Source: Maribacter orientalis
Lineage (GTDB): Bacteria; Bacteroidota; Bacteroidia; Flavobacteriales; Flavobacteriaceae
DNA length: 64,000 nt
Direction of reading: 5' to 3'
Assembly (NCBI RefSeq): GCF_900109345.1
Contig: NZ_FNZN01000010.1
Span: forward strand, 1-64,000
In this document: positions 1-64,000 of the stretch, piece by piece
Position numbering within the stretch: position 1 is the stretch's first letter
Layout: each line of letters begins with the position of its first letter
Translations under genes and position numbers: made by a program
Notes under the pieces: model-generated
Databases searched by the model: none
What the model was told of the DNA's origin: nothing
Seen by the model: the letters and a program-made list of their open reading frames with translations, nothing else

Positions 1-294
1 GAGAATTTTGTTCCTCAATTTTTCATCGGAAAGCTCTCTCTCCAGGCGTTTGATTTTTTGGGCAGGTGTTTCTTTTGATTTTGGCATTTGATGGCGTAAA
101 GGTTTACTCCAATCTAATGTACCATGTTTTCTCAGCCAAACCAAAACGGTACTTCTGCCTTGAATACCATAAGACTTTTGCGCTTGTTTATAAGTCATCT
201 CGCCTTTTTCAACCTGATGGACTACACTTAATTTAAAGCCCAAATTATAATCGCGTTGAGTACGCTTGTTTACCGTAATAATCGAATGTTTCAT
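1..294 (-). CDS. IS3-family transposase OrfA, partial (cut by window edge)
   Basis: The first 98 codons of a transposase subunit are visible, starting with ATG at 294 and reading out of the window at base 1. Residues about 15-60 look like the helix-turn-helix of the IS3 OrfA group, with the segments SYGIQGRSTVLVWLRKHG and GTLDWSKPL. A charged leucine-rich stretch follows (AQKIKRLERELSDEKLRNKIL begins here), matching the coiled-coil multimerisation region of OrfA. In this family OrfA binds the terminal repeats and is joined to the DDE subunit OrfB by programmed frameshifting; OrfB would lie outside the window. The terminal repeat at 309-335 fits this. I cannot tell whether the element is intact. 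Confidence 0.85.
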   Translation of the reverse strand, partial: MKHSIITVNKRTQRDYNLGFKLSVVHQVEKGEMTYKQAQKSYGIQGRSTVLVWLRKHGTLDWSKPLRHQMPKSKETPAQKIKRLERELSDEKLRNKIL

Positions 295-308
295 AAATAA
301 GTCGATTT

Positions 309-335
309 TGTGTCAACTTATTTCAGGACGGGACA
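309..335 (-). mobile_element. Terminal inverted repeat of the IS3-family element
   Basis: Read on the minus strand, the sequence begins TGTCCCGTCCTGAAATAAG and is followed by TTGACAC, 41 bases upstream of the OrfA start. A TG... terminus just upstream of OrfA is the expected left end of an IS3-family element. The element therefore probably ends at 335. The base after it leads directly into the terminator of the aromatic operon. The partner repeat and target duplication are outside the window. Confidence 0.65.
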
Positions 336-342
336 TTAAGAT

Positions 343-377
343 AAAAAAAGCCCGGTCTATTTGACCGGGCTTTTTTT
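343..377. terminator. Bidirectional rho-independent terminator
   Basis: A run of A, an 8-base stem GCCCGGTC with a TATTT loop, the complementary GACCGGGC, and a run of T. It works on paper in both directions. On the minus strand it closes the aromatic operon immediately after the DAHP synthase gene. Confidence 0.9.
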
Positions 378-381
378 ATGC

Positions 382-1464
382 TCAAGAATTTACAATCTTC
401 TCTTGGTGCCGAATAGACTCTTGGTGGATTGCTTTGAACATACGAAGAACGAATTCTTCACTTAGTCCTTTACTTTCTCCTTCAAGAATCATTGCTCCTA
501 AAATTTCGTTCCAACGTGTGCTTTGCAATACTGCTACGTTTTTCTCTTTTTTAAGTTCACCGATAGCATCTGAAGTTTTCATACGCTTACCTAAAGTTTC
601 GATCAATTGATTATCGAAAATATCAATATTCGCTCTTAGATTGTTCAATTTCGCATTGTATTCAGCCTCAGTGTTATCTTCTTTACGAATTTTCAAATCT
701 CTCATAATCTGAACTAACTTGGCTGGCGTTACTTGTTGTGCAGCATCACTCCATGCATTATCTGGATCATGATGAGTTTCAATCATCAATCCGTCAAAAT
801 TAAGATCTAGAGCTGTTTGTGATACATCAAAAATCATTTCTCTATTTCCTGTAATGTGAGATGGATCATTGATTATAGGTAAATCTGGAAATTTAGTCTG
901 CAAATCAATCGCCATTTGCCATTCTGGAATATTCCTATATTTAGTTTTCTCGTATGTTGAGAAACCTCTATGAATAACTCCTAAATTTTTAATATCTGCA
1001 GTAGCCAAACGTTCAACAGCTCCTAACCATAAAGCTAAATCTGGATTTACCGGATTCTTCACCAATACGATTTTATCGGTTCCTTTTAATGCATCTGCAA
1101 TTTCTTGAACTATAAACGGACTAACTGTTGATCTTGCACCGATCCATAATAAATCGACATCATGCTCTAAAGCCAATTCTACGTGCGCACGATTTGCTAC
1201 CTCAGTAGCAGTTTTCATACCTGTTTCAGCCTTAACTTTTTGAAGCCATTTAAGGCCCAATGCGCCTACACCTTCAAAATTTCCTGGGCGAGTACGGGGT
1301 TTCCAAATACCTGCTCTGTAATAATTTACATCGGTATCTTTTAGGGAGTGTGCTATTCCTAACACTTGTTCCTCTGTTTCCGCACTACATGGCCCTGCTA
1401 TTACTAGTGGATGGTCTAGTTTTAAATCATCCAACCATGTTCTCATTTGTTTTGAATTTTCCAT
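382..1464 (-). CDS. Bifunctional DAHP synthase / chorismate mutase
   Basis: The protein has 360 residues. Residues 1 to about 260 are a type I-beta 3-deoxy-7-phosphoheptulonate synthase, recognised from IAGPCSAETEEQV, KPRTRPGNFEG, WIGARSTVSPF and INDPSHITGNR. It condenses phosphoenolpyruvate and erythrose 4-phosphate. Residues about 270-355 are an AroQ-type chorismate mutase (LNNLRANIDIFDNQLIETLGKRM), which makes prephenate. This synthase-then-mutase fusion is known in Bacteroidota, where the mutase domain also carries feedback control. It is the last gene of the operon, 10 bases after tyrA, so the first step of the shikimate pathway and the branch to Phe/Tyr are made together and should share the attenuator at 4328-4456. 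Confidence 0.93.
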   Translation of the reverse strand: MENSKQMRTWLDDLKLDHPLVIAGPCSAETEEQVLGIAHSLKDTDVNYYRAGIWKPRTRPGNFEGVGALGLKWLQKVKAETGMKTATEVANRAHVELALEHDVDLLWIGARSTVSPFIVQEIADALKGTDKIVLVKNPVNPDLALWLGAVERLATADIKNLGVIHRGFSTYEKTKYRNIPEWQMAIDLQTKFPDLPIINDPSHITGNREMIFDVSQTALDLNFDGLMIETHHDPDNAWSDAAQQVTPAKLVQIMRDLKIRKEDNTEAEYNAKLNNLRANIDIFDNQLIETLGKRMKTSDAIGELKKEKNVAVLQSTRWNEILGAMILEGESKGLSEEFVLRMFKAIHQESIRHQEKIVNS

Positions 1465-1474
1465 TTTAATTATT

Positions 1475-2335
1475 CTATTTCTTGTTTAACGGTATTCCTT
1501 TTAATATTCCTTTAATCTTATTGGTATTGTTCATTTCATTGTAAATACCTTCGTAATCGTCTTGCAGCAGTAATTCTTTAAATGCTGTAAGATTATGTAT
1601 GTACTCGTCTAATGTTTCGACTACATTTTCTTTATTTTGCTTAAAAATAGGTGTCCACATGGCTGGTGAACTTTTTGCCAAACGCACCGTACTTTCAAAT
1701 CCACTGCCCGCCATATCAAAAATATCTCGCTCGTTTTTCTCTTTCTCAATTACTGTCTTACCCAACATAAAAGCACTGATGTGCGATAAATGAGATACAT
1801 AGGCGATATGCTTATCATGCGCTTCGGGGTTCATATAGCGAATACGCATACCTATAGCTTGAAAAAACTGCAATGCTTTTTCTTGTAGCTTAAAAGCAGT
1901 CAGCTCCACTTCACATATTATATTCGTCTTATCTCTGAACAAATCATTTATCGCTGCCGATGGACCAGAAAACTCTGTTCCTGATATTGGGTGGCAGGCT
2001 AAGAAATTTCTTCTCTTGGGATGGCTCTCCAACGTTTTACAAATTAATGATTTGGTAGAGCCCACGTCAAAAACAACACAATCTTCATGAACTGCATCCA
2101 ATATTTTCGGAAGCTCTGTAACCATTACATCTACCGGAATACTTACAATCACCATATCTGCCAATTGCAAATCTTGATAGCTCGCTTTCTTATCGATAAT
2201 TCCTAAATCTTCGGCCTCTGCCAAATGTGTGGCATTAGAATCAATGCCGTATACGGTAACCTCTTCTTGCGTAGACTTTATGTCTTTCGCTAAAGAACCT
2301 CCAATTAAACCTATACCGATTACAAATACATTCAT
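1475..2335 (-). CDS. tyrA: Prephenate dehydrogenase
   Basis: A 286-residue enzyme that oxidatively decarboxylates prephenate to 4-hydroxyphenylpyruvate, the tyrosine precursor. The N-terminal Rossmann motif is VIGIGLIGGSLAKDI at residues 5-19. ACHPISGTEFSGP and the helical region HIAYVSHLSHISAFML are typical of the TyrA family. No ACT domain follows, so feedback by tyrosine is not obvious from the sequence. It lies 4 bases after the aminotransferase gene and 10 before the DAHP synthase/mutase gene, in one minus-strand operon. Confidence 0.93.
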   Translation of the reverse strand: MNVFVIGIGLIGGSLAKDIKSTQEEVTVYGIDSNATHLAEAEDLGIIDKKASYQDLQLADMVIVSIPVDVMVTELPKILDAVHEDCVVFDVGSTKSLICKTLESHPKRRNFLACHPISGTEFSGPSAAINDLFRDKTNIICEVELTAFKLQEKALQFFQAIGMRIRYMNPEAHDKHIAYVSHLSHISAFMLGKTVIEKEKNERDIFDMAGSGFESTVRLAKSSPAMWTPIFKQNKENVVETLDEYIHNLTAFKELLLQDDYEGIYNEMNNTNKIKGILKGIPLNKK

Positions 2336-2339
2336 TAAA

Positions 2340-3485
2340 CTAAAATCTTGCGATTGCCTCTTTTATTTTATCCTCAGTAATACAAAGAGAAAACCTAATA
2401 TAGCCCTCTCCATTACTCCCGAATATGGTTCCTGGTGTTATAAATAAATCTTTTTTATATAATATGTCATTTATAAAAGCTTCGGATGCCACACTACCTT
2501 CAGGTAATTTTGCCCAAACGAACATGCCAACAGCATCTCTATCATAAGAACAACCAAGTGTATCTGCCAATTGAAAAATCAACTCTCTACGCTTACCATA
2601 CACCTTGTTCAATTCAACGAACCAATCATCACTACTTTCTAACGCTGCTATAGCTCCTTTCTGAATGCCGTAAAACATACCAGAATCCATATTACTCTTT
2701 ACTTTTAAAATAGCATTGATATGTTCTTCACTACCCAGAACAAAACCTACGCGCCAACCAGCCATGTTAAAGGTTTTGCTTAAAGAATTCAGTTCTAAAC
2801 ACACCTCTTTTGCATTTGGGATACTTAAAATACTTGCTGGATCTGTATTCAACACAAAACTATATGGATTGTCATTTACCAAAAGAATATCATGCTTTTT
2901 GGCAAAGGCAACAATTTTAACAAATTGTTCTCTTGTTGCGGTAGCACCTGTTGGCATATGCGGATAACTCAACCACATAATTTTGACTTTCGACAAGTCT
3001 TGATCTTCTAATACCTTTAAATCTGGAAACCAGCCATTTTCTTCGATAAGGTCATAATATATTGGCACAGCCCCTACCAAATTCGTTACCGATGTATATG
3101 TCGGGTATCCTGGATTCGGAATCAACACCTCATCCCCAGCATTTAAAAAGGCTAAACTAATATGCATAATGCCCTCTTTAGACCCCATTAAGGGGAGAAT
3201 TTCAGTGGCAGGATCTGCTGTTACATCAAATCTATTTTTATAAAAATTAGCTATAGACTCTCTTAATTGAGGTAAGCCTTGGTAACTTTGATACTGGTGC
3301 GCACCATTTTCGAACACTGCTTCCTGTATTGCATTTAGCACGTGTTCTGACGGCGCTAAATCTGGACTCCCGATCCCCATATTAATGATAGGTTTACCTT
3401 GTGCCATTAAGCCACGTACTTCTCTCAACTTTTTTGAGAAGTAGTATTCCTGTACGGTATTCAACCTATCGGCCGTTCGTATCAT
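2340..3485 (-). CDS. PLP-dependent class I/II aminotransferase, probably aromatic
   Basis: The 381-residue fold-type I aminotransferase carries the PLP lysine in SLSKTFNMAGWRVGF and the pocket motifs NPGYPTY and VNDNPYSF. The family includes aspartate, aromatic and LL-diaminopimelate aminotransferases. Placement between pheA (4-base overlap) and tyrA supports a role in transaminating phenylpyruvate and hydroxyphenylpyruvate, or prephenate itself. The exact substrate is inferred from context and is not visible in the sequence. Confidence 0.85.
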   Translation of the reverse strand: MIRTADRLNTVQEYYFSKKLREVRGLMAQGKPIINMGIGSPDLAPSEHVLNAIQEAVFENGAHQYQSYQGLPQLRESIANFYKNRFDVTADPATEILPLMGSKEGIMHISLAFLNAGDEVLIPNPGYPTYTSVTNLVGAVPIYYDLIEENGWFPDLKVLEDQDLSKVKIMWLSYPHMPTGATATREQFVKIVAFAKKHDILLVNDNPYSFVLNTDPASILSIPNAKEVCLELNSLSKTFNMAGWRVGFVLGSEEHINAILKVKSNMDSGMFYGIQKGAIAALESSDDWFVELNKVYGKRRELIFQLADTLGCSYDRDAVGMFVWAKLPEGSVASEAFINDILYKKDLFITPGTIFGSNGEGYIRFSLCITEDKIKEAIARF

Positions 3486-4309
3486 TGTCTCACATTTTTA
3501 TATTCACCCAAAACCTTAAAATCTTCTGCCATGATGTTCAATAGCCTTTTTGCCTTTGTAAAATCTGCAAAATCGTTAAAAGTTACATCAACAAAAAAGG
3601 CATATTTCCAAGGTGTTTCTATAACTGGCAATGATTGTATTTTCGTTAAATTTAATCTGCAATCGCTCATAACATTAAGTACTGCTGCTAAACTGCCCCT
3701 TTTATGGTCGGTAATAAACCGTATAGAAGCCTTCGTAATTTCGGCCTCTGGCAACGCATCGTTTTTTGTTTGTACAATGATAAAACGGGTTGCATTATTT
3801 TTAATGGTCTGTATCTCTTTTGCTACGATGTCCAAACCATATAATTCTGCCGCAACGTTAGGTGCGATTGCTGCTACATGACCTAATTTTTGTTCTTGAA
3901 TTCGCTTTGCAGTTTCAGCAGTATCAACATCTTCTACCAATTTAATATGCGGATACTGTCTAAAATACTCCTTGCATTGCAACAATGCCATAGGGTGTGA
4001 ACTTACCTCAGAAATATCTGAAATTTTTTGCCCTTTCAGCACCATCAAATTATGATGAATGTTCAAGTAATATTCGCCTATAATATGCAAGTCGTTATGG
4101 TTGACAAGTGCATAATTTGGGATAATTGATCCGGCAATCGAATTCTCTATAGCCATCACTCCTTGATCCGCTTCTTTCGACAATAACTTATCTACCAACT
4201 CATCGAACGAAAGACATTCAACGAGCTCTATATCATCTCCATAACAATCTTTTGCTACTTGGTGATGATTGGAACCTTTAATTCCCTGTATCGCTATTTT
4301 TAAACTCAC
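3482..4309 (-). CDS. pheA: Prephenate dehydratase
   Basis: The 275-residue enzyme converts prephenate to phenylpyruvate. The catalytic domain spans about residues 1-180 and contains NSIAGSI, LMVLKG, SHPMALLQC and the active-site motif NNATRFIIV. A C-terminal ACT domain (about 195-270) has GSLAAVLNVM, matching the GALA motif. The usual Phe-binding ESRP is replaced by QSLP in LTKIQSLPV, so feedback inhibition may differ from classic PheA. It is the first gene of the aromatic operon and overlaps the next gene by 4 bases. Its start sits about 19 bases downstream of a terminator hairpin, see 4328-4359. Confidence 0.93.
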   Translation of the reverse strand: MSLKIAIQGIKGSNHHQVAKDCYGDDIELVECLSFDELVDKLLSKEADQGVMAIENSIAGSIIPNYALVNHNDLHIIGEYYLNIHHNLMVLKGQKISDISEVSSHPMALLQCKEYFRQYPHIKLVEDVDTAETAKRIQEQKLGHVAAIAPNVAAELYGLDIVAKEIQTIKNNATRFIIVQTKNDALPEAEITKASIRFITDHKRGSLAAVLNVMSDCRLNLTKIQSLPVIETPWKYAFFVDVTFNDFADFTKAKRLLNIMAEDFKVLGEYKNVRQ

Positions 4310-4327
4310 TTTTACTTAATTAATTTC

Positions 4328-4359
4328 AAAAAAAAAAGTTCCGATATATATCGGAACTT
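4328..4359 (-). terminator. Attenuator terminator upstream of pheA, with competing antiterminator
   Basis: On the minus strand a perfect 24-base palindrome (4336-4359, half-site AAGTTCCGATAT) is followed by ten T, placed between the leader peptide and pheA. Read-through is therefore needed to express the operon. The 5' arm contains AGTTCCG (4352-4358), which is complementary, with one G-U pair, to CGGGACT inside the leader coding sequence (4392-4398). The intervening bases add two further helices: TTCTA (4386-4390) with TAGAA (4362-4366), and TATTTT with AAAATA. The resulting long hairpin and the terminator cannot coexist, which is the defining layout of an attenuator. Confidence 0.85.
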
Positions 4360-4384
4360 AATTCTATTTTATTTTTAAAATATG

Positions 4385-4456
4385 CTAGAACAGTCCCGTA
4401 CCTCTCTTAAAAAAGAAGTAGAAATAAAAACCTGTCCAGAAATATTGTTTTGTCAT
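4385..4456 (-). CDS. Leader peptide of the aromatic operon (23 residues, Phe/Tyr-rich)
   Basis: A 23-codon reading frame runs from ATG at 4456 to TAG at 4385. It begins MTKQYFW and contains the run FYFYFFF at residues 10-16. In all 7 Phe, 3 Tyr and 1 Trp make up 11 of 23 residues. This is the composition of a ribosome-stalling leader for a Phe/Tyr operon. The bases coding for the run can also fold on the RNA into a stem, with TACTTCTTTT pairing to AAGAGAGGTA. The bases coding for residues 20-22 form the 5' arm of the antiterminator. A ribosome stalled at the run would leave that arm free, and one reaching the stop codon would cover it. A possible -7 element TACATTAG lies at 4475-4482 (one mismatch to TAnnTTTG); I see no clear -33 box. 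Confidence 0.85.
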   Translation of the reverse strand: MTKQYFWTGFYFYFFFKRGTGLF

Positions 4457-4459
4457 TGC

Positions 4460-4787
4460 TCTTGTAAACTTCGGCTAATGTAGTAATTATATTTAAAAAC
4501 TGATATCTATGAGAATATTTTTTTTAAATTAACATTTACCTTACCAAAACATATGGTTTTTGTGTAAATTATAACTCTATTGATTTGCGCTAGGCTGGTA
4601 ATAAAATAGAATAGACCAATTATTTTCTTGAACATCTCCTAAGTTTTTGACAACTTCAATTGTATTTATCTTTCTGTGAAATTAATTCAGTAGTTTATGT
4701 CAGCTGAACCATTTGACTCATTTAATTTAAAATGTATACTATATTTCATGCCTCCATTTTTCACCTACTTCAAAAACAAAGTAATCA
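4460..4787. other. Intergenic stretch, no gene seen
   Basis: Very AT-rich DNA between the serine hydrolase gene and the aromatic leader. It should hold the promoter of the aromatic operon near 4470-4520. I see no further reading frame, repeat or terminator that I can support. Confidence 0.5.
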
Positions 4788-5921
4788 TTACTCGTTTGGT
4801 AAATTGAAAAAACAATCAATAACAGCATCTAGCTCCGGTTGTATTATAGGGTTTGTACAATTAATTAAAATTGAAAATACGAGTTGCTCTTTTGGATAGA
4901 CAAAGAAATTAGAATAGCCTCCTACTCCGTTACCTATATGGCCGTAAAATTTTCTTCCTTTAGCATCTTCACTTACCTGCCAACCCAAACCATAGTACGT
5001 TGGTTTACCATGAACTTCTCGAGAAGTTAAAAATTGATTAAGGATTTGTGCTTTAACCTCAATTCCCTTATTTAAATAGGCTTGTCCGAATTTGGCAATA
5101 TCCGCTGATGTGGAAAGATAACCGCCTCCTGCTAGTTTGTAAAAATTATCTACAGGAATTGCCTTTCTAAAACCCGTTAAACACTTCGTGTAAAAATTAA
5201 CTATATTTTCAGGTGCTTTAAATTCAGTACTCTCTTTCAGCTTAGTACCATCAATCTTTTTACTGTGTTCAAGATGACATTTTGGACAAAAGGTATTCTG
5301 CATCCCTAAGGGATTCAACACCTTTTCTTGAACATATTTCTCAAAGGGGATACCGCTTGCTTCTTGCATTGCCGCAGAAATCATTACCCAATCAAAACTA
5401 TTATATAAATATTCAGTGTCAGGTTCAAAAACTAACGGGTCATTCTTAAATACCCCTAAACCTTCTTTGATTGAAAAAGGTTCGTTCAGCCCATATTCCT
5501 TTCCTTTATACACTCGTATACCTGCTGTGTGACTTGCCAATTGTCGGATGGTGAAATCCCATTTTTTCTTAGGATAATCTGGAAGATAGGTGTAGAAAGA
5601 TTCATCTAAATCTAGTATCCCATCTTGTACCATATGTGCTAATGCCGTTGCAGCAATAGGTTTGGAAACACTAGCTATTCTAAAGATAGATTTTTGTGGA
5701 TCTATAAACTGTTGTTGCGCTATATCGGCATAACCAAAACCTTTTTGAAAAATGGTCTCTCCTTCTTTTAGAACGGTAATTGCCAACCCCGGAATCTTAT
5801 TTTTTGCATACATATCTTGTAAAAGCGAATCTGCTTTTACCATGCCCATCAATTCTAGATTTTCGGCTAAATCCCGTTTAGCAGCAAATACATTTTTCAG
5901 GTATCTAAGTAAGGGATTCAT
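4788..5921 (-). CDS. Serine hydrolase, beta-lactamase (class C/LACTB) fold
   Basis: This 377-residue member of the PF00144 family has the catalytic S-x-x-K as SVSK in FRIASVSKPIAATAL. The third motif is H-I-G in YGHIGNGVGG. The usual Y-S-N second motif appears as YNS in YLYNSFDW, closer to the Y-S-T of LACTB-like peptidases than to true beta-lactamases. A peptidase or esterase role is therefore more likely than antibiotic resistance. No clear signal peptide is visible in the 50 residues before the domain. It overlaps the head-GIN lipoprotein gene by 4 bases, which suggests co-translation and a shared envelope-related role (inferred). Confidence 0.82.
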   Translation of the reverse strand: MNPLLRYLKNVFAAKRDLAENLELMGMVKADSLLQDMYAKNKIPGLAITVLKEGETIFQKGFGYADIAQQQFIDPQKSIFRIASVSKPIAATALAHMVQDGILDLDESFYTYLPDYPKKKWDFTIRQLASHTAGIRVYKGKEYGLNEPFSIKEGLGVFKNDPLVFEPDTEYLYNSFDWVMISAAMQEASGIPFEKYVQEKVLNPLGMQNTFCPKCHLEHSKKIDGTKLKESTEFKAPENIVNFYTKCLTGFRKAIPVDNFYKLAGGGYLSTSADIAKFGQAYLNKGIEVKAQILNQFLTSREVHGKPTYYGLGWQVSEDAKGRKFYGHIGNGVGGYSNFFVYPKEQLVFSILINCTNPIIQPELDAVIDCFFNLPNE

Positions 5922-6751
5922 TCCACAAAAATAAGTCTGCCATTATACAATTCTTGAACGTCGATCTCAACAGGTCTGGTATAACTTAAAACATCGCCTG
6001 TTCCTCGAAGCACACCCGAAATTTTTAACTGGGGATCAATAAGTACATCGTTCGAGCCTCTATGATTAATATTTATATTTTGGGCAACCAACTCTTCTGC
6101 CTCTATTCTAGAATCTCCGGCTGCAATATTGATATTGAAATTTTCGACATTTCCCCTTAAATTGAAATAGGCAATTCCATTTACCGTAATTCTTAAAGAT
6201 GAGACATCTAAATCTAGATTAAACTCCCCATCCGTAGTCTCCGCTTCAGGATTTGTAAAACTTTCAGAAAATAAGCTTAAACTCCCAAAGCTTAAAACAC
6301 CATCACTACGAATAGGAAAACCTGTACTACTGCGTATTTCGGTTAAATTTGAAGTGGTAACATATACAACGGTAGCTCCATACTTACGCACATAATTACA
6401 GTCGTTCGTATCTGTCAAAATCAATCTTCCGTCTTCTACAACGGCTGCCACTTCATCTCGCAAATTTTCACCGGTTTCAATTTCTACCTTTTGTGTATCA
6501 CCTTGCTTTATTACTAAGGTTACGTTTTCAAAAACAGTAATCTTTTCAAAATCCTGTACCTCAACTTCATTCCTTACAATTTCTCCGGTATCTTGAAAAC
6601 AATCCGATGCATTTTCAGAGTCGCAGGAATTGAAGGATATACTTAAGAATAGAAAAGTAAACAAAACAAAATGGTCTCTACTGCGCCTGCCTTTATTAAA
6701 GGCTAACTCGATTTGTCTAAATACTATCATACGATTTCTAATTTTTGACAT
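5918..6751 (-). CDS. Head-GIN domain (DUF2807) lipoprotein
   Basis: A 277-residue protein with a hydrophobic segment FVLFTFLFLSISFNSC ending in a lipobox-like cysteine near residue 43. Export and lipidation are likely, but the signal begins unusually far in; the ATG of MIVFRQ at residue 8 is an alternative start. From about residue 60 the sequence is a series of short beta strands (VQDFEKITVFENVTLVIKQG) typical of the putative auto-transporter adhesin/head-GIN family in Bacteroidota, whose function is unknown. It lies 1 base after the PagL-like gene and overlaps the serine hydrolase gene by 4 bases. Confidence 0.8.
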   Translation of the reverse strand: MSKIRNRMIVFRQIELAFNKGRRSRDHFVLFTFLFLSISFNSCDSENASDCFQDTGEIVRNEVEVQDFEKITVFENVTLVIKQGDTQKVEIETGENLRDEVAAVVEDGRLILTDTNDCNYVRKYGATVVYVTTSNLTEIRSSTGFPIRSDGVLSFGSLSLFSESFTNPEAETTDGEFNLDLDVSSLRITVNGIAYFNLRGNVENFNINIAAGDSRIEAEELVAQNININHRGSNDVLIDPQLKISGVLRGTGDVLSYTRPVEIDVQELYNGRLIFVE

Positions 6752-6752
6752 C

Positions 6753-7859
6753 TTATAATCTTATTCCTATACCAAGTTCAACGGCTTCTGCCTTTGCCCC
6801 GTGCGATTTCAAGGTTATTGCCCCATAAACCTTATCACCAAAATAACGCTTTAGTCCCATACGATTATACATACGCCCTTCAAAGTCAAAAGGATAATAC
6901 ACGTAATATCCTAATTGAGATATTATGGACATTTTATTAATGAACAGTTCATGACCTACAAAAACGCCTACCCTTTTATAATCGTCATCTGCTGCAACCT
7001 TATTTTCAGGAAACGAGATACTTTGATACCGAATCAATTCTTTTAAAAAATTTGAGAAAAAGACATCTGTTCCCATTTGAATAGCACTTTTTCTTCCAAG
7101 GCGCTTATCGGCATAAGCGGAAAATACAACAAAACCATATTGACCAGAATCAATAACATCACTTTCATTCAATCCGGTTCTAAGCGCAAAATTGTATCGC
7201 ACAGGTTCTGTGACTTTTTCTTTTTCTCGATGTACATATTCAATTTCAGTTCCGCCATTAAGGTCATATACAAGACCTGCATTTAACGCCATGGTATTTG
7301 TAGATGTATTAGGTGCCCTAAAATTAGCATTAGAATAGTGAATTATTGAAATACCCGCTTTAAAACCTAATCCTTTAAAAATGTTTTCCTTATGGTAATT
7401 GAACATTAAATAGGTAGAACTCAAAAAATCGGACCCATAGGCATTGTTCCTAAAATTGGTTGTTTTATCATACGGATTACTTGTGTAAGCAATTCCTTGA
7501 CCTACCCTTAGCTGTATATTTCGTTTAAAAAAATAGAAATTATAATGGGCATATAAGCTATAATTCTTTCCTAAGGTCTCATAATTCATGTCTTGATAAA
7601 TGAAAGAAAAGCCCAAATCTGGATAATTATACAATTCCTCCCATTCTTCAGAACCGTAGGTTTTACGATTATAACTTAAAATTATACCACCAGGATGTGC
7701 ATTTATTAAATGTGAAATATCTGGATTATGCAGAATTATAGATCCGTAAAATTGATTTGCATCTAGGGTATATTTCTTAAGCTCCGGACTTTCTTGTGAA
7801 AAGCAAAAGGTAATAGCAAAGAATAAGAAGAAAAGAAACTTAAAATTCATGAAATGCAA
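6753..7859 (-). CDS. Acyloxyacyl hydrolase / PagL-like lipid A 3-O-deacylase
   Basis: The 368-residue product starts with a signal peptide (FKFLFFLFFAITFCFSQ) and continues as alternating strands expected of an outer-membrane beta barrel. The segment IIHYSNANFRAPNTSTN carries the H-x-S-N active-site pattern of the PagL/acyloxyacyl hydrolase group, which removes the 3-O acyl chain from lipid A. The protein is longer than classic PagL (about 170-190 residues), so extra barrel or N-terminal segments are present. The gene opens a tight three-gene cluster with a lipoprotein and a serine hydrolase. The start could instead be the second methionine, MNFKFLFF. Confidence 0.78.
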   Translation of the reverse strand: MHFMNFKFLFFLFFAITFCFSQESPELKKYTLDANQFYGSIILHNPDISHLINAHPGGIILSYNRKTYGSEEWEELYNYPDLGFSFIYQDMNYETLGKNYSLYAHYNFYFFKRNIQLRVGQGIAYTSNPYDKTTNFRNNAYGSDFLSSTYLMFNYHKENIFKGLGFKAGISIIHYSNANFRAPNTSTNTMALNAGLVYDLNGGTEIEYVHREKEKVTEPVRYNFALRTGLNESDVIDSGQYGFVVFSAYADKRLGRKSAIQMGTDVFFSNFLKELIRYQSISFPENKVAADDDYKRVGVFVGHELFINKMSIISQLGYYVYYPFDFEGRMYNRMGLKRYFGDKVYGAITLKSHGAKAEAVELGIGIRL

Positions 7860-7944
7860 AACTAACTAATTAGTAATGAGTACAAAGTAAAGAGAAGGCA
7901 TAAAAATGACCCTTTAACGTTGTACATTAAATGTAGTTCTTAAC

Positions 7945-8898
7945 TTAAAAAAGCTCTTTTGCAATAGCCTTAATATTATCAGATTTACCCATAGAATAGT
8001 AATGTAATACAGGAACACCAGCTGCTTTCAACTCTTTCGATTGTTGAATGGCCCACTCTATGCCAACAGCACGCACATCTTTATTTGAAGTACAACTATC
8101 AACTGCATCAATTAAATCTTGTGGAAGATCAATTCGAAAAACTTGTGGTAACAACTGTAAATGACGTTTTACCGCAATAGGCTTTATTCCTGGAATAATC
8201 GGAACTGTTATCCCTATATTTTTTGCAGCTTCTACAAATTCAAAATATTTTTTATTATCAAAAAACATTTGAGTTACTACATAGTCGGCACCAGCATCTA
8301 CCTTCTCCTTTAATCGTTTCAAATCTGATTGTAAGGAAGGTGATTCTAAGTGCTTTTCTGGGTAGCCCGCTACACCAATACAAAATTCACCTGTATGGTC
8401 GGTCTCTACCGTTTCATGTAAATATTTACCACTATTCAGATCATGAATCTGCTTCACCAAATCAATTGCAAATGGGTGACCGCCATCGGTAGGTTCAAAA
8501 TATTTCTGTTCGCTCCGTGCATCGCCACGTAAGGCCATAACATTTTCTATACCCAAATAATGACAATCGACCAACATGTATTCGGTTTCCTCTTTGGTGA
8601 ATCCACCACAAATTACATGTGGTACTGTATCTACATTATATTTATGCTGAATAGACGCGCAAATACCAACCGTACCCGGTCTCATACGTGTGGTATGCTT
8701 ATCTAAAAGCCCCTCTTTCTGCACATAAATAGTCTCTTCCCTAGATGTGGTCACATCAATAAACGGAGGTTTAAACTCCATCAATGGGTCTATGTTATTA
8801 TACAGTTCTTGTATATTTCGCCCTTTCACAGGTGGTACAATTTCGAAAGAAAATAAGGTCTTTCCTTGTGCGTTGTTGATATGGTCTGTTACTTTCAT
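7945..8898 (-). CDS. metF: 5,10-methylenetetrahydrofolate reductase
   Basis: The 317-residue TIM-barrel flavoenzyme makes 5-methyltetrahydrofolate, the methyl donor for methionine synthase. Recognisable segments are FSFEIVPPVKG at the N-terminus, the folate/FAD region MALRGDAR, GEFCIGVAGYPEKH, and the DYVVTQMFFDN strand. It lies downstream of the two metH genes on the same strand but after a 186-base gap containing a structured repeat (8961-9010). Whether the metH riboswitch also governs it is uncertain. Confidence 0.95.
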   Translation of the reverse strand: MKVTDHINNAQGKTLFSFEIVPPVKGRNIQELYNNIDPLMEFKPPFIDVTTSREETIYVQKEGLLDKHTTRMRPGTVGICASIQHKYNVDTVPHVICGGFTKEETEYMLVDCHYLGIENVMALRGDARSEQKYFEPTDGGHPFAIDLVKQIHDLNSGKYLHETVETDHTGEFCIGVAGYPEKHLESPSLQSDLKRLKEKVDAGADYVVTQMFFDNKKYFEFVEAAKNIGITVPIIPGIKPIAVKRHLQLLPQVFRIDLPQDLIDAVDSCTSNKDVRAVGIEWAIQQSKELKAAGVPVLHYYSMGKSDNIKAIAKELF

Positions 8899-8960
8899 TC
8901 TAAATTAAGTTGGCCGTTTTATATGTAATCGACTTTACTTCTAAACTTTTATTTTATTCC

Positions 8961-9010
8961 TTTTTTTGGGCGTTACCAAATGGTCGGGCTTTACGCTATA
9001 TTTTTTCTAT
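8961..9010. repeat. GGGCG...GGTCGGGC small structured repeat
   Basis: Between metH and metF lies a T-run, then GGGCGTTACC, AAAT, GGTCGGGCTTTACGC and another T-run. GCGT can pair with ACGC and ACC with GGT, giving a small stem with an asymmetric loop that keeps CGGGCTTT single stranded. From memory, very similar GGGCG.../GGTCGGGC... segments are scattered through Bacteroidota intergenic regions. I see only one copy in this window and cannot assign a function. Confidence 0.45.
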
Positions 9011-9084
9011 TTCTAAATATTATTTTCATTTTAGCAAACATGAGTAAAAATAGAAAAAGATGCCACTTCAATCCCTAACGCAAA

Positions 9085-11796
9085 TTAGGCATCTACAATA
9101 TTTGGAGATAACCATCTCTCAGCTTTTTCGAAATCTATTCCCTTTCTCTCTGCAAAGTCTTTCACTTGGTCTTCCTTTATTTTACCTAAACCAAAATAAC
9201 GTGCTTCAGGATTTCCAAAATAATACCCACTAACTGATGCCGCTGGCCACATCGCCAAACTATCCGTTAGTTCTACACCTATTGTTTCCTTAACTTTTAA
9301 AATATCCCAAATGGTCAATTTCTCCAAATGATCCGGACAAGCAGGATACCCCGGCGCCGGACGAATACCTTTGTACGATTCATGAATCAATTCTTCAGTA
9401 CTCAAATCTTCATTGTCCGCATAGCCCCAATGTTTCATACGGACTTCTTTATGCAAGTATTCGGCGAAAGCCTCTGCCAATCGATCTGCCAATGCTTTTA
9501 CTAAAATAGAATTGTAATCGTCCAAATCCTTTTCATATTGGCCAGCCAACTCAGCAGTACCAAAACCTGTGGACACACAAAAACACCCTATATAATCTTC
9601 CCTTCCAGATTCTTTTGGTGCGATAAAATCGGACAATGCATAATCAGCGACTCCTTCTCTTTTTTGTAATTGTTGACGTAGGGTGCGGAATATATAACCC
9701 TCTTCCTCTCGGCCTTTAACTGCGCTTAAGGAAACATTGATATCATCCTCATTTATGGTATTGGCAGGAAACAATCCAAAAATTCCTTTGGCCTTCAACT
9801 GCTTATTAGAAATAATTTGCTTCAACATTTTTTGTGCATCAGCAAATAATTCTGTGGCTTGGGCCCCTACTACATCATCAGTTAAAATTGCGGGATATTT
9901 ACCATGCAATTCCCAGCTTCTAAAAAATGGAGTCCAATCGATATAAGGCACCAATAGATTTAAATCTAAATCTTCAATAACTTGAATTCCTAATTTGTTG
10001 GGCTTAAAAATTTCACTTTTGCTCCAATCTATCTTAAACTTATTTCTGCGCGCAGCAGCAATCGTTTTGTATGTTTTACTGGAAGATCGGTTTAAAAACT
10101 TGGTTCTAAATACATCATAATCTTCCTTAATTCTCTTTTTATACCCGAGAGACGTTTCTTTTTGAAGCAAATCGCCTACTACGGTAACTGCCCTTGAAGC
10201 ATCGTTTACATGAACCACAGCTTCTTTATATTGCGTATCTATTTTTACTGCTGTATGCGCTTTACTGGTTGTTGCACCACCAATCAATAACGGAATTTTA
10301 AAATTCTTTCGCTCCATCTCCTTGGCCAAATGCACCATTTCATCCAAAGACGGTGTTATTAATCCACTTAAGCCAATAATATCTACATTATGCTCAATGG
10401 CTGCTGCGATTATTTTTTCTGGTGGCACCATAACCCCTAAATCAACAATCTCATAATTATTACACGCTAGAACAACACCAACGATATTCTTACCAATATC
10501 ATGAACATCTCCTTTTACGGTTGCCATAAGAATTTTACCGGCATTATCAGAATCCCCTTCTTGCGGATTCAATAATTTCTCTTCTTCGATGTACGGCAAC
10601 AAATACGCCACCGCTTTTTTCATGACCCGAGCAGACTTTACTACCTGTGGTAAAAACATCTTTCCGCTTCCAAACAAATCACCTACCACATTCATACCAG
10701 TCATTAAATTTCCTTCAATAACTTCAATTGGCTTATCGGCTTCTTGTCTCGCTTGCTCTACATCTTCAACTATATATTGGTCAATACCCTTTACTAAGGC
10801 ACGTGTAATTCTATTTTGCAATGGCTCCTCTCGCCATGACAAATCAATCTTACTTTCTTTTGTTTTTCCAACCACCGATTCTGCAAAATCAAGTAATCTC
10901 TCGGTTGCATCATCCCTTCTGTTTAAGATAACATCTTCTACACGTTCCAGTAAATCCTTAGGAATATCATCATACACCTCCAACATACTCGGGTTTACGA
11001 TACCCATGTTCATACCCGCTTTTATGGCATGATATAGAAATACTGAATGCATCGCCTCACGAACAGGGTTATTTCCCCTAAATGAGAAGGAAACATTACT
11101 TACCCCACCACTGACACTTGCATACGGTAAATTTTCGCGTACCCATTTAGTAGCTTTTATAAAATCTAGGGCATTGAGCTTATGCTCATCCATACCCGTA
11201 GCAACAGGGAAAATATTAAGGTCAAAAATGATATCCTCTGGTGCGAAACCAACCTTATCAACTAGCACATCATATGAACGCTTAGCAATTTCGATTCGAC
11301 GTTCATAATTGTCGGCTTGGCCTACTTCATCAAAAGCCATAACTATTACAGCGGCACCATAGCGTTTAATCAATTTAGCCTGATGCATAAATTGTTCTTC
11401 ACCCTCCTTTAAACTAATGGAATTCACGACACATTTTCCTTGCACAACCTGTAAACCAGCCTCAATGATTTCCCATTTAGAACTATCGATCATAATAGGA
11501 ACTCGAGAAATATCAGGCTCGGCAATGACCAGGTTCAAAAACTTGACCATGGCCTCTTTCCCATCAATCAGACCATCATCCATGTTAATGTCGATAACCT
11601 GTGCACCATTTTCTACTTGCTCTCTAGCTACAACCAAAGCTTCTTCAAATTTTTCTTCTTTTATCAATCGAAGAAACATTTTTGAACCAGCCACATTGGT
11701 ACGTTCACCAACATTAATAAAATTCGTTTCAGGGGTTACAATCAATGGCTCAAGGCCACTTAACTTTAGAAATCGTTGTTCGTTTTTTCCGCTCAT
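9085..11796 (-). CDS. metH: Methionine synthase, cobalamin- and folate-binding part
   Basis: The 903-residue protein covers the last three modules of cobalamin-dependent MetH. The methyltetrahydrofolate domain is near the N-terminus ([27 protein letters not shown]). The B12 domain is in the middle, with the histidine motif [12 protein letters not shown] and loop GLSGLITPS. The reactivation domain is at the C-terminus, with SAM-binding [12 protein letters not shown]. The homocysteine module is absent because it is encoded separately by the gene 14 bases upstream. Together the two proteins should do what the 1200-residue enzyme does in enterobacteria. The split form is common in Bacteroidota. 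Confidence 0.95.
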
Positions 11797-11810
11797 AACT
11801 TCTAATGATC

Positions 11811-12812
11811 TTATTGTAAAACAGGAAATTGTCTAGGTTTGAAATCTTTTACCACCTTGGCAATCGCTGTAATATGCTCAGGTGTGGTGCCACAACAGCC
11901 TCCCACTATATTGACCAGTCCTTTTTCGACATATTCCCTAATTTGTTCTGCCATTTGATCCGGAGTTTCATCATACTCCCCAAAAGCATTAGGCAAACCG
12001 GCATTTGGATGTGCAGAAACTGCATGTTCACTTTTTGTAGCCAACACTTCTAAGTGCGGCACTAATTGACTGGCTCCTAAAGCACAGTTAAAGCCGACCG
12101 ATAATATAGGAATATGGGAAATTGATATTAAAAATGCTTCTGCTGTTTGTCCTGATAATGTTCTACCCGATGCATCGGTAATCGTTCCACTAACCATGAT
12201 AGGAACATCTATATTTCGTTCTTCTTTTACTTCTTCAATAGCGAATAAAGCTGCTTTTGCATTAAGGGTATCGAAAATTGTTTCTACCAGTAATAAGTCT
12301 GATCCACCATCTAATAATGCTTCAACTTGCAGTTTATAAGCTATTCTTAGTTCGTCAAAAGAAATGGCTCTGTAACCAGGATCATTTACATCTGGTGACA
12401 TACTTGCCGTTTTGTTCGTCGGTCCAATACTCCCAGCTACAAAACGAGGTTTATTTGGTTCTTTTTTTGTGAATTCATCGGCAACCTTTTTAGCGATACG
12501 GGCAGATTCATAATTTAATTCATATACCAAATCTTCCATATGATAATCTGCCATGGCAATAGTAGTGCCTGAAAAGGTATTGGTTTCAACAATGTCTGCA
12601 CCGGCCGCAAAATACTTGCGGTGAACATCGGCAATTGCTTCGGGTTGTGTTAAGGACAATAAATCATTGTTACCCTGTAAAGGGTGTTCCCATTCTTTAA
12701 AGCGTTCTCCCCTAAAATCTTCTTCTTGAAATTTATAGCGTTGTAGCATAGTGCCCATTGCACCATCTAACACTAAAATTCGTTCTTTTAAAATTTCCTT
12801 TATATCCTTCAT
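11811..12812 (-). CDS. Homocysteine S-methyltransferase module of methionine synthase
   Basis: A 333-residue zinc-dependent methyltransferase domain equivalent to the first third of MetH. Opening [19 protein letters not shown] and the zinc-ligand segments [10 protein letters not shown] and [12 protein letters not shown] are all present. It binds and activates homocysteine for methylation by the cobalamin protein encoded next, 14 bases downstream. It is the first gene behind the SAM-I riboswitch at 12895-13000, so expression should fall when SAM is abundant. Confidence 0.93.
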
Positions 12813-12894
12813 TTTACGCTGTAAAAAGTTCTATGTTCATAAAAATTTAATATGATATCAAGGAAGTAAAGGATAGGAAAGTGTTCTTTCTTGA

Positions 12895-13000
12895 GTTATC
12901 TGTCCCCAAAAAAAGGGATAGAATGTAGCACCTTCTTATCCGTTCAGAAAAGGGTTGCCAAGGTTTCATAGGGTCTAGTCCCTCCGCCTTTCTTGATAAC
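12895..13000 (-). promoter_or_regulatory. SAM-I (S-box) riboswitch upstream of metH
   Basis: On the minus strand the element opens with GTTATCAAGAAAGG, then GGAGGGACTAGACCCTATGA, AACCTTGGCAACC, and GGTGCTACATTCTATCC, closing with GATAAC, which pairs with the first six bases to make P1. These are the conserved blocks of the SAM-I aptamer in their normal order. The 3' part also has the CCC...GGG P4-like stem with an A/T-rich loop. I do not see an obvious U-tailed terminator between 12895 and the start codon at 12812, so the output may be translational or use a weak terminator. Confidence 0.93.
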
Positions 13001-13104
13001 GTTTCAATCTATTTATGAACGAATTGCAAAGTAACGGCACTACCAGGTCAAATCCAAAAAAATCCATATACTTTTTGGCTTGAGGAATTTTGATTATACG
13101 TCAT

Positions 13105-13140
13105 AAAAAAACCTCTAAAACATTAAAGAATCAGAGGTTT
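13105..13140 (-). terminator. Rho-independent terminator of the sulfur cluster
   Basis: On the minus strand AAACCTCT and AGAGGTTT form an 8-base stem around a 16-base loop, followed by seven T. It lies 20 bases after the stop codon of the ferredoxin-NADP reductase gene. Confidence 0.8.
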
Positions 13141-13159
13141 CTTTTATTGTACTAAAGCC

Positions 13160-14221
13160 TTAAGCGATACTTTGTACAACTTCTTTTTTAGCTTCTTTTT
13201 TAGAACCATCAAATCCTTCTACACCACCTACGGTAGTATATTTCATCACATAACGTTTTCCAGGATTAATTTGTTGATAAGCAAACTGACACATTACTGC
13301 TGCCTCATGGAAACCAGATAAAATCAATTTCAACTTACCCTCATATGTATTCACATCACCAATCGCATACACCCCAGGTATATTGGTCTGGTAATCTTTT
13401 GCATTGTTCACCTTAATCGCATTTTTCTCGATTTCTAATCCCCAATCACCTATTGGTCCTAACTTAGGAGAAAGTCCAAATAAGGGAATAAAATGATCTA
13501 CTTCTAAATACGTGTCTTCCTTTTCTTTATCTGTATGTTTAAGAATCACAGCTTCAAGATGCTCCTTACCATGTAACTCCTTTACCTCTGCTTTAGTCAC
13601 TAATTTAATTTTACCCAATTTGGCAAGTTCAGCTGCTTTTTCAACGGAATCCAATGCTCCCCTAAACTCATCCCTTCTGTGAATTAACGTCACTTCTGAC
13701 GCTACATCGGTTAAGAAAATAGCCCAATCCAAAGCAGAATCGCCACCACCGGCAATGACCACTCGTTTATCCCTATATACCTCAGGATCCTTAATCATAT
13801 AGGCAACACCAGTATCTTCAAAATTTACAATATTAGAAATGGGTGGTTTTCTTGGTTCAAAAGAACCTAATCCTCCAGCAATAACTACCACAGGTGCATT
13901 ATGTTGCGTTCCCTTATTCGTAGTCACTACAAATGATCCATCATCTAATTTATCTAACGTTTCGGCTCTTTCTCCCAATGTGAAACCAGGCTCAAAAGGC
14001 TTAATCTGCTCCATAAGATTATCTACCAATTTACCTGCCAAAATTTCTGGAAATGCGGGTATATCATAAATGGGTTTTTTAGGATATATCTCTGAACACT
14101 GACCACCTGGTTGTGGTAATGCATCAATTAAATGTGTTTTCAATTTTAATAATCCCGCTTCAAACACCGTAAATAATCCGGTTGGACCCGCTCCTATGAT
14201 GAGCATATCTGTTTTAATCAT
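13160..14221 (-). CDS. Ferredoxin--NADP reductase, thioredoxin-reductase-like type
   Basis: A 353-residue two-dinucleotide-binding flavoprotein. The FAD motif is IIGAGPTGLFTVFEAG at residues 7-22 and the NADPH motif VIAGGGDSALDWAIF lies near 155. GVYAIGDVNTYEGKLKLI is the C-terminal FAD signature. The redox CxxC of thioredoxin reductase is absent, which points to the ferredoxin/flavodoxin-NADP reductase branch. It closes the sulfate assimilation cluster and could supply electrons, via ferredoxin encoded elsewhere, to the sulfite reductase two genes upstream (inferred from context). Confidence 0.85.
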   Translation of the reverse strand: MIKTDMLIIGAGPTGLFTVFEAGLLKLKTHLIDALPQPGGQCSEIYPKKPIYDIPAFPEILAGKLVDNLMEQIKPFEPGFTLGERAETLDKLDDGSFVVTTNKGTQHNAPVVVIAGGLGSFEPRKPPISNIVNFEDTGVAYMIKDPEVYRDKRVVIAGGGDSALDWAIFLTDVASEVTLIHRRDEFRGALDSVEKAAELAKLGKIKLVTKAEVKELHGKEHLEAVILKHTDKEKEDTYLEVDHFIPLFGLSPKLGPIGDWGLEIEKNAIKVNNAKDYQTNIPGVYAIGDVNTYEGKLKLILSGFHEAAVMCQFAYQQINPGKRYVMKYTTVGGVEGFDGSKKEAKKEVVQSIA

Positions 14222-14291
14222 AATTTTCTTTTAGTACTGAGTAGCTGGCATAGAGTTTTCCAAAATTACCTCCTTACCGTTACACTTTATT

Positions 14292-14331
14292 TAACTTTCA
14301 ACTTATAACTCTAAATTCTAACTCTTAACTA
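14292..14331. repeat. Degenerate AACT heptamer array
   Basis: The gap between the reductase and methyltransferase genes holds about five copies of a 7-base unit around AACT (TAACTTTC, AACTTAT, AACTCTA, AATTCTA, ACTCTTA). Unit spacing is regular but the bases drift. This looks like simple-sequence expansion; I see no function. Confidence 0.45.
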
Positions 14332-15179
14332 CTTGCTGTTTCAACCATGCTGAACCCAACATTACCGCTTTCAACTAAATAGTTTTGTTTTGCTTCCAAT
14401 AGGGCTTCACGATGTTTTACAACTTCACCTATGATTATAATTGCCGGATTGGATAATTTTTCCTTTTCCACAACCTCTACAATGTTTTCTATGGTGCCTA
14501 TCCCTAATTTTTCATTTTCCCGAGTACCATTTTGAATGATAGCAATTGGTCTGTCGGATTTGCCTTCACTTTTAAATAATGCTACTATTTGAGATAGTTT
14601 AGACATTCCCATTAAAATCACTACGGTTGCACTGCTCTTTGCTGCCAAGGCAACATCTGTAGATAATATATGTTCTTTTGTCGTTCCGGTAATCACCCAA
14701 AAACTTTCTGATGCTCCTCTTTTTGTTACCGGTATATTTTGATAAGCCGGCACACTCAAACTTGATGAAATACCAGGTACCATGGCTACTTCTAAACCAA
14801 ACGATGCTGCATACTCCATTTCTTCAGATCCACGACCAAAAACAAATGGATCCCCCCCTTTTAACCGTACCACATGTCCGTGTGATTTAGCCCTACTTAC
14901 AATAAGTTCATTGATCTGCTCTTGCTGATAGGCATAACATCCTTTACGTTTACCAACGAAAATCAATTCTGCTTTTTTTGAATATTCAAGCAACTCTTCA
15001 TTAACCAAAGCATCATACAACACCACATCTGCATTCTCTAAAACTTTGATGGCTTTTAAAGTGATGAGTTCTATATCGCCAGGCCCTGCACCTACAACAG
15101 TCAACCTCCCCGCCCTATGGAGGGGAGCGTCGACTATTGAACTGATTGTTTTTTGATTGGATAAATTATTGATATGCAT
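14325..15179 (-). CDS. cobA: Uroporphyrinogen-III C-methyltransferase
   Basis: The 284-residue SUMT adds two SAM-derived methyl groups to uroporphyrinogen III to give precorrin-2, on the way to siroheme. Family marks are VGAGPGDIELITLKA, VLYDALV, FVGKR, RLKGGDPFVFGRGSEE and VPGISS. The family usually starts close to the VGAGPGD motif; here about 28 extra residues precede it. It lies 1 base after the sulfite reductase gene. Siroheme is the cofactor of that reductase, so the pairing makes sense. The dehydrogenase/ferrochelatase needed to finish siroheme is not in the window. Confidence 0.92.
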   Translation of the reverse strand: MHINNLSNQKTISSIVDAPLHRAGRLTVVGAGPGDIELITLKAIKVLENADVVLYDALVNEELLEYSKKAELIFVGKRKGCYAYQQEQINELIVSRAKSHGHVVRLKGGDPFVFGRGSEEMEYAASFGLEVAMVPGISSSLSVPAYQNIPVTKRGASESFWVITGTTKEHILSTDVALAAKSSATVVILMGMSKLSQIVALFKSEGKSDRPIAIIQNGTRENEKLGIGTIENIVEVVEKEKLSNPAIIIIGEVVKHREALLEAKQNYLVESGNVGFSMVETASS

Positions 15180-15180
15180 A

Positions 15181-17271
15181 TTACACCTCTGCTAATTCTT
15201 GTTGTCTGAATTTTGCAACAGTTTCTAAAAATAACCTTGCATCACTCAAATACGATTCTGCAAAGGCTTTTGTTGGTTCGTTTTTATTCAATTGAAGCAC
15301 CATATTTTCAAATCCTCCAGCGACATCTATTCTACCATTGGCAACGAACTTCTCATCAAAGTCTTTGATAATACTCACATGCGTGTTGACTTTAGTGTTT
15401 TCTGAAGTCAACATCGCTTTTGCCGAATTCACCATAGATGAATATGCATGATAAATACTGGCCGACCATTTCTCGGCATCGAACATATCTTGGGCATTTT
15501 CAATTTTTTCTTCACTTTCAAAAAGTAAAGTCGCAATCAAATCAATCACCACACCGGCACATTCACCAACACCAATAGCCTTTTCGTATCGTTCTGAATT
15601 ACCCCAGTCAATAAAATCATCTGCCGTTAAATCATCAACAGAAGATAATGGTGTTAGAAAATCATAGAAATACATTTGTCCTTTTTCTGCATAATAATCT
15701 GGGAACGATAAATTGCCACCATTAGCATCAAAATCATTTAGAATTAAACGTAATGCTTCCGGACCTCTTTTACTCGGTACTTTTACTACTTTATCAGCAA
15801 AACGCCCTTGACCATTTCCGTCGTTGCTACCTCCTAATAAAACCTGAAGTGCAGGTGCAACTAATTTATCTTTAGTACGAACGGACATACCTTGAAAACC
15901 AATATTGGCCATATTATGTTGACCACAAGCATTCATACATCCGCTGATTTTTATAACGACATCTTCATTATTTATGTAGTCTGGATATTCTGTTTTGATT
16001 ACACGTTCCAATTCTTCTGCAATACCTGTACTACTTGCAATACCTAAATTACAGGTGTCTGTACCTGGGCAAGCTGTAATATCCAACGCTTTATTATAGC
16101 CTACCTCTGTAAAGCCTAACTTTTTCAATTCAGTATAGAAAAATTCAATATTTTCTTCTTTCACAAAAGGAATCAAAATGTTCTGACGCAACGATAATCG
16201 AATTTCTCCGGCAGCATATTTTTGAACTAAACCTGCCAATAATCTAGCTTTATCCGTATAAAAATCTCCTAATAAAACCTTGACACCTATAGCTACATAG
16301 CCTGATTGTTTCTGTGGCACCACATTTGTAGATTTCCACTGCTCAAATTCTTTAGCATCGACTATCTCTACATTTGGAACTTCCAAAGTAGAAACCTTGA
16401 TTTTTGGATATGCATCTGCATCAATCGGAAATGAATCAAAAGGAACCGCTATTTTCTCCGCAGCCAATAATTCTTTGAATCCGTCTAATCCTAAATCTTT
16501 CAACAAGAATTTCATTCTAGCCTTAGCCCTACTCTTACGCTCACCATAACGGTCAAAAACACGTACTACCGTTTCCATTAAAGGAATAATTTGGTCAGCT
16601 GGCAAGAAACTGTATAATTCATCGGCATGTCTAGGTTGAGAACCTAAACCACCACCTAGCATTACTTTAAATCCTGGCTCTCCATTTTGAAGCTTCGCAA
16701 TAAAACCCAAATCATGCATGTAAGAAAGTCCGGTATCGGCATCACTTGCAGAAAACGAAACCTTAAACTTACGACCCATTTCTTGACTCACAGGATTACG
16801 TAGAAAATATTGGAATAACGCATGTGCATAAGGAGAAACATCAAAAGGCTCATCAACGTCTATACCTGCCGTTTCACTAGCGGTTACATTACGAACCGTA
16901 TTACCACAGGCTTCCCTAAGTGTAATATCATCCTTTTCCAATTGTGACCAAAGCTCAGGAGTTCTGTTCAAATCCACATAATGAATCTGAATATCTTGGC
17001 GCGTCGTAATATGAAGTCTTCCTGTAGAATACTCATCGGAAACATCACAAATACGCAATAACTGTTTAGAAGTAACCTTACCATAAGGTAATTTTATACG
17101 AATCATTTGAACCCCTTCTTGACGTTGACCGTAAACACCACGTGCCAAACGAAGACTTCTAAACTTTTCCTCATCTAATTTGCCGCCATGAAACTCATGA
17201 ATCTTACGTTCTAATTCAAGAATATCTTTGGCAACTACCTGATTTTCTATTTCTGTTCTAAAACTCTGCAT
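15181..17271 (-). CDS. Assimilatory sulfite (or nitrite) reductase with C-terminal HEPN domain
   Basis: A 696-residue hemoprotein. Two ferredoxin-like halves (MIRIKLPYGKVTSKQLL and its later counterpart) alternate with siroheme-binding regions. The 4Fe-4S/siroheme cysteines are CPGTDTC and GCMNACG, the standard C-x5-C ... C-x3-C set. The reductase core ends near residue 550. The last 145 residues (from SERYEKAIGVGECAGVV) form a helical HEPN-like tail. Position with cysH, cysD, cysN and cobA favours sulfite as substrate. Electron supply through ferredoxin is likely because no flavoprotein subunit is present. A palindrome at 17327-17345 sits upstream. Confidence 0.9.
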   Translation of the reverse strand: MQSFRTEIENQVVAKDILELERKIHEFHGGKLDEEKFRSLRLARGVYGQRQEGVQMIRIKLPYGKVTSKQLLRICDVSDEYSTGRLHITTRQDIQIHYVDLNRTPELWSQLEKDDITLREACGNTVRNVTASETAGIDVDEPFDVSPYAHALFQYFLRNPVSQEMGRKFKVSFSASDADTGLSYMHDLGFIAKLQNGEPGFKVMLGGGLGSQPRHADELYSFLPADQIIPLMETVVRVFDRYGERKSRAKARMKFLLKDLGLDGFKELLAAEKIAVPFDSFPIDADAYPKIKVSTLEVPNVEIVDAKEFEQWKSTNVVPQKQSGYVAIGVKVLLGDFYTDKARLLAGLVQKYAAGEIRLSLRQNILIPFVKEENIEFFYTELKKLGFTEVGYNKALDITACPGTDTCNLGIASSTGIAEELERVIKTEYPDYINNEDVVIKISGCMNACGQHNMANIGFQGMSVRTKDKLVAPALQVLLGGSNDGNGQGRFADKVVKVPSKRGPEALRLILNDFDANGGNLSFPDYYAEKGQMYFYDFLTPLSSVDDLTADDFIDWGNSERYEKAIGVGECAGVVIDLIATLLFESEEKIENAQDMFDAEKWSASIYHAYSSMVNSAKAMLTSENTKVNTHVSIIKDFDEKFVANGRIDVAGGFENMVLQLNKNEPTKAFAESYLSDARLFLETVAKFRQQELAEV

Positions 17272-17326
17272 TCTTTTTCTAGTATTTGGTACTGAGTAAT
17301 CTGTACTATTATCAAATTTCCATTTT

Positions 17327-17345
17327 ACCTATAGACTAAATAGGT
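17327..17345. promoter_or_regulatory. Palindrome, candidate Rrf2-regulator operator upstream of sulfite reductase
   Basis: ACCTATAGACTAAATAGGT has perfect 6-base arms (ACCTAT/ATAGGT). Its core CTATAGACTAAATAG matches 12 of 15 positions of CTATAGATTTAGTAG at 20723-20737 near the start of the same cluster. It lies 55 bases upstream of the sulfite reductase start. Confidence 0.5.
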
Positions 17346-17389
17346 TAAAAGCCAATATTTTGGTTATTATAAACCCTTCAATACGTTTA

Positions 17390-18637
17390 TTAACTAATAA
17401 AACCTGCTCCTACGGTACTATTTGATTTTGTATCTATTAAGATAAACGAACCGTTTGTTCTATGATTTTTAAATTGGTCATAAAAAATAGGTTTATTTAA
17501 ACGGAAACTTACTTGGGCAATATCATTCATGCCCAACGATTCAGTTTCATTATCTATACCAGAATAATCTGGCGCTATCTTATGATGAACCTGTTCAACC
17601 TTTGCCAATACTTTATTAACACCATGCTGAACGATATATTTATTTCCAGCTGCTAAAGGCAATGAATCCATCCAAGAGATAGTGGCTGTAAATTGCTTGT
17701 CAACAGTAGGCAAGTCATCTACCTTCACTAACATATCACCACGACTCAAATTAATTTCATCCTCTAAAGTGATGGTTACCGACGACCTTCTTGAGGCAGT
17801 TTTATACTTCTTATCATAGAAGTATATATCCTTTATCTTAGAACGTGTTTGTGAGGGAAGCGCAACCACTTCATCACCTACACTTAATTCACCACCATAT
17901 ACTTTACCCGCAAATCCTCTAAAATCGTGATGTTCATCTGTTTTAGGTCGAATAACGTATTGCACCGGAAAACGTGGTGTACCTACATTGAAAATGTCTT
18001 TTCTATCCAACGCTTCAAAATGTTCTAAAAGCGACTGACCTTTATACCAAGCCATCTTTTCAGATTTATTTACCACATTATCACCTTTTAAAGCACTCAC
18101 TGGTATAAAGGTTATCTTCTGATCTTGATAATCACGTTTTGCCATCAATTCTTCAAAATCGGCTTTAATCGCATTATACGTTTCTTCAGAATAATCGACC
18201 AAATCCATTTTATTGATCGCCACTACAACATCCTTAATGCGTAATAAATTATTAATAAAAAAGTGTCTGTTTGTTTGCTCTATAACGCCTTTACGCGCAT
18301 CGATTAAAATAATCGCCGCTTGAGAAGTAGAAGCTCCCGTAACCATGTTACGCGTATATTCTACATGCCCAGGTGTATCTGCAATGATGTAACTTTTTGT
18401 TGCTGTAGAGAAATAGATATGGGCTACGTCAATAGTAATTCCCTGCTCCCGTTCTGCTACCAAACCATCTGTCGCTAAAGAGAAATCTAAATAATCATAT
18501 CCCTTTTGCTTACTGGTCTTTTCAATCGCGGCTAATTTATCGCTAGTCAATGATTTTGTATCGTACAGTATTCTTCCAATCAAGGTACTTTTACCATCAT
18601 CTACACTACCTGCCGTTGCTATTTTTAGTACTTCCAT
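17390..18637 (-). CDS. cysN: Sulfate adenylyltransferase subunit 1 (GTPase)
   Basis: A 415-residue EF-Tu-like GTPase that drives ATP sulfurylase. P-loop AGSVDDGKSTLIGR is at the N-terminus, followed by DTPGH and NKMD. Elongation-factor-like beta domains fill the rest. The length is that of a stand-alone CysN; the APS kinase (CysC) domain that some CysNC proteins carry is missing. It lies 83 bases after cysD and about 100 before the reductase gene, all on the minus strand. Confidence 0.95.
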   Translation of the reverse strand: MEVLKIATAGSVDDGKSTLIGRILYDTKSLTSDKLAAIEKTSKQKGYDYLDFSLATDGLVAEREQGITIDVAHIYFSTATKSYIIADTPGHVEYTRNMVTGASTSQAAIILIDARKGVIEQTNRHFFINNLLRIKDVVVAINKMDLVDYSEETYNAIKADFEELMAKRDYQDQKITFIPVSALKGDNVVNKSEKMAWYKGQSLLEHFEALDRKDIFNVGTPRFPVQYVIRPKTDEHHDFRGFAGKVYGGELSVGDEVVALPSQTRSKIKDIYFYDKKYKTASRRSSVTITLEDEINLSRGDMLVKVDDLPTVDKQFTATISWMDSLPLAAGNKYIVQHGVNKVLAKVEQVHHKIAPDYSGIDNETESLGMNDIAQVSFRLNKPIFYDQFKNHRTNGSFILIDTKSNSTVGAGFIS

Positions 18638-18720
18638 TTTTGTTTAGTTTTCGGTTGGCAGTTACAGTTGCCAGTTGAATCAAATTAAGACTGCTTACTG
18701 TTACTGAATACTGCCTTTTT

Positions 18721-19671
18721 CTAAAAGTATCCTTGTTGTTTTCTTTTTTCCATGGCTGCCTCAGAGCGCTTATCATCGATACGTGCCCCACGTTCCGATA
18801 TTGAAGAATCTCTAATTTCTTCCACTACTTTATCAATACTTGCGGCATCGGATAAGACTGCAGCCGTACAAGACATATCACCTACCGTACGAAAACGAAC
18901 CAAGCGTTCTTCTACAATCTCATCGTCTTCTCTAAAAACAATATCATCTTCTGCAGACCAAATCATTCCATCCCTAAAAAAAGTTTTACGTTTGTGAGCG
19001 AAGTAAATTGACGGAATTTCAAAGGCCTCATCTTTGATATAGGACCAAACATCTAATTCTGTCCAGTTAGATATTGGAAATACACGAACATTCTGACCTA
19101 GTTCAATTTGACCATTCAACATATCAAATAACTCTGGGCGCTGATTACGCTCATCCCATTGCCCGAAATCATCACGAACTGAAAATATTCGTTCCTTAGC
19201 CCTTGCTTTCTCCTCATCTCTACGTGCACCGCCAATACAAGCATCGAACTTAAACTCTTCGATAGCATCTAACAAAGTGGTTGTTTGTAGGCTATTTCTA
19301 CTTGAATACCTACCTGATTCCTCTTTTACTTTACCTTGGTCAATAGAATCTTGCACATTACGTACAATTAACTCCAAGCCCAATTCTTTTACCAACCGGT
19401 CTCTAAATTCTATAGTTTCAGGAAAATTATGACCTGTATCAATATGCATTAAAGGGAAAGGAATTTTTGAAGGCCAAAAGGCCTTTTGTGCCAAACGAAC
19501 CAATGTGATAGAATCTTTACCCCCAGAAAATAAAAGAACAGGCTTCTCAAACTGAGCAGCAACTTCCCTAATGATATAAATAGCTTCATTCTCAAGCGCA
19601 TTTATATGGGATGTATCTTTTAAAAGTTTTTGGGATGGTGTTACTTCCATTTCCGTGCTTGTATTACTCAT
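18721..19671 (-). CDS. cysD: Sulfate adenylyltransferase subunit 2
   Basis: A 316-residue ATP pyrophosphatase-fold enzyme that adenylates sulfate to APS together with CysN. PP-loop FSGGKDSITLVRLAQKA lies near residues 48-64. GGARRDEEKARAKERIFS, WTELDVWSYI and FRTVGDMSCTAAV are diagnostic of CysD. It sits 45 bases after cysH. The start chosen gives about 15 residues before the usual N-terminal helix, which is normal. Confidence 0.96.
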   Translation of the reverse strand: MSNTSTEMEVTPSQKLLKDTSHINALENEAIYIIREVAAQFEKPVLLFSGGKDSITLVRLAQKAFWPSKIPFPLMHIDTGHNFPETIEFRDRLVKELGLELIVRNVQDSIDQGKVKEESGRYSSRNSLQTTTLLDAIEEFKFDACIGGARRDEEKARAKERIFSVRDDFGQWDERNQRPELFDMLNGQIELGQNVRVFPISNWTELDVWSYIKDEAFEIPSIYFAHKRKTFFRDGMIWSAEDDIVFREDDEIVEERLVRFRTVGDMSCTAAVLSDAASIDKVVEEIRDSSISERGARIDDKRSEAAMEKRKQQGYF

Positions 19672-19716
19672 TATGCTTTTTTAGATAAATTATCTTTATT
19701 CTTCTCTTCCCGCTTA

Positions 19717-20340
19717 TTAACTATGTAATCCACATTCCCTGTTCTCCAGCACCTTTGTAGGGTCAAAATAGTTATGCTCGTTAGGTAATTTATATTTTTT
19801 TAAATAGGAATCTAACTGTGTATCGTTCCAATGGTAAAACGGACTCACTTTTAAAACGCCGTCTTTACTCAAGCTTAAAATATCTAAACTATCACGCAAG
19901 GCAGTCTGTCCTTTTCTCAGATTGGTAAACCAAACATCTGGTTTAAAATCTGACATTGCTCTTTTAAAAGGTTCCAACTTCACTTGCTCTGTAAATTCGA
20001 CATGTCGAGGGTCATCAATTTGTGGAATTCCCATTACCGCATCTCTATGTGCGGTTGTTTGCTTTGGGACATACAACTTGATATTCAAGCTCAATTTTTC
20101 TATCAATTCCTCAGCATGTTTATAAGTCTTAGGCGTATTGTAGCCTGTATCACACCAAACTACAGGAATATCGCCACTAACCTGAGATACCGCATGTAAT
20201 ATTGCAACTTCATAAGGTCTGAAATTGGTAGTCACTACCGGAGTTTTACCATGTTTCACTGCCCAAGAAATAATTTCTTCTGGTGGAATACCTTTAAACT
20301 GAACATTCAATTTTTGAACTTGTGACGCTGTTATTGCCAT
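19717..20340 (-). CDS. cysH: Phosphoadenylyl-sulfate (or adenylyl-sulfate) reductase
   Basis: A 207-residue thioredoxin-dependent reductase of the PAPS/APS reductase family. It ends in ENRECGLHS, which contains the catalytic cysteine and is the standard C-terminus. The only other cysteine is in VWCDTGYNTP, so the paired cysteines that bind 4Fe-4S in APS reductases are missing. By family rule this predicts PAPS as substrate, yet no APS kinase is encoded in this cluster. The gene lies 15 bases after the DUF2061 gene. Confidence 0.9.
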   Translation of the reverse strand: MAITASQVQKLNVQFKGIPPEEIISWAVKHGKTPVVTTNFRPYEVAILHAVSQVSGDIPVVWCDTGYNTPKTYKHAEELIEKLSLNIKLYVPKQTTAHRDAVMGIPQIDDPRHVEFTEQVKLEPFKRAMSDFKPDVWFTNLRKGQTALRDSLDILSLSKDGVLKVSPFYHWNDTQLDSYLKKYKLPNEHNYFDPTKVLENRECGLHS

Positions 20341-20355
20341 AGTATTATATCTTTA

Positions 20356-20619
20356 TTATTTGCCCCACTTAATTAAATTCCAAAAACGCTCATGAAAAAA
20401 GTACAATATCATTTTTGTAACAAAATCTATCGATGCTATTGAGGCAGCAACCGAAAATTCACCAGTAAGTATATACGATATTATTAAGGTATCTATAGTA
20501 CCTATTACTCTCCAACTAAAAGCTTTGGCGATACTCCGTATAGGTTTTTCAGATGTTTTATCGTCCTGATACGTTGTTTTGTTCTCTTTATTATTTAAAA
20601 TAAGTTGATCTGCAATCAT
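20356..20619 (-). CDS. DUF2061 small membrane protein
   Basis: An 87-residue protein. Residues 26-85 match the DUF2061 pattern (SIAKAFSWRVIGTIDTLIISYILTG, then HERFWNLIKWGK) with two hydrophobic helices. DUF2061 proteins have no established function. It is the first gene of the cysH-cysD-cysN operon, behind the candidate promoter and operators at 20643-20737, so a role in sulfate uptake or reduction is suggested by position only. No sulfate transporter is otherwise seen in the cluster. Confidence 0.85.
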   Translation of the reverse strand: MIADQLILNNKENKTTYQDDKTSEKPIRSIAKAFSWRVIGTIDTLIISYILTGEFSVAASIASIDFVTKMILYFFHERFWNLIKWGK

Positions 20620-20642
20620 CTTTTACCTTAATTTTTATTACC

Positions 20643-20660
20643 CTACTAATTTAATAGAGT
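20643..20660 (-). promoter_or_regulatory. Candidate operator overlapping the cys operon start site
   Basis: On the minus strand ACTCTATTAAATTAGTAG lies 3 bases after a -7 box. It matches 15 of 18 positions of ACTCTATAGATTTAGTAG, found in inverted orientation at 20720-20737. A repressor bound here would cover the transcription start. The Rrf2 gene next door is the obvious candidate. Confidence 0.55.
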
Positions 20661-20663
20661 TTT

Positions 20664-20671
20664 CAAAAATA
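20664..20671 (-). promoter_or_regulatory. Candidate -7 promoter element of the cys operon
   Basis: TATTTTTG on the minus strand matches the Bacteroidota -7 consensus TAnnTTTG exactly. It lies 45 bases upstream of the DUF2061 start codon. I do not see a convincing -33 TTG at the usual distance, which would suit an activated or weak promoter. Confidence 0.45.
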
Positions 20672-20719
20672 GAATTTATTTTCAAAGTAGGTCGCCTAAA
20701 ACAGATATAAATTTAATTT

Positions 20720-20737
20720 ACTCTATAGATTTAGTAG
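20720..20737 (+). promoter_or_regulatory. Candidate operator, second copy, upstream of cys promoter
   Basis: ACTCTATAGATTTAGTAG, the inverted partner of 20643-20660, about 50 bases further upstream. Two inverted copies bracketing the -7 box, plus a third relative at 17327-17345, point to one regulator for the whole cluster. Confidence 0.5.
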
Positions 20738-20821
20738 ATTATTAATAAAATGACCTGAAAATTTAATAATTCGCAGAATTACATTTATCCAGATTGGTAA
20801 AATTTAATTAAAGTGAGATAT

Positions 20822-21232
20822 CTAGGAGATAATATCTCTTAAGGTGTTTTTTCGATACACCTCTAAAGCACTATCACGTACTTGTAGCATTAGTTTGTGT
20901 ACTGAACATGCTTGTTCATCAGGACAATCATCACAAGATTCGTAGAAATTTAAACTAACACAGGGCACCATTGCTATAGGGCCTTCTAATACCCGCATTA
21001 CATCGGTCATCGAAATTTCTTCTGGCGTCTTCAAAAGATAATAACCTCCACCTTTACCTTTTTTTGATCCTAGAAATCCTGTTTTCCTGAGACTTAAAAG
21101 AATACTTTCTAAGAATTTTTGAGATATGTTCTCCTTCTCAGCAATCTCTGAAATCTGTACAGGCTTTTTATCTTTCTGTGAAGCTAAATAAGCAAGGGCC
21201 TTTAACCCGTATTTTGTCTTTTTGGAGAGCAT
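20822..21232 (-). CDS. Rrf2-family transcriptional regulator
   Basis: A 136-residue winged-helix protein. Residues 1-65 hold the DNA-binding domain (ISEIAEKENISQKFLESILLSLRKTG followed by the wing GSKKGKGGGYYL). Near residues 92-112 it has PCVSLNFYESCDDCPDEQACSVH, a cysteine cluster similar in place to the Fe-S ligands of IscR/NsrR, so redox or cluster sensing is possible. Related CymR proteins sense cysteine status and repress sulfur genes. It is upstream of the sulfate assimilation operon on the same strand, separated by about 200 bases with two candidate operators. I infer that it regulates the cluster. Confidence 0.9.
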   Translation of the reverse strand: MLSKKTKYGLKALAYLASQKDKKPVQISEIAEKENISQKFLESILLSLRKTGFLGSKKGKGGGYYLLKTPEEISMTDVMRVLEGPIAMVPCVSLNFYESCDDCPDEQACSVHKLMLQVRDSALEVYRKNTLRDIIS

Positions 21233-21322
21233 GATGCTAAGATAGCCAAATAAAAAAATAATGCCGAAATACTTTAAGGCACAATTTCAACGTTTATAAG
21301 ATTCAAACAAAAAAAAAAATTC

Positions 21323-21850
21323 ATGAAAAAATTATTCTTATTATCTATTTTCACAGTATTTACCCTTGTATTCTCGTCATGTTCTAAAGATGAAGATGGT
21401 GTTTCTGATGCAAGTGAATCTAAAATTGCAGGTTCTTGGAATTTGACAGCACTAGAGACAACTGACGGAAGGTCTGACACGAATTTTGAAGGAACTTCGA
21501 TTCCTACCACTTTCGATGCAATAGGAAAGGATTTTGACACCGTTGTAACGTTTTCAGAGGAACCTCAAATTGTAACAAGTGAAGGGTCATACACTACCGT
21601 ATTAACTACCACCGTTATGGGTGAAACTACAACACAGGAAGAAGCAGGTGAAGATTTTTTTCAATCTGACGAATGGAGATTAGATGGTAGCACACTTTAT
21701 TTTGGAACCGGTGTAGAAGAAGTTGGTTTCACGATAACCGAACTTACCGATTCTAAAATGTCACTTCGATATAAAATGGATGAGACTGTAGATTTCTTTG
21801 GAGTAACAACTAGCGTTAGTGCTACGTATAATATGACATTGACAAAATAA
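21323..21850 (+). CDS. Lipocalin-like lipoprotein
   Basis: A 175-residue exported protein with signal peptide KKLFLLSIFTVFTLVFSSC. Lipidation is expected at Cys20 and is followed by SKDEDG, a surface-export-like acidic tail seen in Bacteroidota lipoproteins. From residue 35, KIAGSWNLTALETTDG and repeated strand pairs resemble the lipocalin-like family (PF13648-type). The function is unknown. It stands alone on the plus strand between two minus-strand sulfur operons and has its own terminator. Confidence 0.78.
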   Translation: MKKLFLLSIFTVFTLVFSSCSKDEDGVSDASESKIAGSWNLTALETTDGRSDTNFEGTSIPTTFDAIGKDFDTVVTFSEEPQIVTSEGSYTTVLTTTVMGETTTQEEAGEDFFQSDEWRLDGSTLYFGTGVEEVGFTITELTDSKMSLRYKMDETVDFFGVTTSVSATYNMTLTK

Positions 21851-21871
21851 ACTGCTACCAGTTTAGTATAT

Positions 21872-21902
21872 AAAAAAAACCCGGTATGTACCGGGTTTTT
21901 TT
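21872..21902. terminator. Bidirectional rho-independent terminator
   Basis: A-run, stem CCCGGTA, loop TG, TACCGGG, then seven T. It serves the lipocalin-like gene on the plus strand and the metZ operon on the minus strand. Confidence 0.9.
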
Positions 21903-21918
21903 ATGATTAATTTTGAGT

Positions 21919-23091
21919 TTAACCCAATGCCTGTTCAATATCTCCAATAATATCATCTATATGTTCCAACCCGACCGATATACGCACCATTCCATCAGAT
22001 ATACCTACTGCTGCTCGTTCTTCAACACTTAATTTACTATGCGTTGTTGATGCCGGGTGGGTAACTATAGTTCTAGAATCGCCCAAGTTAGCAGAAAGGG
22101 ACAATAGTTTAATGGAATCGAAAAACTCCCTACCCGCTTCTAAACCGCCTTTTACCTCAAATGCGACTACACAACCACCAGCCTTCATTTGCTTTTTAGC
22201 AATCTCATATTTAGGATGTGATTTTAGAAATGGATATTTGACCCAATTTACATTTTCGTTTCCTTCAAGATATTCCGCCAATTTTAATGCATTTTCACAG
22301 TGCCTATCTACCCGTACGGCCAAGGTTTCCAAACTTTTGGATAGCACCCATGCGTTAAACGGTGATAACGCCGGACCAGTAATTCGAGAAAAACGATATA
22401 CTTTATCCATCAAATCCGCACTACCCACTGTAATACCCGCCAAAACTCTACCCTGACCATCCATCAACTTAGTACCAGAATGGATAACTAAATCGGCACC
22501 GAATTTTATTGGCTGCTGTAAATAAGGTGTAGCGAAACAATTATCTATAATTAGAATAAGATTGTTTCTTTTAGCAATCTTACCTAATTCTTCCAAATCC
22601 AATACATCCACTCCCGGGTTCGTAGGTGTTTCTGCATAAAGTATTTTAGTATTCGGAGTTATAAGACTCTCAATCGTCTCTAATTCATCAATCTTGAAAT
22701 ACGAATGATCAATATTCCATTTTGGAAAGAAATTGTTAAACAATGAATGCGTTGAACCGAATATACTTCTAGCAGATAAGATATGGTCTCCACTATCCAA
22801 TAACGCAGCCAAGGTTGAAAAAACAGCGGCCATACCCGATGCAAATGCAAAGCCGTTTTCTGCACCTTCCATCTGACATACTTTCTCTATAAACTCAGAT
22901 GAATTCGGATTAGAGTATCTCGAATAAATATTACGCTCTTTCTCCTCTGCAAATGATGCCCTCATATCTTCTGCATCCTCAAAAACAAAACTAGAGGTCA
23001 AATACAAAGGAACAGAATGCTCCAGATTCTCACTTCGTTTTAATTGCGTACGTATTGCGTTTGTTTCAAATTTATTATTGTTCTCTTTCAT
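21919..23091 (-). CDS. metZ: Cys/Met PLP enzyme, probable O-acylhomoserine sulfhydrylase
   Basis: A 390-residue gamma-replacement enzyme of the Cys/Met metabolism family. Marks are YSRYSNPNSSEFIEKVCQMEG, FASGMAAVFSTLAAL, the pocket AETPTNPGVDVLDL, the PLP lysine in LVIHSGTKLMDGQGRVL, and SLSANLGDSRTIVTHPASTTH. The closest pattern is O-succinylhomoserine sulfhydrylase (MetZ). The neighbouring acetyltransferase domain would supply O-acetylhomoserine, so the true substrate may be the acetyl ester. It is the third gene of the metY operon and the second sulfhydrylase-type enzyme in it. Confidence 0.88.
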   Translation of the reverse strand: MKENNNKFETNAIRTQLKRSENLEHSVPLYLTSSFVFEDAEDMRASFAEEKERNIYSRYSNPNSSEFIEKVCQMEGAENGFAFASGMAAVFSTLAALLDSGDHILSARSIFGSTHSLFNNFFPKWNIDHSYFKIDELETIESLITPNTKILYAETPTNPGVDVLDLEELGKIAKRNNLILIIDNCFATPYLQQPIKFGADLVIHSGTKLMDGQGRVLAGITVGSADLMDKVYRFSRITGPALSPFNAWVLSKSLETLAVRVDRHCENALKLAEYLEGNENVNWVKYPFLKSHPKYEIAKKQMKAGGCVVAFEVKGGLEAGREFFDSIKLLSLSANLGDSRTIVTHPASTTHSKLSVEERAAVGISDGMVRISVGLEHIDDIIGDIEQALG

Positions 23092-23160
23092 CTTTTAACT
23101 CTATTCTCAATTTACTTTTCCATTATTTAGCAGCTCGTACTCCTACCCTCTAACATTAAA

Positions 23161-26100
23161 TCACCCTTTCTCCGCTATCCTCAATATATCACCAAATACA
23201 CCCCTTGCCGTAACCGCTGCACCAGCACCAGCACCTTGAATTACAAGCGGATTTTCGCCGTACGATTCCGTATAAATTTCTATAATAGAATCTGAACCTT
23301 TCACCTGCCCCAAAGCACTTTCTTTTGGTACGGATATCAGTTTCACATCTAGAACCCCTTTTTCCTTTTGCAGGTTTCCATGCAAATCACCTACATAACG
23401 AAGTACATGATTTGGCTTTTGATTCTTTTTAATCTCATTGAACTTTGCATCCAACACCTCTAAATGTTCCATGAAGAAATCTACATTCCCATCTTGTAAC
23501 TTTTTCGGGATAAGGTTATCAATATGAATATCTGAAAACTCATTATGTAAATCGAGTTCACGCGCTAAAATCAATAATTTACGACCAACATCGTTACCAG
23601 ATAAATCCTCCCTTGGGTCAGGTTCTGTAAAACCTTGTTGCATGGCATCCTTTAATATGGACGAAAACGGTAAATCGATTTCAGAAAATGTATTAAAAAT
23701 ATAACTTAACGAACCTGAAAACACCCCTTTAATTCTGGTAATATTTTCACCGGATAAATGCAATAATTTTATCGTATCGATTAACGGAAGACCAGCACCT
23801 ACATTGGTTTCATACAAATATTGCTTTTGGTTCTTCTGTAATTCTTCTCGTAATAATTGATAAAAATCATAACGCAATGTATTCGCAATTTTATTGGAAG
23901 ACACGATATCAAAACCATGCTCTACAAAGTCAAAATAATTAGCTACAAAATCTTGACTTGCCGTATTATCTATAATAATTAAATTCTCTAAATGATGCCG
24001 CTTTGCAAAATCGAAAACATCTTGAATTTTATAGGATTTACCATTTTGATTAAGATTCGTTTTCCAATTTTTGGTCATGCCCTTTTCATTCAACAAAATC
24101 TTTTTGGAGTTCGCTATACCAAATACTCGAAGATCTAACTTCTTACGTTCCTTAATTGTTTTGGCAGATTTCAATATTTGATCTATCAATGTACCACCAA
24201 CATTACCATGACCAAAAATGACCACATTGATTTTTTTGCTGATTCCAAAAACCTGACCGTGCATAACATTTACGGCCTTATATAAATCAGATTTCTTAAC
24301 GACCAAACTTACATTCTTACCTGACACCGTATTATTGAATAATAAGGGAACAATTTGATTTTTTATCAGCGCATTGAATGGATTATGAAATGTACTTAAA
24401 TCTTGCCCTACTATTGATATAATTGAAACATCATCCATCACCGTAATCATATTGATATCTTGCGACTCAAAATCGTGACTAAATTCATTCTCTAAGGCCA
24501 ACTTTGCTCTCTTAGCTTTATCCTTTTTTACCACCAAGCCAATTCCTCTTTCCGAAGAACCTTGAGAAATAATGCTTACACTAATATTGCTAGCTTCTAA
24601 AGCTTTAAATATTCTCGCATCAACACCGACCTTGCCTAACAATCCACGGCCTTCGATATTGATCATGGCAACATCTTCAATCACAGAAAGTGACTTTATA
24701 CCTTCTTTGCTCGATTTCGCACTAATTAAAGTCCCTTCATTATCATCATTATACGTATTCAAAATACGCAACGGAATATTCTTTTCTATTAACGGAATAA
24801 TGGTCTTAGCGTGTAAAATTGTCGCTCCAAAATTTGCAAGCTCATTAGCTTCTGCATAAGAAAGGTTAGCTAGCTTTTTCGCCTCTGGCACATAATCAGG
24901 ATTTGCCGTATAAATACCATCTACATGGGTATAGTTCTGTAATTCTTCGGCATCTAAAAAATTCGCCAATAACGCTGCGGAATAGTTACTTCCATTTCTT
25001 CCTAATGTGGTCGTCTCACCATCTAAGGTAGAAGAAATAAACCCGGTAATAACAGCCACGGTATCTTTCGGAATTTCTGCAAATTTCAACAAAACCCTTT
25101 CTTTCGACTCAGCCTCTAAAACTTTAGCATCACCAAACGTATTATCAGTTTTGATAACATCTCGGGTGTCTACCATTTTGGCTTTTATTCCTTTTCCTAT
25201 CAATAATTTGGTCACTAGTTTCGCAGAAATAAGCTCCCCATACGCCAACACCTCATCCTTAATTTTGGCACTATAGTCTCCCAACAACGATACACCTTCA
25301 TACAACTTCGCCAAACCTTTAAACTCCGCTGATAAACTAACATTAGTGTAAGTATGTTTTTGATACTTTTCTAGCGCTTCGAAATCAGTTTTATAATCTT
25401 TTCCTTTGGCAGCTTTTTCTAAAATAGATTCTAACTGGTCCGTTGCCTTTTCTCTTGCGGATAATACAATGGCAATGTTCTCATCATTATTTACTTTGTT
25501 CTTGACAATATCTAACACGCGCTCAAGTCCTTCACCATTGCTCAATGACTTACCTCCAAACTTCAAGATTTTAATTTTCTTGATGTTGCCATTGGTATTA
25601 AAAATACCCGTCAGCAATTTTTCCATTTGGTCGAACTCGATCAAAAATGCATCATGACCGTGTAACGATTGTACCTCACCATACGTAACATTGCTTTTCG
25701 CTTGCGCCAATTGCTTGAACGTATCTTTATTTTCTTGTGCAGTAAAGAACATATCAGAATCCACACCAATAATATGAATATTGGTATTACTATTCTGAAG
25801 TTTGATAAAATTCTGTTCTCCTCCCCTTGTAACATCAATGGTCTTCAATAGTTGGTTCATCAACTTATACGCAGATAACTGAAAACGCTCTTGAAGCTTA
25901 TCGCCATGATGCATCAGCCAGCTTTCTACATTAAAAACCTTAAGCTCCTCATTAGTGCTTCTTTTGAAACGCTCTTTAAAGGATGCCGGCGTGCGGTAGC
26001 ACAACATAGCATGCATACGCGCATCATGAACGGGTTGTTTCGAATTCACCAAAAACTGTTCTTGTATCTGGCAATTGGCAATCAACCAATCGGTAGATTT

Positions 26101-26547
26101 CCAATCGGACGCAACTGGTATTAAATGCTCAGCCAAGTTCGGATTCAAAGCTGCCATTTCCCAAGCAATTCCGCCACCTAATGACCCTCCGATGATGGCG
26201 AACAAACGCTCTACTTTTAGTAGTTCTAAACCTAATAAAAATATTCTTGCTACATCTCCCGCTACAAAATCCTTGTAGTTTTCAATGACAAACTTATCAT
26301 GTCCGTTACCAGGAATGTTGAATGCTAATATGGTATACTTCTGAGTGTCGATACATTTCTCTTCTCCGATAAGGGCAGACCACCAACCCTCTTCACCAGT
26401 AACGTTAGAATTACCGGTCAAGGCATGATTCACTAAAATTATGGGCGCCGTATGTAATTTCTTCCCGAACAACTGATAAGACAATTGAATATCTTGGGTT
26501 GCACCGTTTAGGGTCTTATATTTTTTAATTTGTAATTGATGTAGCAT
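23161..26547 (-). CDS. Three-enzyme fusion: homoserine acyltransferase, aspartate kinase, homoserine dehydrogenase
   Basis: One 1128-residue reading frame with three parts. Residues 1 to about 320 are a MetX-like alpha/beta hydrolase with NHALTGNSN, nucleophile elbow GGSLGGGIAWE, acid GVDSDMF and histidine LHGHDAF, for O-acetylation of homoserine. From about 326, KILKFGGKSLS begins an aspartate kinase with GFISSTLDGETTTLGRNGSNYSA and ACT regulatory segments. From about 775, VVIFGHGNVGGT starts homoserine dehydrogenase with GVFSGSLSYIFNTF and DPREDLSGNDVGRKLLIL. The protein therefore contains the first and third steps of the aspartate pathway plus the committed step to methionine. It lies between metY and metZ. 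The kinase motif FGGKS replaces the usual FGGTS. Confidence 0.93.
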   Translation of the reverse strand: MLHQLQIKKYKTLNGATQDIQLSYQLFGKKLHTAPIILVNHALTGNSNVTGEEGWWSALIGEEKCIDTQKYTILAFNIPGNGHDKFVIENYKDFVAGDVARIFLLGLELLKVERLFAIIGGSLGGGIAWEMAALNPNLAEHLIPVASDWKSTDWLIANCQIQEQFLVNSKQPVHDARMHAMLCYRTPASFKERFKRSTNEELKVFNVESWLMHHGDKLQERFQLSAYKLMNQLLKTIDVTRGGEQNFIKLQNSNTNIHIIGVDSDMFFTAQENKDTFKQLAQAKSNVTYGEVQSLHGHDAFLIEFDQMEKLLTGIFNTNGNIKKIKILKFGGKSLSNGEGLERVLDIVKNKVNNDENIAIVLSAREKATDQLESILEKAAKGKDYKTDFEALEKYQKHTYTNVSLSAEFKGLAKLYEGVSLLGDYSAKIKDEVLAYGELISAKLVTKLLIGKGIKAKMVDTRDVIKTDNTFGDAKVLEAESKERVLLKFAEIPKDTVAVITGFISSTLDGETTTLGRNGSNYSAALLANFLDAEELQNYTHVDGIYTANPDYVPEAKKLANLSYAEANELANFGATILHAKTIIPLIEKNIPLRILNTYNDDNEGTLISAKSSKEGIKSLSVIEDVAMINIEGRGLLGKVGVDARIFKALEASNISVSIISQGSSERGIGLVVKKDKAKRAKLALENEFSHDFESQDINMITVMDDVSIISIVGQDLSTFHNPFNALIKNQIVPLLFNNTVSGKNVSLVVKKSDLYKAVNVMHGQVFGISKKINVVIFGHGNVGGTLIDQILKSAKTIKERKKLDLRVFGIANSKKILLNEKGMTKNWKTNLNQNGKSYKIQDVFDFAKRHHLENLIIIDNTASQDFVANYFDFVEHGFDIVSSNKIANTLRYDFYQLLREELQKNQKQYLYETNVGAGLPLIDTIKLLHLSGENITRIKGVFSGSLSYIFNTFSEIDLPFSSILKDAMQQGFTEPDPREDLSGNDVGRKLLILARELDLHNEFSDIHIDNLIPKKLQDGNVDFFMEHLEVLDAKFNEIKKNQKPNHVLRYVGDLHGNLQKEKGVLDVKLISVPKESALGQVKGSDSIIEIYTESYGENPLVIQGAGAGAAVTARGVFGDILRIAEKG

Positions 26548-26573
26548 CTATTTCGAAATCAATTTGTGGCTTC

Positions 26574-26635
26574 GGCTCCGCTCAGCCACCAAAATAAATA
26601 AAATTTTTCTGGCCAATCGGACACTGAGCGGAGCC
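26574..26635. repeat. Inverted repeat, REP-like
   Basis: GGCTCCGCTCAG (26574-26585) and its exact complement CTGAGCGGAGCC (26624-26635) flank 38 mostly AT bases. The left copy is itself set in a small palindrome (GTGGCT...AGCCAC). No T-run follows on either strand, so it is not a normal terminator. The GC-rich arms stand out from the local composition and look like a dispersed intergenic repeat. Confidence 0.6.
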
Positions 26636-26668
26636 AAAGTGACCGATTACTAATACTAAAGCTCCTAT

Positions 26669-27943
26669 TTAAAGACTTGCAAATGCCTGCTCTAAATCGG
26701 CTTTTAAATCCTCTATATCCTCTAAACCAACTGACAAACGAATTAAATCTTGACCTACTCCAGCGTTTTCTTGCTGCTCTGCAGTCAATTGTTGATGCGT
26801 TGTACTTGCAGGGTGAATAATCAATGACTTGGTATCACCGATATTCGCTAACAACGAAAATATTTTGGTAGCATCGGTTACTTTTTTCGCAGCTTCAAAG
26901 CCCCCTTTTACACCAAAGGTAACTAATCCGCTTTGTCCTTTTGGTAAATATTCTTTCGCTAATGCATTGTACTTATTACTTTTAAGTCCTGGGTAATTTA
27001 CCCATTCCACCTCTTCTCTACCTTCTAACCAGGTAGCCAGTTCCAGTGCATTTGCACTGTGTTGTTTTATACGAACCGGTAATGTTTCTAAACCTTGTAT
27101 AATTTGAAAAGCGTTAAACGGACTCAATGCTCCACCAAAATCACGCAGACCTTCTAAAATCAATTTAAAGGTAAAAGCTGCTGCACCTAAAGCTTCACTA
27201 TACACCAAACCGTGATATCCGGCAGATGGCTCTGTAAACTCAGGAAACTTTCCGTTGGTCCAATCAAAAGTACCGGCATCTACAATGGCACCTCCTAATG
27301 AAGTTCCTTGTCCGCCAATATATTTTGTCAAAGAGTGAATTACCAGGTTGGCACCGTGTTCAATCGGATTCAACAATGCTGGAGTAGCTACAGTGTTATC
27401 TACAATAAAAGGTACTTCAGCTGCTTTTGCTTCTTTTGAAATTGCTTTCAAATCCAATACATCTAATTTCGGATTCCCTAAAGATTCTACGAAAAATACT
27501 CTCGTATTATCTTGTACCGCATCCTTAAAGTTTTTGGCATCCGAAGCATCAACGAAAGTAGTTGTGATACCGAACCTTGGTAGGGTTACATTCAATAAAT
27601 TAAACGTACCACCATATAAACTACTCGATGCCACGATGTGGTCACCTGCTTTTAACAAAGTCAATAATCCTGTTGAGATAGCTGCCGTACCCGACGCGAA
27701 TACCACCGCACCGATACCACCTTCTACAGCAGCTAATCTGTCTTGCAAAATTTGATTGGTAGGATTGTTTAAACGGGTGTAAATAAAACCAAGTTCTTTT
27801 AACGAAAAAAGATTGGCGGCATGATCCGTATCCTTAAATACATAGGATGATGTTTGATAAATAGGCACTGCTCTTGTACCACCATTAGTAGTCGTGTCGT
27901 GCCCTGCGTGTAATGCGTTTGTTGCTAATTTGTGATTACTCAT
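26669..27943 (-). CDS. metY: O-acetylhomoserine sulfhydrylase
   Basis: A 424-residue PLP enzyme that joins O-acetylhomoserine and sulfide to give homocysteine. Family marks are TNALHAGHD, YTRLNNPTNQILQDRLAAVEGG, VESLGNPKLDVLD, the lysine segment VIHSLTKYIGGQGTSLGG, and FSLLANIGDTKSLIIHPASTTHQQL. The length and the insert around FTEPSAGYHGLVYSEALG are typical of MetY rather than cystathionine synthase. It heads the operon and lies behind a SAM-I riboswitch, so SAM should repress the whole homocysteine branch here. Confidence 0.94.
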   Translation of the reverse strand: MSNHKLATNALHAGHDTTTNGGTRAVPIYQTSSYVFKDTDHAANLFSLKELGFIYTRLNNPTNQILQDRLAAVEGGIGAVVFASGTAAISTGLLTLLKAGDHIVASSSLYGGTFNLLNVTLPRFGITTTFVDASDAKNFKDAVQDNTRVFFVESLGNPKLDVLDLKAISKEAKAAEVPFIVDNTVATPALLNPIEHGANLVIHSLTKYIGGQGTSLGGAIVDAGTFDWTNGKFPEFTEPSAGYHGLVYSEALGAAAFTFKLILEGLRDFGGALSPFNAFQIIQGLETLPVRIKQHSANALELATWLEGREEVEWVNYPGLKSNKYNALAKEYLPKGQSGLVTFGVKGGFEAAKKVTDATKIFSLLANIGDTKSLIIHPASTTHQQLTAEQQENAGVGQDLIRLSVGLEDIEDLKADLEQAFASL

Positions 27944-28064
27944 GATTTTGTTGTTTTTAAATATTATTTAAATAATTAAAAAGCTCATCCTCGACCGACA
28001 TAAAATGTGGGTAGGTAAAATCAAAAAGTTATAAGAAAGTAATATCGAAAAAAAATCGATTACT

Positions 28065-28164
28065 GTTATCCTTCCCGTAAGGGTAGAATGTAGCACCTTC
28101 TTTGTATAGAACAAAGGGTTGCTAAGGTTTCAAAGGGTCTAATCCCTCCACCTTTCTTGATAAC
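28065..28164 (-). promoter_or_regulatory. SAM-I (S-box) riboswitch upstream of metY
   Basis: On the minus strand GTTATCAAGAAAGG, TGGAGGGATTAGACCCTTTGA, AACCTTAGCAACC, a CTTTGT...ACAAAG hairpin and GGTGCTACATTCTACCC follow in order, closed by GATAAC pairing with GTTATC. The layout matches the metH copy (12895-13000) nearly block by block. Just downstream, AGTAATCGA and TCGATATTACT could form an expression-platform hairpin around a T-run. Confidence 0.93.
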
Positions 28165-28170
28165 TATTCA

Positions 28171-28565
28171 ATATGTGTTTGAACTTTGCCTTGCAAATAT
28201 AAGGGCAGAGAATTTTAAAAACCTAATGATTTAGAAAAATTTATGTAAAATCACAAGTTGTTTAGTTTAAGGGGCTGTTTATAACTAATTGTGTAAATAA
28301 TCGATCAATATCGCTAGTTTTTTGTTTATCCATTAGAAAAACTTCTTAACCACGAATATCACTTCGAATGTCTTTTGTAACCCTTTTGGGAAGGAAAAAT
28401 TGTATTGAGAAACTTGCTTACTGTTAGGTTAATTATTTACTAACAATTGACCTACGTATCTGACCTATAATATTCTCGACACACTCCTGACCTAATTTTC
28501 AATTAGATCAAGAGCACTCGAACTGATATTTTTACAACAACCCACAACTGTCAACTGTAAATTTT
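28171..28565. other. Intergenic stretch between sulfatase and metY riboswitch
   Basis: No credible gene. It should contain the metY promoter. On the plus strand 28271-28296 reads GGGGCTGTTTATAACTAATT followed by GTGTAA, which resembles, from memory, terminal repeats of IS256-family elements; no transposase or second end is seen. The rest is unremarkable AT-rich sequence. Confidence 0.4.
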
Positions 28566-30188
28566 CTATTTTATCATGCCCGCACTTTTATACTTATCAA
28601 TATATTTTTGATCTTGCTCTGGGGAGTCTTTGTACTTTATACGTAATGCGATTAAATCTTTCTTCAATTTTTTAACGGTTCCGGCATAGGCTGGGTCGTT
28701 GTATACATTGTTCATTTCATTAGGGTCTTTTAACCTATCGTACAATTCCCATTCGTCAACATCATAGTAAAAATGAACTAACTTAAATTCCTTGTTTACA
28801 ATGCCGTAGTGACGTTTTACCATATGTACCGATGGATATTCGTAGTACTGATAATACACTGCATCACGGGTCCAGTCTTTTTTGTTTCCTTTCAAAAGCG
28901 GAATCAAACTTTCTCCTTGCATATCATTTGGTGGTGTAATGCCCACAGCTTCTAACATGGTTTGTGCAAAGTCTAAATTCTGCACCATTTCATTTTCTAC
29001 AGAACCTGGTTTCACCACATTTGGCCAACGTATTAACAATGGAGTTTTAAAAGATTCATCATAAATAAATCGCTTATCGAACCAACCATGTTCACCCAAG
29101 TAAAAACCTTGATCGGATGTATAAATAACAATCGTATTTTCTGCCAGTCCGCTTTCATCTAAATAATCTAAAAGTCTACCTACATTGTCATCCACCGAAG
29201 AAATACTGCCCAAATAATCTTGCATATAGCGTTGGTATTTCCATTTCATTTTCTCGGTATCGGTCATTTTAGGCCAGTTCTCATAGAAGAAATCATTAAT
29301 GGAATCTAACACCGGGTCATACAATGCTTTTTGCTCTACCGTAGCACGATTATATGGGCCATAAAATCCGTTCGGATATTCTTCCACGACCGGAAAAACC
29401 TTGCCCTCCATTTTAGCCAAGGTCTCTGGTCTAATCTTGCTATCATGACTGTACATCATATGGGTCAACAAATTCATTTCAGCTGTTTTTGCCGCTGAAC
29501 CTCTATTCTTGTAATCGTCAAAAAGCGTTTCTGGTTCAGGGAATGTTTTCTTGGTAAATTCCTTAAACTTATCGGCTCTTGGCCACCATGGGCGGTGCGG
29601 TGCTTTGTGCAAATACATCATCATAAATGGTTTGTGGTCTGCAGCTTCTTTCTTTAACCAATCGAGAGATACATCGGTAATGATATCGGTTACATAGCCT
29701 TGCTTGGTGATCGTATCGCCATTGGTTACGATAAAATCGGGGTTAATATAATTACCTTGACCCGGTAGGATCATAAACTCATCTACCCCTTTTGGATTAT
29801 TGCCAAAATGAAGCTTCCCGAACATGGCGGTTTTATAGCCGTTCTCTTTAAATATTTGTGGAAAGGTGACTTGCGTAGTATCGAACGGAAAATAGTTATC
29901 TACTTTTCCATTGATATGCGTGTGCTTACCTGTTAGAATTGTAGCTCTAGATGGTGCACAAATAGAGTTGGTAACACTGGCATTCGTAAACAGCATACCC
30001 TCTTTTGCCAAACGATCTATATTTGGTGTCTGAATCAGCTTATCATCATAAGCGCTTATCGCCTGATAGGCATGATCATCTGACATAATGAAAATAATAT
30101 TAGGCCGTTTGGTTTTGCTTTTTTGTGCTTCTGCGGTTATTGGCAAAAGAAATAAAACACCTACTATGGCTAAGATTAGTTTATTCAT
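28566..30188 (-). CDS. Secreted sulfatase (type I, formylglycine)
   Basis: A 540-residue enzyme with signal peptide LILAIVGVLFLLPITAEAQ. RPNIIFIMSDDHAYQAIS gives the calcium-binding aspartates. The sulfatase signature is SICAPSRATILTGKHTH, with the Cys (near residue 77) that is converted to formylglycine. TSDQGFYLGEHGWFDKRFIYDESFKTPLLIRWP is the C-terminal half of the metal site. Such enzymes in marine Flavobacteria release sulfate from algal or host polysaccharides; the exact glycan cannot be told from this sequence. No polysaccharide-utilisation neighbours (SusC/SusD) are present, so it stands alone. Confidence 0.9.
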   Translation of the reverse strand: MNKLILAIVGVLFLLPITAEAQKSKTKRPNIIFIMSDDHAYQAISAYDDKLIQTPNIDRLAKEGMLFTNASVTNSICAPSRATILTGKHTHINGKVDNYFPFDTTQVTFPQIFKENGYKTAMFGKLHFGNNPKGVDEFMILPGQGNYINPDFIVTNGDTITKQGYVTDIITDVSLDWLKKEAADHKPFMMMYLHKAPHRPWWPRADKFKEFTKKTFPEPETLFDDYKNRGSAAKTAEMNLLTHMMYSHDSKIRPETLAKMEGKVFPVVEEYPNGFYGPYNRATVEQKALYDPVLDSINDFFYENWPKMTDTEKMKWKYQRYMQDYLGSISSVDDNVGRLLDYLDESGLAENTIVIYTSDQGFYLGEHGWFDKRFIYDESFKTPLLIRWPNVVKPGSVENEMVQNLDFAQTMLEAVGITPPNDMQGESLIPLLKGNKKDWTRDAVYYQYYEYPSVHMVKRHYGIVNKEFKLVHFYYDVDEWELYDRLKDPNEMNNVYNDPAYAGTVKKLKKDLIALRIKYKDSPEQDQKYIDKYKSAGMIK

Positions 30189-30294
30189 TTTTGTTGTTGA
30201 TTTTCTTATTGATTGGTGAGTTTAATTTACACTTAATGTAATGGCATTTTTAAAGTACTTATCCAAAAGAAAATAATTAAGCTGTCAAGATTAT

Positions 30295-30948
30295 TCAACT
30301 TAATTTTTTTTCGATTTTCTTCAATATGCCATAAACGCAATTAAAATAGTGAAATGAATGATTTTTAGCTAATTCAGATTTTGCAAGCCCTTGAAATTGA
30401 GGGATATCAGAAATACTACATTCCTTAAAATTTAACTTTTCTTCATCTATATCCCTGAAAGAACCCATCCAAAATGGCACTTTTATATCCTTAAAAATTT
30501 TTCTAGAATCTGAATGAGAAAAACCATTTCTTAAACGTTCTCTAAATTCGTGCAATATTTTCTTCTCTTCTTTTGAAATTAACCCTTTACTACAAGATCT
30601 ATTGATAGTTCCACTCAAATCCAAACCATTGTATTTATCAAGTCCATCTTTATAAAAAGTATCCATGTCATTCAAATCATTTAAAAGCTTTACACCATAT
30701 TCAGAATAAAGTAATCCCGTTTTCAACGTGTCTTCTAATAAATGGTTTGTTAAAGTAATAGCCGCTTGATTAAGCCCAAAGAAAATACAATAACATATTT
30801 CAGTTCTTACCTCTTTTAGGTTATCCAATACTGTTAGTTCGTCCTCAAAAAACGGCTTTATTCTAGCAACCTGAAGTAAGTCGAAATCTAACTTACTATT
30901 AACCATTTCAGTAATAAACTTTTCAATTACCTTATTTTGATTATCCAA
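30295..30948 (-). CDS. Hypothetical protein with HEPN-like features
   Basis: A 217-residue, probably cytoplasmic, helical protein; I do not recognise a named family. The segment EFRERLRNGFSHSD near residue 140 contains R-N-x3-H, the catalytic R-x4-6-H pattern of HEPN ribonucleases, in a helical context similar to DUF4145/HEPN-type proteins. No antitoxin-like partner (for example a MNT nucleotidyltransferase) lies next to it, and the flanks are an extracellular sulfatase and an S15 hydrolase. It could be an accessory gene. The function is unknown. Confidence 0.6.
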   Translation of the reverse strand: MDNQNKVIEKFITEMVNSKLDFDLLQVARIKPFFEDELTVLDNLKEVRTEICYCIFFGLNQAAITLTNHLLEDTLKTGLLYSEYGVKLLNDLNDMDTFYKDGLDKYNGLDLSGTINRSCSKGLISKEEKKILHEFRERLRNGFSHSDSRKIFKDIKVPFWMGSFRDIDEEKLNFKECSISDIPQFQGLAKSELAKNHSFHYFNCVYGILKKIEKKLS

Positions 30949-30998
30949 ATTGAATTAAGATTAAAATTTTATTTAGCACTCATTGCTCACTATGCTCA

Positions 30999-32939
30999 CT
31001 ACTCCAACACCGAAAACTCAATACTAGAATCTGTAAATACGGTATGGGTTTGAGTTTTAAAGTCCGCCTCATCTGCTTCAAAGATATTCTCCACATAGGT
31101 CTGTGGATTCAAATCTATGAGCGGGAACCAGGAACTCTGTACTTGCACCTGTAACTTGTGCCCCTTTTTAATGGTATGGAAAACATCTTGCAGTTTAATA
31201 GTAACATCGGTCTTTTGGTTCGGCACAAAAGGTTCAGGGTTGGAGAAGCTATTTCTAAAACGCCCACGTAATACTTCGCTGCGCACCATTAAATGGTAAT
31301 TGCTCATTTTTAAATGGTCTTGCATGCCTTCATAAGCAGGTTCATCGGCTGGGTGCACATCTATTATTTTTACAATCCAATCTGCTGCAGTACCTGTCGT
31401 CGCTACTTTTAACTTGGCTAGAATATCTCCTGCTAAGGTTAGGTCATTTTCCATGACTTCGGTTTCAAACACCAATACATCACTACGGCGAGCGGCAAAC
31501 CGCTGATCATCGGTCATATATTTTCTTGGGGTAAACACGGTCTTGATATCTTCTGAATACGGCACCGGTTTTTTAATATCACTTACAAATTGAATGCCTT
31601 CTACCTTTTTGGGTTCGGTAGTCAATTCTTGGTCTGCTGATAAGTACATGTCTTTTTTAACCATTCCTTTTGGTGGCCAAGTATCATATGTTTTCCAGTC
31701 TTTTCTTCCAGTATCAAATACATAGGCTTCTGGTAACCCACTATTCTTATCTCCTTTTCCTTTTAGAAAATGGTCGAAGAACTTGGTTTCAATCTTTTCT
31801 TGAAAAAACTCAGAAATGGAATCCCCGAAATAGTAGTTGCCAACGGTATTTTGACCTTTGCTACGTGCCCATCCGCCGTGATCCCATGGTCCGAAAACCA
31901 AGGTATTATAATTATCGGCGTTGTACTTCTCAATATTCTTATAGGTTTCTAACGGTCCATATAAATCTTCCGCATCAAACTCGCCTGCAACGACCATCGT
32001 AGCCACTGTAGGCTTTACATTTTTCAAATGCTGAATCAATCCCCTACTCTGCCAAAGTTCGTCGTAGTTAGGGTGCTCTTTTAACTCGTTCCAAAAATAA
32101 TCATCGGTCACGCCTTCTTTTGCCATACGTGGTGTATCGGCAGTTTCATATTCAAAGAACTTATCCAAATTTTTTAACGGACCTTCATCCAAAAAGAATT
32201 GGTACTGATCTTCGGTCGGTAATTCTGGTAATACATACCAAGCAGTGTCTATAGGTTGGTCGTTATTGGGGCGTGGTGTTCCAAACAATGAAGTCGCCCT
32301 AAAATAGCTCAATAAATACGCTCCGTTGTGGTGAAAATCATCAAAAAAGAAATCAGCTATACTCGCTTGCGGAGAGGCTGCCTTCAACGCCGGGTGAGCA
32401 TCTACCACCGCATAAGTGGAATAAAAACCGGGATAGGAAATTCCCCAAATACCCACATTCCCATTGTTGTTATCCACATTATTTACCAGCCAGTCTATCG
32501 TATCATAAGTATCGGAACTTTCGTCGATATCTTGATCTGATTTTTTATTGGGATGATATGCACGCATATTTTCATAGTGCCCTTCGCTTAACCAGCGACC
32601 ACGAACATCTTGGTAGACCACTATATACCCATCTTGCATCATATGAATATTTGGAGCGATTTTCTCCTTGAATTTTCCCGCTCCGTATGGCTGCGAACTG
32701 TAAGGCGTTCGCTGCATGATAATAGGATATTTTTTTGAAGTATCCTTTGGGGAATATATTGTAGTGTGGAGTTTTATGCCGTCACGCATGACAATATCTA
32801 CCTCCTTTTTAATGTAGTTATCCGCAACAAAGGTTTCGGAGATTTCAGCATCCGCTACTTTAGGTGTTTTTCTACAGGAAATAATCAGCGAAGAAATAAA
32901 AATAAGCGTAAAAAGGTGTTTGATGGTAAACTTTGGCAT
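30999..32939 (-). CDS. CocE/NonD-type S15 hydrolase (X-Pro dipeptidyl-peptidase-like), lipoprotein
   Basis: A 646-residue exported enzyme with signal peptide HLFTLIFISSLIISC and a lipobox cysteine near residue 22. The alpha/beta hydrolase part (about 50-400) opens with VDIVMRDGIKLHTTIYSP. It has the nucleophile motif GISYPGFYSTY, an acid near VVAGEFDAEDLYGP, and the histidine FGPWDHGGWAR. The C-terminal X-Pro jelly-roll domain (about 430-640) contains GHKLQVQVQSSWFPLIDLNPQT. Relatives include glutaryl-7-ACA acylase, cocaine esterase and proline dipeptidyl-peptidases; the substrate is not predictable. Confidence 0.88.
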   Translation of the reverse strand: MPKFTIKHLFTLIFISSLIISCRKTPKVADAEISETFVADNYIKKEVDIVMRDGIKLHTTIYSPKDTSKKYPIIMQRTPYSSQPYGAGKFKEKIAPNIHMMQDGYIVVYQDVRGRWLSEGHYENMRAYHPNKKSDQDIDESSDTYDTIDWLVNNVDNNNGNVGIWGISYPGFYSTYAVVDAHPALKAASPQASIADFFFDDFHHNGAYLLSYFRATSLFGTPRPNNDQPIDTAWYVLPELPTEDQYQFFLDEGPLKNLDKFFEYETADTPRMAKEGVTDDYFWNELKEHPNYDELWQSRGLIQHLKNVKPTVATMVVAGEFDAEDLYGPLETYKNIEKYNADNYNTLVFGPWDHGGWARSKGQNTVGNYYFGDSISEFFQEKIETKFFDHFLKGKGDKNSGLPEAYVFDTGRKDWKTYDTWPPKGMVKKDMYLSADQELTTEPKKVEGIQFVSDIKKPVPYSEDIKTVFTPRKYMTDDQRFAARRSDVLVFETEVMENDLTLAGDILAKLKVATTGTAADWIVKIIDVHPADEPAYEGMQDHLKMSNYHLMVRSEVLRGRFRNSFSNPEPFVPNQKTDVTIKLQDVFHTIKKGHKLQVQVQSSWFPLIDLNPQTYVENIFEADEADFKTQTHTVFTDSSIEFSVLE

Positions 32940-33269
32940 GTCTTAAGTGTTTGAAGTCTTAAATCTAAGAAAGTTTACTCGATTATTTAGATTTTAACAT
33001 GACCGGAATTACGATATAAAAACTACCAAAAGCATTTCGACTGCCCTCAATGTAAATAACAAATTAAATGGCGTGTCTCTAAGAGAGAGATTGCTTCTCC
33101 ATTTCTACTTGATGGTAGAATTGCTCGCAATGACGTTTATATTTAAATCATGAATAACTTCTTTGTCAATCTTAAAATTCCTGAAAAGAAATCGTTCCTG
33201 TATACTTGATTTTTAGAATCTTGGAGTATTTGATTTTTCATTTAAAGGGCTTTTAGGCAGGGTCGATAT
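32940..33269. repeat. Gene-free stretch with REP-like relics
   Basis: No gene. At 33029-33048 GCATTTCGACTGCCCTCAAT and at 33089-33136 GAGATTGCTTCTCC ... AATTGCTCGCAATGACG resemble, from memory, common dispersed bacterial repeats built on GAGATTGCTTC.../...CTCGCAATGACG. Both are degenerate. Confidence 0.4.
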
Positions 33270-33476
33270 TTAGTCGAAAAAGGGAAATACACTCACTGTT
33301 TTACTAGCCATTTTAGATTTTTCAATTTCAAAATCTAGATTAAATTTCATTGAGCGATACTCGGTCTTTGCAGTATCTAAAACAACAAACTCAGAAATTA
33401 GGTCAGTTTCTTTTGAGCAAGATTGCAATAGAATGTATAGCAAAATAGCTAAGGGTACTTTGTAGGGTTTAAGCAT
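33270..33476 (-). CDS. Small putative lipoprotein, possibly a gene remnant
   Basis: A 68-residue frame with a good lipoprotein signal (VPLAILLYILLQSC, Cys20) followed by SKETDLISEFVVLD. The beginning resembles N-termini of larger secreted Flavobacteria proteins, while the rest gives no domain. It sits in a repeat-rich, gene-poor stretch, so it may be the eroded 5' end of a longer gene. The signal peptide is the only real support. Confidence 0.4.
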   Translation of the reverse strand: MLKPYKVPLAILLYILLQSCSKETDLISEFVVLDTAKTEYRSMKFNLDFEIEKSKMASKTVSVFPFFD

Positions 33477-34009
33477 GGCATTCGTAGGTTAAGTTATTTT
33501 CTAAATAGGTTTTTCAAAGATTCCACATATTTAAACAGTATTAAAATTTAGCTGACGTTTGGGGCTTCAACTTGAACTTATTTCTGTCTGTTTTTCGATT
33601 GTACTATTACTATATTTTTCATCTTTTTAGGTGGCGAGATTTGGGATTCACCATTAATTACAATTTAAATATATGTAATCTTTTTCCTACAAATATAATT
33701 TTGTGGTGTAGCTATTCAAAGTTGTTGTGTAAGTATCTTAAACTGTTTGTGTGTAAATTTTTGAACATATAAAAGCTTATTAATATAAATTCGATAATGA
33801 GATTTTGAAGAATGTTTATCTCGCAATTGACCTTGTATTTTGACTACACCTGCCATACGGCTGTCAGGATTCATGACGCAGCTGTAAATGCAATTGCGAA
33901 GTACGAAGCAAACCCTGAGTATCGTACCTCAGAAGTTAGGTTGCTTCGTACCTCGCAATATCAAATTATTTATAAAAGCCTTCTGCCCTGAGGCTAGAAC
34001 ACTATGAAG
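33477..34009. other. Gene-poor stretch downstream of metK
   Basis: AT-rich with no supported gene. It contains the long inverted repeat at 33893-33959. I see no tRNA-like fold or terminator with a proper T-tail. Confidence 0.4.
33893..33959. repeat. Long inverted repeat, REP-like cruciform
   Basis: Arms ATTGCGAAGTACGAAGCAA (33893-33911) and TTGCTTCGTACCTCGCAAT (33941-33959) match at 18 of 19 positions. Inside, CTGAG (33915-33919) and CTCAG (33928-33932) make a second small stem. The unit lies 51 bases after the metK stop codon. It lacks a T-run, so a dispersed repeat is more likely than a terminator, although it could protect the metK transcript end. Confidence 0.65.
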
Positions 34010-35266
34010 TTATAAACTAAATGCTTTTTTAATCTTGTCTACCATATCCAACTTTTCCCAAGTGAACAGTTCTACTTCGCGTTCTATACGACCATTGTAT
34101 GGAGATTCGAAAACTTTTGTAATGGTTACGGGTTCTTTACCCATGTGTCCGTAAGCAGCGGTCTCCAAATAAATTGGATTCCGTAGTTTCAAGCGCTCCT
34201 CAATAGCAAAAGGTCGCATATCGAACAACTGAGCTACTTTTTTGGCAATATCACCATCACTCAACGTTACTTTTGAAGTTCCATAGGTATCAACAAAAAT
34301 AGAGGTCGGCTCTACTACCCCAATTGCGTAACTCACTTGTACTAAAATTTCATCAGCAACACCGGCAGCAACTAAATTCTTTGCAGCATGCCTTGCAGCA
34401 TACGCAGCACTGCGGTCTACCTTACTTGGGTCTTTACCACTAAAAGCTCCACCACCATGTGCTCCTTTTCCTCCATAAGTATCAACGATAATCTTACGAC
34501 CAGTTAAACCAGTATCGCCATGAGGGCCACCAATTACAAACTTACCTGTTGGATTAATATGATATTTGATTTGATCATCAAACAACTTTTGAGTTTCCTT
34601 AGGTAATTGTGCTTTTACTCTTGGGATAAGAATAGAAATAATGTCTGACTTAATTTTAGCCAGCATTTTCTCATCGTCTTTATCAAAAGGATCATGCTGA
34701 GTCGAAACAACAATTGTATCGATACGTTGTGGTTCGTTGGTATCGGAATATTCAATAGTCACCTGTGACTTAGCATCAGGTCTTAAATAGGTGATTTCTT
34801 TATTTTCCCTTCTAATTTCCGCCAATGTGTGCAGAATTTTGTGGGAAATATCCAAGGCCAAAGGCATATAGTTTTCGGTTTCGCTTGTAGCATATCCGAA
34901 CATCATACCTTGATCACCAGCACCCTGCTCTTCTTTTGAGCCACGATCAACACCTTGGTTGATGTCTTGAGACTGCTCATGAATCAATGAGATAACACCA
35001 CAAGAATCGCCGCTAAACTGATATTCTCCTTTCGTATACCCAATTTTATTGATTACCTCACGGGCAATATTTTGAACGTCCAAATAGGTGTCACTCTTCA
35101 CTTCCCCAGCCAATACTACTTGACCCGTAGTCACCAAGGTTTCGCAAGCAACTTTACTTTCTGGATCAAATGCCAGAAAATTATCTAATAACGCATCACT
35201 GATTTGATCCGCAACTTTGTCCGGATGTCCTTCACTAACAGATTCTGATGTAAATAAATAAGCCAT
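34010..35266 (-). CDS. metK: S-adenosylmethionine synthase
   Basis: A 418-residue enzyme that makes SAM from methionine and ATP. It has [21 protein letters not shown] at the N-terminus, [33 protein letters not shown] and [19 protein letters not shown], all hallmark MetK segments. It is longer than E. coli MetK (384) by scattered inserts, as usual in Bacteroidota. It stands alone on the minus strand. A SAM-II-like RNA at 35350-35429 lies 84 bases upstream, so the product probably represses its own synthesis. Confidence 0.97.
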
Positions 35267-35349
35267 TACAATTTTTTTTAACAGTAATGGATTTGGTGAT
35301 TTTCAGGGAGAAGTTTACGAATCTCGAAATGAGAATCCAAATAAAATTT

Positions 35350-35429
35350 GGATTAAACTGCTTTAGCATTTTTACCCTTAAAACTAGCTTAAGGCCCCGA
35401 GGTTGCAATCAGACAAATCCTTCCTCTTT
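35350..35429 (-). promoter_or_regulatory. Candidate SAM-II-type riboswitch upstream of metK
   Basis: Minus strand: AAAGAGG, a loop with GGATTTGTCTGATTGCAA, then CCTC closes P1 (GAGG/CCTC). A perfect side hairpin CCTTAA...TTAAGG follows, then AAAATGCTAAAGC and AATCC. The terminal AATCC is complementary to GGATT in the P1 loop, giving the pseudoknot. ATTGCAA and GCTAAA at these places match what I remember of the SAM-II aptamer, here enlarged by the side hairpin. Just downstream AATCCAAA...TTTGGATT forms a hairpin that would compete with the pseudoknot for AATCC, a plausible switch. Confidence 0.6.
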
Positions 35430-35618
35430 AATAACGACTCAAAAGTATGAAAATTGTTTGTATAAAAACCTAAAGAATAGTATTTATACTAATATTGACA
35501 TAACTTTAGGTGTGTTTATTTATAGCTGCATTTCATCTACTATTTTTCTTAATGCTTAATTTACTTTGTATCTTGTGCGTTATAATTTTCATTAATCTAA
35601 CCGTTAAATAGACTCAAA

Positions 35619-36233
35619 ATGCATATTGCCGTGGCTGGAAATATTGGTGCAGGTAAAACAACCCTAACCAGATTACTTTCAAAACATTATAAGTGGGAAG
35701 CGCATTTTGAGGATGTTGTTGAGAATCCATATCTAGATGATTTTTATAATCAAATGGAACGATGGAGTTTTAATCTTCAAATCTACTTCTTGAACAGTAG
35801 GTACCGTCAAATATTACAGATCAAAGAAAGTGGTAAGGATGTTATACAGGATAGAACAATTTATGAGGATGCGCATATTTTCGCTCCTAACCTTCACGCT
35901 ATGGGACTAATGACCAATCGTGACTTCCAAAACTATTCTAGTTTATTCGACCTTATGGAAAGTTTAGTTGAACCGCCAGATCTTCTTATTTATTTAAGAA
36001 GTTCTATACCGAACCTAGTGAAACAAATTCACAAGCGTGGGCGTGAATATGAAAACACTATTTCCATTGACTACCTAAGCCGATTGAATGAACGCTATGA
36101 GGCATGGGTTCACGGTTACCAAAAAGGAAACTTGCTTATCATCGATGTTGATGATTTGGATTTCGTTGACAACCCTGAAGATTTAGGAACTATCCTCAAC
36201 AAAATAGACGCTGAAATTAACGGTTTGTTTTAA
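35619..36233 (+). CDS. Deoxynucleoside kinase
   Basis: A 204-residue salvage kinase of the dNK/dGK-dAK family. P-loop AVAGNIGAGKTTLTRLL is at residues 3-19, the DRx motif is in VIQDRTIYEDAHIF, and the arginine-rich lid is IHKRGREYENTISIDYL. It phosphorylates deoxynucleosides; which base cannot be told. It lies 26 bases before pabB on the same strand, probably in one transcript, without an obvious functional link. Confidence 0.92.
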   Translation: MHIAVAGNIGAGKTTLTRLLSKHYKWEAHFEDVVENPYLDDFYNQMERWSFNLQIYFLNSRYRQILQIKESGKDVIQDRTIYEDAHIFAPNLHAMGLMTNRDFQNYSSLFDLMESLVEPPDLLIYLRSSIPNLVKQIHKRGREYENTISIDYLSRLNERYEAWVHGYQKGNLLIIDVDDLDFVDNPEDLGTILNKIDAEINGLF

Positions 36234-36259
36234 ACTTCTCTCCTCTAAGCTCAATTTCA

Positions 36260-37234
36260 TTGAAAGATTTTGAAAAGAACGTTACCGACTTTCTTCACGA
36301 CGAACAACCATTTTTATTCATAATAGACTTCAATAAGTCTAAAAAACTGGTGTATTCATTTGAAGAAGCAGCCGAACAAAACATCTATTTTAATATTAAA
36401 GGAAAAGGCAACGATAATCACCTAGTTTCCAAACCACAAGACAAGAGGCCAATAGACTTACACCCTGAGCCAATATCAAAAGAAATTTATCAAAAAGCTT
36501 TTAACGAGGTTAAAAAGGAATTGAATACAGGCAATAGCTTTTTATTAAATCTTACGTTTCCAACTATATTAAATACACCAGCAAATTTAAAAGAGATTTA
36601 TCATAAAGCGTCAGCGCCTTATAAGCTTTTATACAAAGATAAATTTGTGCTTTTTTCACCAGAGTGCTACTTAAAAATTAAGAACGATACTATTTTCTCG
36701 TACCCCATGAAAGGGACTATAAATAGCGCTATACCGAACGCAAAAGAATTACTGCTTTCTAATAAAAAGGAATTATACGAACATAATACTATTGTAGACC
36801 TCATTAGAAACGATCTTTCTATGATTGCAAAAAAAGTAAAGGTCAATAAATATAGATATATTGAAAAAATAAAAAAAGGCAATCAAGAACTCCTGCAGAC
36901 AAGCACCGAGATACAAGGCGAACTGCCCAATAACTGGAAAGATAATTTTGCTAACTTACTACTAAAAACCTTACCGGCCGGATCTATAAGTGGAGCTCCA
37001 AAAAAGAAAACAATAGATATTATTGAGCGTGTAGAAATTATGCCACGCGGATTTTACACTGGTATTTTCGGAGTCTTCGATGGCAACCAAATGGATAGTG
37101 CAGTTAGTATTCGGTATATTGAACAAATTGACGGACAACTATATTACAAAAGTGGCGGCGGTATAACCCACTTAAGTAGTCTAGAAGAAGAATATCAGGA
37201 ACTATTAGAAAAGATATATGTACCCATTATTTGA
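36260..37234 (+). CDS. pabB: Aminodeoxychorismate synthase component I
   Basis: A 324-residue chorismate-using enzyme lacking the variable N-terminal domain of larger PabB/TrpE. FSYPMKGTI carries the PxKGT motif, followed by EHNTIVDLIRNDLSMIAKKV, GSISGAPKKKTIDIIE and GFYTGIFGVFDGNQMDSAVSIRYI. It forms 4-amino-4-deoxychorismate for folate. No ATG fits the N-terminus, and the frame opens with TTG at 36260. The stop codon overlaps pabC by 17 bases. The glutaminase PabA is not in the window. Confidence 0.9.
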   Translation: MKDFEKNVTDFLHDEQPFLFIIDFNKSKKLVYSFEEAAEQNIYFNIKGKGNDNHLVSKPQDKRPIDLHPEPISKEIYQKAFNEVKKELNTGNSFLLNLTFPTILNTPANLKEIYHKASAPYKLLYKDKFVLFSPECYLKIKNDTIFSYPMKGTINSAIPNAKELLLSNKKELYEHNTIVDLIRNDLSMIAKKVKVNKYRYIEKIKKGNQELLQTSTEIQGELPNNWKDNFANLLLKTLPAGSISGAPKKKTIDIIERVEIMPRGFYTGIFGVFDGNQMDSAVSIRYIEQIDGQLYYKSGGGITHLSSLEEEYQELLEKIYVPII

Positions 37235-37820
37235 ATCTGTATGTATTGCGAATGGTGAGATTCAAAATGGCACTTACCATGAGTCGAGGTTCAAATCGTC
37301 TTTTTATGCCCTTTTTGGTTTCGAAGCAAAATATTCTTTATTTGACAACCTAAATTTACCGCTGATTGACACATCTCTCAAATGTAAATTAAGAATCGAA
37401 TACAATGAAATTGGTGTAAAATGGACAGTTTCTGAATACGTCAACAAGATTCCCACAAGCCTATTGTTATTAAAAAATGATGAAATAGACTACCGATTAA
37501 AATATACTGACCGAAAACAATTAAACCACTCTTATCTACAAAAAGGAGATTTTGAGGATGTTTTAATAATTAAGAACGGATTCATTACCGATGCGACCTA
37601 CTCCAATATACTTTTTACTGATGGCCATAAAATAATAACACCTTCTACCTCCCTATTACAAGGTACTTGCAGAACAAGGCTTCTTACAGAAGAGATAATT
37701 ACAGAAGCCCCTATTAAAGCAGATTCTATTCACTTATTCGAAAGCTTTCAATTAATTAATGCGTTAAACGATTTTGATGAAAACAGGTGGATATCTATTC
37801 AAAATATTGCAAACGGATAG
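37218..37820 (+). CDS. pabC: Aminodeoxychorismate lyase, class IV aminotransferase fold
   Basis: A 200-residue protein, short for the fold-type IV family (usually 260-290). It has FESVCIANGEIQNGTYHESRF at the start and the PLP-site region DVLIIKNGFITDATYSNILF, then ITPSTSLLQGTCRTRLL. It should release pyruvate from aminodeoxychorismate to give p-aminobenzoate. The 17-base overlap with pabB and matching function make the assignment strong despite the reduced length. Confidence 0.85.
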   Translation: MYPLFESVCIANGEIQNGTYHESRFKSSFYALFGFEAKYSLFDNLNLPLIDTSLKCKLRIEYNEIGVKWTVSEYVNKIPTSLLLLKNDEIDYRLKYTDRKQLNHSYLQKGDFEDVLIIKNGFITDATYSNILFTDGHKIITPSTSLLQGTCRTRLLTEEIITEAPIKADSIHLFESFQLINALNDFDENRWISIQNIANG

Positions 37821-37823
37821 TTT

Positions 37824-38852
37824 TTAGATAAATCCATTTTCTTTAGCATGCGCTATCGCCTCCTCTGTTTTATTTACCATTAAAAAAGGAATATCCTTGA
37901 AGTCTACAAATAGATTTTCAATCCTTTTCATACGTTTTGAATGGTTTACGCTACGCAGGTATATTGCTTTTATCCTTCCTGGAAACAAGCTGGAAATTTC
38001 TTGATAAATATCTCCATCTTTTTCTCCACTATCACCGATTAGTATAAATGGCAAATTTGGATACGCATTTAGTAGATTACTGATTTCTCTTTGCTTTTGC
38101 GGTTTTTCATCATTCTTTTTACGCATTCTAAAACTGGCCATACTTCGCAATAGTATAGGGCCTTTAGGAAAGTTATTCGTTTTTAAAAAGAGTTCAAGAT
38201 ATCGGTATAAATTCCAAGGGCTATGACTCACATAAAATAAAGGGTTTGCTTCACTTCCTGTTTTCCCATTATGGAGTTTCATGTAAAAGTCCGAAGCCCC
38301 TTCAAGTTGTCTGCGTTTGGTGGCCCGCTTAAACATGGTATTAATGATTACCTTCCATTTCAATGAAGAAACTACTCCAGTGTGCAAAATGGTATCGTCT
38401 ATATCGCTAATGACTCCGAATTTAGCATGCTCACTGGGAATTAGCATTTCACCTGGAAATCGATTTTGTAATACTATCTCCCTTTTTAAATTCGTATCAT
38501 TGAATGATAGTTCAAAGTTCAGCCAACCTTCATCATTCGCCAAGTTTTGAAGTCCCTCAATATTTTTATCAATTAAGTAATACCCATCATCATCAGTAGT
38601 CCCTTCTACCGTTTCACCGTTTGCAAAAGTAATTTTAAGAGCTGTATTTCTAACTTCATCCGTTTCAAACCGCTTCCAAGTATTCCCCATCAAATTGAAA
38701 ATACCTTTTCGGTCTAAATCTATATTTTCATCCTCAATAGCGCGACCACGTACATACAGCCGGCTTGCACTGCCGTATGACTGAAAGTTGATAATTTGAA
38801 GTTTGTCTTTCTTAAAAATACCCATGGCGTTAAAATTACGGTCTTTCGACAA
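37824..38852 (-). CDS. App1-like phosphatase domain protein (DUF2183)
   Basis: The 342-residue protein carries the DUF2183/App1 catalytic domain in its second half: FGVISDIDDTILHTG (a DxDxT haloacid-dehalogenase nucleophile motif), NPLFYVSHSPWNLYRYLELF, and FILIGDSGEKDGDIY. The yeast homologue dephosphorylates phosphatidic acid. Residues about 1-140 form a beta-rich region typical of bacterial members. No signal peptide is seen. Convergent with pabC, 4 bases apart. Confidence 0.85.
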   Translation of the reverse strand: MSKDRNFNAMGIFKKDKLQIINFQSYGSASRLYVRGRAIEDENIDLDRKGIFNLMGNTWKRFETDEVRNTALKITFANGETVEGTTDDDGYYLIDKNIEGLQNLANDEGWLNFELSFNDTNLKREIVLQNRFPGEMLIPSEHAKFGVISDIDDTILHTGVVSSLKWKVIINTMFKRATKRRQLEGASDFYMKLHNGKTGSEANPLFYVSHSPWNLYRYLELFLKTNNFPKGPILLRSMASFRMRKKNDEKPQKQREISNLLNAYPNLPFILIGDSGEKDGDIYQEISSLFPGRIKAIYLRSVNHSKRMKRIENLFVDFKDIPFLMVNKTEEAIAHAKENGFI

Positions 38853-39062
38853 CCTTTAAAATTTTTATTTGAACAAATACCACTTTTAAATCACTAGATA
38901 AACCGATTAGTATAGTACTAATAAAACTTAAAAGACATTTCCCTCAGTGAAAACCACCATTGACTCATTGCCAGTTTCACAACCTCTTTCTATAGAATAG
39001 CTTTATGAAAGAAAAAAGAATAATAACCCAACTTGTTTTTAACAAGTCTAAATTTCTAAATT

Positions 39063-39767
39063 ATGGAACCAAAAAAAAATCCACAGCAAGATCTCAACAA
39101 AAAAAGTAGTTTGTATTTCGTATTCGGACTACTACTAGTATTGGCCATGGTATTTGTAGCCTTAGAATGGAAAACGTACGATAATGTTTATGACTTTGAC
39201 ATCGGCCTTAATAAGGTAGATAAAACTATTATCGAAGAAGCTCCCATTTTTGAGTTAGAAATAATTCAACCACCAAAACCTCCAATTTTGCCAACAGAGA
39301 TAGAAATAGTCGAAGATAACGACCCAATTGTAGAAACAATAATAGAAACAACCGAAGCCACTACAGACACTGAAATCTTAGAAGCCTCAAACATTGAAGT
39401 TATTGATATACCTGATGATCTAGAAGTGATTTGGACTACCATAGAAGAGGTTCCTATTTTTCCTGGGTGTGAAAATGAAAAGGACAAGAGAGCTTGTTTT
39501 AATGACATGATGCAAAAGCATATTCGAACAAATTTCAGGTACCCAGAATTAGCTCAAGAAATGGGACAACAAGGTAGGGTGAATACGCAATTCATGATTA
39601 ACAAAGACGGAAGCATCGGTACGATTAAAAAAAGAGGTCCTCATGAGTTATTAGAAAGTGAGGCTGTTAGAATTCTCTCAAAACTACCAAAAATGACTCC
39701 TGGTAAACAACGAGGCACCGCCGTAAAAGTATCATTTAGCATTCCTATCACTTTTAAATTACAATAA
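39063..39767 (+). CDS. Energy transducer TonB
   Basis: A 234-residue inner-membrane protein. One membrane anchor is at residues 17-37 (LYFVFGLLLVLAMVFVAL). A proline/acidic periplasmic linker follows (PPKPPILP, many Glu/Thr). The C-terminal TonB domain is at about 140-234 with IFPGCENEKDKRACF and YPELAQEMGQQGRVNTQFMI. It transmits proton-motive force to outer-membrane TonB-dependent receptors. No ExbB/ExbD lies nearby; this single-gene arrangement is common in Bacteroidota. Confidence 0.93.
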   Translation: MEPKKNPQQDLNKKSSLYFVFGLLLVLAMVFVALEWKTYDNVYDFDIGLNKVDKTIIEEAPIFELEIIQPPKPPILPTEIEIVEDNDPIVETIIETTEATTDTEILEASNIEVIDIPDDLEVIWTTIEEVPIFPGCENEKDKRACFNDMMQKHIRTNFRYPELAQEMGQQGRVNTQFMINKDGSIGTIKKRGPHELLESEAVRILSKLPKMTPGKQRGTAVKVSFSIPITFKLQ

Positions 39768-39777
39768 GTTAAAGCAT

Positions 39778-39812
39778 AAAAAAACCATCAGCTGAATGCT
39801 GATGGTTTTTTT
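39778..39812. terminator. Bidirectional rho-independent terminator
   Basis: Seven A, stem CCATCAGC, loop TGAAT, GCTGATGG, seven T. It lies between the convergent tonB and pyrophosphatase genes and serves both. Confidence 0.93.
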
Positions 39813-39829
39813 AAAAATTTAATAGCCAC

Positions 39830-42253
39830 CTATTTATTAATTTCTACTTTTTCTATAGTCACCTCTGTTGCAGTTCCTTTTTTATCAAGGTTCACATTTT
39901 CAAAGGCTTTTAATTGAGATTCAACCTCTGCCTTAGTTCCGTTGTAAGTTTTCACTTCAGTGACCGTTTCACCATTAACTATAGTAGAATATGTTACGGT
40001 AGCTTCTGCCAAATCGTTATTTTCTACATTTAAATCAACAGTAATCTCTTTTGTATTAGTATTTACAGCTACACCTTCTTCAGCATGTCCGCCCAATATT
40101 GGAGCGATTACCAACCCAATTAAACAAGTTAATTTAATTAAGATGTTCATTGAAGGACCTGATGTATCTTTAAAAGGATCACCAACAGTATCACCAGTTA
40201 CTGCAGCTTTATGAGCTTCAGAACCTTTATAAGTCATTTCACCATTAATCTCAACACCTGCTTCAAAAGATTTCTTAGCGTTGTCCCAGGCACCTCCAGC
40301 GTTATTCTGGAATATAGCCCATAATACACCTGAAACAGTAACACCAGCCATGTAACCACCTAACATCTCAGCGATAGCCAATTTATTCATTCCAAATAAC
40401 AATGGTGCGAAAGCAATCAATAACGGGAACCCAATAGTCAATAGACCTGGCAACATCATTTCTCTAAGAGAAGCTTGCGTTGAAATAGCAACACATTTAT
40501 CATATTCTGGCTTACCAGTACCTTCCATTATACCAGGAATTTCTTTAAACTGACGTCTAACTTCCTGAACCATTTCCATTGCAGCTTTACCAACAGCATT
40601 CATGGCTAAAGCAGAAAATACTACTGGCACCATACCACCAACGAATAACATCGCCAATACCGGAGCTTTAAATATATTAATACCATCAATACCAGTGAAT
40701 GTTACATAAGCAGCAAACAATGCCAAAGAAGTCAATGCTGCAGAAGCAATTGCAAAACCTTTGCCAGTTGCAGCCGTAGTATTACCTACAGAATCTAAAA
40801 TATCTGTTCTTTCTCTTACAATAGGTTCTTGCTCACTCATTTCTGCAATACCACCAGCGTTATCGGATATTGGTCCGAATGCATCAATAGCCAATTGCAT
40901 AGCAGTAGTTGCCATCATTGCTGATGCCGCCAACGCCACACCATAAAAACCTGCAAATGCGTAAGACGACCAAATAGCAGCCGCAAATAACAATACAGAT
41001 GGGAAAGTAGAAATCATACCTGTCGCCAAACCTGCAATTATATTCGTACCAGCTCCTGTAGAAGATTGTTGTACAATTTTTAAAATAGGAGCTTTTCCTA
41101 ATCCTGTGTAATATTCAGTTACAGAAGAAATAACGGCTCCCACTACTAAACCAACCAAAGTGGCATAAAATACACGCATTGAAGATATTTCTAATATACC
41201 TTCACCGAAGAATTCCATTTGCATAGTTTCTGGCAGCATCCAAGTCACCAATCCAAAACAAGAAATAGCAACAAGAACAATTGATGTCCAGTTACCAATA
41301 TTCAACGCACCCATAACTTGGGCTTCTTTAGCATCGTTACTTTTTATTTTCACCAACATGGTACCGATAATTGATATAATGATACCTGCACCGGCAATTG
41401 CCATTGGCAATAAAATAGGACCAATACCCCCGAAGGCATCAGAAATACTACCACCCATATCCTTTATTACATAATTGCCCAAAACCATAGCAGCTAAAAC
41501 CGTAGCAACATATGACCCGAACAAATCTGCTCCCATACCTGCAACATCACCTACGTTGTCACCAACGTTATCTGCGATAGTAGCTGGATTACGAGGATCA
41601 TCTTCTGGTATACCCGCTTCAACTTTTCCTACCAAATCCGCACCTACATCAGCAGCTTTCGTATAAATACCACCACCTACTCGTGCAAACAATGCAATAG
41701 ATTCAGCACCTAATGAAAAACCTGCAAGAGTTTCAAGTACAATAGTCATATCCATAGTAGTAGTCCAAACACCTCCCATAAAAAATTGGAAGAATAGAAT
41801 GAAAAATATGGTAAGACCAAGAACTGCTAAACCTGCAACGCCCAGACCCATAACGGTTCCACCACCAAATGAAATTTTCAATGCATTAGGCAAACTTGTA
41901 CGGGCGGCTTGTGTAGTACGAACATTCGTTTTAGTAGCGATTTTCATACCTATGTTTCCAGCAAAGGCTGAAAAAATAGCTCCAAAAATGAACGCTACTA
42001 CAATTAACCAATGTGTTGTTGGTACTACAAATGAAACTATAGTAAGTAAAATACTTACTATTACTACGAATATGGACAAAAGCTTATATTCTGCACTCAA
42101 GAAAGCTAATGCGCCTTCATAAATGTAATCTGATATTTCTTTCATTTTTCCATCTCCGGCATCTTGTTTCATTACCCAAGACCTCTTGATACCCATATAA
42201 ATTAGGCCTAAAATAGCCATTACTATTGGCATATAAATCATTAGTGACTCCAT
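39830..42253 (-). CDS. hppA: Membrane-bound ion-pumping pyrophosphatase
   Basis: An 807-residue, about 16-helix pump that couples pyrophosphate hydrolysis to Na+ and/or H+ export. The substrate site is [56 protein letters not shown] shows A-x-x-T at the position that marks the K+-dependent subfamily, which includes the Na+ pumps. Residues about 725-807 are a hydrophilic beta-rich tail ([14 protein letters not shown]...[10 protein letters not shown]) beyond the usual C-terminus. The soluble pyrophosphatase gene lies immediately upstream. Confidence 0.95.
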
Positions 42254-42315
42254 TTAATCTGTTGTTTGTTTAGTTATAAAATTAGCGCGGCTAAAGTAGT
42301 AAATTAGAATAGAAT

Positions 42316-42350
42316 AAAAAAAGCCACTTTTTAATACAAAAAGTGGCTTT
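42316..42350. terminator. Rho-independent terminator after ppa
   Basis: On the minus strand GCCACTTTTT pairs with AAAAAGTGGC and is followed by T7, 19 bases after the ppa stop. It separates ppa from hppA, so the two pyrophosphatase genes are probably separate transcripts. Confidence 0.88.
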
Positions 42351-42368
42351 AATATTAATTGAAATTAT

Positions 42369-42896
42369 TTAAATCACAAAAGTACGCTTTGCTTTATGCT
42401 CACTTTCGTTATATCTCTTCACACATTGGTGGTATATTTCTATCGCTTCTTTAGCATCTCCCCAACCGCCAGTATCTACTTTTTTCTCTTCTAAATCTTT
42501 ATATACTTGAAAGAAATGTTCAATTTCTTTCAATCTATGCGGATTTAAATCACTGATATCATTGTTGTTACTCCAAATTGGGTCAGAAACAGGCACACAG
42601 ATAATTTTCTCATCTGGCCCTTTTTCATCGGTCATATGAAACACACCTATTGGCTTCACTTCCATCACTGTCATTGGGTAGGTTGGTTCCGTTCCCATTA
42701 CCAAAACGTCAAGTGGATCCTTATCTAAGGCCAAAGTTTCTGGAACAAACCCATAATCACCAGGGTACATCATGGAAGAAAAAAGCATTCGATCAAATCG
42801 TATTTTATGTAATGCAAAATCGTATTCGTATTTATTTCTACTTCCTTTCGGAATCTCTATTAACACATCAAAGGTCAATCCTTTAGCTGCTGCCAT
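42369..42896 (-). CDS. ppa: Soluble inorganic pyrophosphatase
   Basis: A 175-residue family I pyrophosphatase. EIPKGSRNKYEYD, MMYPGDYGFVPETLALDKDPLDVLVMG (with the metal-binding D-x-D-P-x-D) and ICVPVSDP are the signature blocks. It hydrolyses cytosolic pyrophosphate to drive biosynthesis. It is adjacent to the membrane pyrophosphatase, which uses the same substrate for ion pumping, so the cell must balance the two. Confidence 0.95.
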   Translation of the reverse strand: MAAAKGLTFDVLIEIPKGSRNKYEYDFALHKIRFDRMLFSSMMYPGDYGFVPETLALDKDPLDVLVMGTEPTYPMTVMEVKPIGVFHMTDEKGPDEKIICVPVSDPIWSNNNDISDLNPHRLKEIEHFFQVYKDLEEKKVDTGGWGDAKEAIEIYHQCVKRYNESEHKAKRTFVI

Positions 42897-42968
42897 ATTT
42901 TAAGTTGTTTAATTTATAGTTGTCTATGAAACGGTACTTCTTTGTTATAATTGTAAAAAGTAAATGAA

Positions 42969-45473
42969 TTAAAAGACAAATCCAAACGTTCCGGTAACTC
43001 CGAACGGCCTTGCATCTGGATTATCTAAATAATTACCTCTAAAATTAAAATCCAGTCTAAAGATCTTGAAAATATTACCTATTCCGAAAGAATATTCATA
43101 ATATATCTTTTCTGATGGTGCACGCAATGGTGTATTTGCTGTAGCAGGTGCACTCAATGCTTTATTAGCATCAGATAAATCACCCCACACCCCACGTATT
43201 GCTACAATCTCTCTAAGATTATATTTTCGAAGAAATGGTATTCTTGAGAAAAATCGCCCATTAAAATTATGTTGTAAATGAACCGCAGCATATGTATCAG
43301 TCACAAATTCGTAAAAATCTAAATTTGGAAACGTCCCATAATTTGAGAAAAAAGTTTGATTCCCTGGCACTACACTTAAAAGCCCTAAAGGCACTACTCC
43401 GAAGGTTTTACCAAGTTCCACCGTACTTAACAACCGACCAAAACCACCTAACTGCCAAGGTTGGCTATACGAAAATTGCAATTTACTATAGTCAAAATCA
43501 CTGTCAAGAACACCCTTTGTCCCTTTAGTAAAATTTAGCAATATGTTACTATAGGTATCATTAACATCACGGCGCTCAACACCATAACCAATGGTCTTCT
43601 TACCTGGAGTATATAGAATGTGTGCATTGAAATCGAATTGCCGTATTTCCGATGAAACCCCTGTAGGTGACTGTAGATCCACATAATCTAAACTAAAATC
43701 ATTTGGCAAAGCAGAACTTAATGTTCTAAAGGTACCCCCTACTGAAAACTTAAAATTAGTTAGCGGTTCAATTTCGAATTTAAGAGCACTAAGGTTTATA
43801 TTTGTCAATCTATTATTTGCACCGACCGTTAATAACGAGGATGAGGCGATACTACGTCCCAAAACATCATTTGTTGCCGTTAAACTAACACCAAGTTGCT
43901 CAATATCCCTCCTGTTTCCTCCTGATACAATTAATCTACTGTTTCTATCAACTAAAAATTTACCTGCAAGACCATGTTTAAATTTATGATCCTTAAATCC
44001 ATAGGCCGTATAACCCTCAATTCGCCAAGGATCATTTTGCCCATAGTATGTTCTTGCTCCGACTCTTACCCGAGGACCTTCAGCACTGTTATATCCAAAA
44101 AAATCATAGACAGAACCTAAATCTAGATTCCATTTATCCATTTCAACATAACCAGACCCTAAAATACTTACGAAGTTATAATATGATTTAAATTTAGGCA
44201 CCGTCTTTAACGTATCTAATAACTTGTAGATTCCTTTTTCATCTTTATTTAAGGTTTCTAGTCTATTTTTCTCCCAAAATGCATCATCCTTTACTATTTG
44301 GTTAACGTCTAATGGATTGCGTTCTTTTCTATAAGCCTCCCTTGGCTTAGGCTTATTAAATTCGTAATTATCGTAAACCGTAGTTCGTTTACCATACAGG
44401 CCTCTAGACTCCTCTTTTTTATTAAAGCTGAAATCACTCAACATATAATCTCGCTTCAACAGAAATACCGAATCATTCAATACTTCAAAATCTTGTTCTA
44501 TGTAGATTTCTTTAACCCAATTTATATTCGCGCTTTTTGTAACCTGAAGATTAATATTTTTAATGGCGTACGTGGAATCATTGACCCAAAAATCTCCTTT
44601 AAAAGTCAATTCATTTTTACGTCGGGGATAGTATACTATATTATAACACCACTTGTTTTCTATAAATGCGCTATCGCGTAATGCATAATTATAAGTATCA
44701 ACACCTGTTCTAGACAATGGACTTGTAAAACTCTTATCAAAAAATTTCAGGTAATTATTATAAACATCATATTCCTGATATAAATCCTTAACAAAGGCAA
44801 TGATAGCTTGGTTGTTTTCAAAACCTGAATTCTTATTCCCTAAAATATCTTCCTTTTCCTCATTCAATTTATTATCACCGTAGACTTTAGAAAAGGTTTC
44901 ATTCAAGAAAATAGGCAAATAGGTTTTCCCCGTAATCCTAGAAGTGTCCAAATCTTGAAATATAAATTCTAGTCCTTTAAATAATTTACTCTTTATTAAG
45001 GAACTGTCTATCGTATTTAAATCAAACTCAACCTTTTCATATTTGTCAAAAGCATATTGGTTAAATTGTCTAACCCCATTTTGTCTTTTCTTTGCCCAAA
45101 TTTTACGAAGAATATCTACAGCCGGATTATTCTTTTTAGACTGTTTACCAGCTATTAATACTACCTCATTTAGTTGCTCGGCCGACTCAGCAAGTTTAAT
45201 TTTTAAATCATACATTACTTTAGAAGTAAGTTCAAGCTCATATTCTGTATATCCTATAAATGATATGATTGCGGTGGAATAATCGTTTTCAGATTCTAAA
45301 TAAAACCTACCATCATCATTGGTAATAGTACCCTCTGTAGAATTCTTAAAAAAAACATTGGCAAACGACACTGGTTCGCCTTGTTCATCTATTACAATAC
45401 CCCCCACTTTGGTTTGAGCGTGAGTGATAAAAAAACTAAAACTAACTATTAAAAAGAATATATCTTTCATCAA
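42969..45473 (-). CDS. DUF5686 outer-membrane protein with carboxypeptidase-regulatory-like domain
   Basis: An 834-residue exported protein with signal peptide DIFFLIVSFSFFITHAQ. Residues about 22-100 form a CarboxypepD_reg-like beta domain (VGGIVIDEQGEPVSFANVFF). The remaining part matches DUF5686: mixed strands, then a C-terminal series of amphipathic strands ending in phenylalanine (GVTGTFGFVF), as in outer-membrane barrels. Its role is unknown, and it is not a SusC/TonB receptor because no plug domain is seen. Single gene on the minus strand. Confidence 0.85.
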   Translation of the reverse strand: MMKDIFFLIVSFSFFITHAQTKVGGIVIDEQGEPVSFANVFFKNSTEGTITNDDGRFYLESENDYSTAIISFIGYTEYELELTSKVMYDLKIKLAESAEQLNEVVLIAGKQSKKNNPAVDILRKIWAKKRQNGVRQFNQYAFDKYEKVEFDLNTIDSSLIKSKLFKGLEFIFQDLDTSRITGKTYLPIFLNETFSKVYGDNKLNEEKEDILGNKNSGFENNQAIIAFVKDLYQEYDVYNNYLKFFDKSFTSPLSRTGVDTYNYALRDSAFIENKWCYNIVYYPRRKNELTFKGDFWVNDSTYAIKNINLQVTKSANINWVKEIYIEQDFEVLNDSVFLLKRDYMLSDFSFNKKEESRGLYGKRTTVYDNYEFNKPKPREAYRKERNPLDVNQIVKDDAFWEKNRLETLNKDEKGIYKLLDTLKTVPKFKSYYNFVSILGSGYVEMDKWNLDLGSVYDFFGYNSAEGPRVRVGARTYYGQNDPWRIEGYTAYGFKDHKFKHGLAGKFLVDRNSRLIVSGGNRRDIEQLGVSLTATNDVLGRSIASSSLLTVGANNRLTNINLSALKFEIEPLTNFKFSVGGTFRTLSSALPNDFSLDYVDLQSPTGVSSEIRQFDFNAHILYTPGKKTIGYGVERRDVNDTYSNILLNFTKGTKGVLDSDFDYSKLQFSYSQPWQLGGFGRLLSTVELGKTFGVVPLGLLSVVPGNQTFFSNYGTFPNLDFYEFVTDTYAAVHLQHNFNGRFFSRIPFLRKYNLREIVAIRGVWGDLSDANKALSAPATANTPLRAPSEKIYYEYSFGIGNIFKIFRLDFNFRGNYLDNPDARPFGVTGTFGFVF

Positions 45474-45518
45474 AAATTTTGATTGTCTTGCATTTTTTAA
45501 ATCAAATTACCTATCAAT

Positions 45519-45552
45519 AAAAAAAGCTTCTCCAGACTTGGTCGGAGAAGCT
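45519..45552 (-). terminator. Rho-independent terminator after pdhB
   Basis: On the minus strand AGCTTCTCC pairs with GGAGAAGCT and is followed by seven T, 25 bases downstream of the pdhB stop codon. Confidence 0.88.
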
Positions 45553-45576
45553 AAGGTACTTTTACAAAATTGTATT

Positions 45577-46554
45577 TTATTTATATAACACTTTTTTAAC
45601 AGCCGCAACGACATCCTTATAATTCGGCAACCACTCTTCAAATAAAACTGGCGAGTAGGGTGCGGGAGTATCAGCTGTATTAATTTTAACAACAGGCGCA
45701 TCTAAATAATCGAAAGCATGGGCTTGAACATGATATGTAATTTCAGTGGCAACATTACCGAATGGCCATGCTTCTTCCAAAACCACTAAACGGTTTGTCT
45801 TTTTTACAGATTTAAGAACAGCCTCATAATCTAATGGCTTAACGGTTCGTAAATCTATTATTTCACAACTAATACCTTCTTTTTCTAGTTCATCGGCTGC
45901 TTTATCAGCTTCTTTAATAATCTTACCAAAAGAAACTATCGTAACATCTTTACCTTCACGACGAATATCAGCAACACCTAATGGAATGGTATATTCTCCT
46001 TCTGGAACTTCACCTTTATCACCATACATTTGCTCAGACTCCATGAAAATGACTGGGTCATTATCGCGGATAGCAGCTTTTAACAATCCTTTTGCATCAG
46101 CCGGATTAGATGGTACTACAACCTTTAAACCAGGACAGTTGGCATACCAACTCTCAAAGGCTTGGGAATGCGTTGCCGCTAATTGACCTGCTGAACCAGT
46201 TGGCCCTCTAAAGACTATAGGACAAGGAAACTGTCCGCCAGACATCTGTCTTATTTTAGCAGCGTTATTTATAATTTGATCTATCCCTACCAACGCAAAG
46301 TTGAAAGTCATGAATTCAATTATCGGCCTATTCCCTGTCATGGTAGAGCCAACTCCTATACCTGCAAAGCCAAGTTCTGAAATTGGTGTATCTATAACCC
46401 TTTTAGGTCCAAATTCATCCAACATACCCTTGGAAGCTTTATAGGCGCCGTTATATTCTGCTACCTCTTCACCCATCAAATAGATAGACTCGTCCCTTCT
46501 CATTTCTTCGGACATCGCCTCGGCTATCGCTTCTCTAAATTGTAGTGTTTTCAT
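45577..46554 (-). CDS. pdhB: Pyruvate dehydrogenase E1 component, beta subunit
   Basis: A 325-residue transketolase-type subunit with FREAIAEAMSEEMRRDESIYLMGEEVAEYNGAYKAS at the start, RVIDTPISELGFAGIGVGSTM, and PIVFRGPTGSAGQLAATHSQ. The C-terminal half has CEIIDLRTVKPLDYE. It forms the E1 heterotetramer with PdhA, which with E2 and E3 makes acetyl-CoA. PdhA and E2 are not adjacent here, so pdhB stands alone. It is divergent from etfB with a strong palindrome between them. Confidence 0.93.
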   Translation of the reverse strand: MKTLQFREAIAEAMSEEMRRDESIYLMGEEVAEYNGAYKASKGMLDEFGPKRVIDTPISELGFAGIGVGSTMTGNRPIIEFMTFNFALVGIDQIINNAAKIRQMSGGQFPCPIVFRGPTGSAGQLAATHSQAFESWYANCPGLKVVVPSNPADAKGLLKAAIRDNDPVIFMESEQMYGDKGEVPEGEYTIPLGVADIRREGKDVTIVSFGKIIKEADKAADELEKEGISCEIIDLRTVKPLDYEAVLKSVKKTNRLVVLEEAWPFGNVATEITYHVQAHAFDYLDAPVVKINTADTPAPYSPVLFEEWLPNYKDVVAAVKKVLYK

Positions 46555-46651
46555 CTATCGAAAATATTAATCTTTGTTATATGCTAGAAAGCAAGCAAAA
46601 ATAGGAAATATAATGTCAATTAATAGAACGCTGTATTTAAAAAAAGTTATA

Positions 46652-46679
46652 AAATTTACTATGCACGCATAGTAAATTT
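46652..46679. promoter_or_regulatory. 28-base palindromic operator between pdhB and etfB
   Basis: Arms of 13 bases, AAATTTACTATGC and GCATAGTAAATTT, surround AC with no mismatch. This is the form of a homodimeric-regulator site; ACTATGC/GCATAGT is the likely recognition half-site. A -7-like TATCTTCG at 46693-46700 follows 13 bases later, pointing to control of etfBA. No regulator gene is adjacent. Confidence 0.65.
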
Positions 46680-46726
46680 AGAATTAAATAGTTATCTTCG
46701 TCGTCATTGAATTAAAGTTTTTACAC

Positions 46727-47467
46727 ATGAAGATATTAGTTTGTATAAGTAATGTTCCAGATACCACCTCTAAAATAAATTTCACCGATGGTGATACTAA
46801 ATTCGACACCAATGGCGTGCAATTTGTTATTAACCCAAATGATGAATTCGGATTAACAAGAGCCATGTGGTTTAAGGAAAAACAAGGAGCTACGGTACAT
46901 ATCGCAACCGTTGGCGGCCCAAGTGTTGAACCTACAATGCGTAAAGCATTAGCTATTGGCGCAGACGAGGCATTTAGAATAAACGCTGAACCTACCGATG
47001 GTTTTTATGTTGCGCAACAATTGGCCGAAGTTGTTAAAAACGGAGGTTATGACCTAGTAATAGGCGGTAAAGAATCCATTGACTATAATGGTGGTATGGT
47101 GCCTGGTATTTTGGCTTCACTATCTAACATGAATTTTATAAACTCTTGCATCAACCTAGAAATTGATGGAGACAAAGTTACGGCTGTAAGAGAAATTGAT
47201 GGAGGTAAAGAGAAATTAAGTAGCTCACTACCTCTAGTTGTTGGAGGACAAAAAGGTTTAGTGGAAGAAAGTGATTTACGTATACCAAATATGCGTGGAA
47301 TTATGATGGCTAGAAAAAAAACCTTGAGTGTTTTAGAACCTGTAGATGGTATTAAAGCAACTGAAGACAAAAAATTTGACAAACCAGCAGCAAAAGGCCA
47401 AGTTAAACTTGCCGACAGTGTAGACCAATTGATTGACCTACTACATAATGAGGCTAAAGTCATTTAA
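46727..47467 (+). CDS. etfB: Electron transfer flavoprotein, beta subunit
   Basis: A 246-residue subunit that, with EtfA, accepts electrons from acyl-CoA and other dehydrogenases. KILVCISNVPDTTSKI at the N-terminus, NPNDEFGLTRAMWFKEK, GADEAFRI and DLVIGGKESIDYNGGMVPGILA match EtfB. It binds AMP and helps hold FAD. It lies 38 bases before etfA, in one operon. The upstream palindrome suggests regulation with fatty-acid or amino-acid catabolism (inferred). Confidence 0.95.
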   Translation: MKILVCISNVPDTTSKINFTDGDTKFDTNGVQFVINPNDEFGLTRAMWFKEKQGATVHIATVGGPSVEPTMRKALAIGADEAFRINAEPTDGFYVAQQLAEVVKNGGYDLVIGGKESIDYNGGMVPGILASLSNMNFINSCINLEIDGDKVTAVREIDGGKEKLSSSLPLVVGGQKGLVEESDLRIPNMRGIMMARKKTLSVLEPVDGIKATEDKKFDKPAAKGQVKLADSVDQLIDLLHNEAKVI

Positions 47468-47505
47468 TATCCCGCAAGTCGGCTACTAATTAAAAAGAAA
47501 GAAAA

Positions 47506-48474
47506 ATGTCAGTTTTAGTTTATACAGAATCAGAAAAAGGAAAATTTAAAAAGAACGCACTTGAAGTTGCTTCTTACGCATCAGCTGTTGCAAAAATGAT
47601 GGGAACCACTGTTACTGCAGTTGCCTTCAATAGCACCGATAATGAAATACTAGGTAATTATGGTGTTTCTAAGGTTTTAAATGTTAAAGATGAATCTTTA
47701 ACTACATTTAACGCCGGCGCTTATGCTGCATCCATTGCACAAGCTGTTATAAGTACAGATACCAAGGTTGTTATTCTTAGCTCTAGCACTGATACCAAAT
47801 ATTTAGCTCCATTATTGGCCGCGAAATTATCTGCTGGGTACGCACCTAACGTGGTACAAGCCCCTGAAAGTACCTCCCCATTCATGGTAAAAAGAACCGC
47901 TTTCAGTAATAAAGGTTTTGCCCACACTCATATTGATACTGATATTAAAATTATTGGTGTATCCAACAATGCATTTGGTGCGCATGAAAGCAAGACCGAT
48001 ATCACGGTAGAAGAAATTAGTAGTACTTCGGATGAAAACACGAACAACACTAAATCAGTAGAAATCGACAAAGTTGTAGGTAAAGCTACAATTGCAGATG
48101 CCGATATTGTGGTATCTGCAGGAAGAGGATTGAAAGGTCCAGAAAATTGGGGAATGATTGAAGAACTTGCCGATATACTAGGTGCTGCTACAGCATGTTC
48201 TAAGCCAGTTTCTGACCTTGGTTGGAGACCACATGGCGAACATGTTGGTCAAACGGGTAAGCCCGTTGCAAGTAATCTTTACATCGCTATTGGTATTTCT
48301 GGAGCAATTCAGCATTTGGCAGGAGTAAGCGCTTCAAAAACAAAAGTTGTTATCAATAATGATCCAGAAGCACCATTTTTTAAGGCTGCAGATTACGGTA
48401 TTGTCGGCGATGCCTTTGAAGTAGTTCCACAATTGATTGAAAAATTAAAGGTTTTTAAAGCTCAAAACAGTTAA
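47506..48474 (+). CDS. etfA: Electron transfer flavoprotein, alpha subunit
   Basis: A 322-residue subunit. The C-terminal FAD domain is clear: ADIVVSAGRGLKGPENWGMIEELADILGAATACSKPVSDLGWRPHGEHVGQTGKPVASNLYIAIGISGAIQH, the usual EtfA signature followed by NNDPEAPFFKAADYGIVGD. Electrons pass on to ETF-quinone oxidoreductase, not in this window. It forms an operon with etfB and ends in a hairpin terminator. Confidence 0.96.
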   Translation: MSVLVYTESEKGKFKKNALEVASYASAVAKMMGTTVTAVAFNSTDNEILGNYGVSKVLNVKDESLTTFNAGAYAASIAQAVISTDTKVVILSSSTDTKYLAPLLAAKLSAGYAPNVVQAPESTSPFMVKRTAFSNKGFAHTHIDTDIKIIGVSNNAFGAHESKTDITVEEISSTSDENTNNTKSVEIDKVVGKATIADADIVVSAGRGLKGPENWGMIEELADILGAATACSKPVSDLGWRPHGEHVGQTGKPVASNLYIAIGISGAIQHLAGVSASKTKVVINNDPEAPFFKAADYGIVGDAFEVVPQLIEKLKVFKAQNS

Positions 48475-48501
48475 TTTTTTGTTATTTTGTGCCCCTTAAA
48501 G

Positions 48502-48548
48502 GGCTGTTCAGATAGTTGGAGCCCCAAGTATTTTGAACAGCCTTTTTT
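48502..48548 (+). terminator. Rho-independent terminator after etfA
   Basis: GGCTGTTCA pairs with TGAACAGCC across a 23-base loop and is followed by six T. It lies 28 bases after the etfA stop and 13 before the bifunctional nuclease gene. Confidence 0.8.
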
Positions 48549-48560
48549 AGTTAAAGATAT

Positions 48561-49190
48561 ATGAGTCTAGTACGTTTAAAAATAAAAGGTATTTCCTATA
48601 GCCAAACTCAAAATGGTGCCTATGCACTTATTTTGAATGAGGTAGATGGTGATAGAAAATTACCAATAGTCATTGGTGCTTTCGAAGCTCAATCTATTGC
48701 AATCGCTTTAGAAAAAGAAATAAAGCCTCCAAGACCCTTAACACATGACCTTTTTAAGAATTTTTCTGATAGGTTCGATATTGTTATCAAACAAGTTATT
48801 ATTCACAAATTAGTGGATGGCGTTTTTTATTCTAGCATCATTTGTGAAAGAGACGGTATCGAAGAAATTATAGATGCGAGAACAAGTGATGCCATAGCAT
48901 TAGCTTTACGTTTTAATGCTCCTATCTTCACCTACAAGACTATATTGGATAAAGCTGGGATTTTTCTAAAATTCTCCTCAAAGGACAAAGAAAAAAAAGA
49001 AAGCGATGATAGTATAATGGTAGACGAAATTCTACAAGAAGGTGAAACTATAGAAATAGAATCTGGAGCTTCCGACGGATATACAGAACTAACGATAGAT
49101 GAACTTGAGGCCGAATTAAAAAAGGCAGTCGCCAATGAAGACTACGAAAAAGCGGCGAAATTAAGAGATGAAATCTCTAAGCGCAACTAA
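48561..49190 (+). CDS. Bifunctional nuclease family protein (DUF151) with UVR motif
   Basis: A 209-residue protein. Residues 1-130 are the BFN/DUF151 domain (GAYALILNEVDGDRKLPIVIGAFEAQSIAIALE, and DARTSDAIALALRFNAPIF). The C-terminal 35 residues, ELEAELKKAVANEDYEKAAKLRDEI, match the UvrB/UvrC interaction helix. Plant and thermophile relatives have DNase/RNase activity. The UVR motif suggests a link to repair or to a partner protein. It is followed 17 bases later by nupC. Confidence 0.92.
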   Translation: MSLVRLKIKGISYSQTQNGAYALILNEVDGDRKLPIVIGAFEAQSIAIALEKEIKPPRPLTHDLFKNFSDRFDIVIKQVIIHKLVDGVFYSSIICERDGIEEIIDARTSDAIALALRFNAPIFTYKTILDKAGIFLKFSSKDKEKKESDDSIMVDEILQEGETIEIESGASDGYTELTIDELEAELKKAVANEDYEKAAKLRDEISKRN

Positions 49191-49207
49191 ATACTAAATT
49201 ACAGTTT

Positions 49208-50668
49208 ATGATAAAGGGCAAATGGTTGCTATTTTTTGCACTAGTACTTACCTCAATAACATTTGCTCAAGACTTAGAAGTGACACAAGTACTGGAAAAC
49301 AGTATTGATACTACCTTGGTTGATGACGCCATAACAGCCAATGTAATGGAAATGGAACCAAATGACGGGTTCTCCCTTAATAGCCTAGGAAGAGGTGTTT
49401 TAGGCATGTTTGTTTTGCTACTTCTCGCTTTCTTATTCAGTTCTAACAGAAGAGCTATTAATTGGAAAACTGTCGGTATAGGATTAGCACTTCAATTAAT
49501 AATTGCTATAGGTGTTCTAAAAGTTCCTTTTGTTCAATTAGTTTTTGAGCAGATTGGACGAATATTCGTTAGTATCTTAGAGTTTACCCGCGCAGGAAGC
49601 AAGTTTCTGTTTGAAGGTCTTGTTGTAGATACAGGTACCTTTGGCTATATATTCGCGTTTCAAGTGTTACCTACAATTATATTTTTCTCTGCTCTTACCT
49701 CTTTATTATTCTATTTAGGCGTAATTCAAAAAGTGGTTAAAAGCCTAGCTTGGTTATTGTCTAAAAGCTTAGGGATATCAGGACCAGAAAGTCTTTCTGT
49801 TGCTGGTAATATATTTCTAGGTCAGACTGAAGCACCTTTACTTATAAAGGCTTATTTGGAGAAAATGACGCGCTCAGAAATACTTCTTGTAATGATTGGA
49901 GGTATGGCCACCGTAGCAGGTGCGGTTTTGGCTGCATACATCGGTTTTTTAGGAGGTGAAGACGAGCTATTACAATTGGTTTTTGCTAAACATCTATTAG
50001 CTGCTTCTGTAATGGCCGCACCTGGCGCTATTGTAATTTCAAAAATGCTATATCCTCAGACCGAAGAAGTAAATAGTGACATACATGTTTCATCAGAAAA
50101 AATTGGTTCTAATGTATTAGATGCCATTGCAAATGGAACAACCGAGGGTTTAAAATTAGCCGTTAATGTTGGTGCAATGCTTTTAGTTTTTGTCGCTATC
50201 ATTGCCATGGTCAATGGTATACTAGAATGGACAGGAGACTTTACGAATTTAAATTCTTGGATAGCCGAGAATACCTCTTATGAAAAATTTTCTCTCGAAG
50301 CTATTTTAGGAACCATTTTCGCACCACTAATGTGGTTGATTGGTGTTGCCAATGAGGATATTATGCTAATGGGTCAGTTATTGGGCATCAAGTTGGTTGC
50401 TAGTGAATTTGTGGGCTATATTCAGCTGGCAGAATTAAAAGATTTAGCCACTCTACCGCATTTAAAATACAATAAATCAGTAATTATGGCCACCTATATG
50501 CTTTGTGGTTTTGCTAACTTTGCTTCCATAGGTATCCAAATAGGAGGTATTGGTTCACTTGCACCAGGACAACGAAAAACCTTATCAGAATTTGGAATGA
50601 AAGCTGTTTTAGGAGGTTCTTTGGCATCCTTACTTTCTGCCACCATTGCAGGTATGATTTTAGGATAA
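49208..50668 (+). CDS. nupC: Concentrative nucleoside transporter, NupC/CNT family
   Basis: A 486-residue polytopic protein. An N-terminal segment (KWLLFFALVLTSITFAQ) looks like a signal peptide, followed by about 30 periplasmic residues before the first CNT helix; this extra leader is typical of Bacteroidota members. GQTEAPLLIKAYLEKMTRSE and PLMWLIGVANEDIMLMGQLLGIK are substrate-binding hairpins of the family. It imports nucleosides with H+ or Na+. The gene lies close behind the nuclease-family gene, so a shared transcript is likely. Confidence 0.93.
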   Translation: MIKGKWLLFFALVLTSITFAQDLEVTQVLENSIDTTLVDDAITANVMEMEPNDGFSLNSLGRGVLGMFVLLLLAFLFSSNRRAINWKTVGIGLALQLIIAIGVLKVPFVQLVFEQIGRIFVSILEFTRAGSKFLFEGLVVDTGTFGYIFAFQVLPTIIFFSALTSLLFYLGVIQKVVKSLAWLLSKSLGISGPESLSVAGNIFLGQTEAPLLIKAYLEKMTRSEILLVMIGGMATVAGAVLAAYIGFLGGEDELLQLVFAKHLLAASVMAAPGAIVISKMLYPQTEEVNSDIHVSSEKIGSNVLDAIANGTTEGLKLAVNVGAMLLVFVAIIAMVNGILEWTGDFTNLNSWIAENTSYEKFSLEAILGTIFAPLMWLIGVANEDIMLMGQLLGIKLVASEFVGYIQLAELKDLATLPHLKYNKSVIMATYMLCGFANFASIGIQIGGIGSLAPGQRKTLSEFGMKAVLGGSLASLLSATIAGMILG

Positions 50669-50854
50669 ATACATAAAATAAATAATCATTATACTAATTA
50701 TCAAAGACATATGCATTTTTAGCATTCTTTATATGTACTTAATCGATGTAAATGATTTACTTCATTATTATTAAATAACTTTCCATTCCCCTTATTAAAT
50801 TTTAACTTTTCAGTACCTTAACAAAGGTATTTGAAGCAAAATCTTATAATTGGA

Positions 50855-53800
50855 ATGAAGTATTATTTTATAATTTTCCTCTTGCTACCCCTAAGTGGAA
50901 TAGCTCAAAACATAGGAGATTTCATTTCTGTTAATCCTGTATCCCAAAATTCCGATTTTGTAATTCCCTCTACTCATACGTTTCAGTCTATTATCAGCAG
51001 AGGTGATGCTTTAACACAAGGTGGAACATTACCTGGAAATACAGATTTTACTGGTTATGTTCCCATTGGAGGTAGCAGTGAGAATGGCTATTTAAGTATT
51101 AATGCGGAAAATGTTCCAGGTGCCGTTTCCATTTTGGATATTAACTTTAATTCAATCACCAAATTGTGGTCTACATCATTATCAGCAAGTGTAGATTTTA
51201 GTTCCGTAGCTCTAACTATTGCTAACTGCTCTGGAACGGTTACACCCTGGAATACCATAATTAGTTGTGAGGAATATACCTCAAAAGAAATTGCCAATCA
51301 ATACGGTTTTCCTTTGGATAGCAATGCAGATGGTTATGATGATTTAGGTTGGGCCGTTGAAATAAATCCTGCAACCAAAACCGTAATCGATAAGCGATGG
51401 GCCTTAGGAAATTTTAAACATGAAAATTTAGTCATTCATAATAATAGAAGAACAGCTTACCAAGGCGCAGATGCTGCAGTAGGGTATCTTTATAAATTTG
51501 TTGCTGATGCCGAACAAGATTTAAGTAGCGGTAAACTTTATGTATATAAAGGATCTAAAAACGGACCAGGAAATTGGATTCTATTAAACAATACTACAAA
51601 AGAGGAACGAAACACGACTGTCAACCAAAGCACTGCAGTAGGAGCTACTGTTTTTAATGGTATAGAAGATGTAGAAATAGGACCAGACGGCTTCATTTAT
51701 TTTGCCGTAAAAAGCGAAGACCAAGTATATCGATTTCAAGATTCTGATCCAATCAGCGGAACAACTGTAATCAATATGGAAACCTATGTTGGTAATACAA
51801 CCTACAATATCACTCATACCAGTGGCACAACTAGTGTAAATTGGGGCTATGGTAATGATAATCTAGCTTTCGATAATGACGGTAATCTTTGGGTACTTAA
51901 TGATGGTGAAAATAATTATATATGGGTCGTTAAAAACGGACATACCCAGACCAACCCAAAAGTTGAAGTTTTTGGGATAGTACCCGCAGGCGCAGAACCT
52001 ACCGGCATAACCTTTTCTCCGGATTTTCGTTTCTTATTCATGTCAATTCAACATCCAAATGGCTCAAATAGTTCAACAACGCAAACCGATGCTTCAGGAA
52101 CCGAAATTGCCTTTGATAAGGACACAAGTATCGTCATCGCATTGAATTCAAATTTAGGAACCACAACCGAATATACATGGTATTTAGATGCGGACGGTGA
52201 TGGATATGCCATACCCCCTACTGTTATTAGCAGCAATAGCCCTGGACAAGGATATACGCAAAGCACACTTCCCCTAACGGACTGCAACGATAACGACCCA
52301 AATGTGTTTGAAGTAACCACTTGGTACTTGGATTCGGATGGCGACAACTATGCCGTTGCACCGACTGTAGAAAGCTGCAATTCCCCAGGAACGGGCTATA
52401 CGCAAAACATTCTTCCCTTAACGGACTGTAATGACAACGACCCTAATGTATTTGAAGTTTCGACATGGTATTTGGATGCCGATGGCGACGGACATGCAAC
52501 CGGAATCTCAGTACAAAGCTGTGCAAGCCCAGGAACCGGGTATGTTCAAACAATAATCTCAACAAACGATTGCAACGATAACAACCCAAATGTGTTTGAA
52601 GTAACCACTTGGTACTTGGATTCGGATGGTGATGGTTACGCTGTTGCACCAACAATGCAAAGCTGCAACTCACCAGGGCCTGGATACACGCAAAATGTAC
52701 TCCCTTTAACGGATTGTGACGATAACGACCCTAACGTGTTCGAAGTTTCGACATGGTACTTGGATGCCGATGGTGACAACTATGCCGTTGCCCCAACAGT
52801 AGAAAGTTGTGACTCCCCAGGAACCGGATATACAAAAACCATTCTTCCCTTAACGGACTGTGACGATAACGACCCTAACGTGTTCGAAGTTTCGACATGG
52901 TACTTGGATGCAGATGGGGATGGACATGCGACCGGAATCTCTGTGCAAAGTTGTACAAGCCCAGGAACTGGATATGTCCAGATAGTGACCTCTCAAAACG
53001 ATTGTGACGACACCAATCCTAATATATTTGAAGTTTCAACTTGGTACATGGATGCCGATGGTGACAACTATGCCGTTGCCCCAACAGTAGAAAGTTGTGA
53101 CTCCCCAGGAACCGGATATACAAAAACCATACTCCCATTAACCGACTGTGACGATACCAATCCAAATGTATTTGAAGTATCGACATGGTACTTAGATGCA
53201 GATGGTGATGGTTTCGCTGTTGCACCAACGATACAAAGCTGTAATTCTCCCGGAATAGGATACAATCAAAATATACTGCCTTTAACGGACTGTGACGATA
53301 ACGACCCTAACGTGTTCGAAGTTTCGACATGGTACTTGGATGCAGATGGGGATGGACATGCGACCGGAATCTCTGTACAAAGTTGTACAAGCCCAGGAAC
53401 CGGATATGTCCAGATGGTGACCTCTCAAAACGATTGTGACGATACCAATCCTAATGTATTTGAAGTATTGACATGGTACTTGGATGCAGATGGTGATGGT
53501 TACGCTGTTGCACCAACAATGCAAAGCTGCAACTCACCAGGGCCTGGATACACGCAAAATGTACTCCCTTTAACGGACTGTGACGATACCAATCCAAATG
53601 TATTTGAAGTTTCTACTTGGTATCTTGATCAAGATGGTGATGGTTACGCTGTTGCACCAACAATACAAAGCTGTAATTCACCAGGGTCTGGATATACTCA
53701 AAATATACTTCCTTTAACGGACTGTGACGATACCAATCCAAATATATTTGAAGTTTCTACTTGGTATTTGGATGCCGATGGGGATGGACATGCGACCGGA

Positions 53801-54835
53801 ATCTCTGCACAAAGTTGTGCAAGCCCAGGAACCGGATATGTCCAGATGGTGACCTTTCAAAACGATTGTGACGATACCAATCCAAATGTATTTGAAGTTT
53901 CTACTTGGTATCTTGATCAAGATGGTGATGGTTACGCTGTTGCACCAACAATACAAAGCTGTAATTCCCCAGGGTCTGGATATACTCAAAATATACTTCC
54001 TTTAACGGACTGTGACGATAACGACCCAAATGTATTTGAAGTATCGACATGGTACTTGGATGCAGATGGGGATGGACATGCAACTGGAATCTCTGTACAA
54101 AGTTGTGCAAGCCCAGGAACTGGATATGTCCAGATGGTGACCTCTCAAAACGATTGTGACGATACCAATCCAAATGTATTTGAGGTTTCTACTTGGTATC
54201 TTGATGAAGATGGTGATGGTTACGCTGTTGCACCAACAATACAAAGCTGTAATTCTCCCGGAATCGGATATACTCAAAATATACAGCCTTTAACGGACTG
54301 TGACGATAACGACCCAAATGTATTTGAAGTTTCTACTTGGTATTCGGATGCCGATGGTGACGGCTATACCACTTCCGAAACTATTGAAAGTTGCAAAAGT
54401 CCCGGTATTGACTATATCCTTACACCTTCTGATAAAATTGACTGCGATGACGAAAATGAACAAATAAACCCGGAAACAATTTGGCGATTAGATGCTGACG
54501 ACGATGGTACAGCAGATAATGAAGAATTCATAGTTGATTGCATATCTCCTGGTGCTTTATTTACCAATAATATTCTTGTGCCCTATTCTATTTCCGATAA
54601 AATCATTGCATATCCTAATCCCACAACAGAAACTATAATAATTGACCTTGGAGAGATTAAATCCAGCATTGAATTAACATTGGTGAATTCTTCGAAAAAA
54701 TTAGTGCTTACCAAAAACTTTCAAGGCCAGCGCTTTTTAACTATTGATTTATCAACTCTAGCTTCAGGCGTTTATTTTGTTGAAATTATTAGTCAGGAAG
54801 ACGTAATTGGAACTCATAAAATAATTAAGCTATAA
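50855..54835 (+). CDS. Secreted PhoX (DUF839)-MopE repeat protein with type IX sorting domain
   Basis: A 1326-residue product from the ATG at 50855, whose signal peptide is KYYFIIFLLLPLSGIAQ; an upstream TTG at 50831 only adds eight residues before it. Residues about 20-430 resemble PhoX/DUF839 phosphatases (TPWNTIISCEEYTSKE, GIEDVEIGPDGFIYFAVK, GAEPTGITFSPDFRFLFMSIQHP). Then sixteen 48-residue repeats of the form TWYLDADGDGYAVAPT...C.SPG.GYTQ...PLTDCDDNDPNVFEV, which match the MopE-like metal-binding motif with a D-x-D-x-D-G calcium loop. The last 80 residues (YPNPTTETIIID...GVYFVEI) are a type A T9SS sorting domain. Surface or secreted location is expected. The phosphatase activity is inferred. 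Confidence 0.9.
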   Translation: MKYYFIIFLLLPLSGIAQNIGDFISVNPVSQNSDFVIPSTHTFQSIISRGDALTQGGTLPGNTDFTGYVPIGGSSENGYLSINAENVPGAVSILDINFNSITKLWSTSLSASVDFSSVALTIANCSGTVTPWNTIISCEEYTSKEIANQYGFPLDSNADGYDDLGWAVEINPATKTVIDKRWALGNFKHENLVIHNNRRTAYQGADAAVGYLYKFVADAEQDLSSGKLYVYKGSKNGPGNWILLNNTTKEERNTTVNQSTAVGATVFNGIEDVEIGPDGFIYFAVKSEDQVYRFQDSDPISGTTVINMETYVGNTTYNITHTSGTTSVNWGYGNDNLAFDNDGNLWVLNDGENNYIWVVKNGHTQTNPKVEVFGIVPAGAEPTGITFSPDFRFLFMSIQHPNGSNSSTTQTDASGTEIAFDKDTSIVIALNSNLGTTTEYTWYLDADGDGYAIPPTVISSNSPGQGYTQSTLPLTDCNDNDPNVFEVTTWYLDSDGDNYAVAPTVESCNSPGTGYTQNILPLTDCNDNDPNVFEVSTWYLDADGDGHATGISVQSCASPGTGYVQTIISTNDCNDNNPNVFEVTTWYLDSDGDGYAVAPTMQSCNSPGPGYTQNVLPLTDCDDNDPNVFEVSTWYLDADGDNYAVAPTVESCDSPGTGYTKTILPLTDCDDNDPNVFEVSTWYLDADGDGHATGISVQSCTSPGTGYVQIVTSQNDCDDTNPNIFEVSTWYMDADGDNYAVAPTVESCDSPGTGYTKTILPLTDCDDTNPNVFEVSTWYLDADGDGFAVAPTIQSCNSPGIGYNQNILPLTDCDDNDPNVFEVSTWYLDADGDGHATGISVQSCTSPGTGYVQMVTSQNDCDDTNPNVFEVLTWYLDADGDGYAVAPTMQSCNSPGPGYTQNVLPLTDCDDTNPNVFEVSTWYLDQDGDGYAVAPTIQSCNSPGSGYTQNILPLTDCDDTNPNIFEVSTWYLDADGDGHATGISAQSCASPGTGYVQMVTFQNDCDDTNPNVFEVSTWYLDQDGDGYAVAPTIQSCNSPGSGYTQNILPLTDCDDNDPNVFEVSTWYLDADGDGHATGISVQSCASPGTGYVQMVTSQNDCDDTNPNVFEVSTWYLDEDGDGYAVAPTIQSCNSPGIGYTQNIQPLTDCDDNDPNVFEVSTWYSDADGDGYTTSETIESCKSPGIDYILTPSDKIDCDDENEQINPETIWRLDADDDGTADNEEFIVDCISPGALFTNNILVPYSISDKIIAYPNPTTETIIIDLGEIKSSIELTLVNSSKKLVLTKNFQGQRFLTIDLSTLASGVYFVEIISQEDVIGTHKIIKL
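52175..54478 (+). repeat. Sixteen tandem 144-base repeats coding for MopE-like modules
   Basis: The tryptophan codon of each module recurs at exact 144-base steps from 52178 to 54338, and a degraded seventeenth begins at 54482. Two module kinds alternate: A (AVAPT...NSPG..YTQN..PLTD) and B (HATGIS.QSC.SPGTGYVQ). The order is A A B, A A B, A A B, A A B, A B, A and then a divergent unit. Stretches spaced 432 bases apart (for example 52861 and 53293) are identical or nearly so for tens of bases, showing recent unequal crossover of the three-module block. Confidence 0.95.
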
Positions 54836-54960
54836 ATCTTTATTCTTGATTTGGTTAATAAATTCTTATAACCCGTTCAATAATTCTTTTTCGAAAATTT
54901 ACGTTAACTGTATTTTTGTGATATCGAAAATTCATTTTTGATGCTAATACAAACGATTAT

Positions 54961-55785
54961 ATGAAACAATACCACGACCTTTTAAAACATGTTCTTGAAG
55001 AAGGCAACCAAAAAGGTGACCGCACAGGAACTGGAACTAAAAGTGTATTTGGTTATCAAATGCGATTCGATTTAAGTGAAGGTTTCCCTATGGTTACTAC
55101 CAAGAAATTACATTTAAAATCTATTGTATATGAATTGCTGTGGTTCTTAAAAGGGGATACTAATATAGAATACCTACAAGAGAATGGTGTACGAATTTGG
55201 AATGAATGGGCAGATGAAAATGGAAATCTCGGACCTGTATATGGACACCAATGGCGTAATTGGAACGATGATGAAATTGATCAAATAAAAGAAGTTGTTC
55301 ATTCATTAAAAACAAACCCAAACAGCAGAAGAATGTTGGTTTCTGCTTGGAACCCTAGTGTACTGCCTGACACCTCAAAATCTTTTTCAGAAAATGTAGC
55401 GAATGGAAAAGCCGCCCTACCTCCATGTCATGCCTTTTTTCAATTCTATGTTTCAGACGGAAAACTCTCCTGTCAATTATATCAAAGAAGCGCAGATATT
55501 TTCCTAGGCGTGCCATTCAACATTGCTTCTTATGCCCTATTCACAATGATGATGGCTCAAGTTTGCGGACTTAAAGCGGGTGATTTCATACACACCTTTG
55601 GAGATGCTCATATTTATAATAATCATATGGAACAGGTTGAATTACAATTAAGCAGAGAACCTAGACCTTTACCAAAAATGAAAATAAACCCTGAAGTAAA
55701 AGATATTTTTGATTTCAAGTTTGAAGATTTCACATTAGTTGACTATAACCCACACCCTCATATAAAAGGGATTGTTGCTATATAA
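54961..55785 (+). CDS. thyA: Thymidylate synthase
   Basis: A 274-residue enzyme that makes dTMP from dUMP with methylenetetrahydrofolate. [45 protein letters not shown], the catalytic cysteine in [13 protein letters not shown], and [21 protein letters not shown] are the hallmark blocks. It produces dihydrofolate, which FolA (57969-58484) recycles. Single gene on the plus strand. Confidence 0.97.
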
Positions 55786-55937
55786 AAGATTAAATTATTG
55801 TTATACCTAATACCTCTTTCTGATTTTTTCAAAACGATATTTCTGTTTATTTTTTTACATTAACAGAATCTTATCTAAGATTGTTAAAAGCAAATCGATA
55901 ATAGTTTACACTGAAAATCAGTCAATTATAAAAATAA

Positions 55938-55972
55938 AAAAAGGCGCACTACATGAAATAACGCGCCTTTTT
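55938..55972. terminator. Bidirectional rho-independent terminator
   Basis: AAAAAGGCGC and GCGCCTTTTT form a 10-base stem around a 15-base loop, with A and T tracts on both sides. It can stop the CBM48 gene (minus) and thyA (plus). Confidence 0.85.
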
Positions 55973-55996
55973 GATTATATTTAGATAACCAATATA

Positions 55997-56293
55997 CTAT
56001 AATTCTAAAACAGCGTTCTCAGAACCTGCATAATCATTCCACTGATAACGATCAGCTTCAGTCTCGTTTATGAAGTTACCATCTACCAAGTATTTAAACT
56101 CAAAAGAATTTTCTTTAGGAAGATCAAAAGTTCCTTTAAAAGTTCCGTTTTTTAATTTTTTCAATGCACTAGCTTTTGGGCTCCAGTTATTAAAGTCACC
56201 GACTACGGCTACTTTTTTTGCTTCCTCTGCAGGAACTGTAAAAGTTACCTTACACACAGGTTTTGTTTTTAAATATTGTTTTGCAATTGCCAT
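55997..56293 (-). CDS. Isoamylase-early-domain (CBM48/AMPK-GBD-like) protein
   Basis: A 98-residue single-domain protein. KVTFTVPAEEAKKVAVVGDFNNWSPKASALKKLKNGTFKGTFDLP and FEFKYLVDGNFINETEADRYQWNDYAGSENAVLEL fit the glycogen-binding immunoglobulin-like fold (conserved W, K and N). It has no catalytic part and no signal peptide, so it is cytosolic. Such stand-alone proteins are common in Flavobacteria. A role in glycogen or starch binding is inferred from the fold only. Confidence 0.88.
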   Translation of the reverse strand: MAIAKQYLKTKPVCKVTFTVPAEEAKKVAVVGDFNNWSPKASALKKLKNGTFKGTFDLPKENSFEFKYLVDGNFINETEADRYQWNDYAGSENAVLEL

Positions 56294-56441
56294 GATATTA
56301 ATTTTAAAATTTACTGCAAAACTAGTACAATAAAATACTCATTTCCAACACTTAAGGCATTTTTATGAAATTGATAAAAAATGAGGCCTTTTTATAGTTG
56401 CTTTAGAATTAAACCCTACTAAAAATGATTTTTAAGAATAG

Positions 56442-57527
56442 CTATCTAGTTGTTTTTAAGATTTTTACAATAGAATCGATTTCATTTTCGGTATTGTAAA
56501 AATGGAAACTTAAACGTACACCTTGCCCTCTTTGCGCACAATAGACATCATTAGCCAATAAATGTTGAAAGATTGAATCATCCGCTCTAATATTAAAGAT
56601 TGTGCTATGGGATTTTCTTTCTTTAAATTTCTCATCTAAAAGTCCTAATGCCTGAAATTCACTTTTTGCGTTTTCTGATAATTTTCGGTTTTGGTCCGTT
56701 ATTTTGTCCATCCCTATTTTTGTTAAATGTTCCAATGAAAATTTCAAACTTCCAAAGTTCAAGGAGGACAAATGACCTGGTTCAAATAATTTAGCAAACC
56801 GTATTGAATTCCTTTTATCTAAATCTCCATTTGCAGCATTAAAGCCAATATTTTTAATAGAAATCTCCTCTTTAACACGGTCAGAAAAAAGCATAAATCC
56901 GTTACCATAACCAGCTAACAACCATTTATACGCACTTGCTCCTAACACATCGATACCTGAGTTATCAAAATCAAATTGCATACTACCACAAAACTGAGTG
57001 CCATCTGCAATAATCAATATATTTGGAAACTTACTTTTTAATCGCTTTAAGAACTCTAATTCAATAGAAAAACCATCTAACCATTGCACTAGACTTAGAG
57101 CTAGTACATCTATATGTTCCTTCTCAATTGTTTCTTGAATGCGGTCTTCTAAATCAGAGACCATTTTAAGATAATGAATATCAAAACCACGGTTCTCAAA
57201 ACCCCAATTAAGAGAAGGGTAATCATTTTCAATAAGAAGTATTTTTTTCTTCGGATGTAAACCTTCTAACAAGACATTTAGCCCCGTAGAAAAATTATTG
57301 ACCAATGCTACATTCTCACGTTTGCAGTGAAAAAACGCACCTATAACTGTTCTTGTATCAGACAACAATTTTAATGTTTTATCTCGCATATCGCTACCGT
57401 GAATCAGAAAGTCAAGATCGTGTTCTTGTCTCCAATCTAATAACGATTCATACAACAAACCGTAAACTGCTGTATTTGCATAAATACCTTTTCTTAAAAC
57501 GGGAAATTCCTTTCTAAATTTTTCCAT
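56442..57527 (-). CDS. Class V aminotransferase-fold protein (cysteine desulfurase-like)
   Basis: A 361-residue PLP enzyme. ANTAVYGLL, NFSTGLNVLLEGL, IADGTQFCGSMQFDFDNSGIDVLGASAYKWLLAGYGNGF (K is the PLP lysine) and GQGVRLSFHFYNTENEIDSIVKIL match the aminotransferase class V / kynureninase-like group. The catalytic cysteine loop of true cysteine desulfurases is not evident, so the substrate is unknown. Divergent from the 2TM-folA operon with 55 bases between start codons. Confidence 0.85.
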   Translation of the reverse strand: MEKFRKEFPVLRKGIYANTAVYGLLYESLLDWRQEHDLDFLIHGSDMRDKTLKLLSDTRTVIGAFFHCKRENVALVNNFSTGLNVLLEGLHPKKKILLIENDYPSLNWGFENRGFDIHYLKMVSDLEDRIQETIEKEHIDVLALSLVQWLDGFSIELEFLKRLKSKFPNILIIADGTQFCGSMQFDFDNSGIDVLGASAYKWLLAGYGNGFMLFSDRVKEEISIKNIGFNAANGDLDKRNSIRFAKLFEPGHLSSLNFGSLKFSLEHLTKIGMDKITDQNRKLSENAKSEFQALGLLDEKFKERKSHSTIFNIRADDSIFQHLLANDVYCAQRGQGVRLSFHFYNTENEIDSIVKILKTTR

Positions 57528-57533
57528 AGTTTA

Positions 57534-57562
57534 TTGAGTAAAACACATTTCCTGTATCTTTG
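57534..57562 (+). promoter_or_regulatory. Bacteroidota-type promoter of the 2TM-folA operon
   Basis: TTG at 57534-57536, 18 bases, then TATCTTTG at 57555-57562, a perfect TAnnTTTG -7 box. The start codon of the 2TM gene follows 20 bases later. It overlaps the 5' region of the divergent aminotransferase gene. Confidence 0.7.
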
Positions 57563-57582
57563 AATCAAAGATAGGAAGAGCG

Positions 57583-57972
57583 ATGTTTTCCAAAAATAAA
57601 AATACCCCCAAATTAGATTTAGAGCAACATGAACTTTTAGAGAATGCTCAAAAAAGGATTCGGCAAAAAAAACGACTTTATACACATTTTGTGGTTTTTT
57701 TAGTCGGTAGTGTTTTTTTGGTGCTTATTAATAAAATTTTAAAATACGGTCAGGAATATAATTGGTTCATTTGGGCTATTACCTTCTGGGCTTTTCTTTT
57801 TGTTCTTCACATTTTTAATGTTTTCATTACCCATAAATTTATGGGTAAAGATTGGGAACGTTCTGAGCGTGAAAAATTAGTGCAAAAGCAAAAGCAACGA
57901 ATAAATGAAATGAAGAAAGAAATCGAATTACCCACTATGATTGAATCGGAAACTAAAAAAAAACTGCTTTGA
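57583..57972 (+). CDS. 2TM domain membrane protein
   Basis: A 129-residue protein with two membrane helices (about 35-55 and 65-90: FVVFLVGSVFLVLINKIL and FIWAITFWAFLFVLHIFNVFI). Basic and helical ends flank them, and KHxF-type HKFMGKDWERSEREKL follows. This is the 2TM family (PF13239-type), often fused to LytTR sensors or alone. The function is unknown. Its TGA stop overlaps the TTG start of folA. Confidence 0.85.
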   Translation: MFSKNKNTPKLDLEQHELLENAQKRIRQKKRLYTHFVVFLVGSVFLVLINKILKYGQEYNWFIWAITFWAFLFVLHIFNVFITHKFMGKDWERSEREKLVQKQKQRINEMKKEIELPTMIESETKKKLL

Positions 57973-58484
57973 GGACGCTTATAATGATTGCCGCAGCGGC
58001 AGAAAATAATGCTCTTGGAAAAGACAATGAACTTCTATGGCACTTACCAGATGATTTTAAACGTTTTAAACAACTGACCACTGGCCATAAAATAATAATG
58101 GGAAGAAAAACCTATGAAAGTTTTCCAAAGCCCCTACCCAATAGAACCCATATAATAATAACCAGAGACAAGGATTACTTCGTAAGCTTTGAAGATGTTA
58201 TTGTCGTTCATTCATTAGATGAAGCACTTGCTCTAGTGAAAAATGAAATTGCATTCATAATCGGTGGTGGGGAAATTTATAAACTAGCTGAAAAACAATC
58301 AGACAAAATAGAGCTTACACGAGTACACGCAAACTTTAATGATGCGGACACTTTCTTTCCTGAAATTGATGAAGATTGCTGGATGATGACGAAACAAGAA
58401 TTCCACCCAACAGATGAGCGGCACAAATTTTCATTCACCTATATCACTTACGAAAGAAAAAACAATTCCCTTAAAAATCTTTAA
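57969..58484 (+). CDS. folA: Dihydrofolate reductase
   Basis: A 171-residue NADPH enzyme that regenerates tetrahydrofolate. IAAAAENNALGKDNELLWHLPDDFKRFKQLT, IIMGRKTYESFPKPLPNRTHIIITRD and IIGGGEIYKLA are signature segments. The frame can begin at TTG (57969), which couples it to the preceding stop by a TTGA overlap, or at ATG (57984). The TTG gives the hydrophobic first strand RTLIMIAAA and is preferred. It overlaps murI by 14 bases tail to tail. Confidence 0.93.
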   Translation: MRTLIMIAAAAENNALGKDNELLWHLPDDFKRFKQLTTGHKIIMGRKTYESFPKPLPNRTHIIITRDKDYFVSFEDVIVVHSLDEALALVKNEIAFIIGGGEIYKLAEKQSDKIELTRVHANFNDADTFFPEIDEDCWMMTKQEFHPTDERHKFSFTYITYERKNNSLKNL

Positions 58485-59259
58485 AAGAAACGGTTAAGTT
58501 TAATTTACTGGAAGGCAATATATTAGATAATATTTTTTCGTTTTTATTAGTGAAAAATTGATGAGTTCCCCATACAGAAGAATTAGATAACAAATCTAAT
58601 TTCTCTAAAACCGATTTAGTTTGTCGAGCAACCGCTTGGCCAGAATCAATGATTGTGACATTTTCTGGGAGTATTTTTTTTAATATCGGAATTAAATAAG
58701 GGTAATGTGTGCAACCCAATACCAAATAATCCATCCCCTTTTCAAGCATAGGTGAGATATAGCTTTCTAAAAGCGCATACAATTCATCACTTTGCAAATG
58801 TCCTTGTTCAATCAATTCAACCAAACCAGTACCGCGTTGTTCTAATACGGTAATACCCGCTGCATGATTTTTTGTGGTACTGTGAAACAAACTACTTGAC
58901 AAGGTTCCTTTTGTAGCAAGTACTCCTACTATTTTTGACTTTGAGTTTATTGCAGCAGGTTTTAGTGCTGGTTCAATACCTATAAAAGGTACTTTATAAT
59001 TCTCACGTAGATAATCGATGGCATTAGTTGTTGCCGTATTACAGGCAACTACAATGAGTTTACACTTAAGACCCAATAAAAATTCTGTATTCTTAATACT
59101 GAGCTCTAAAATTCGTTCTTCAGATTTCTCACCATATGGAGCATTCCTGCTATCGGCCAAATAAATAAAATCTTCATTGGGTAAAAGTTCTTGAAGTTCA
59201 CCCCAAATGGATGTGCCTCCAATACCGGAATCAAAAATACCTATTGGCCTACTATCCAT
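58471..59259 (-). CDS. murI: Glutamate racemase
   Basis: A 262-residue enzyme that supplies D-glutamate for peptidoglycan. PIGIFDSGIGGTSIWGEL, catalytic Cys in VVACNTATTNAID, VLATKGTLSS, and the second catalytic Cys in LVLGCTHYPYLIPIL are all present. It lies 1 base after the PafA-like phosphatase gene on the same strand. Confidence 0.95.
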   Translation of the reverse strand: MDSRPIGIFDSGIGGTSIWGELQELLPNEDFIYLADSRNAPYGEKSEERILELSIKNTEFLLGLKCKLIVVACNTATTNAIDYLRENYKVPFIGIEPALKPAAINSKSKIVGVLATKGTLSSSLFHSTTKNHAAGITVLEQRGTGLVELIEQGHLQSDELYALLESYISPMLEKGMDYLVLGCTHYPYLIPILKKILPENVTIIDSGQAVARQTKSVLEKLDLLSNSSVWGTHQFFTNKNEKILSNILPSSKLNLTVSFKDF

Positions 59260-59260
59260 A

Positions 59261-60934
59261 TTACTCTAATACAGCTGTTATAGGTTTACCATTTGTACCA
59301 CTTGGAAAAGAAATTCCTAAAAGAGCTGATATGGTTGGAGCAATATCTGGTATTTCGGTTCGGTTAACGGTTGACCCAGGCTTTATGCCCTTTCCATAAA
59401 ATAATAATGGGGCATGAGTGTCATAAATTTGTGGTGAACCATGTGTTGAACCTGTAGTACCGTATGAAATAAATCCTGGTTTTAAAACTACTAAAACATC
59501 GCCTGATCTTTTCTGATTGTACCCATTCTGTAAAATGTAAGGGATACCTGTGGTGTATTCATTGTTCCACATTTGATTTGCTGTATACACCCTATCTATA
59601 CTATCATACCCTAAAAATTCTTGAGCGATTTCAACTTCAACATCGGTTAAATTAAGATCTAGATTCTTTACTATTTTATGGTCTAAAAATATTTGATTGT
59701 TAGAATAGTTTTTTACAATATCCTCTGTACCATAAGTGTATTTCAAAAATTCTGCAAGCCTTTTTTTATTAGATGCATTATCGATATAACCGGCAGGTAT
59801 TTTTTGATCTTTTAAATAAGTAGGAACTTCAATCGCTGCGTGATCTGCCGTCAAGAACAATGTGTATTCACCTTCACCGACATTCTTGTCCAGTGCTTTA
59901 AATAATCTTGCTAAATCTTCATCCAATCTCAAATAGGTATCCTGAATTTCTTTAGAGTTAACCCCATACATGTGACCTACATAATCGGTACTGGAAAAAC
60001 TTACCGCTAGGAAATCGGTTATTTCATCCTCACCCAAGCCTTCTTGTTTCAGGGCCTCTATTGCAAAATCAGCTGTAAGGGAATTTCCGAAAGGCGTTCC
60101 TTTTATAATATCAAAATCTTGAGTTTTATTTAAAAGTGCGGTTGTACTATGTGGAAAAGTAGGGGATGTTTCTCCCTCAAACAAGCCTTCATATGCGTTA
60201 TCATCTGTTCCACTCTCCTTGTATTCCTTAATATCTTTTAGTGTATTCCATGCTTTTTTATAAGATTGGGCCTTACCTGACGAATTAAAATCCATCACCC
60301 ATTTTGGAAGTTGTTCCATGTAATAAGAACTAGTAATCCATTTACCCTCATTTGCTCCGTGAAACCAATACGCAGCATTGGCGGTATGCCCACCAGGCAA
60401 AACAGCACCTCTATCTTTCAAAGCTATGGCTATTGTTTTACCTCGCATTTGATTATTTAACCTTAATTCATCTGTGATTGTGGTAACCGTCATTCTATGA
60501 GGAGACATTTGGCCGGCATTAGAAGTTGTACCTACAGATGTATATGAATCATCAGACGCGCAATACACATCAGCATCCAATTCTTTATCATACCAATTAT
60601 TTCCTATAATCCCATGCACAGAAGGGGTTGATCCCGTATAAACAGATGTATGGCCAGGACCAGTGCTTGTAGGCGCATAATTGAAATGATTGTTCTTACA
60701 GTTAAATCCATGCTCGACCAATCTTTTAAAACCATCTTCACCAAAATGGTCATAAAAACGTGTTAAATAATCGTAACGCATTTGATCCACCACAATACCT
60801 ACAACTAATTTCGGCTTAAACTTTAACAGCTCATCACTATTATTGTCTTTTCCCCTATTTTGAGCCGATAAATCTGCAGCAAATAGAAGTGTTCCAAAAA
60901 ACAATGTAATAATAAAATAAAATCTCATTTTCAT
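59261..60934 (-). CDS. PafA-like alkaline phosphatase
   Basis: A 557-residue exported enzyme with signal peptide FYFIITLFFGTLLFAADLSAQ. It belongs to the alkaline phosphatase superfamily: VVGIVVDQMRYDYL (metal-binding Asp), NYAPTSTGPGHTSVYTGS with the nucleophile threonine pattern of PafA, FSSTDYVGHMYGVNS, and LTADHAAIEVP. THGSPQIYDTHAPLLFYGKG completes the metal site. PafA of Bacteroidota releases phosphate from monoesters in the periplasm and is active without phosphate starvation. It is followed by murI. Confidence 0.92.
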   Translation of the reverse strand: MKMRFYFIITLFFGTLLFAADLSAQNRGKDNNSDELLKFKPKLVVGIVVDQMRYDYLTRFYDHFGEDGFKRLVEHGFNCKNNHFNYAPTSTGPGHTSVYTGSTPSVHGIIGNNWYDKELDADVYCASDDSYTSVGTTSNAGQMSPHRMTVTTITDELRLNNQMRGKTIAIALKDRGAVLPGGHTANAAYWFHGANEGKWITSSYYMEQLPKWVMDFNSSGKAQSYKKAWNTLKDIKEYKESGTDDNAYEGLFEGETSPTFPHSTTALLNKTQDFDIIKGTPFGNSLTADFAIEALKQEGLGEDEITDFLAVSFSSTDYVGHMYGVNSKEIQDTYLRLDEDLARLFKALDKNVGEGEYTLFLTADHAAIEVPTYLKDQKIPAGYIDNASNKKRLAEFLKYTYGTEDIVKNYSNNQIFLDHKIVKNLDLNLTDVEVEIAQEFLGYDSIDRVYTANQMWNNEYTTGIPYILQNGYNQKRSGDVLVVLKPGFISYGTTGSTHGSPQIYDTHAPLLFYGKGIKPGSTVNRTEIPDIAPTISALLGISFPSGTNGKPITAVLE

Positions 60935-61045
60935 ACTTATCCATTTGAAGTGTAAAAGTAAATAATTTACACCTTTAAAGATTAAACCGAGGTTAAATCA
61001 AGTCCTTTATTGTTATTTTTACGGTAAGAATTCTATTTTTAATCA

Positions 61046-61783
61046 ATGAACTATTTAGCATCTGTAGGAAGCTATGCAATTATGATCCGTGAGGTTTTTA
61101 AAAAACCAACCAAATGGAGAATAATGAAATCCCTTATTTATAAAGAAATAGACGAATTGATTTTCAGCTCTCTGGGTATTATTATTTTCATTTCTTTCTT
61201 TATTGGTGCCGTTGTTGCTATACAAACTGCACTTAACTTAACGAACCCTTTAATTCCGCGTAATCTTATTGGTTTTGCCACTAGGCAATCTGTTATACTA
61301 GAGTTTGCACCTACCTTCGTATCTATTATTATGGCAGGTAAAGTAGGTTCTTATATAACGTCGAGTATTGGCACAATGCGGGTAACCGAGCAAATAGATG
61401 CGTTGGAGGTAATGGGGGTCAATTCATTAAATTATTTAGTATTCCCTAAGATAATCGCCATGCTTTTTTATCCCTTTGCTATAGCAATTTCTATGTATGT
61501 TGGAATTTTTGGTGGATGGATGGCCGGTGTATTCGGTGGATTCTTGACGAGTACCGATTTTATTACCGGACTACAAACAGATTTTGTACCTTTTCATATC
61601 GCATATGCTTTTGTAAAGACATTAATATTTGCTTTTGTTATTGCAACGATACCTTCTTTTCATGGATTTTACATGAAGGGTGGGGCCTTAGAAGTTGGCA
61701 AGGCCAGTACAACGTCGTTCGTTTGGACTAGTGTTGTAATCATCATATTGAATTATATTTTAACCCAACTTTTATTAGGATAA
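61046..61783 (+). CDS. mlaE: MlaE-family ABC transporter permease
   Basis: A 245-residue, about five-helix permease for retrograde or anterograde lipid transport across the envelope. It shows FFIGAVVAIQTALNLTNPLIPRN, LIGFATRQSVILEFAPTFVSIIMAGKVGSYITSSIGTMRVTEQIDALEVMGVNSLNYLVFPKIIA, the conserved MlaE core. Its stop overlaps the first base of mlaF. The periplasmic MlaD partner is not in the adjacent sequence. Confidence 0.94.
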   Translation: MNYLASVGSYAIMIREVFKKPTKWRIMKSLIYKEIDELIFSSLGIIIFISFFIGAVVAIQTALNLTNPLIPRNLIGFATRQSVILEFAPTFVSIIMAGKVGSYITSSIGTMRVTEQIDALEVMGVNSLNYLVFPKIIAMLFYPFAIAISMYVGIFGGWMAGVFGGFLTSTDFITGLQTDFVPFHIAYAFVKTLIFAFVIATIPSFHGFYMKGGALEVGKASTTSFVWTSVVIIILNYILTQLLLG

Positions 61784-62550
61784 TGATAGACGTTCAAGAC
61801 ATACACAAATCATTTGGTGACGCTCATATCCTTAAAGGCATATCAACCACCTTTGAAAAAGGAAAAACCAATTTAATCATTGGTCAAAGTGGCTCGGGTA
61901 AAACCGTATTTCTTAAATGCTTATTAGGTTTGTTTGTACCTGAACAAGGCAACATCGTTTACGATGGAAAAAAATATGCTGAACTTTCTGATGATGAAAA
62001 AAGAGATTTGAGGCAAGAAATGGGGATGGTTTTCCAAGGCAGTGCCTTGTTTGATAGTATGACTGTAGAGGGCAATGTAATGTTTCCATTAGAAATGTTT
62101 ACCAAGCAATCTAAATCAGAAATGAAAGATCGCGTCGATGCGGTGCTTAAAAGAGTAAACCTTATTGATGCACATCACAAATTTCCTTCTGAAATTTCCG
62201 GCGGTATGCAGAAAAGAGTTGCTATTGCCCGTGCCATAGTAATGAATCCTAAATATCTGTTTTGCGATGAACCAAATTCTGGTCTTGACCCAAAAACTGC
62301 AATTTTAATAGATGACCTCATCAAAGAAATTACCGAAGAATATAACATTACAACGGTCATCAATACTCATGATATGAACTCTGTAATGCAAATTGGAGAA
62401 AAAATTATTTTCCTAAAAGATGGACTCCTAGAATGGGAAGGAACAAAAAATGAAATTTTTAAAACCGATAATGAAGCAGTGACCAATTTCGTATACTCAT
62501 CTGACCTATTTAAGAAAGTACGCCAGATGTATATACAAGAACAAAATTAA
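61783..62550 (+). CDS. mlaF: MlaF-family ABC transporter ATP-binding protein
   Basis: A 255-residue ATPase. Walker A is IIGQSGSGKTVFLK at about 33-46, the signature SEISGGMQKRVAIARA, Walker B YLFCDEPNSGLDP with the typical MlaF asparagine-serine, and the H-loop NTHDM. It energises MlaE. The first codon overlaps the mlaE stop, so the two are co-translated. Its end overlaps the tail of the convergent DUF389 gene by 4 bases. Confidence 0.94.
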   Translation: MIDVQDIHKSFGDAHILKGISTTFEKGKTNLIIGQSGSGKTVFLKCLLGLFVPEQGNIVYDGKKYAELSDDEKRDLRQEMGMVFQGSALFDSMTVEGNVMFPLEMFTKQSKSEMKDRVDAVLKRVNLIDAHHKFPSEISGGMQKRVAIARAIVMNPKYLFCDEPNSGLDPKTAILIDDLIKEITEEYNITTVINTHDMNSVMQIGEKIIFLKDGLLEWEGTKNEIFKTDNEAVTNFVYSSDLFKKVRQMYIQEQN

Positions 62551-64000
62551 TCTTTGGGCATTTCCTTTATTTGAATACTTTTATTATTCAGCCTCAATCG
62601 CAACCAGTCCTGTAGTTTATTCATATCTTTTACAGTCTGAGCTCTATTAGCATCCTTTTTCCAGGTCACTTCAAATAATGGAATACTATCAGTTTTAGTA
62701 AAATCGGTAGATATTAAATATGCATATCCTAGTCGTTCTAAATTTTCGTAATTCGTTTTAGCTTCAAGGCTAATTTCCTTAAATGGAATTTGATTTGAAG
62801 AAATCTGATTTAACCGAGTTAGTTCACTCTCTAAAAGTTGAATCTTTTCATCCTTACTCGTTAAAATAGTTTTTTGTGATTCATAAAGTTCATTCACATA
62901 CTTTAACTCATTCGCCTCATCGCTTCTTGAACCCTGAACAATACTTAATTCGCAATTTTTCAACTGCTTATAATCTAACATTTGATTTCTCCATGTCGCA
63001 ATAACATTATCGGGTATCGCCTCATTACCCATAAAAAATAATTCAACTTTTGGATTTTGCCCATCATTAAACTCAATATCACTAAAATCTTTTAAAAATT
63101 TACCTTCACCCGAAAATTGGTAAGGTGCTATTTTTTCAACTATAAAATTATTTGCGTCTCTAGTAAATAGTGATTTTTGAAATACGTTATAGAAAGTAAA
63201 TCCCGCAGGTATCATAACTAAAATAGCAAGTAAAGAAGCTAACCTACCAATTAATCTTCTTCTTTGAGAATTGACGTAACGCACCATTGGAAAACGCAAC
63301 AACTTAATAACAAGAAATGTTGCTAATGCAATAAATATTGTATTAATCGTAAAAAGATATAACGCACCGGTAGCATATGACCAATTTCCTATTGCCAAAC
63401 CAAAACCTACAGTACACAATGGTGGCATTAAAGCAGTAGCAATCGCAACACCAAAAATAACACTTGCGATAGTCCCTTTTTTAGCGCGAGCAATAACCAA
63501 TGCCAATCCACCAAAAAATGCAATTAATACATCCCTAATATCTGGCTCAGTTCTGGCCAAAAGCTCAGAAGATTCATCACGTAAAGGGAAAAAATTAAAA
63601 AATAGATAGGCCGTAATTACACTAAGAATTACCATGACCGTAAAATTCTTCAAAGACCTTTTTAAGGTATCTATGTCATTAATTGCCACAGACATACCTA
63701 TACCTAAAATAGGACCCATTAAAGGGGAAATTAACATCGCACCTATTACTACCGCAGTTGAATTCGCATTCAAACCGATAGAGGCAATAAAAATAGAACA
63801 AATTAAAATCCAAGATGTATGTCCCTTAAACGGTATATCGGCTATAATCGCTTCTTTTGTTGCCTGTTGATCTGTATTCGTACGAATATCCAACAACTCA
63901 GAAAGAAACTTTTTCACGCTACCTAAAAGGCCTTGAAAGTCTTTTTTTACTTCCTCACTACCATTCCCCTCATTATTAGTTGGGGTGATATTATCTTGAT
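62547..64000 (-). CDS. DUF389 membrane protein, 5' end outside the window
   Basis: A polytopic protein (TIGR00341/DUF389 type) with GLNANSTAVVIGAMLISPLMGPILGIGMSVAI and PLCTVGFGLAIGNW in the membrane half. A C-terminal soluble region contains ELFFMGNEAIPDNVIATWRNQ. A GTG at 63917 could start it (456 residues), but the frame stays open for another 27 codons to the edge and reads acidic, protein-like sequence (EEVKKDFQGLLGSVKKFL). The real start is therefore probably beyond base 64000. The function of DUF389 proteins is unknown. Confidence 0.88.
   Translation of the reverse strand, partial: QDNITPTNNEGNGSEEVKKDFQGLLGSVKKFLSELLDIRTNTDQQATKEAIIADIPFKGHTSWILICSIFIASIGLNANSTAVVIGAMLISPLMGPILGIGMSVAINDIDTLKRSLKNFTVMVILSVITAYLFFNFFPLRDESSELLARTEPDIRDVLIAFFGGLALVIARAKKGTIASVIFGVAIATALMPPLCTVGFGLAIGNWSYATGALYLFTINTIFIALATFLVIKLLRFPMVRYVNSQRRRLIGRLASLLAILVMIPAGFTFYNVFQKSLFTRDANNFIVEKIAPYQFSGEGKFLKDFSDIEFNDGQNPKVELFFMGNEAIPDNVIATWRNQMLDYKQLKNCELSIVQGSRSDEANELKYVNELYESQKTILTSKDEKIQLLESELTRLNQISSNQIPFKEISLEAKTNYENLERLGYAYLISTDFTKTDSIPLFEVTWKKDANRAQTVKDMNKLQDWLRLRLNNKSIQIKEMPKD

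Follow-up and report, generated by a model that had tools for sequence, protein, structure and literature searches.

The window (the whole 64,000-nucleotide stretch of the Maribacter orientalis contig that was analysed) carries an aromatic amino acid operon close to one edge, and the question raised by this locus is what the short Phe- and Tyr-rich frame directly upstream of the operon does. Leader-peptide attenuation is a textbook principle, usually taught from enterobacteria, in which pheL places a Phe-rich leader and mutually exclusive hairpins ahead of pheA. Our analysis indicates that the Maribacter pheA leader is very likely a ribosome-mediated transcription attenuator reading charged tRNA-Phe and tRNA-Tyr, which probably lets this marine bacterium halt the pathway when Phe and Tyr are plentiful. 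The leader frame, the RNA helices, their conservation in relatives and the operon layout are shown here, and we take them up in turn.

Leader frame, terminator and operon

The leader peptide frame, MTKQYFWTGFYFYFFFKRGTGLF, runs from ATG to TAG on the minus strand at 4385..4456 (ATG at 4456, TAG at 4387..4385) and comprises 23 codons plus the stop. As the earlier note had read it, the peptide contains 11 aromatic residues (7 Phe, 3 Tyr and 1 Trp) and the run FYFYFFF, which occupies residues 10-16. These putative regulatory codons, Phe-Tyr-Phe-Tyr-Phe-Phe-Phe, lie at 4409..4429 (minus). In total, 10/23 codons specify Phe or Tyr, the end products of the pathway, ahead of pheA and tyrA. No Pfam or NCBIfam model matched the peptide at E up to 0.001.

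An intrinsic terminator lies between the leader and the first gene. Specifically, a spacer of 25 nt separates the leader stop from a perfect 24-base palindrome (AAGTTCCGATAT/ATATCGGAACTT; 4336..4359, minus), which gives a 10-bp stem closed by a 4-nt loop and whose helix is conserved with two-sided changes in relatives. The palindrome is as the earlier note described it, whereas the ten T said to follow it (4328..4337, minus) begin inside it: two belong to the palindrome and eight come after. The end of the T-run is 18 nt from the GTG of pheA. On the other side of the leader, 18 nt upstream of its ATG, the sequence TACATTAG (4475..4482, minus) is a probable promoter -7 box of the TAnnTTTG-like form (TAnnTTnG), the flavobacterial σA consensus being given as TAnnTTTG at -12 to -5 in PMC9723704. 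TAnnTTnG is present in 84/90 family stretches, compared with 187/1800 mononucleotide shuffles, and in 70 of the 84 stretches having the box it starts 25-30 nt upstream of the ATG.

Downstream of the terminator, four genes follow on the minus strand. The first, pheA (3482..4309, GTG start at 4309), encodes a prephenate dehydratase (PF00800, E 7.2e-58) that is 98% identical to the pheA protein of Maribacter arcticus DSM 23546; its best NCBIfam match, NF008865, scores 191.7 bits, under the cut-off of 219. It overlaps by 4 nt with a class I/II aminotransferase gene (2340..3485; PF00155), which is followed by tyrA for prephenate dehydrogenase (1475..2335; NF006307 at 387.2 bits, above the cut-off of 295) and by a DAHP synthase/chorismate mutase fusion (382..1464; PF00793 and PF01817), for which the NCBIfam models of the same function all fall under their cut-offs. 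Pfam identifies all four products; by NCBIfam cut-offs, the dehydrogenase is the sole one recognised. Since the junctions consist of the 4-nt overlap and gaps of 4 and 10 nt, the four genes are likely transcribed as one unit. A further minus-strand frame (window 1-294), 87 nt downstream of the operon, runs off the window edge; we take it to resemble the first protein of an IS3-type transposase.

Three competing hairpins

Three pairings compete within the leader RNA. Region 2 (CGGGACU; 4392..4398, minus) is the antiterminator 5' arm, and region 3 (AGUUCCG; 4352..4358, minus) is both the antiterminator 3' arm and the terminator 5' arm, so that the 2:3 pairing excludes the terminator. The 7-base complement with one G-U between the last codons of the leader and the terminator arm (CGGGACT at 4398..4392 with AGTTCCG at 4358..4352) had been pointed out in the earlier note, together with the coding of the antiterminator arm in residues 20-22, and we find both. 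Two further helices that were said to extend this alternative hairpin appear when the RNA is folded without the terminator 3' arm; the first pairs 4386..4391 with 4361..4366 (both minus) and the second 4382..4378 with 4374..4370.

A third pairing, which the earlier note missed, involves region 1 (CUGGACAG; 4432..4439, minus), extending from the last base of codon 6 to the first base of codon 9. The fold of the leader alone is a protector hairpin of -14.4 kcal/mol (1:2, with region 1 as its 5' arm), in which the leader end is paired to codons 6-9 and to some Phe/Tyr codons, so that region 2 is concealed. This hairpin emerges from the leader-alone fold, from pair counts and from synonymous recoding, with a slid-register control that is weak for two-sided changes (see below). 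Altogether, 1:2, 2:3 and 3:4 constitute the complete classical attenuator layout, and the pheL/trpL logic claimed for this locus is more complete than had been proposed, since the 1:2 hairpin is kept as well.

The energies of the two downstream hairpins are similar, as fits the needs of a switch: -13.0 kcal/mol for 2:3 (region 2 to region 3, terminator 3' arm omitted) and -12.4 kcal/mol for the 3:4 terminator. With region 2 free, the minimum-energy fold of the full RNA is still the terminator. Because the terminator wins at equilibrium, antitermination would have to be kinetic, with 2:3 forming first during transcription.

The geometry of the leader suits such a switch. Counted from the A of the ATG, region 1 occupies nt 18-25, FYFYFFF nt 28-48, region 2 nt 59-65 and the stop nt 70-72. 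A ribosome covers up to ~12 nt downstream, a reach given in PMC4833913 for a stop codon. With this reach, a ribosome stalled at codons 10-14 would cover region 1 and free region 2, and a ribosome at the stop would cover region 2, which agrees with what the earlier note had expected of stalling and of the stop.

In the course of events that we infer, including promoter use, stalling, read-through and tRNA as the signal, RNA polymerase would start ~14 nt upstream of the leader ATG. When Phe and Tyr are ample, the ribosome would reach the stop and cover region 2, the 3:4 terminator would form, and transcription would end before pheA. When Phe or Tyr is short, the ribosome would stall in the FYFYFFF codons and cover region 1, leaving region 2 free to pair with region 3 before the terminator 3' arm has been synthesised; transcription would then continue through the pheA-aminotransferase-tyrA-DAHP synthase operon. 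If the leader is untranslated, region 1 would pair with region 2, giving the terminator by default.

Conservation in the family and evidence on pairing

We collected pheA homologues from named genomes (the best 80 of 94 relatives), from the genus (35/36 genomes matched) and from the family (360/397). From these, 217 upstream regions were assembled, the window's own included: 80 named, 57 including those from the genus and family searches, and the next 80 family matches by score. All are called family here, although the named records carry their depositors' labels and two of these differ (L066, Saprospiraceae; L017, Cytophaga). An aromatic-dense leader with a terminator is present in 216/217 regions of this set, which was drawn from the higher-scoring family matches; distant members were sampled by L230 and L257 only, and both have leader and terminator. 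The single miss, L037, is a record of only 161 nt in which the terminator is still visible. The 216 regions comprise 178 distinct leader-terminator stretches, and 34 unnamed ones are identical to a named one.

To put these counts against controls, we used a fixed detector (an 8-residue window with at least six F, Y or W, a terminator of -10 kcal/mol or lower, and set spacing). It passes 214/216 family regions, compared with 1/648 dinucleotide shuffles and 1/216 reverse complements; among 496 tiles of the window covering both strands, the sole pass is the tile holding the leader-terminator element. A covariance model of the Phe/Tyr leader likewise gives one strong genome match at 121.9 bits, the next of the 51 matches listed (E up to 10) scoring 39.3. 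In a set of 91 sequences less than 88% identical, Phe and Tyr make up 95% of the best 7-residue windows. The antiterminator is in the minimum-energy fold of 91/91 of these sequences when the 3' arm is absent, a count made without a shuffle control. Relatives lacking the frame or the pairing, which the earlier note had named as telling against an attenuator, were not seen. We give no weight to the extending helices found in 90/91 sequences, since this is a loose count with no control and with differing columns.

The conservation of Trp is relevant to what the leader senses. Trp is present in 71/91 diverse leaders, and the last operon gene, the common-pathway DAHP synthase, serves all three aromatic amino acids; the same attenuator could then sense all three, with the Trp codon at position 7 adding a signal of Trp shortage. 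This extension, which overlaps the Phe/Tyr reading, is possible but, in our view, doubtful. The Trp codon lies in region 1, where pairing with the leader end could account for its being kept; in Zobellia-like leaders that position is taken by Phe or Tyr; and a separate Trp leader precedes trpE.

To ask whether the RNA rather than the peptide is kept, we examined the three helices in the 91 sequences, with counts that ignore shared descent. For the 3:4 helix, 99.5% of cells are paired, with 28 two-sided changes compared with 4.5 in shuffles. The 1:2 helix has 80.5% of cells paired and 75 two-sided cells (43 in shuffles), and the 2:3 helix 83.5% and 16 (6.1 in shuffles). For all three helices, the observed number of paired cells and of two-sided cells is reached in 0/500 shuffles.

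Sliding the register gives a less clean outcome for two of the helices. For 1:2, four of six slides yield 64-72 two-sided cells against the observed 75, with 49-60% of cells paired against 80.5%; for 2:3, three slides yield 19, 21 and 22 two-sided cells against the observed 16, with 12-57% paired against 83.5%. In addition, 1:2 does not exceed shuffles when the pairs showing a two-sided change are counted (169/500 reach the observed value). Compensatory changes, which the earlier note had asked of the alignment, exceed shuffles when counted as two-sided cells; 3:4 alone comes through every measure cleanly. The 1:2 counts are favoured by a structure derived from folds of the same sequences tested, the helix having been assembled from individual folds because clades use different registers; in the alignment used for 2:3, the clade ending NEALYV sits one column off. 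RNAalifold on a MAFFT alignment recovered the terminator only, and returned no structure when given the leader part alone or sequences lacking the 3' arm.

Synonymous recoding, in which the peptide is kept, weakens both leader pairings. For the leader hairpin, mean z is -2.13, with negative values in 99% of the 91 sequences and p ≤ 0.05 in 65%; for the leader-arm duplex, mean z is -1.52, with negative values in 91% and p ≤ 0.05 in 22%. For the window's own sequence, p is 0.07 for the hairpin and 0.06 for the duplex. Across the family, the leader end scores 17.39 against its own terminator arm and 15.53 against those of other species (0/2000 permutations; descent uncorrected).

The sequences of the two arms were also compared. 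With the arm GTCCC, 99/108 leaders carry GGGAC; with GTCTC, 22/37 carry GAGAC and 1 carries GGGAC; with GTTCC, 18/24 keep GGGAC, which leaves a G-U pair, and 4 carry GGAAC. A pheA tree with 113 rows places about four origins of the GTCTC arm, and in three supported independent pairs the leader co-changed in two and opposed in none, which are too few for significance; GTTCC provides one supported pair only. Furthermore, in L067, L173 and L182 the frame stops early and region 2 is retained, spanning or behind the stop codon, a retention that an argument from the peptide alone leaves unexplained.

These results bear on a TnaC-like mechanism, in which the nascent peptide would arrest the ribosome upon a metabolite instead of an empty tRNA. 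In its favour, the leader peptide of near relatives is strikingly conserved. However, non-aromatic residues vary between clades (leaders end KRGTGLL, ERGTGLL, NEALYV or NKS-stop), those non-aromatic codons that are conserved fall in pairing regions 1 and 2, and peptides from outside the family, such as MNTFATYFFFFFYYFYFSNEVKREFVYVR and MTNNKAYGYFYFSFYFTGSRECFC, are dissimilar by eye apart from Phe/Tyr, so that we regard nascent-peptide arrest as improbable. Still more remote is the absence of any leader-controlled switch, be it a chance Phe/Tyr-rich frame by a terminator or a terminator that answers to Rho, to a protein or to a small molecule while the leader stays untranslated, given the detector frequency in relatives far above shuffles and window tiles, the absence of Leu and of stop codons from the best aromatic windows (637 residues, picked for Phe/Tyr) and the lack of an Rfam family at gathering score at the leader.

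Spread beyond the family and relation to known leaders

In a class-wide draw, the window query found a pheA match in 78/295 genomes, family members included. From the 69 of these matches that lie outside the family we retrieved 38 upstream regions, and two more came from the family, giving 40; they were chosen by hand, working down from the highest-listed matches and passing over some. Outside the family, 23/38 regions pass the strict rule and 26/38 a looser rule (5 of 8 residues); for all 40 regions, two of them from the family, the counts are 25/40 and 28/40, compared with 1/800 strict passes in shuffles of the 40 regions and 0/40 in reverse complements. A leader and terminator are also visible by eye in L254 and L255, which brings the number outside the family to 28/38, under 12 family labels. 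Among the ten remaining regions, L227, L234, L238, L242 (313 nt only) and L256 show nothing of the kind; in L218-L222, a long open frame ends less than ~80 nt from pheA or overlaps it. For the 26 automatic cases outside the family, the leader end scores 19.15 against its own terminator arm and 15.18 when permuted (0/10000), and the own score is above the row mean in 22/26.

We lean, by a modest degree, toward the view that Phe/Tyr attenuation is an old default control of the pheA operon across class Bacteroidia, in which leader peptide and hairpins were replaced past recognition while the logic was kept and some lineages acquired tandem arrays. If so, tandem arrays would give a steeper or multi-signal response. 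One such array, in a member of another family of the same order (L273:100-535; G739:C25), consists of three successive Phe-rich leaders with a terminator after each, and precedes a frame 42% identical to the window pheA over 115 residues; Tyr is absent from two of the three leaders. L250 has two attenuator units and is the sole multiple case among 257 regions, L273 being outside those 257.

A search of the order with covariance model R1, which is strong on near relatives and unreliable in its weak matches, gave hits in 46/148 genomes at E up to 0.01. We rejected this figure as a count of true elements; of eleven places fetched, 4 (L278, L279, L282 and L283) are without an aromatic-dense leader.

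Among known elements, enterobacterial pheL (RF01859, Phe_leader) resembles the Maribacter leader in its Phe-rich peptide, its exclusive hairpins and its position before pheA. The Maribacter leader nevertheless falls outside that family (22.9 bits, E 0.13, gathering score 55), would read Phe and Tyr, heads a four-gene operon for Phe, Tyr and the common pathway, and by eye is without a GGAGG-like Shine-Dalgarno sequence. A closer likeness in phylum is RF01692 (Bacteroid-trp), a peptide-leader attenuator that differs in its Trp codons, sequence and operon. In the same genome, RF01692 matches at 49.6 bits, just over the gathering score of 49, before trpE, where the Trp leader MKNLIANTWWWNNLRITT lies (L269:752-867, G000 contig C22). 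A riboswitch or other known RNA family at the Maribacter leader was considered and rejected, none reaching its Rfam gathering score; the 8 sub-threshold matches at 4250-4620 (E up to 5) include Phe_leader, and neither RF01692 nor a T-box leader is among them.

The claim that attenuators of this kind are rarely described in Bacteroidota needs qualifying, in view of the Bacteroidete Trp leader in Rfam and of a 2021 transcriptome of Flavobacterium psychrophilum. That study names a structured 5' element before pheA, conserved in other Flavobacteriaceae genera and with no Rfam match, and in the same paragraph infers leader-peptide attenuation for amino acid operons (PMC9723704). The F. psychrophilum element is very probably the same as that of Maribacter; as far as section 19 of that paper goes, it is described without a leader sequence, a pairing scheme or a spread outside the family. 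Thus the kind of element is known, and the Maribacter element or a close relative of it has already been pointed to in PMC9723704. Our literature search did not find its anatomy, the 1:2 hairpin, the leader sequence, the spread beyond the family or the tandem copies, and an earlier prediction in a comparative study of attenuation (PubMed 20198868) is possible.

According to PMC9723704, flavobacteria use translation start signals other than Shine-Dalgarno sequences and have unusual promoters. The attenuator is retained across the family and recurs, with unlike sequences, in regions that carry 12 other family labels; this suggests a three-hairpin attenuator that works and is maintained in this machinery. 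The principle recurs widely in a little-studied bacterial group, and the collection offers about 200 natural variants with which to probe how ribosome and RNA polymerase are coupled in a phylum where little is known about it. It also fills an annotation gap, the element having no Rfam family at cut-off and a peptide without a Pfam or NCBIfam match (E up to 0.001).

Other leaders and structured RNAs occur in the same genome. A His leader, MKNRTTHHHIHTHALAR, with the terminator AACCCGTTT/AAACGGGTT lies before hisG (L268, minus 2269..2155, G000 contig C8). Within the window, the Rfam matches at gathering score are two SAM riboswitches (28063-28166 and 12893-13002), one SAM-II (35353-35432) and one Flavo-1 (8978-9086), all on the minus strand.
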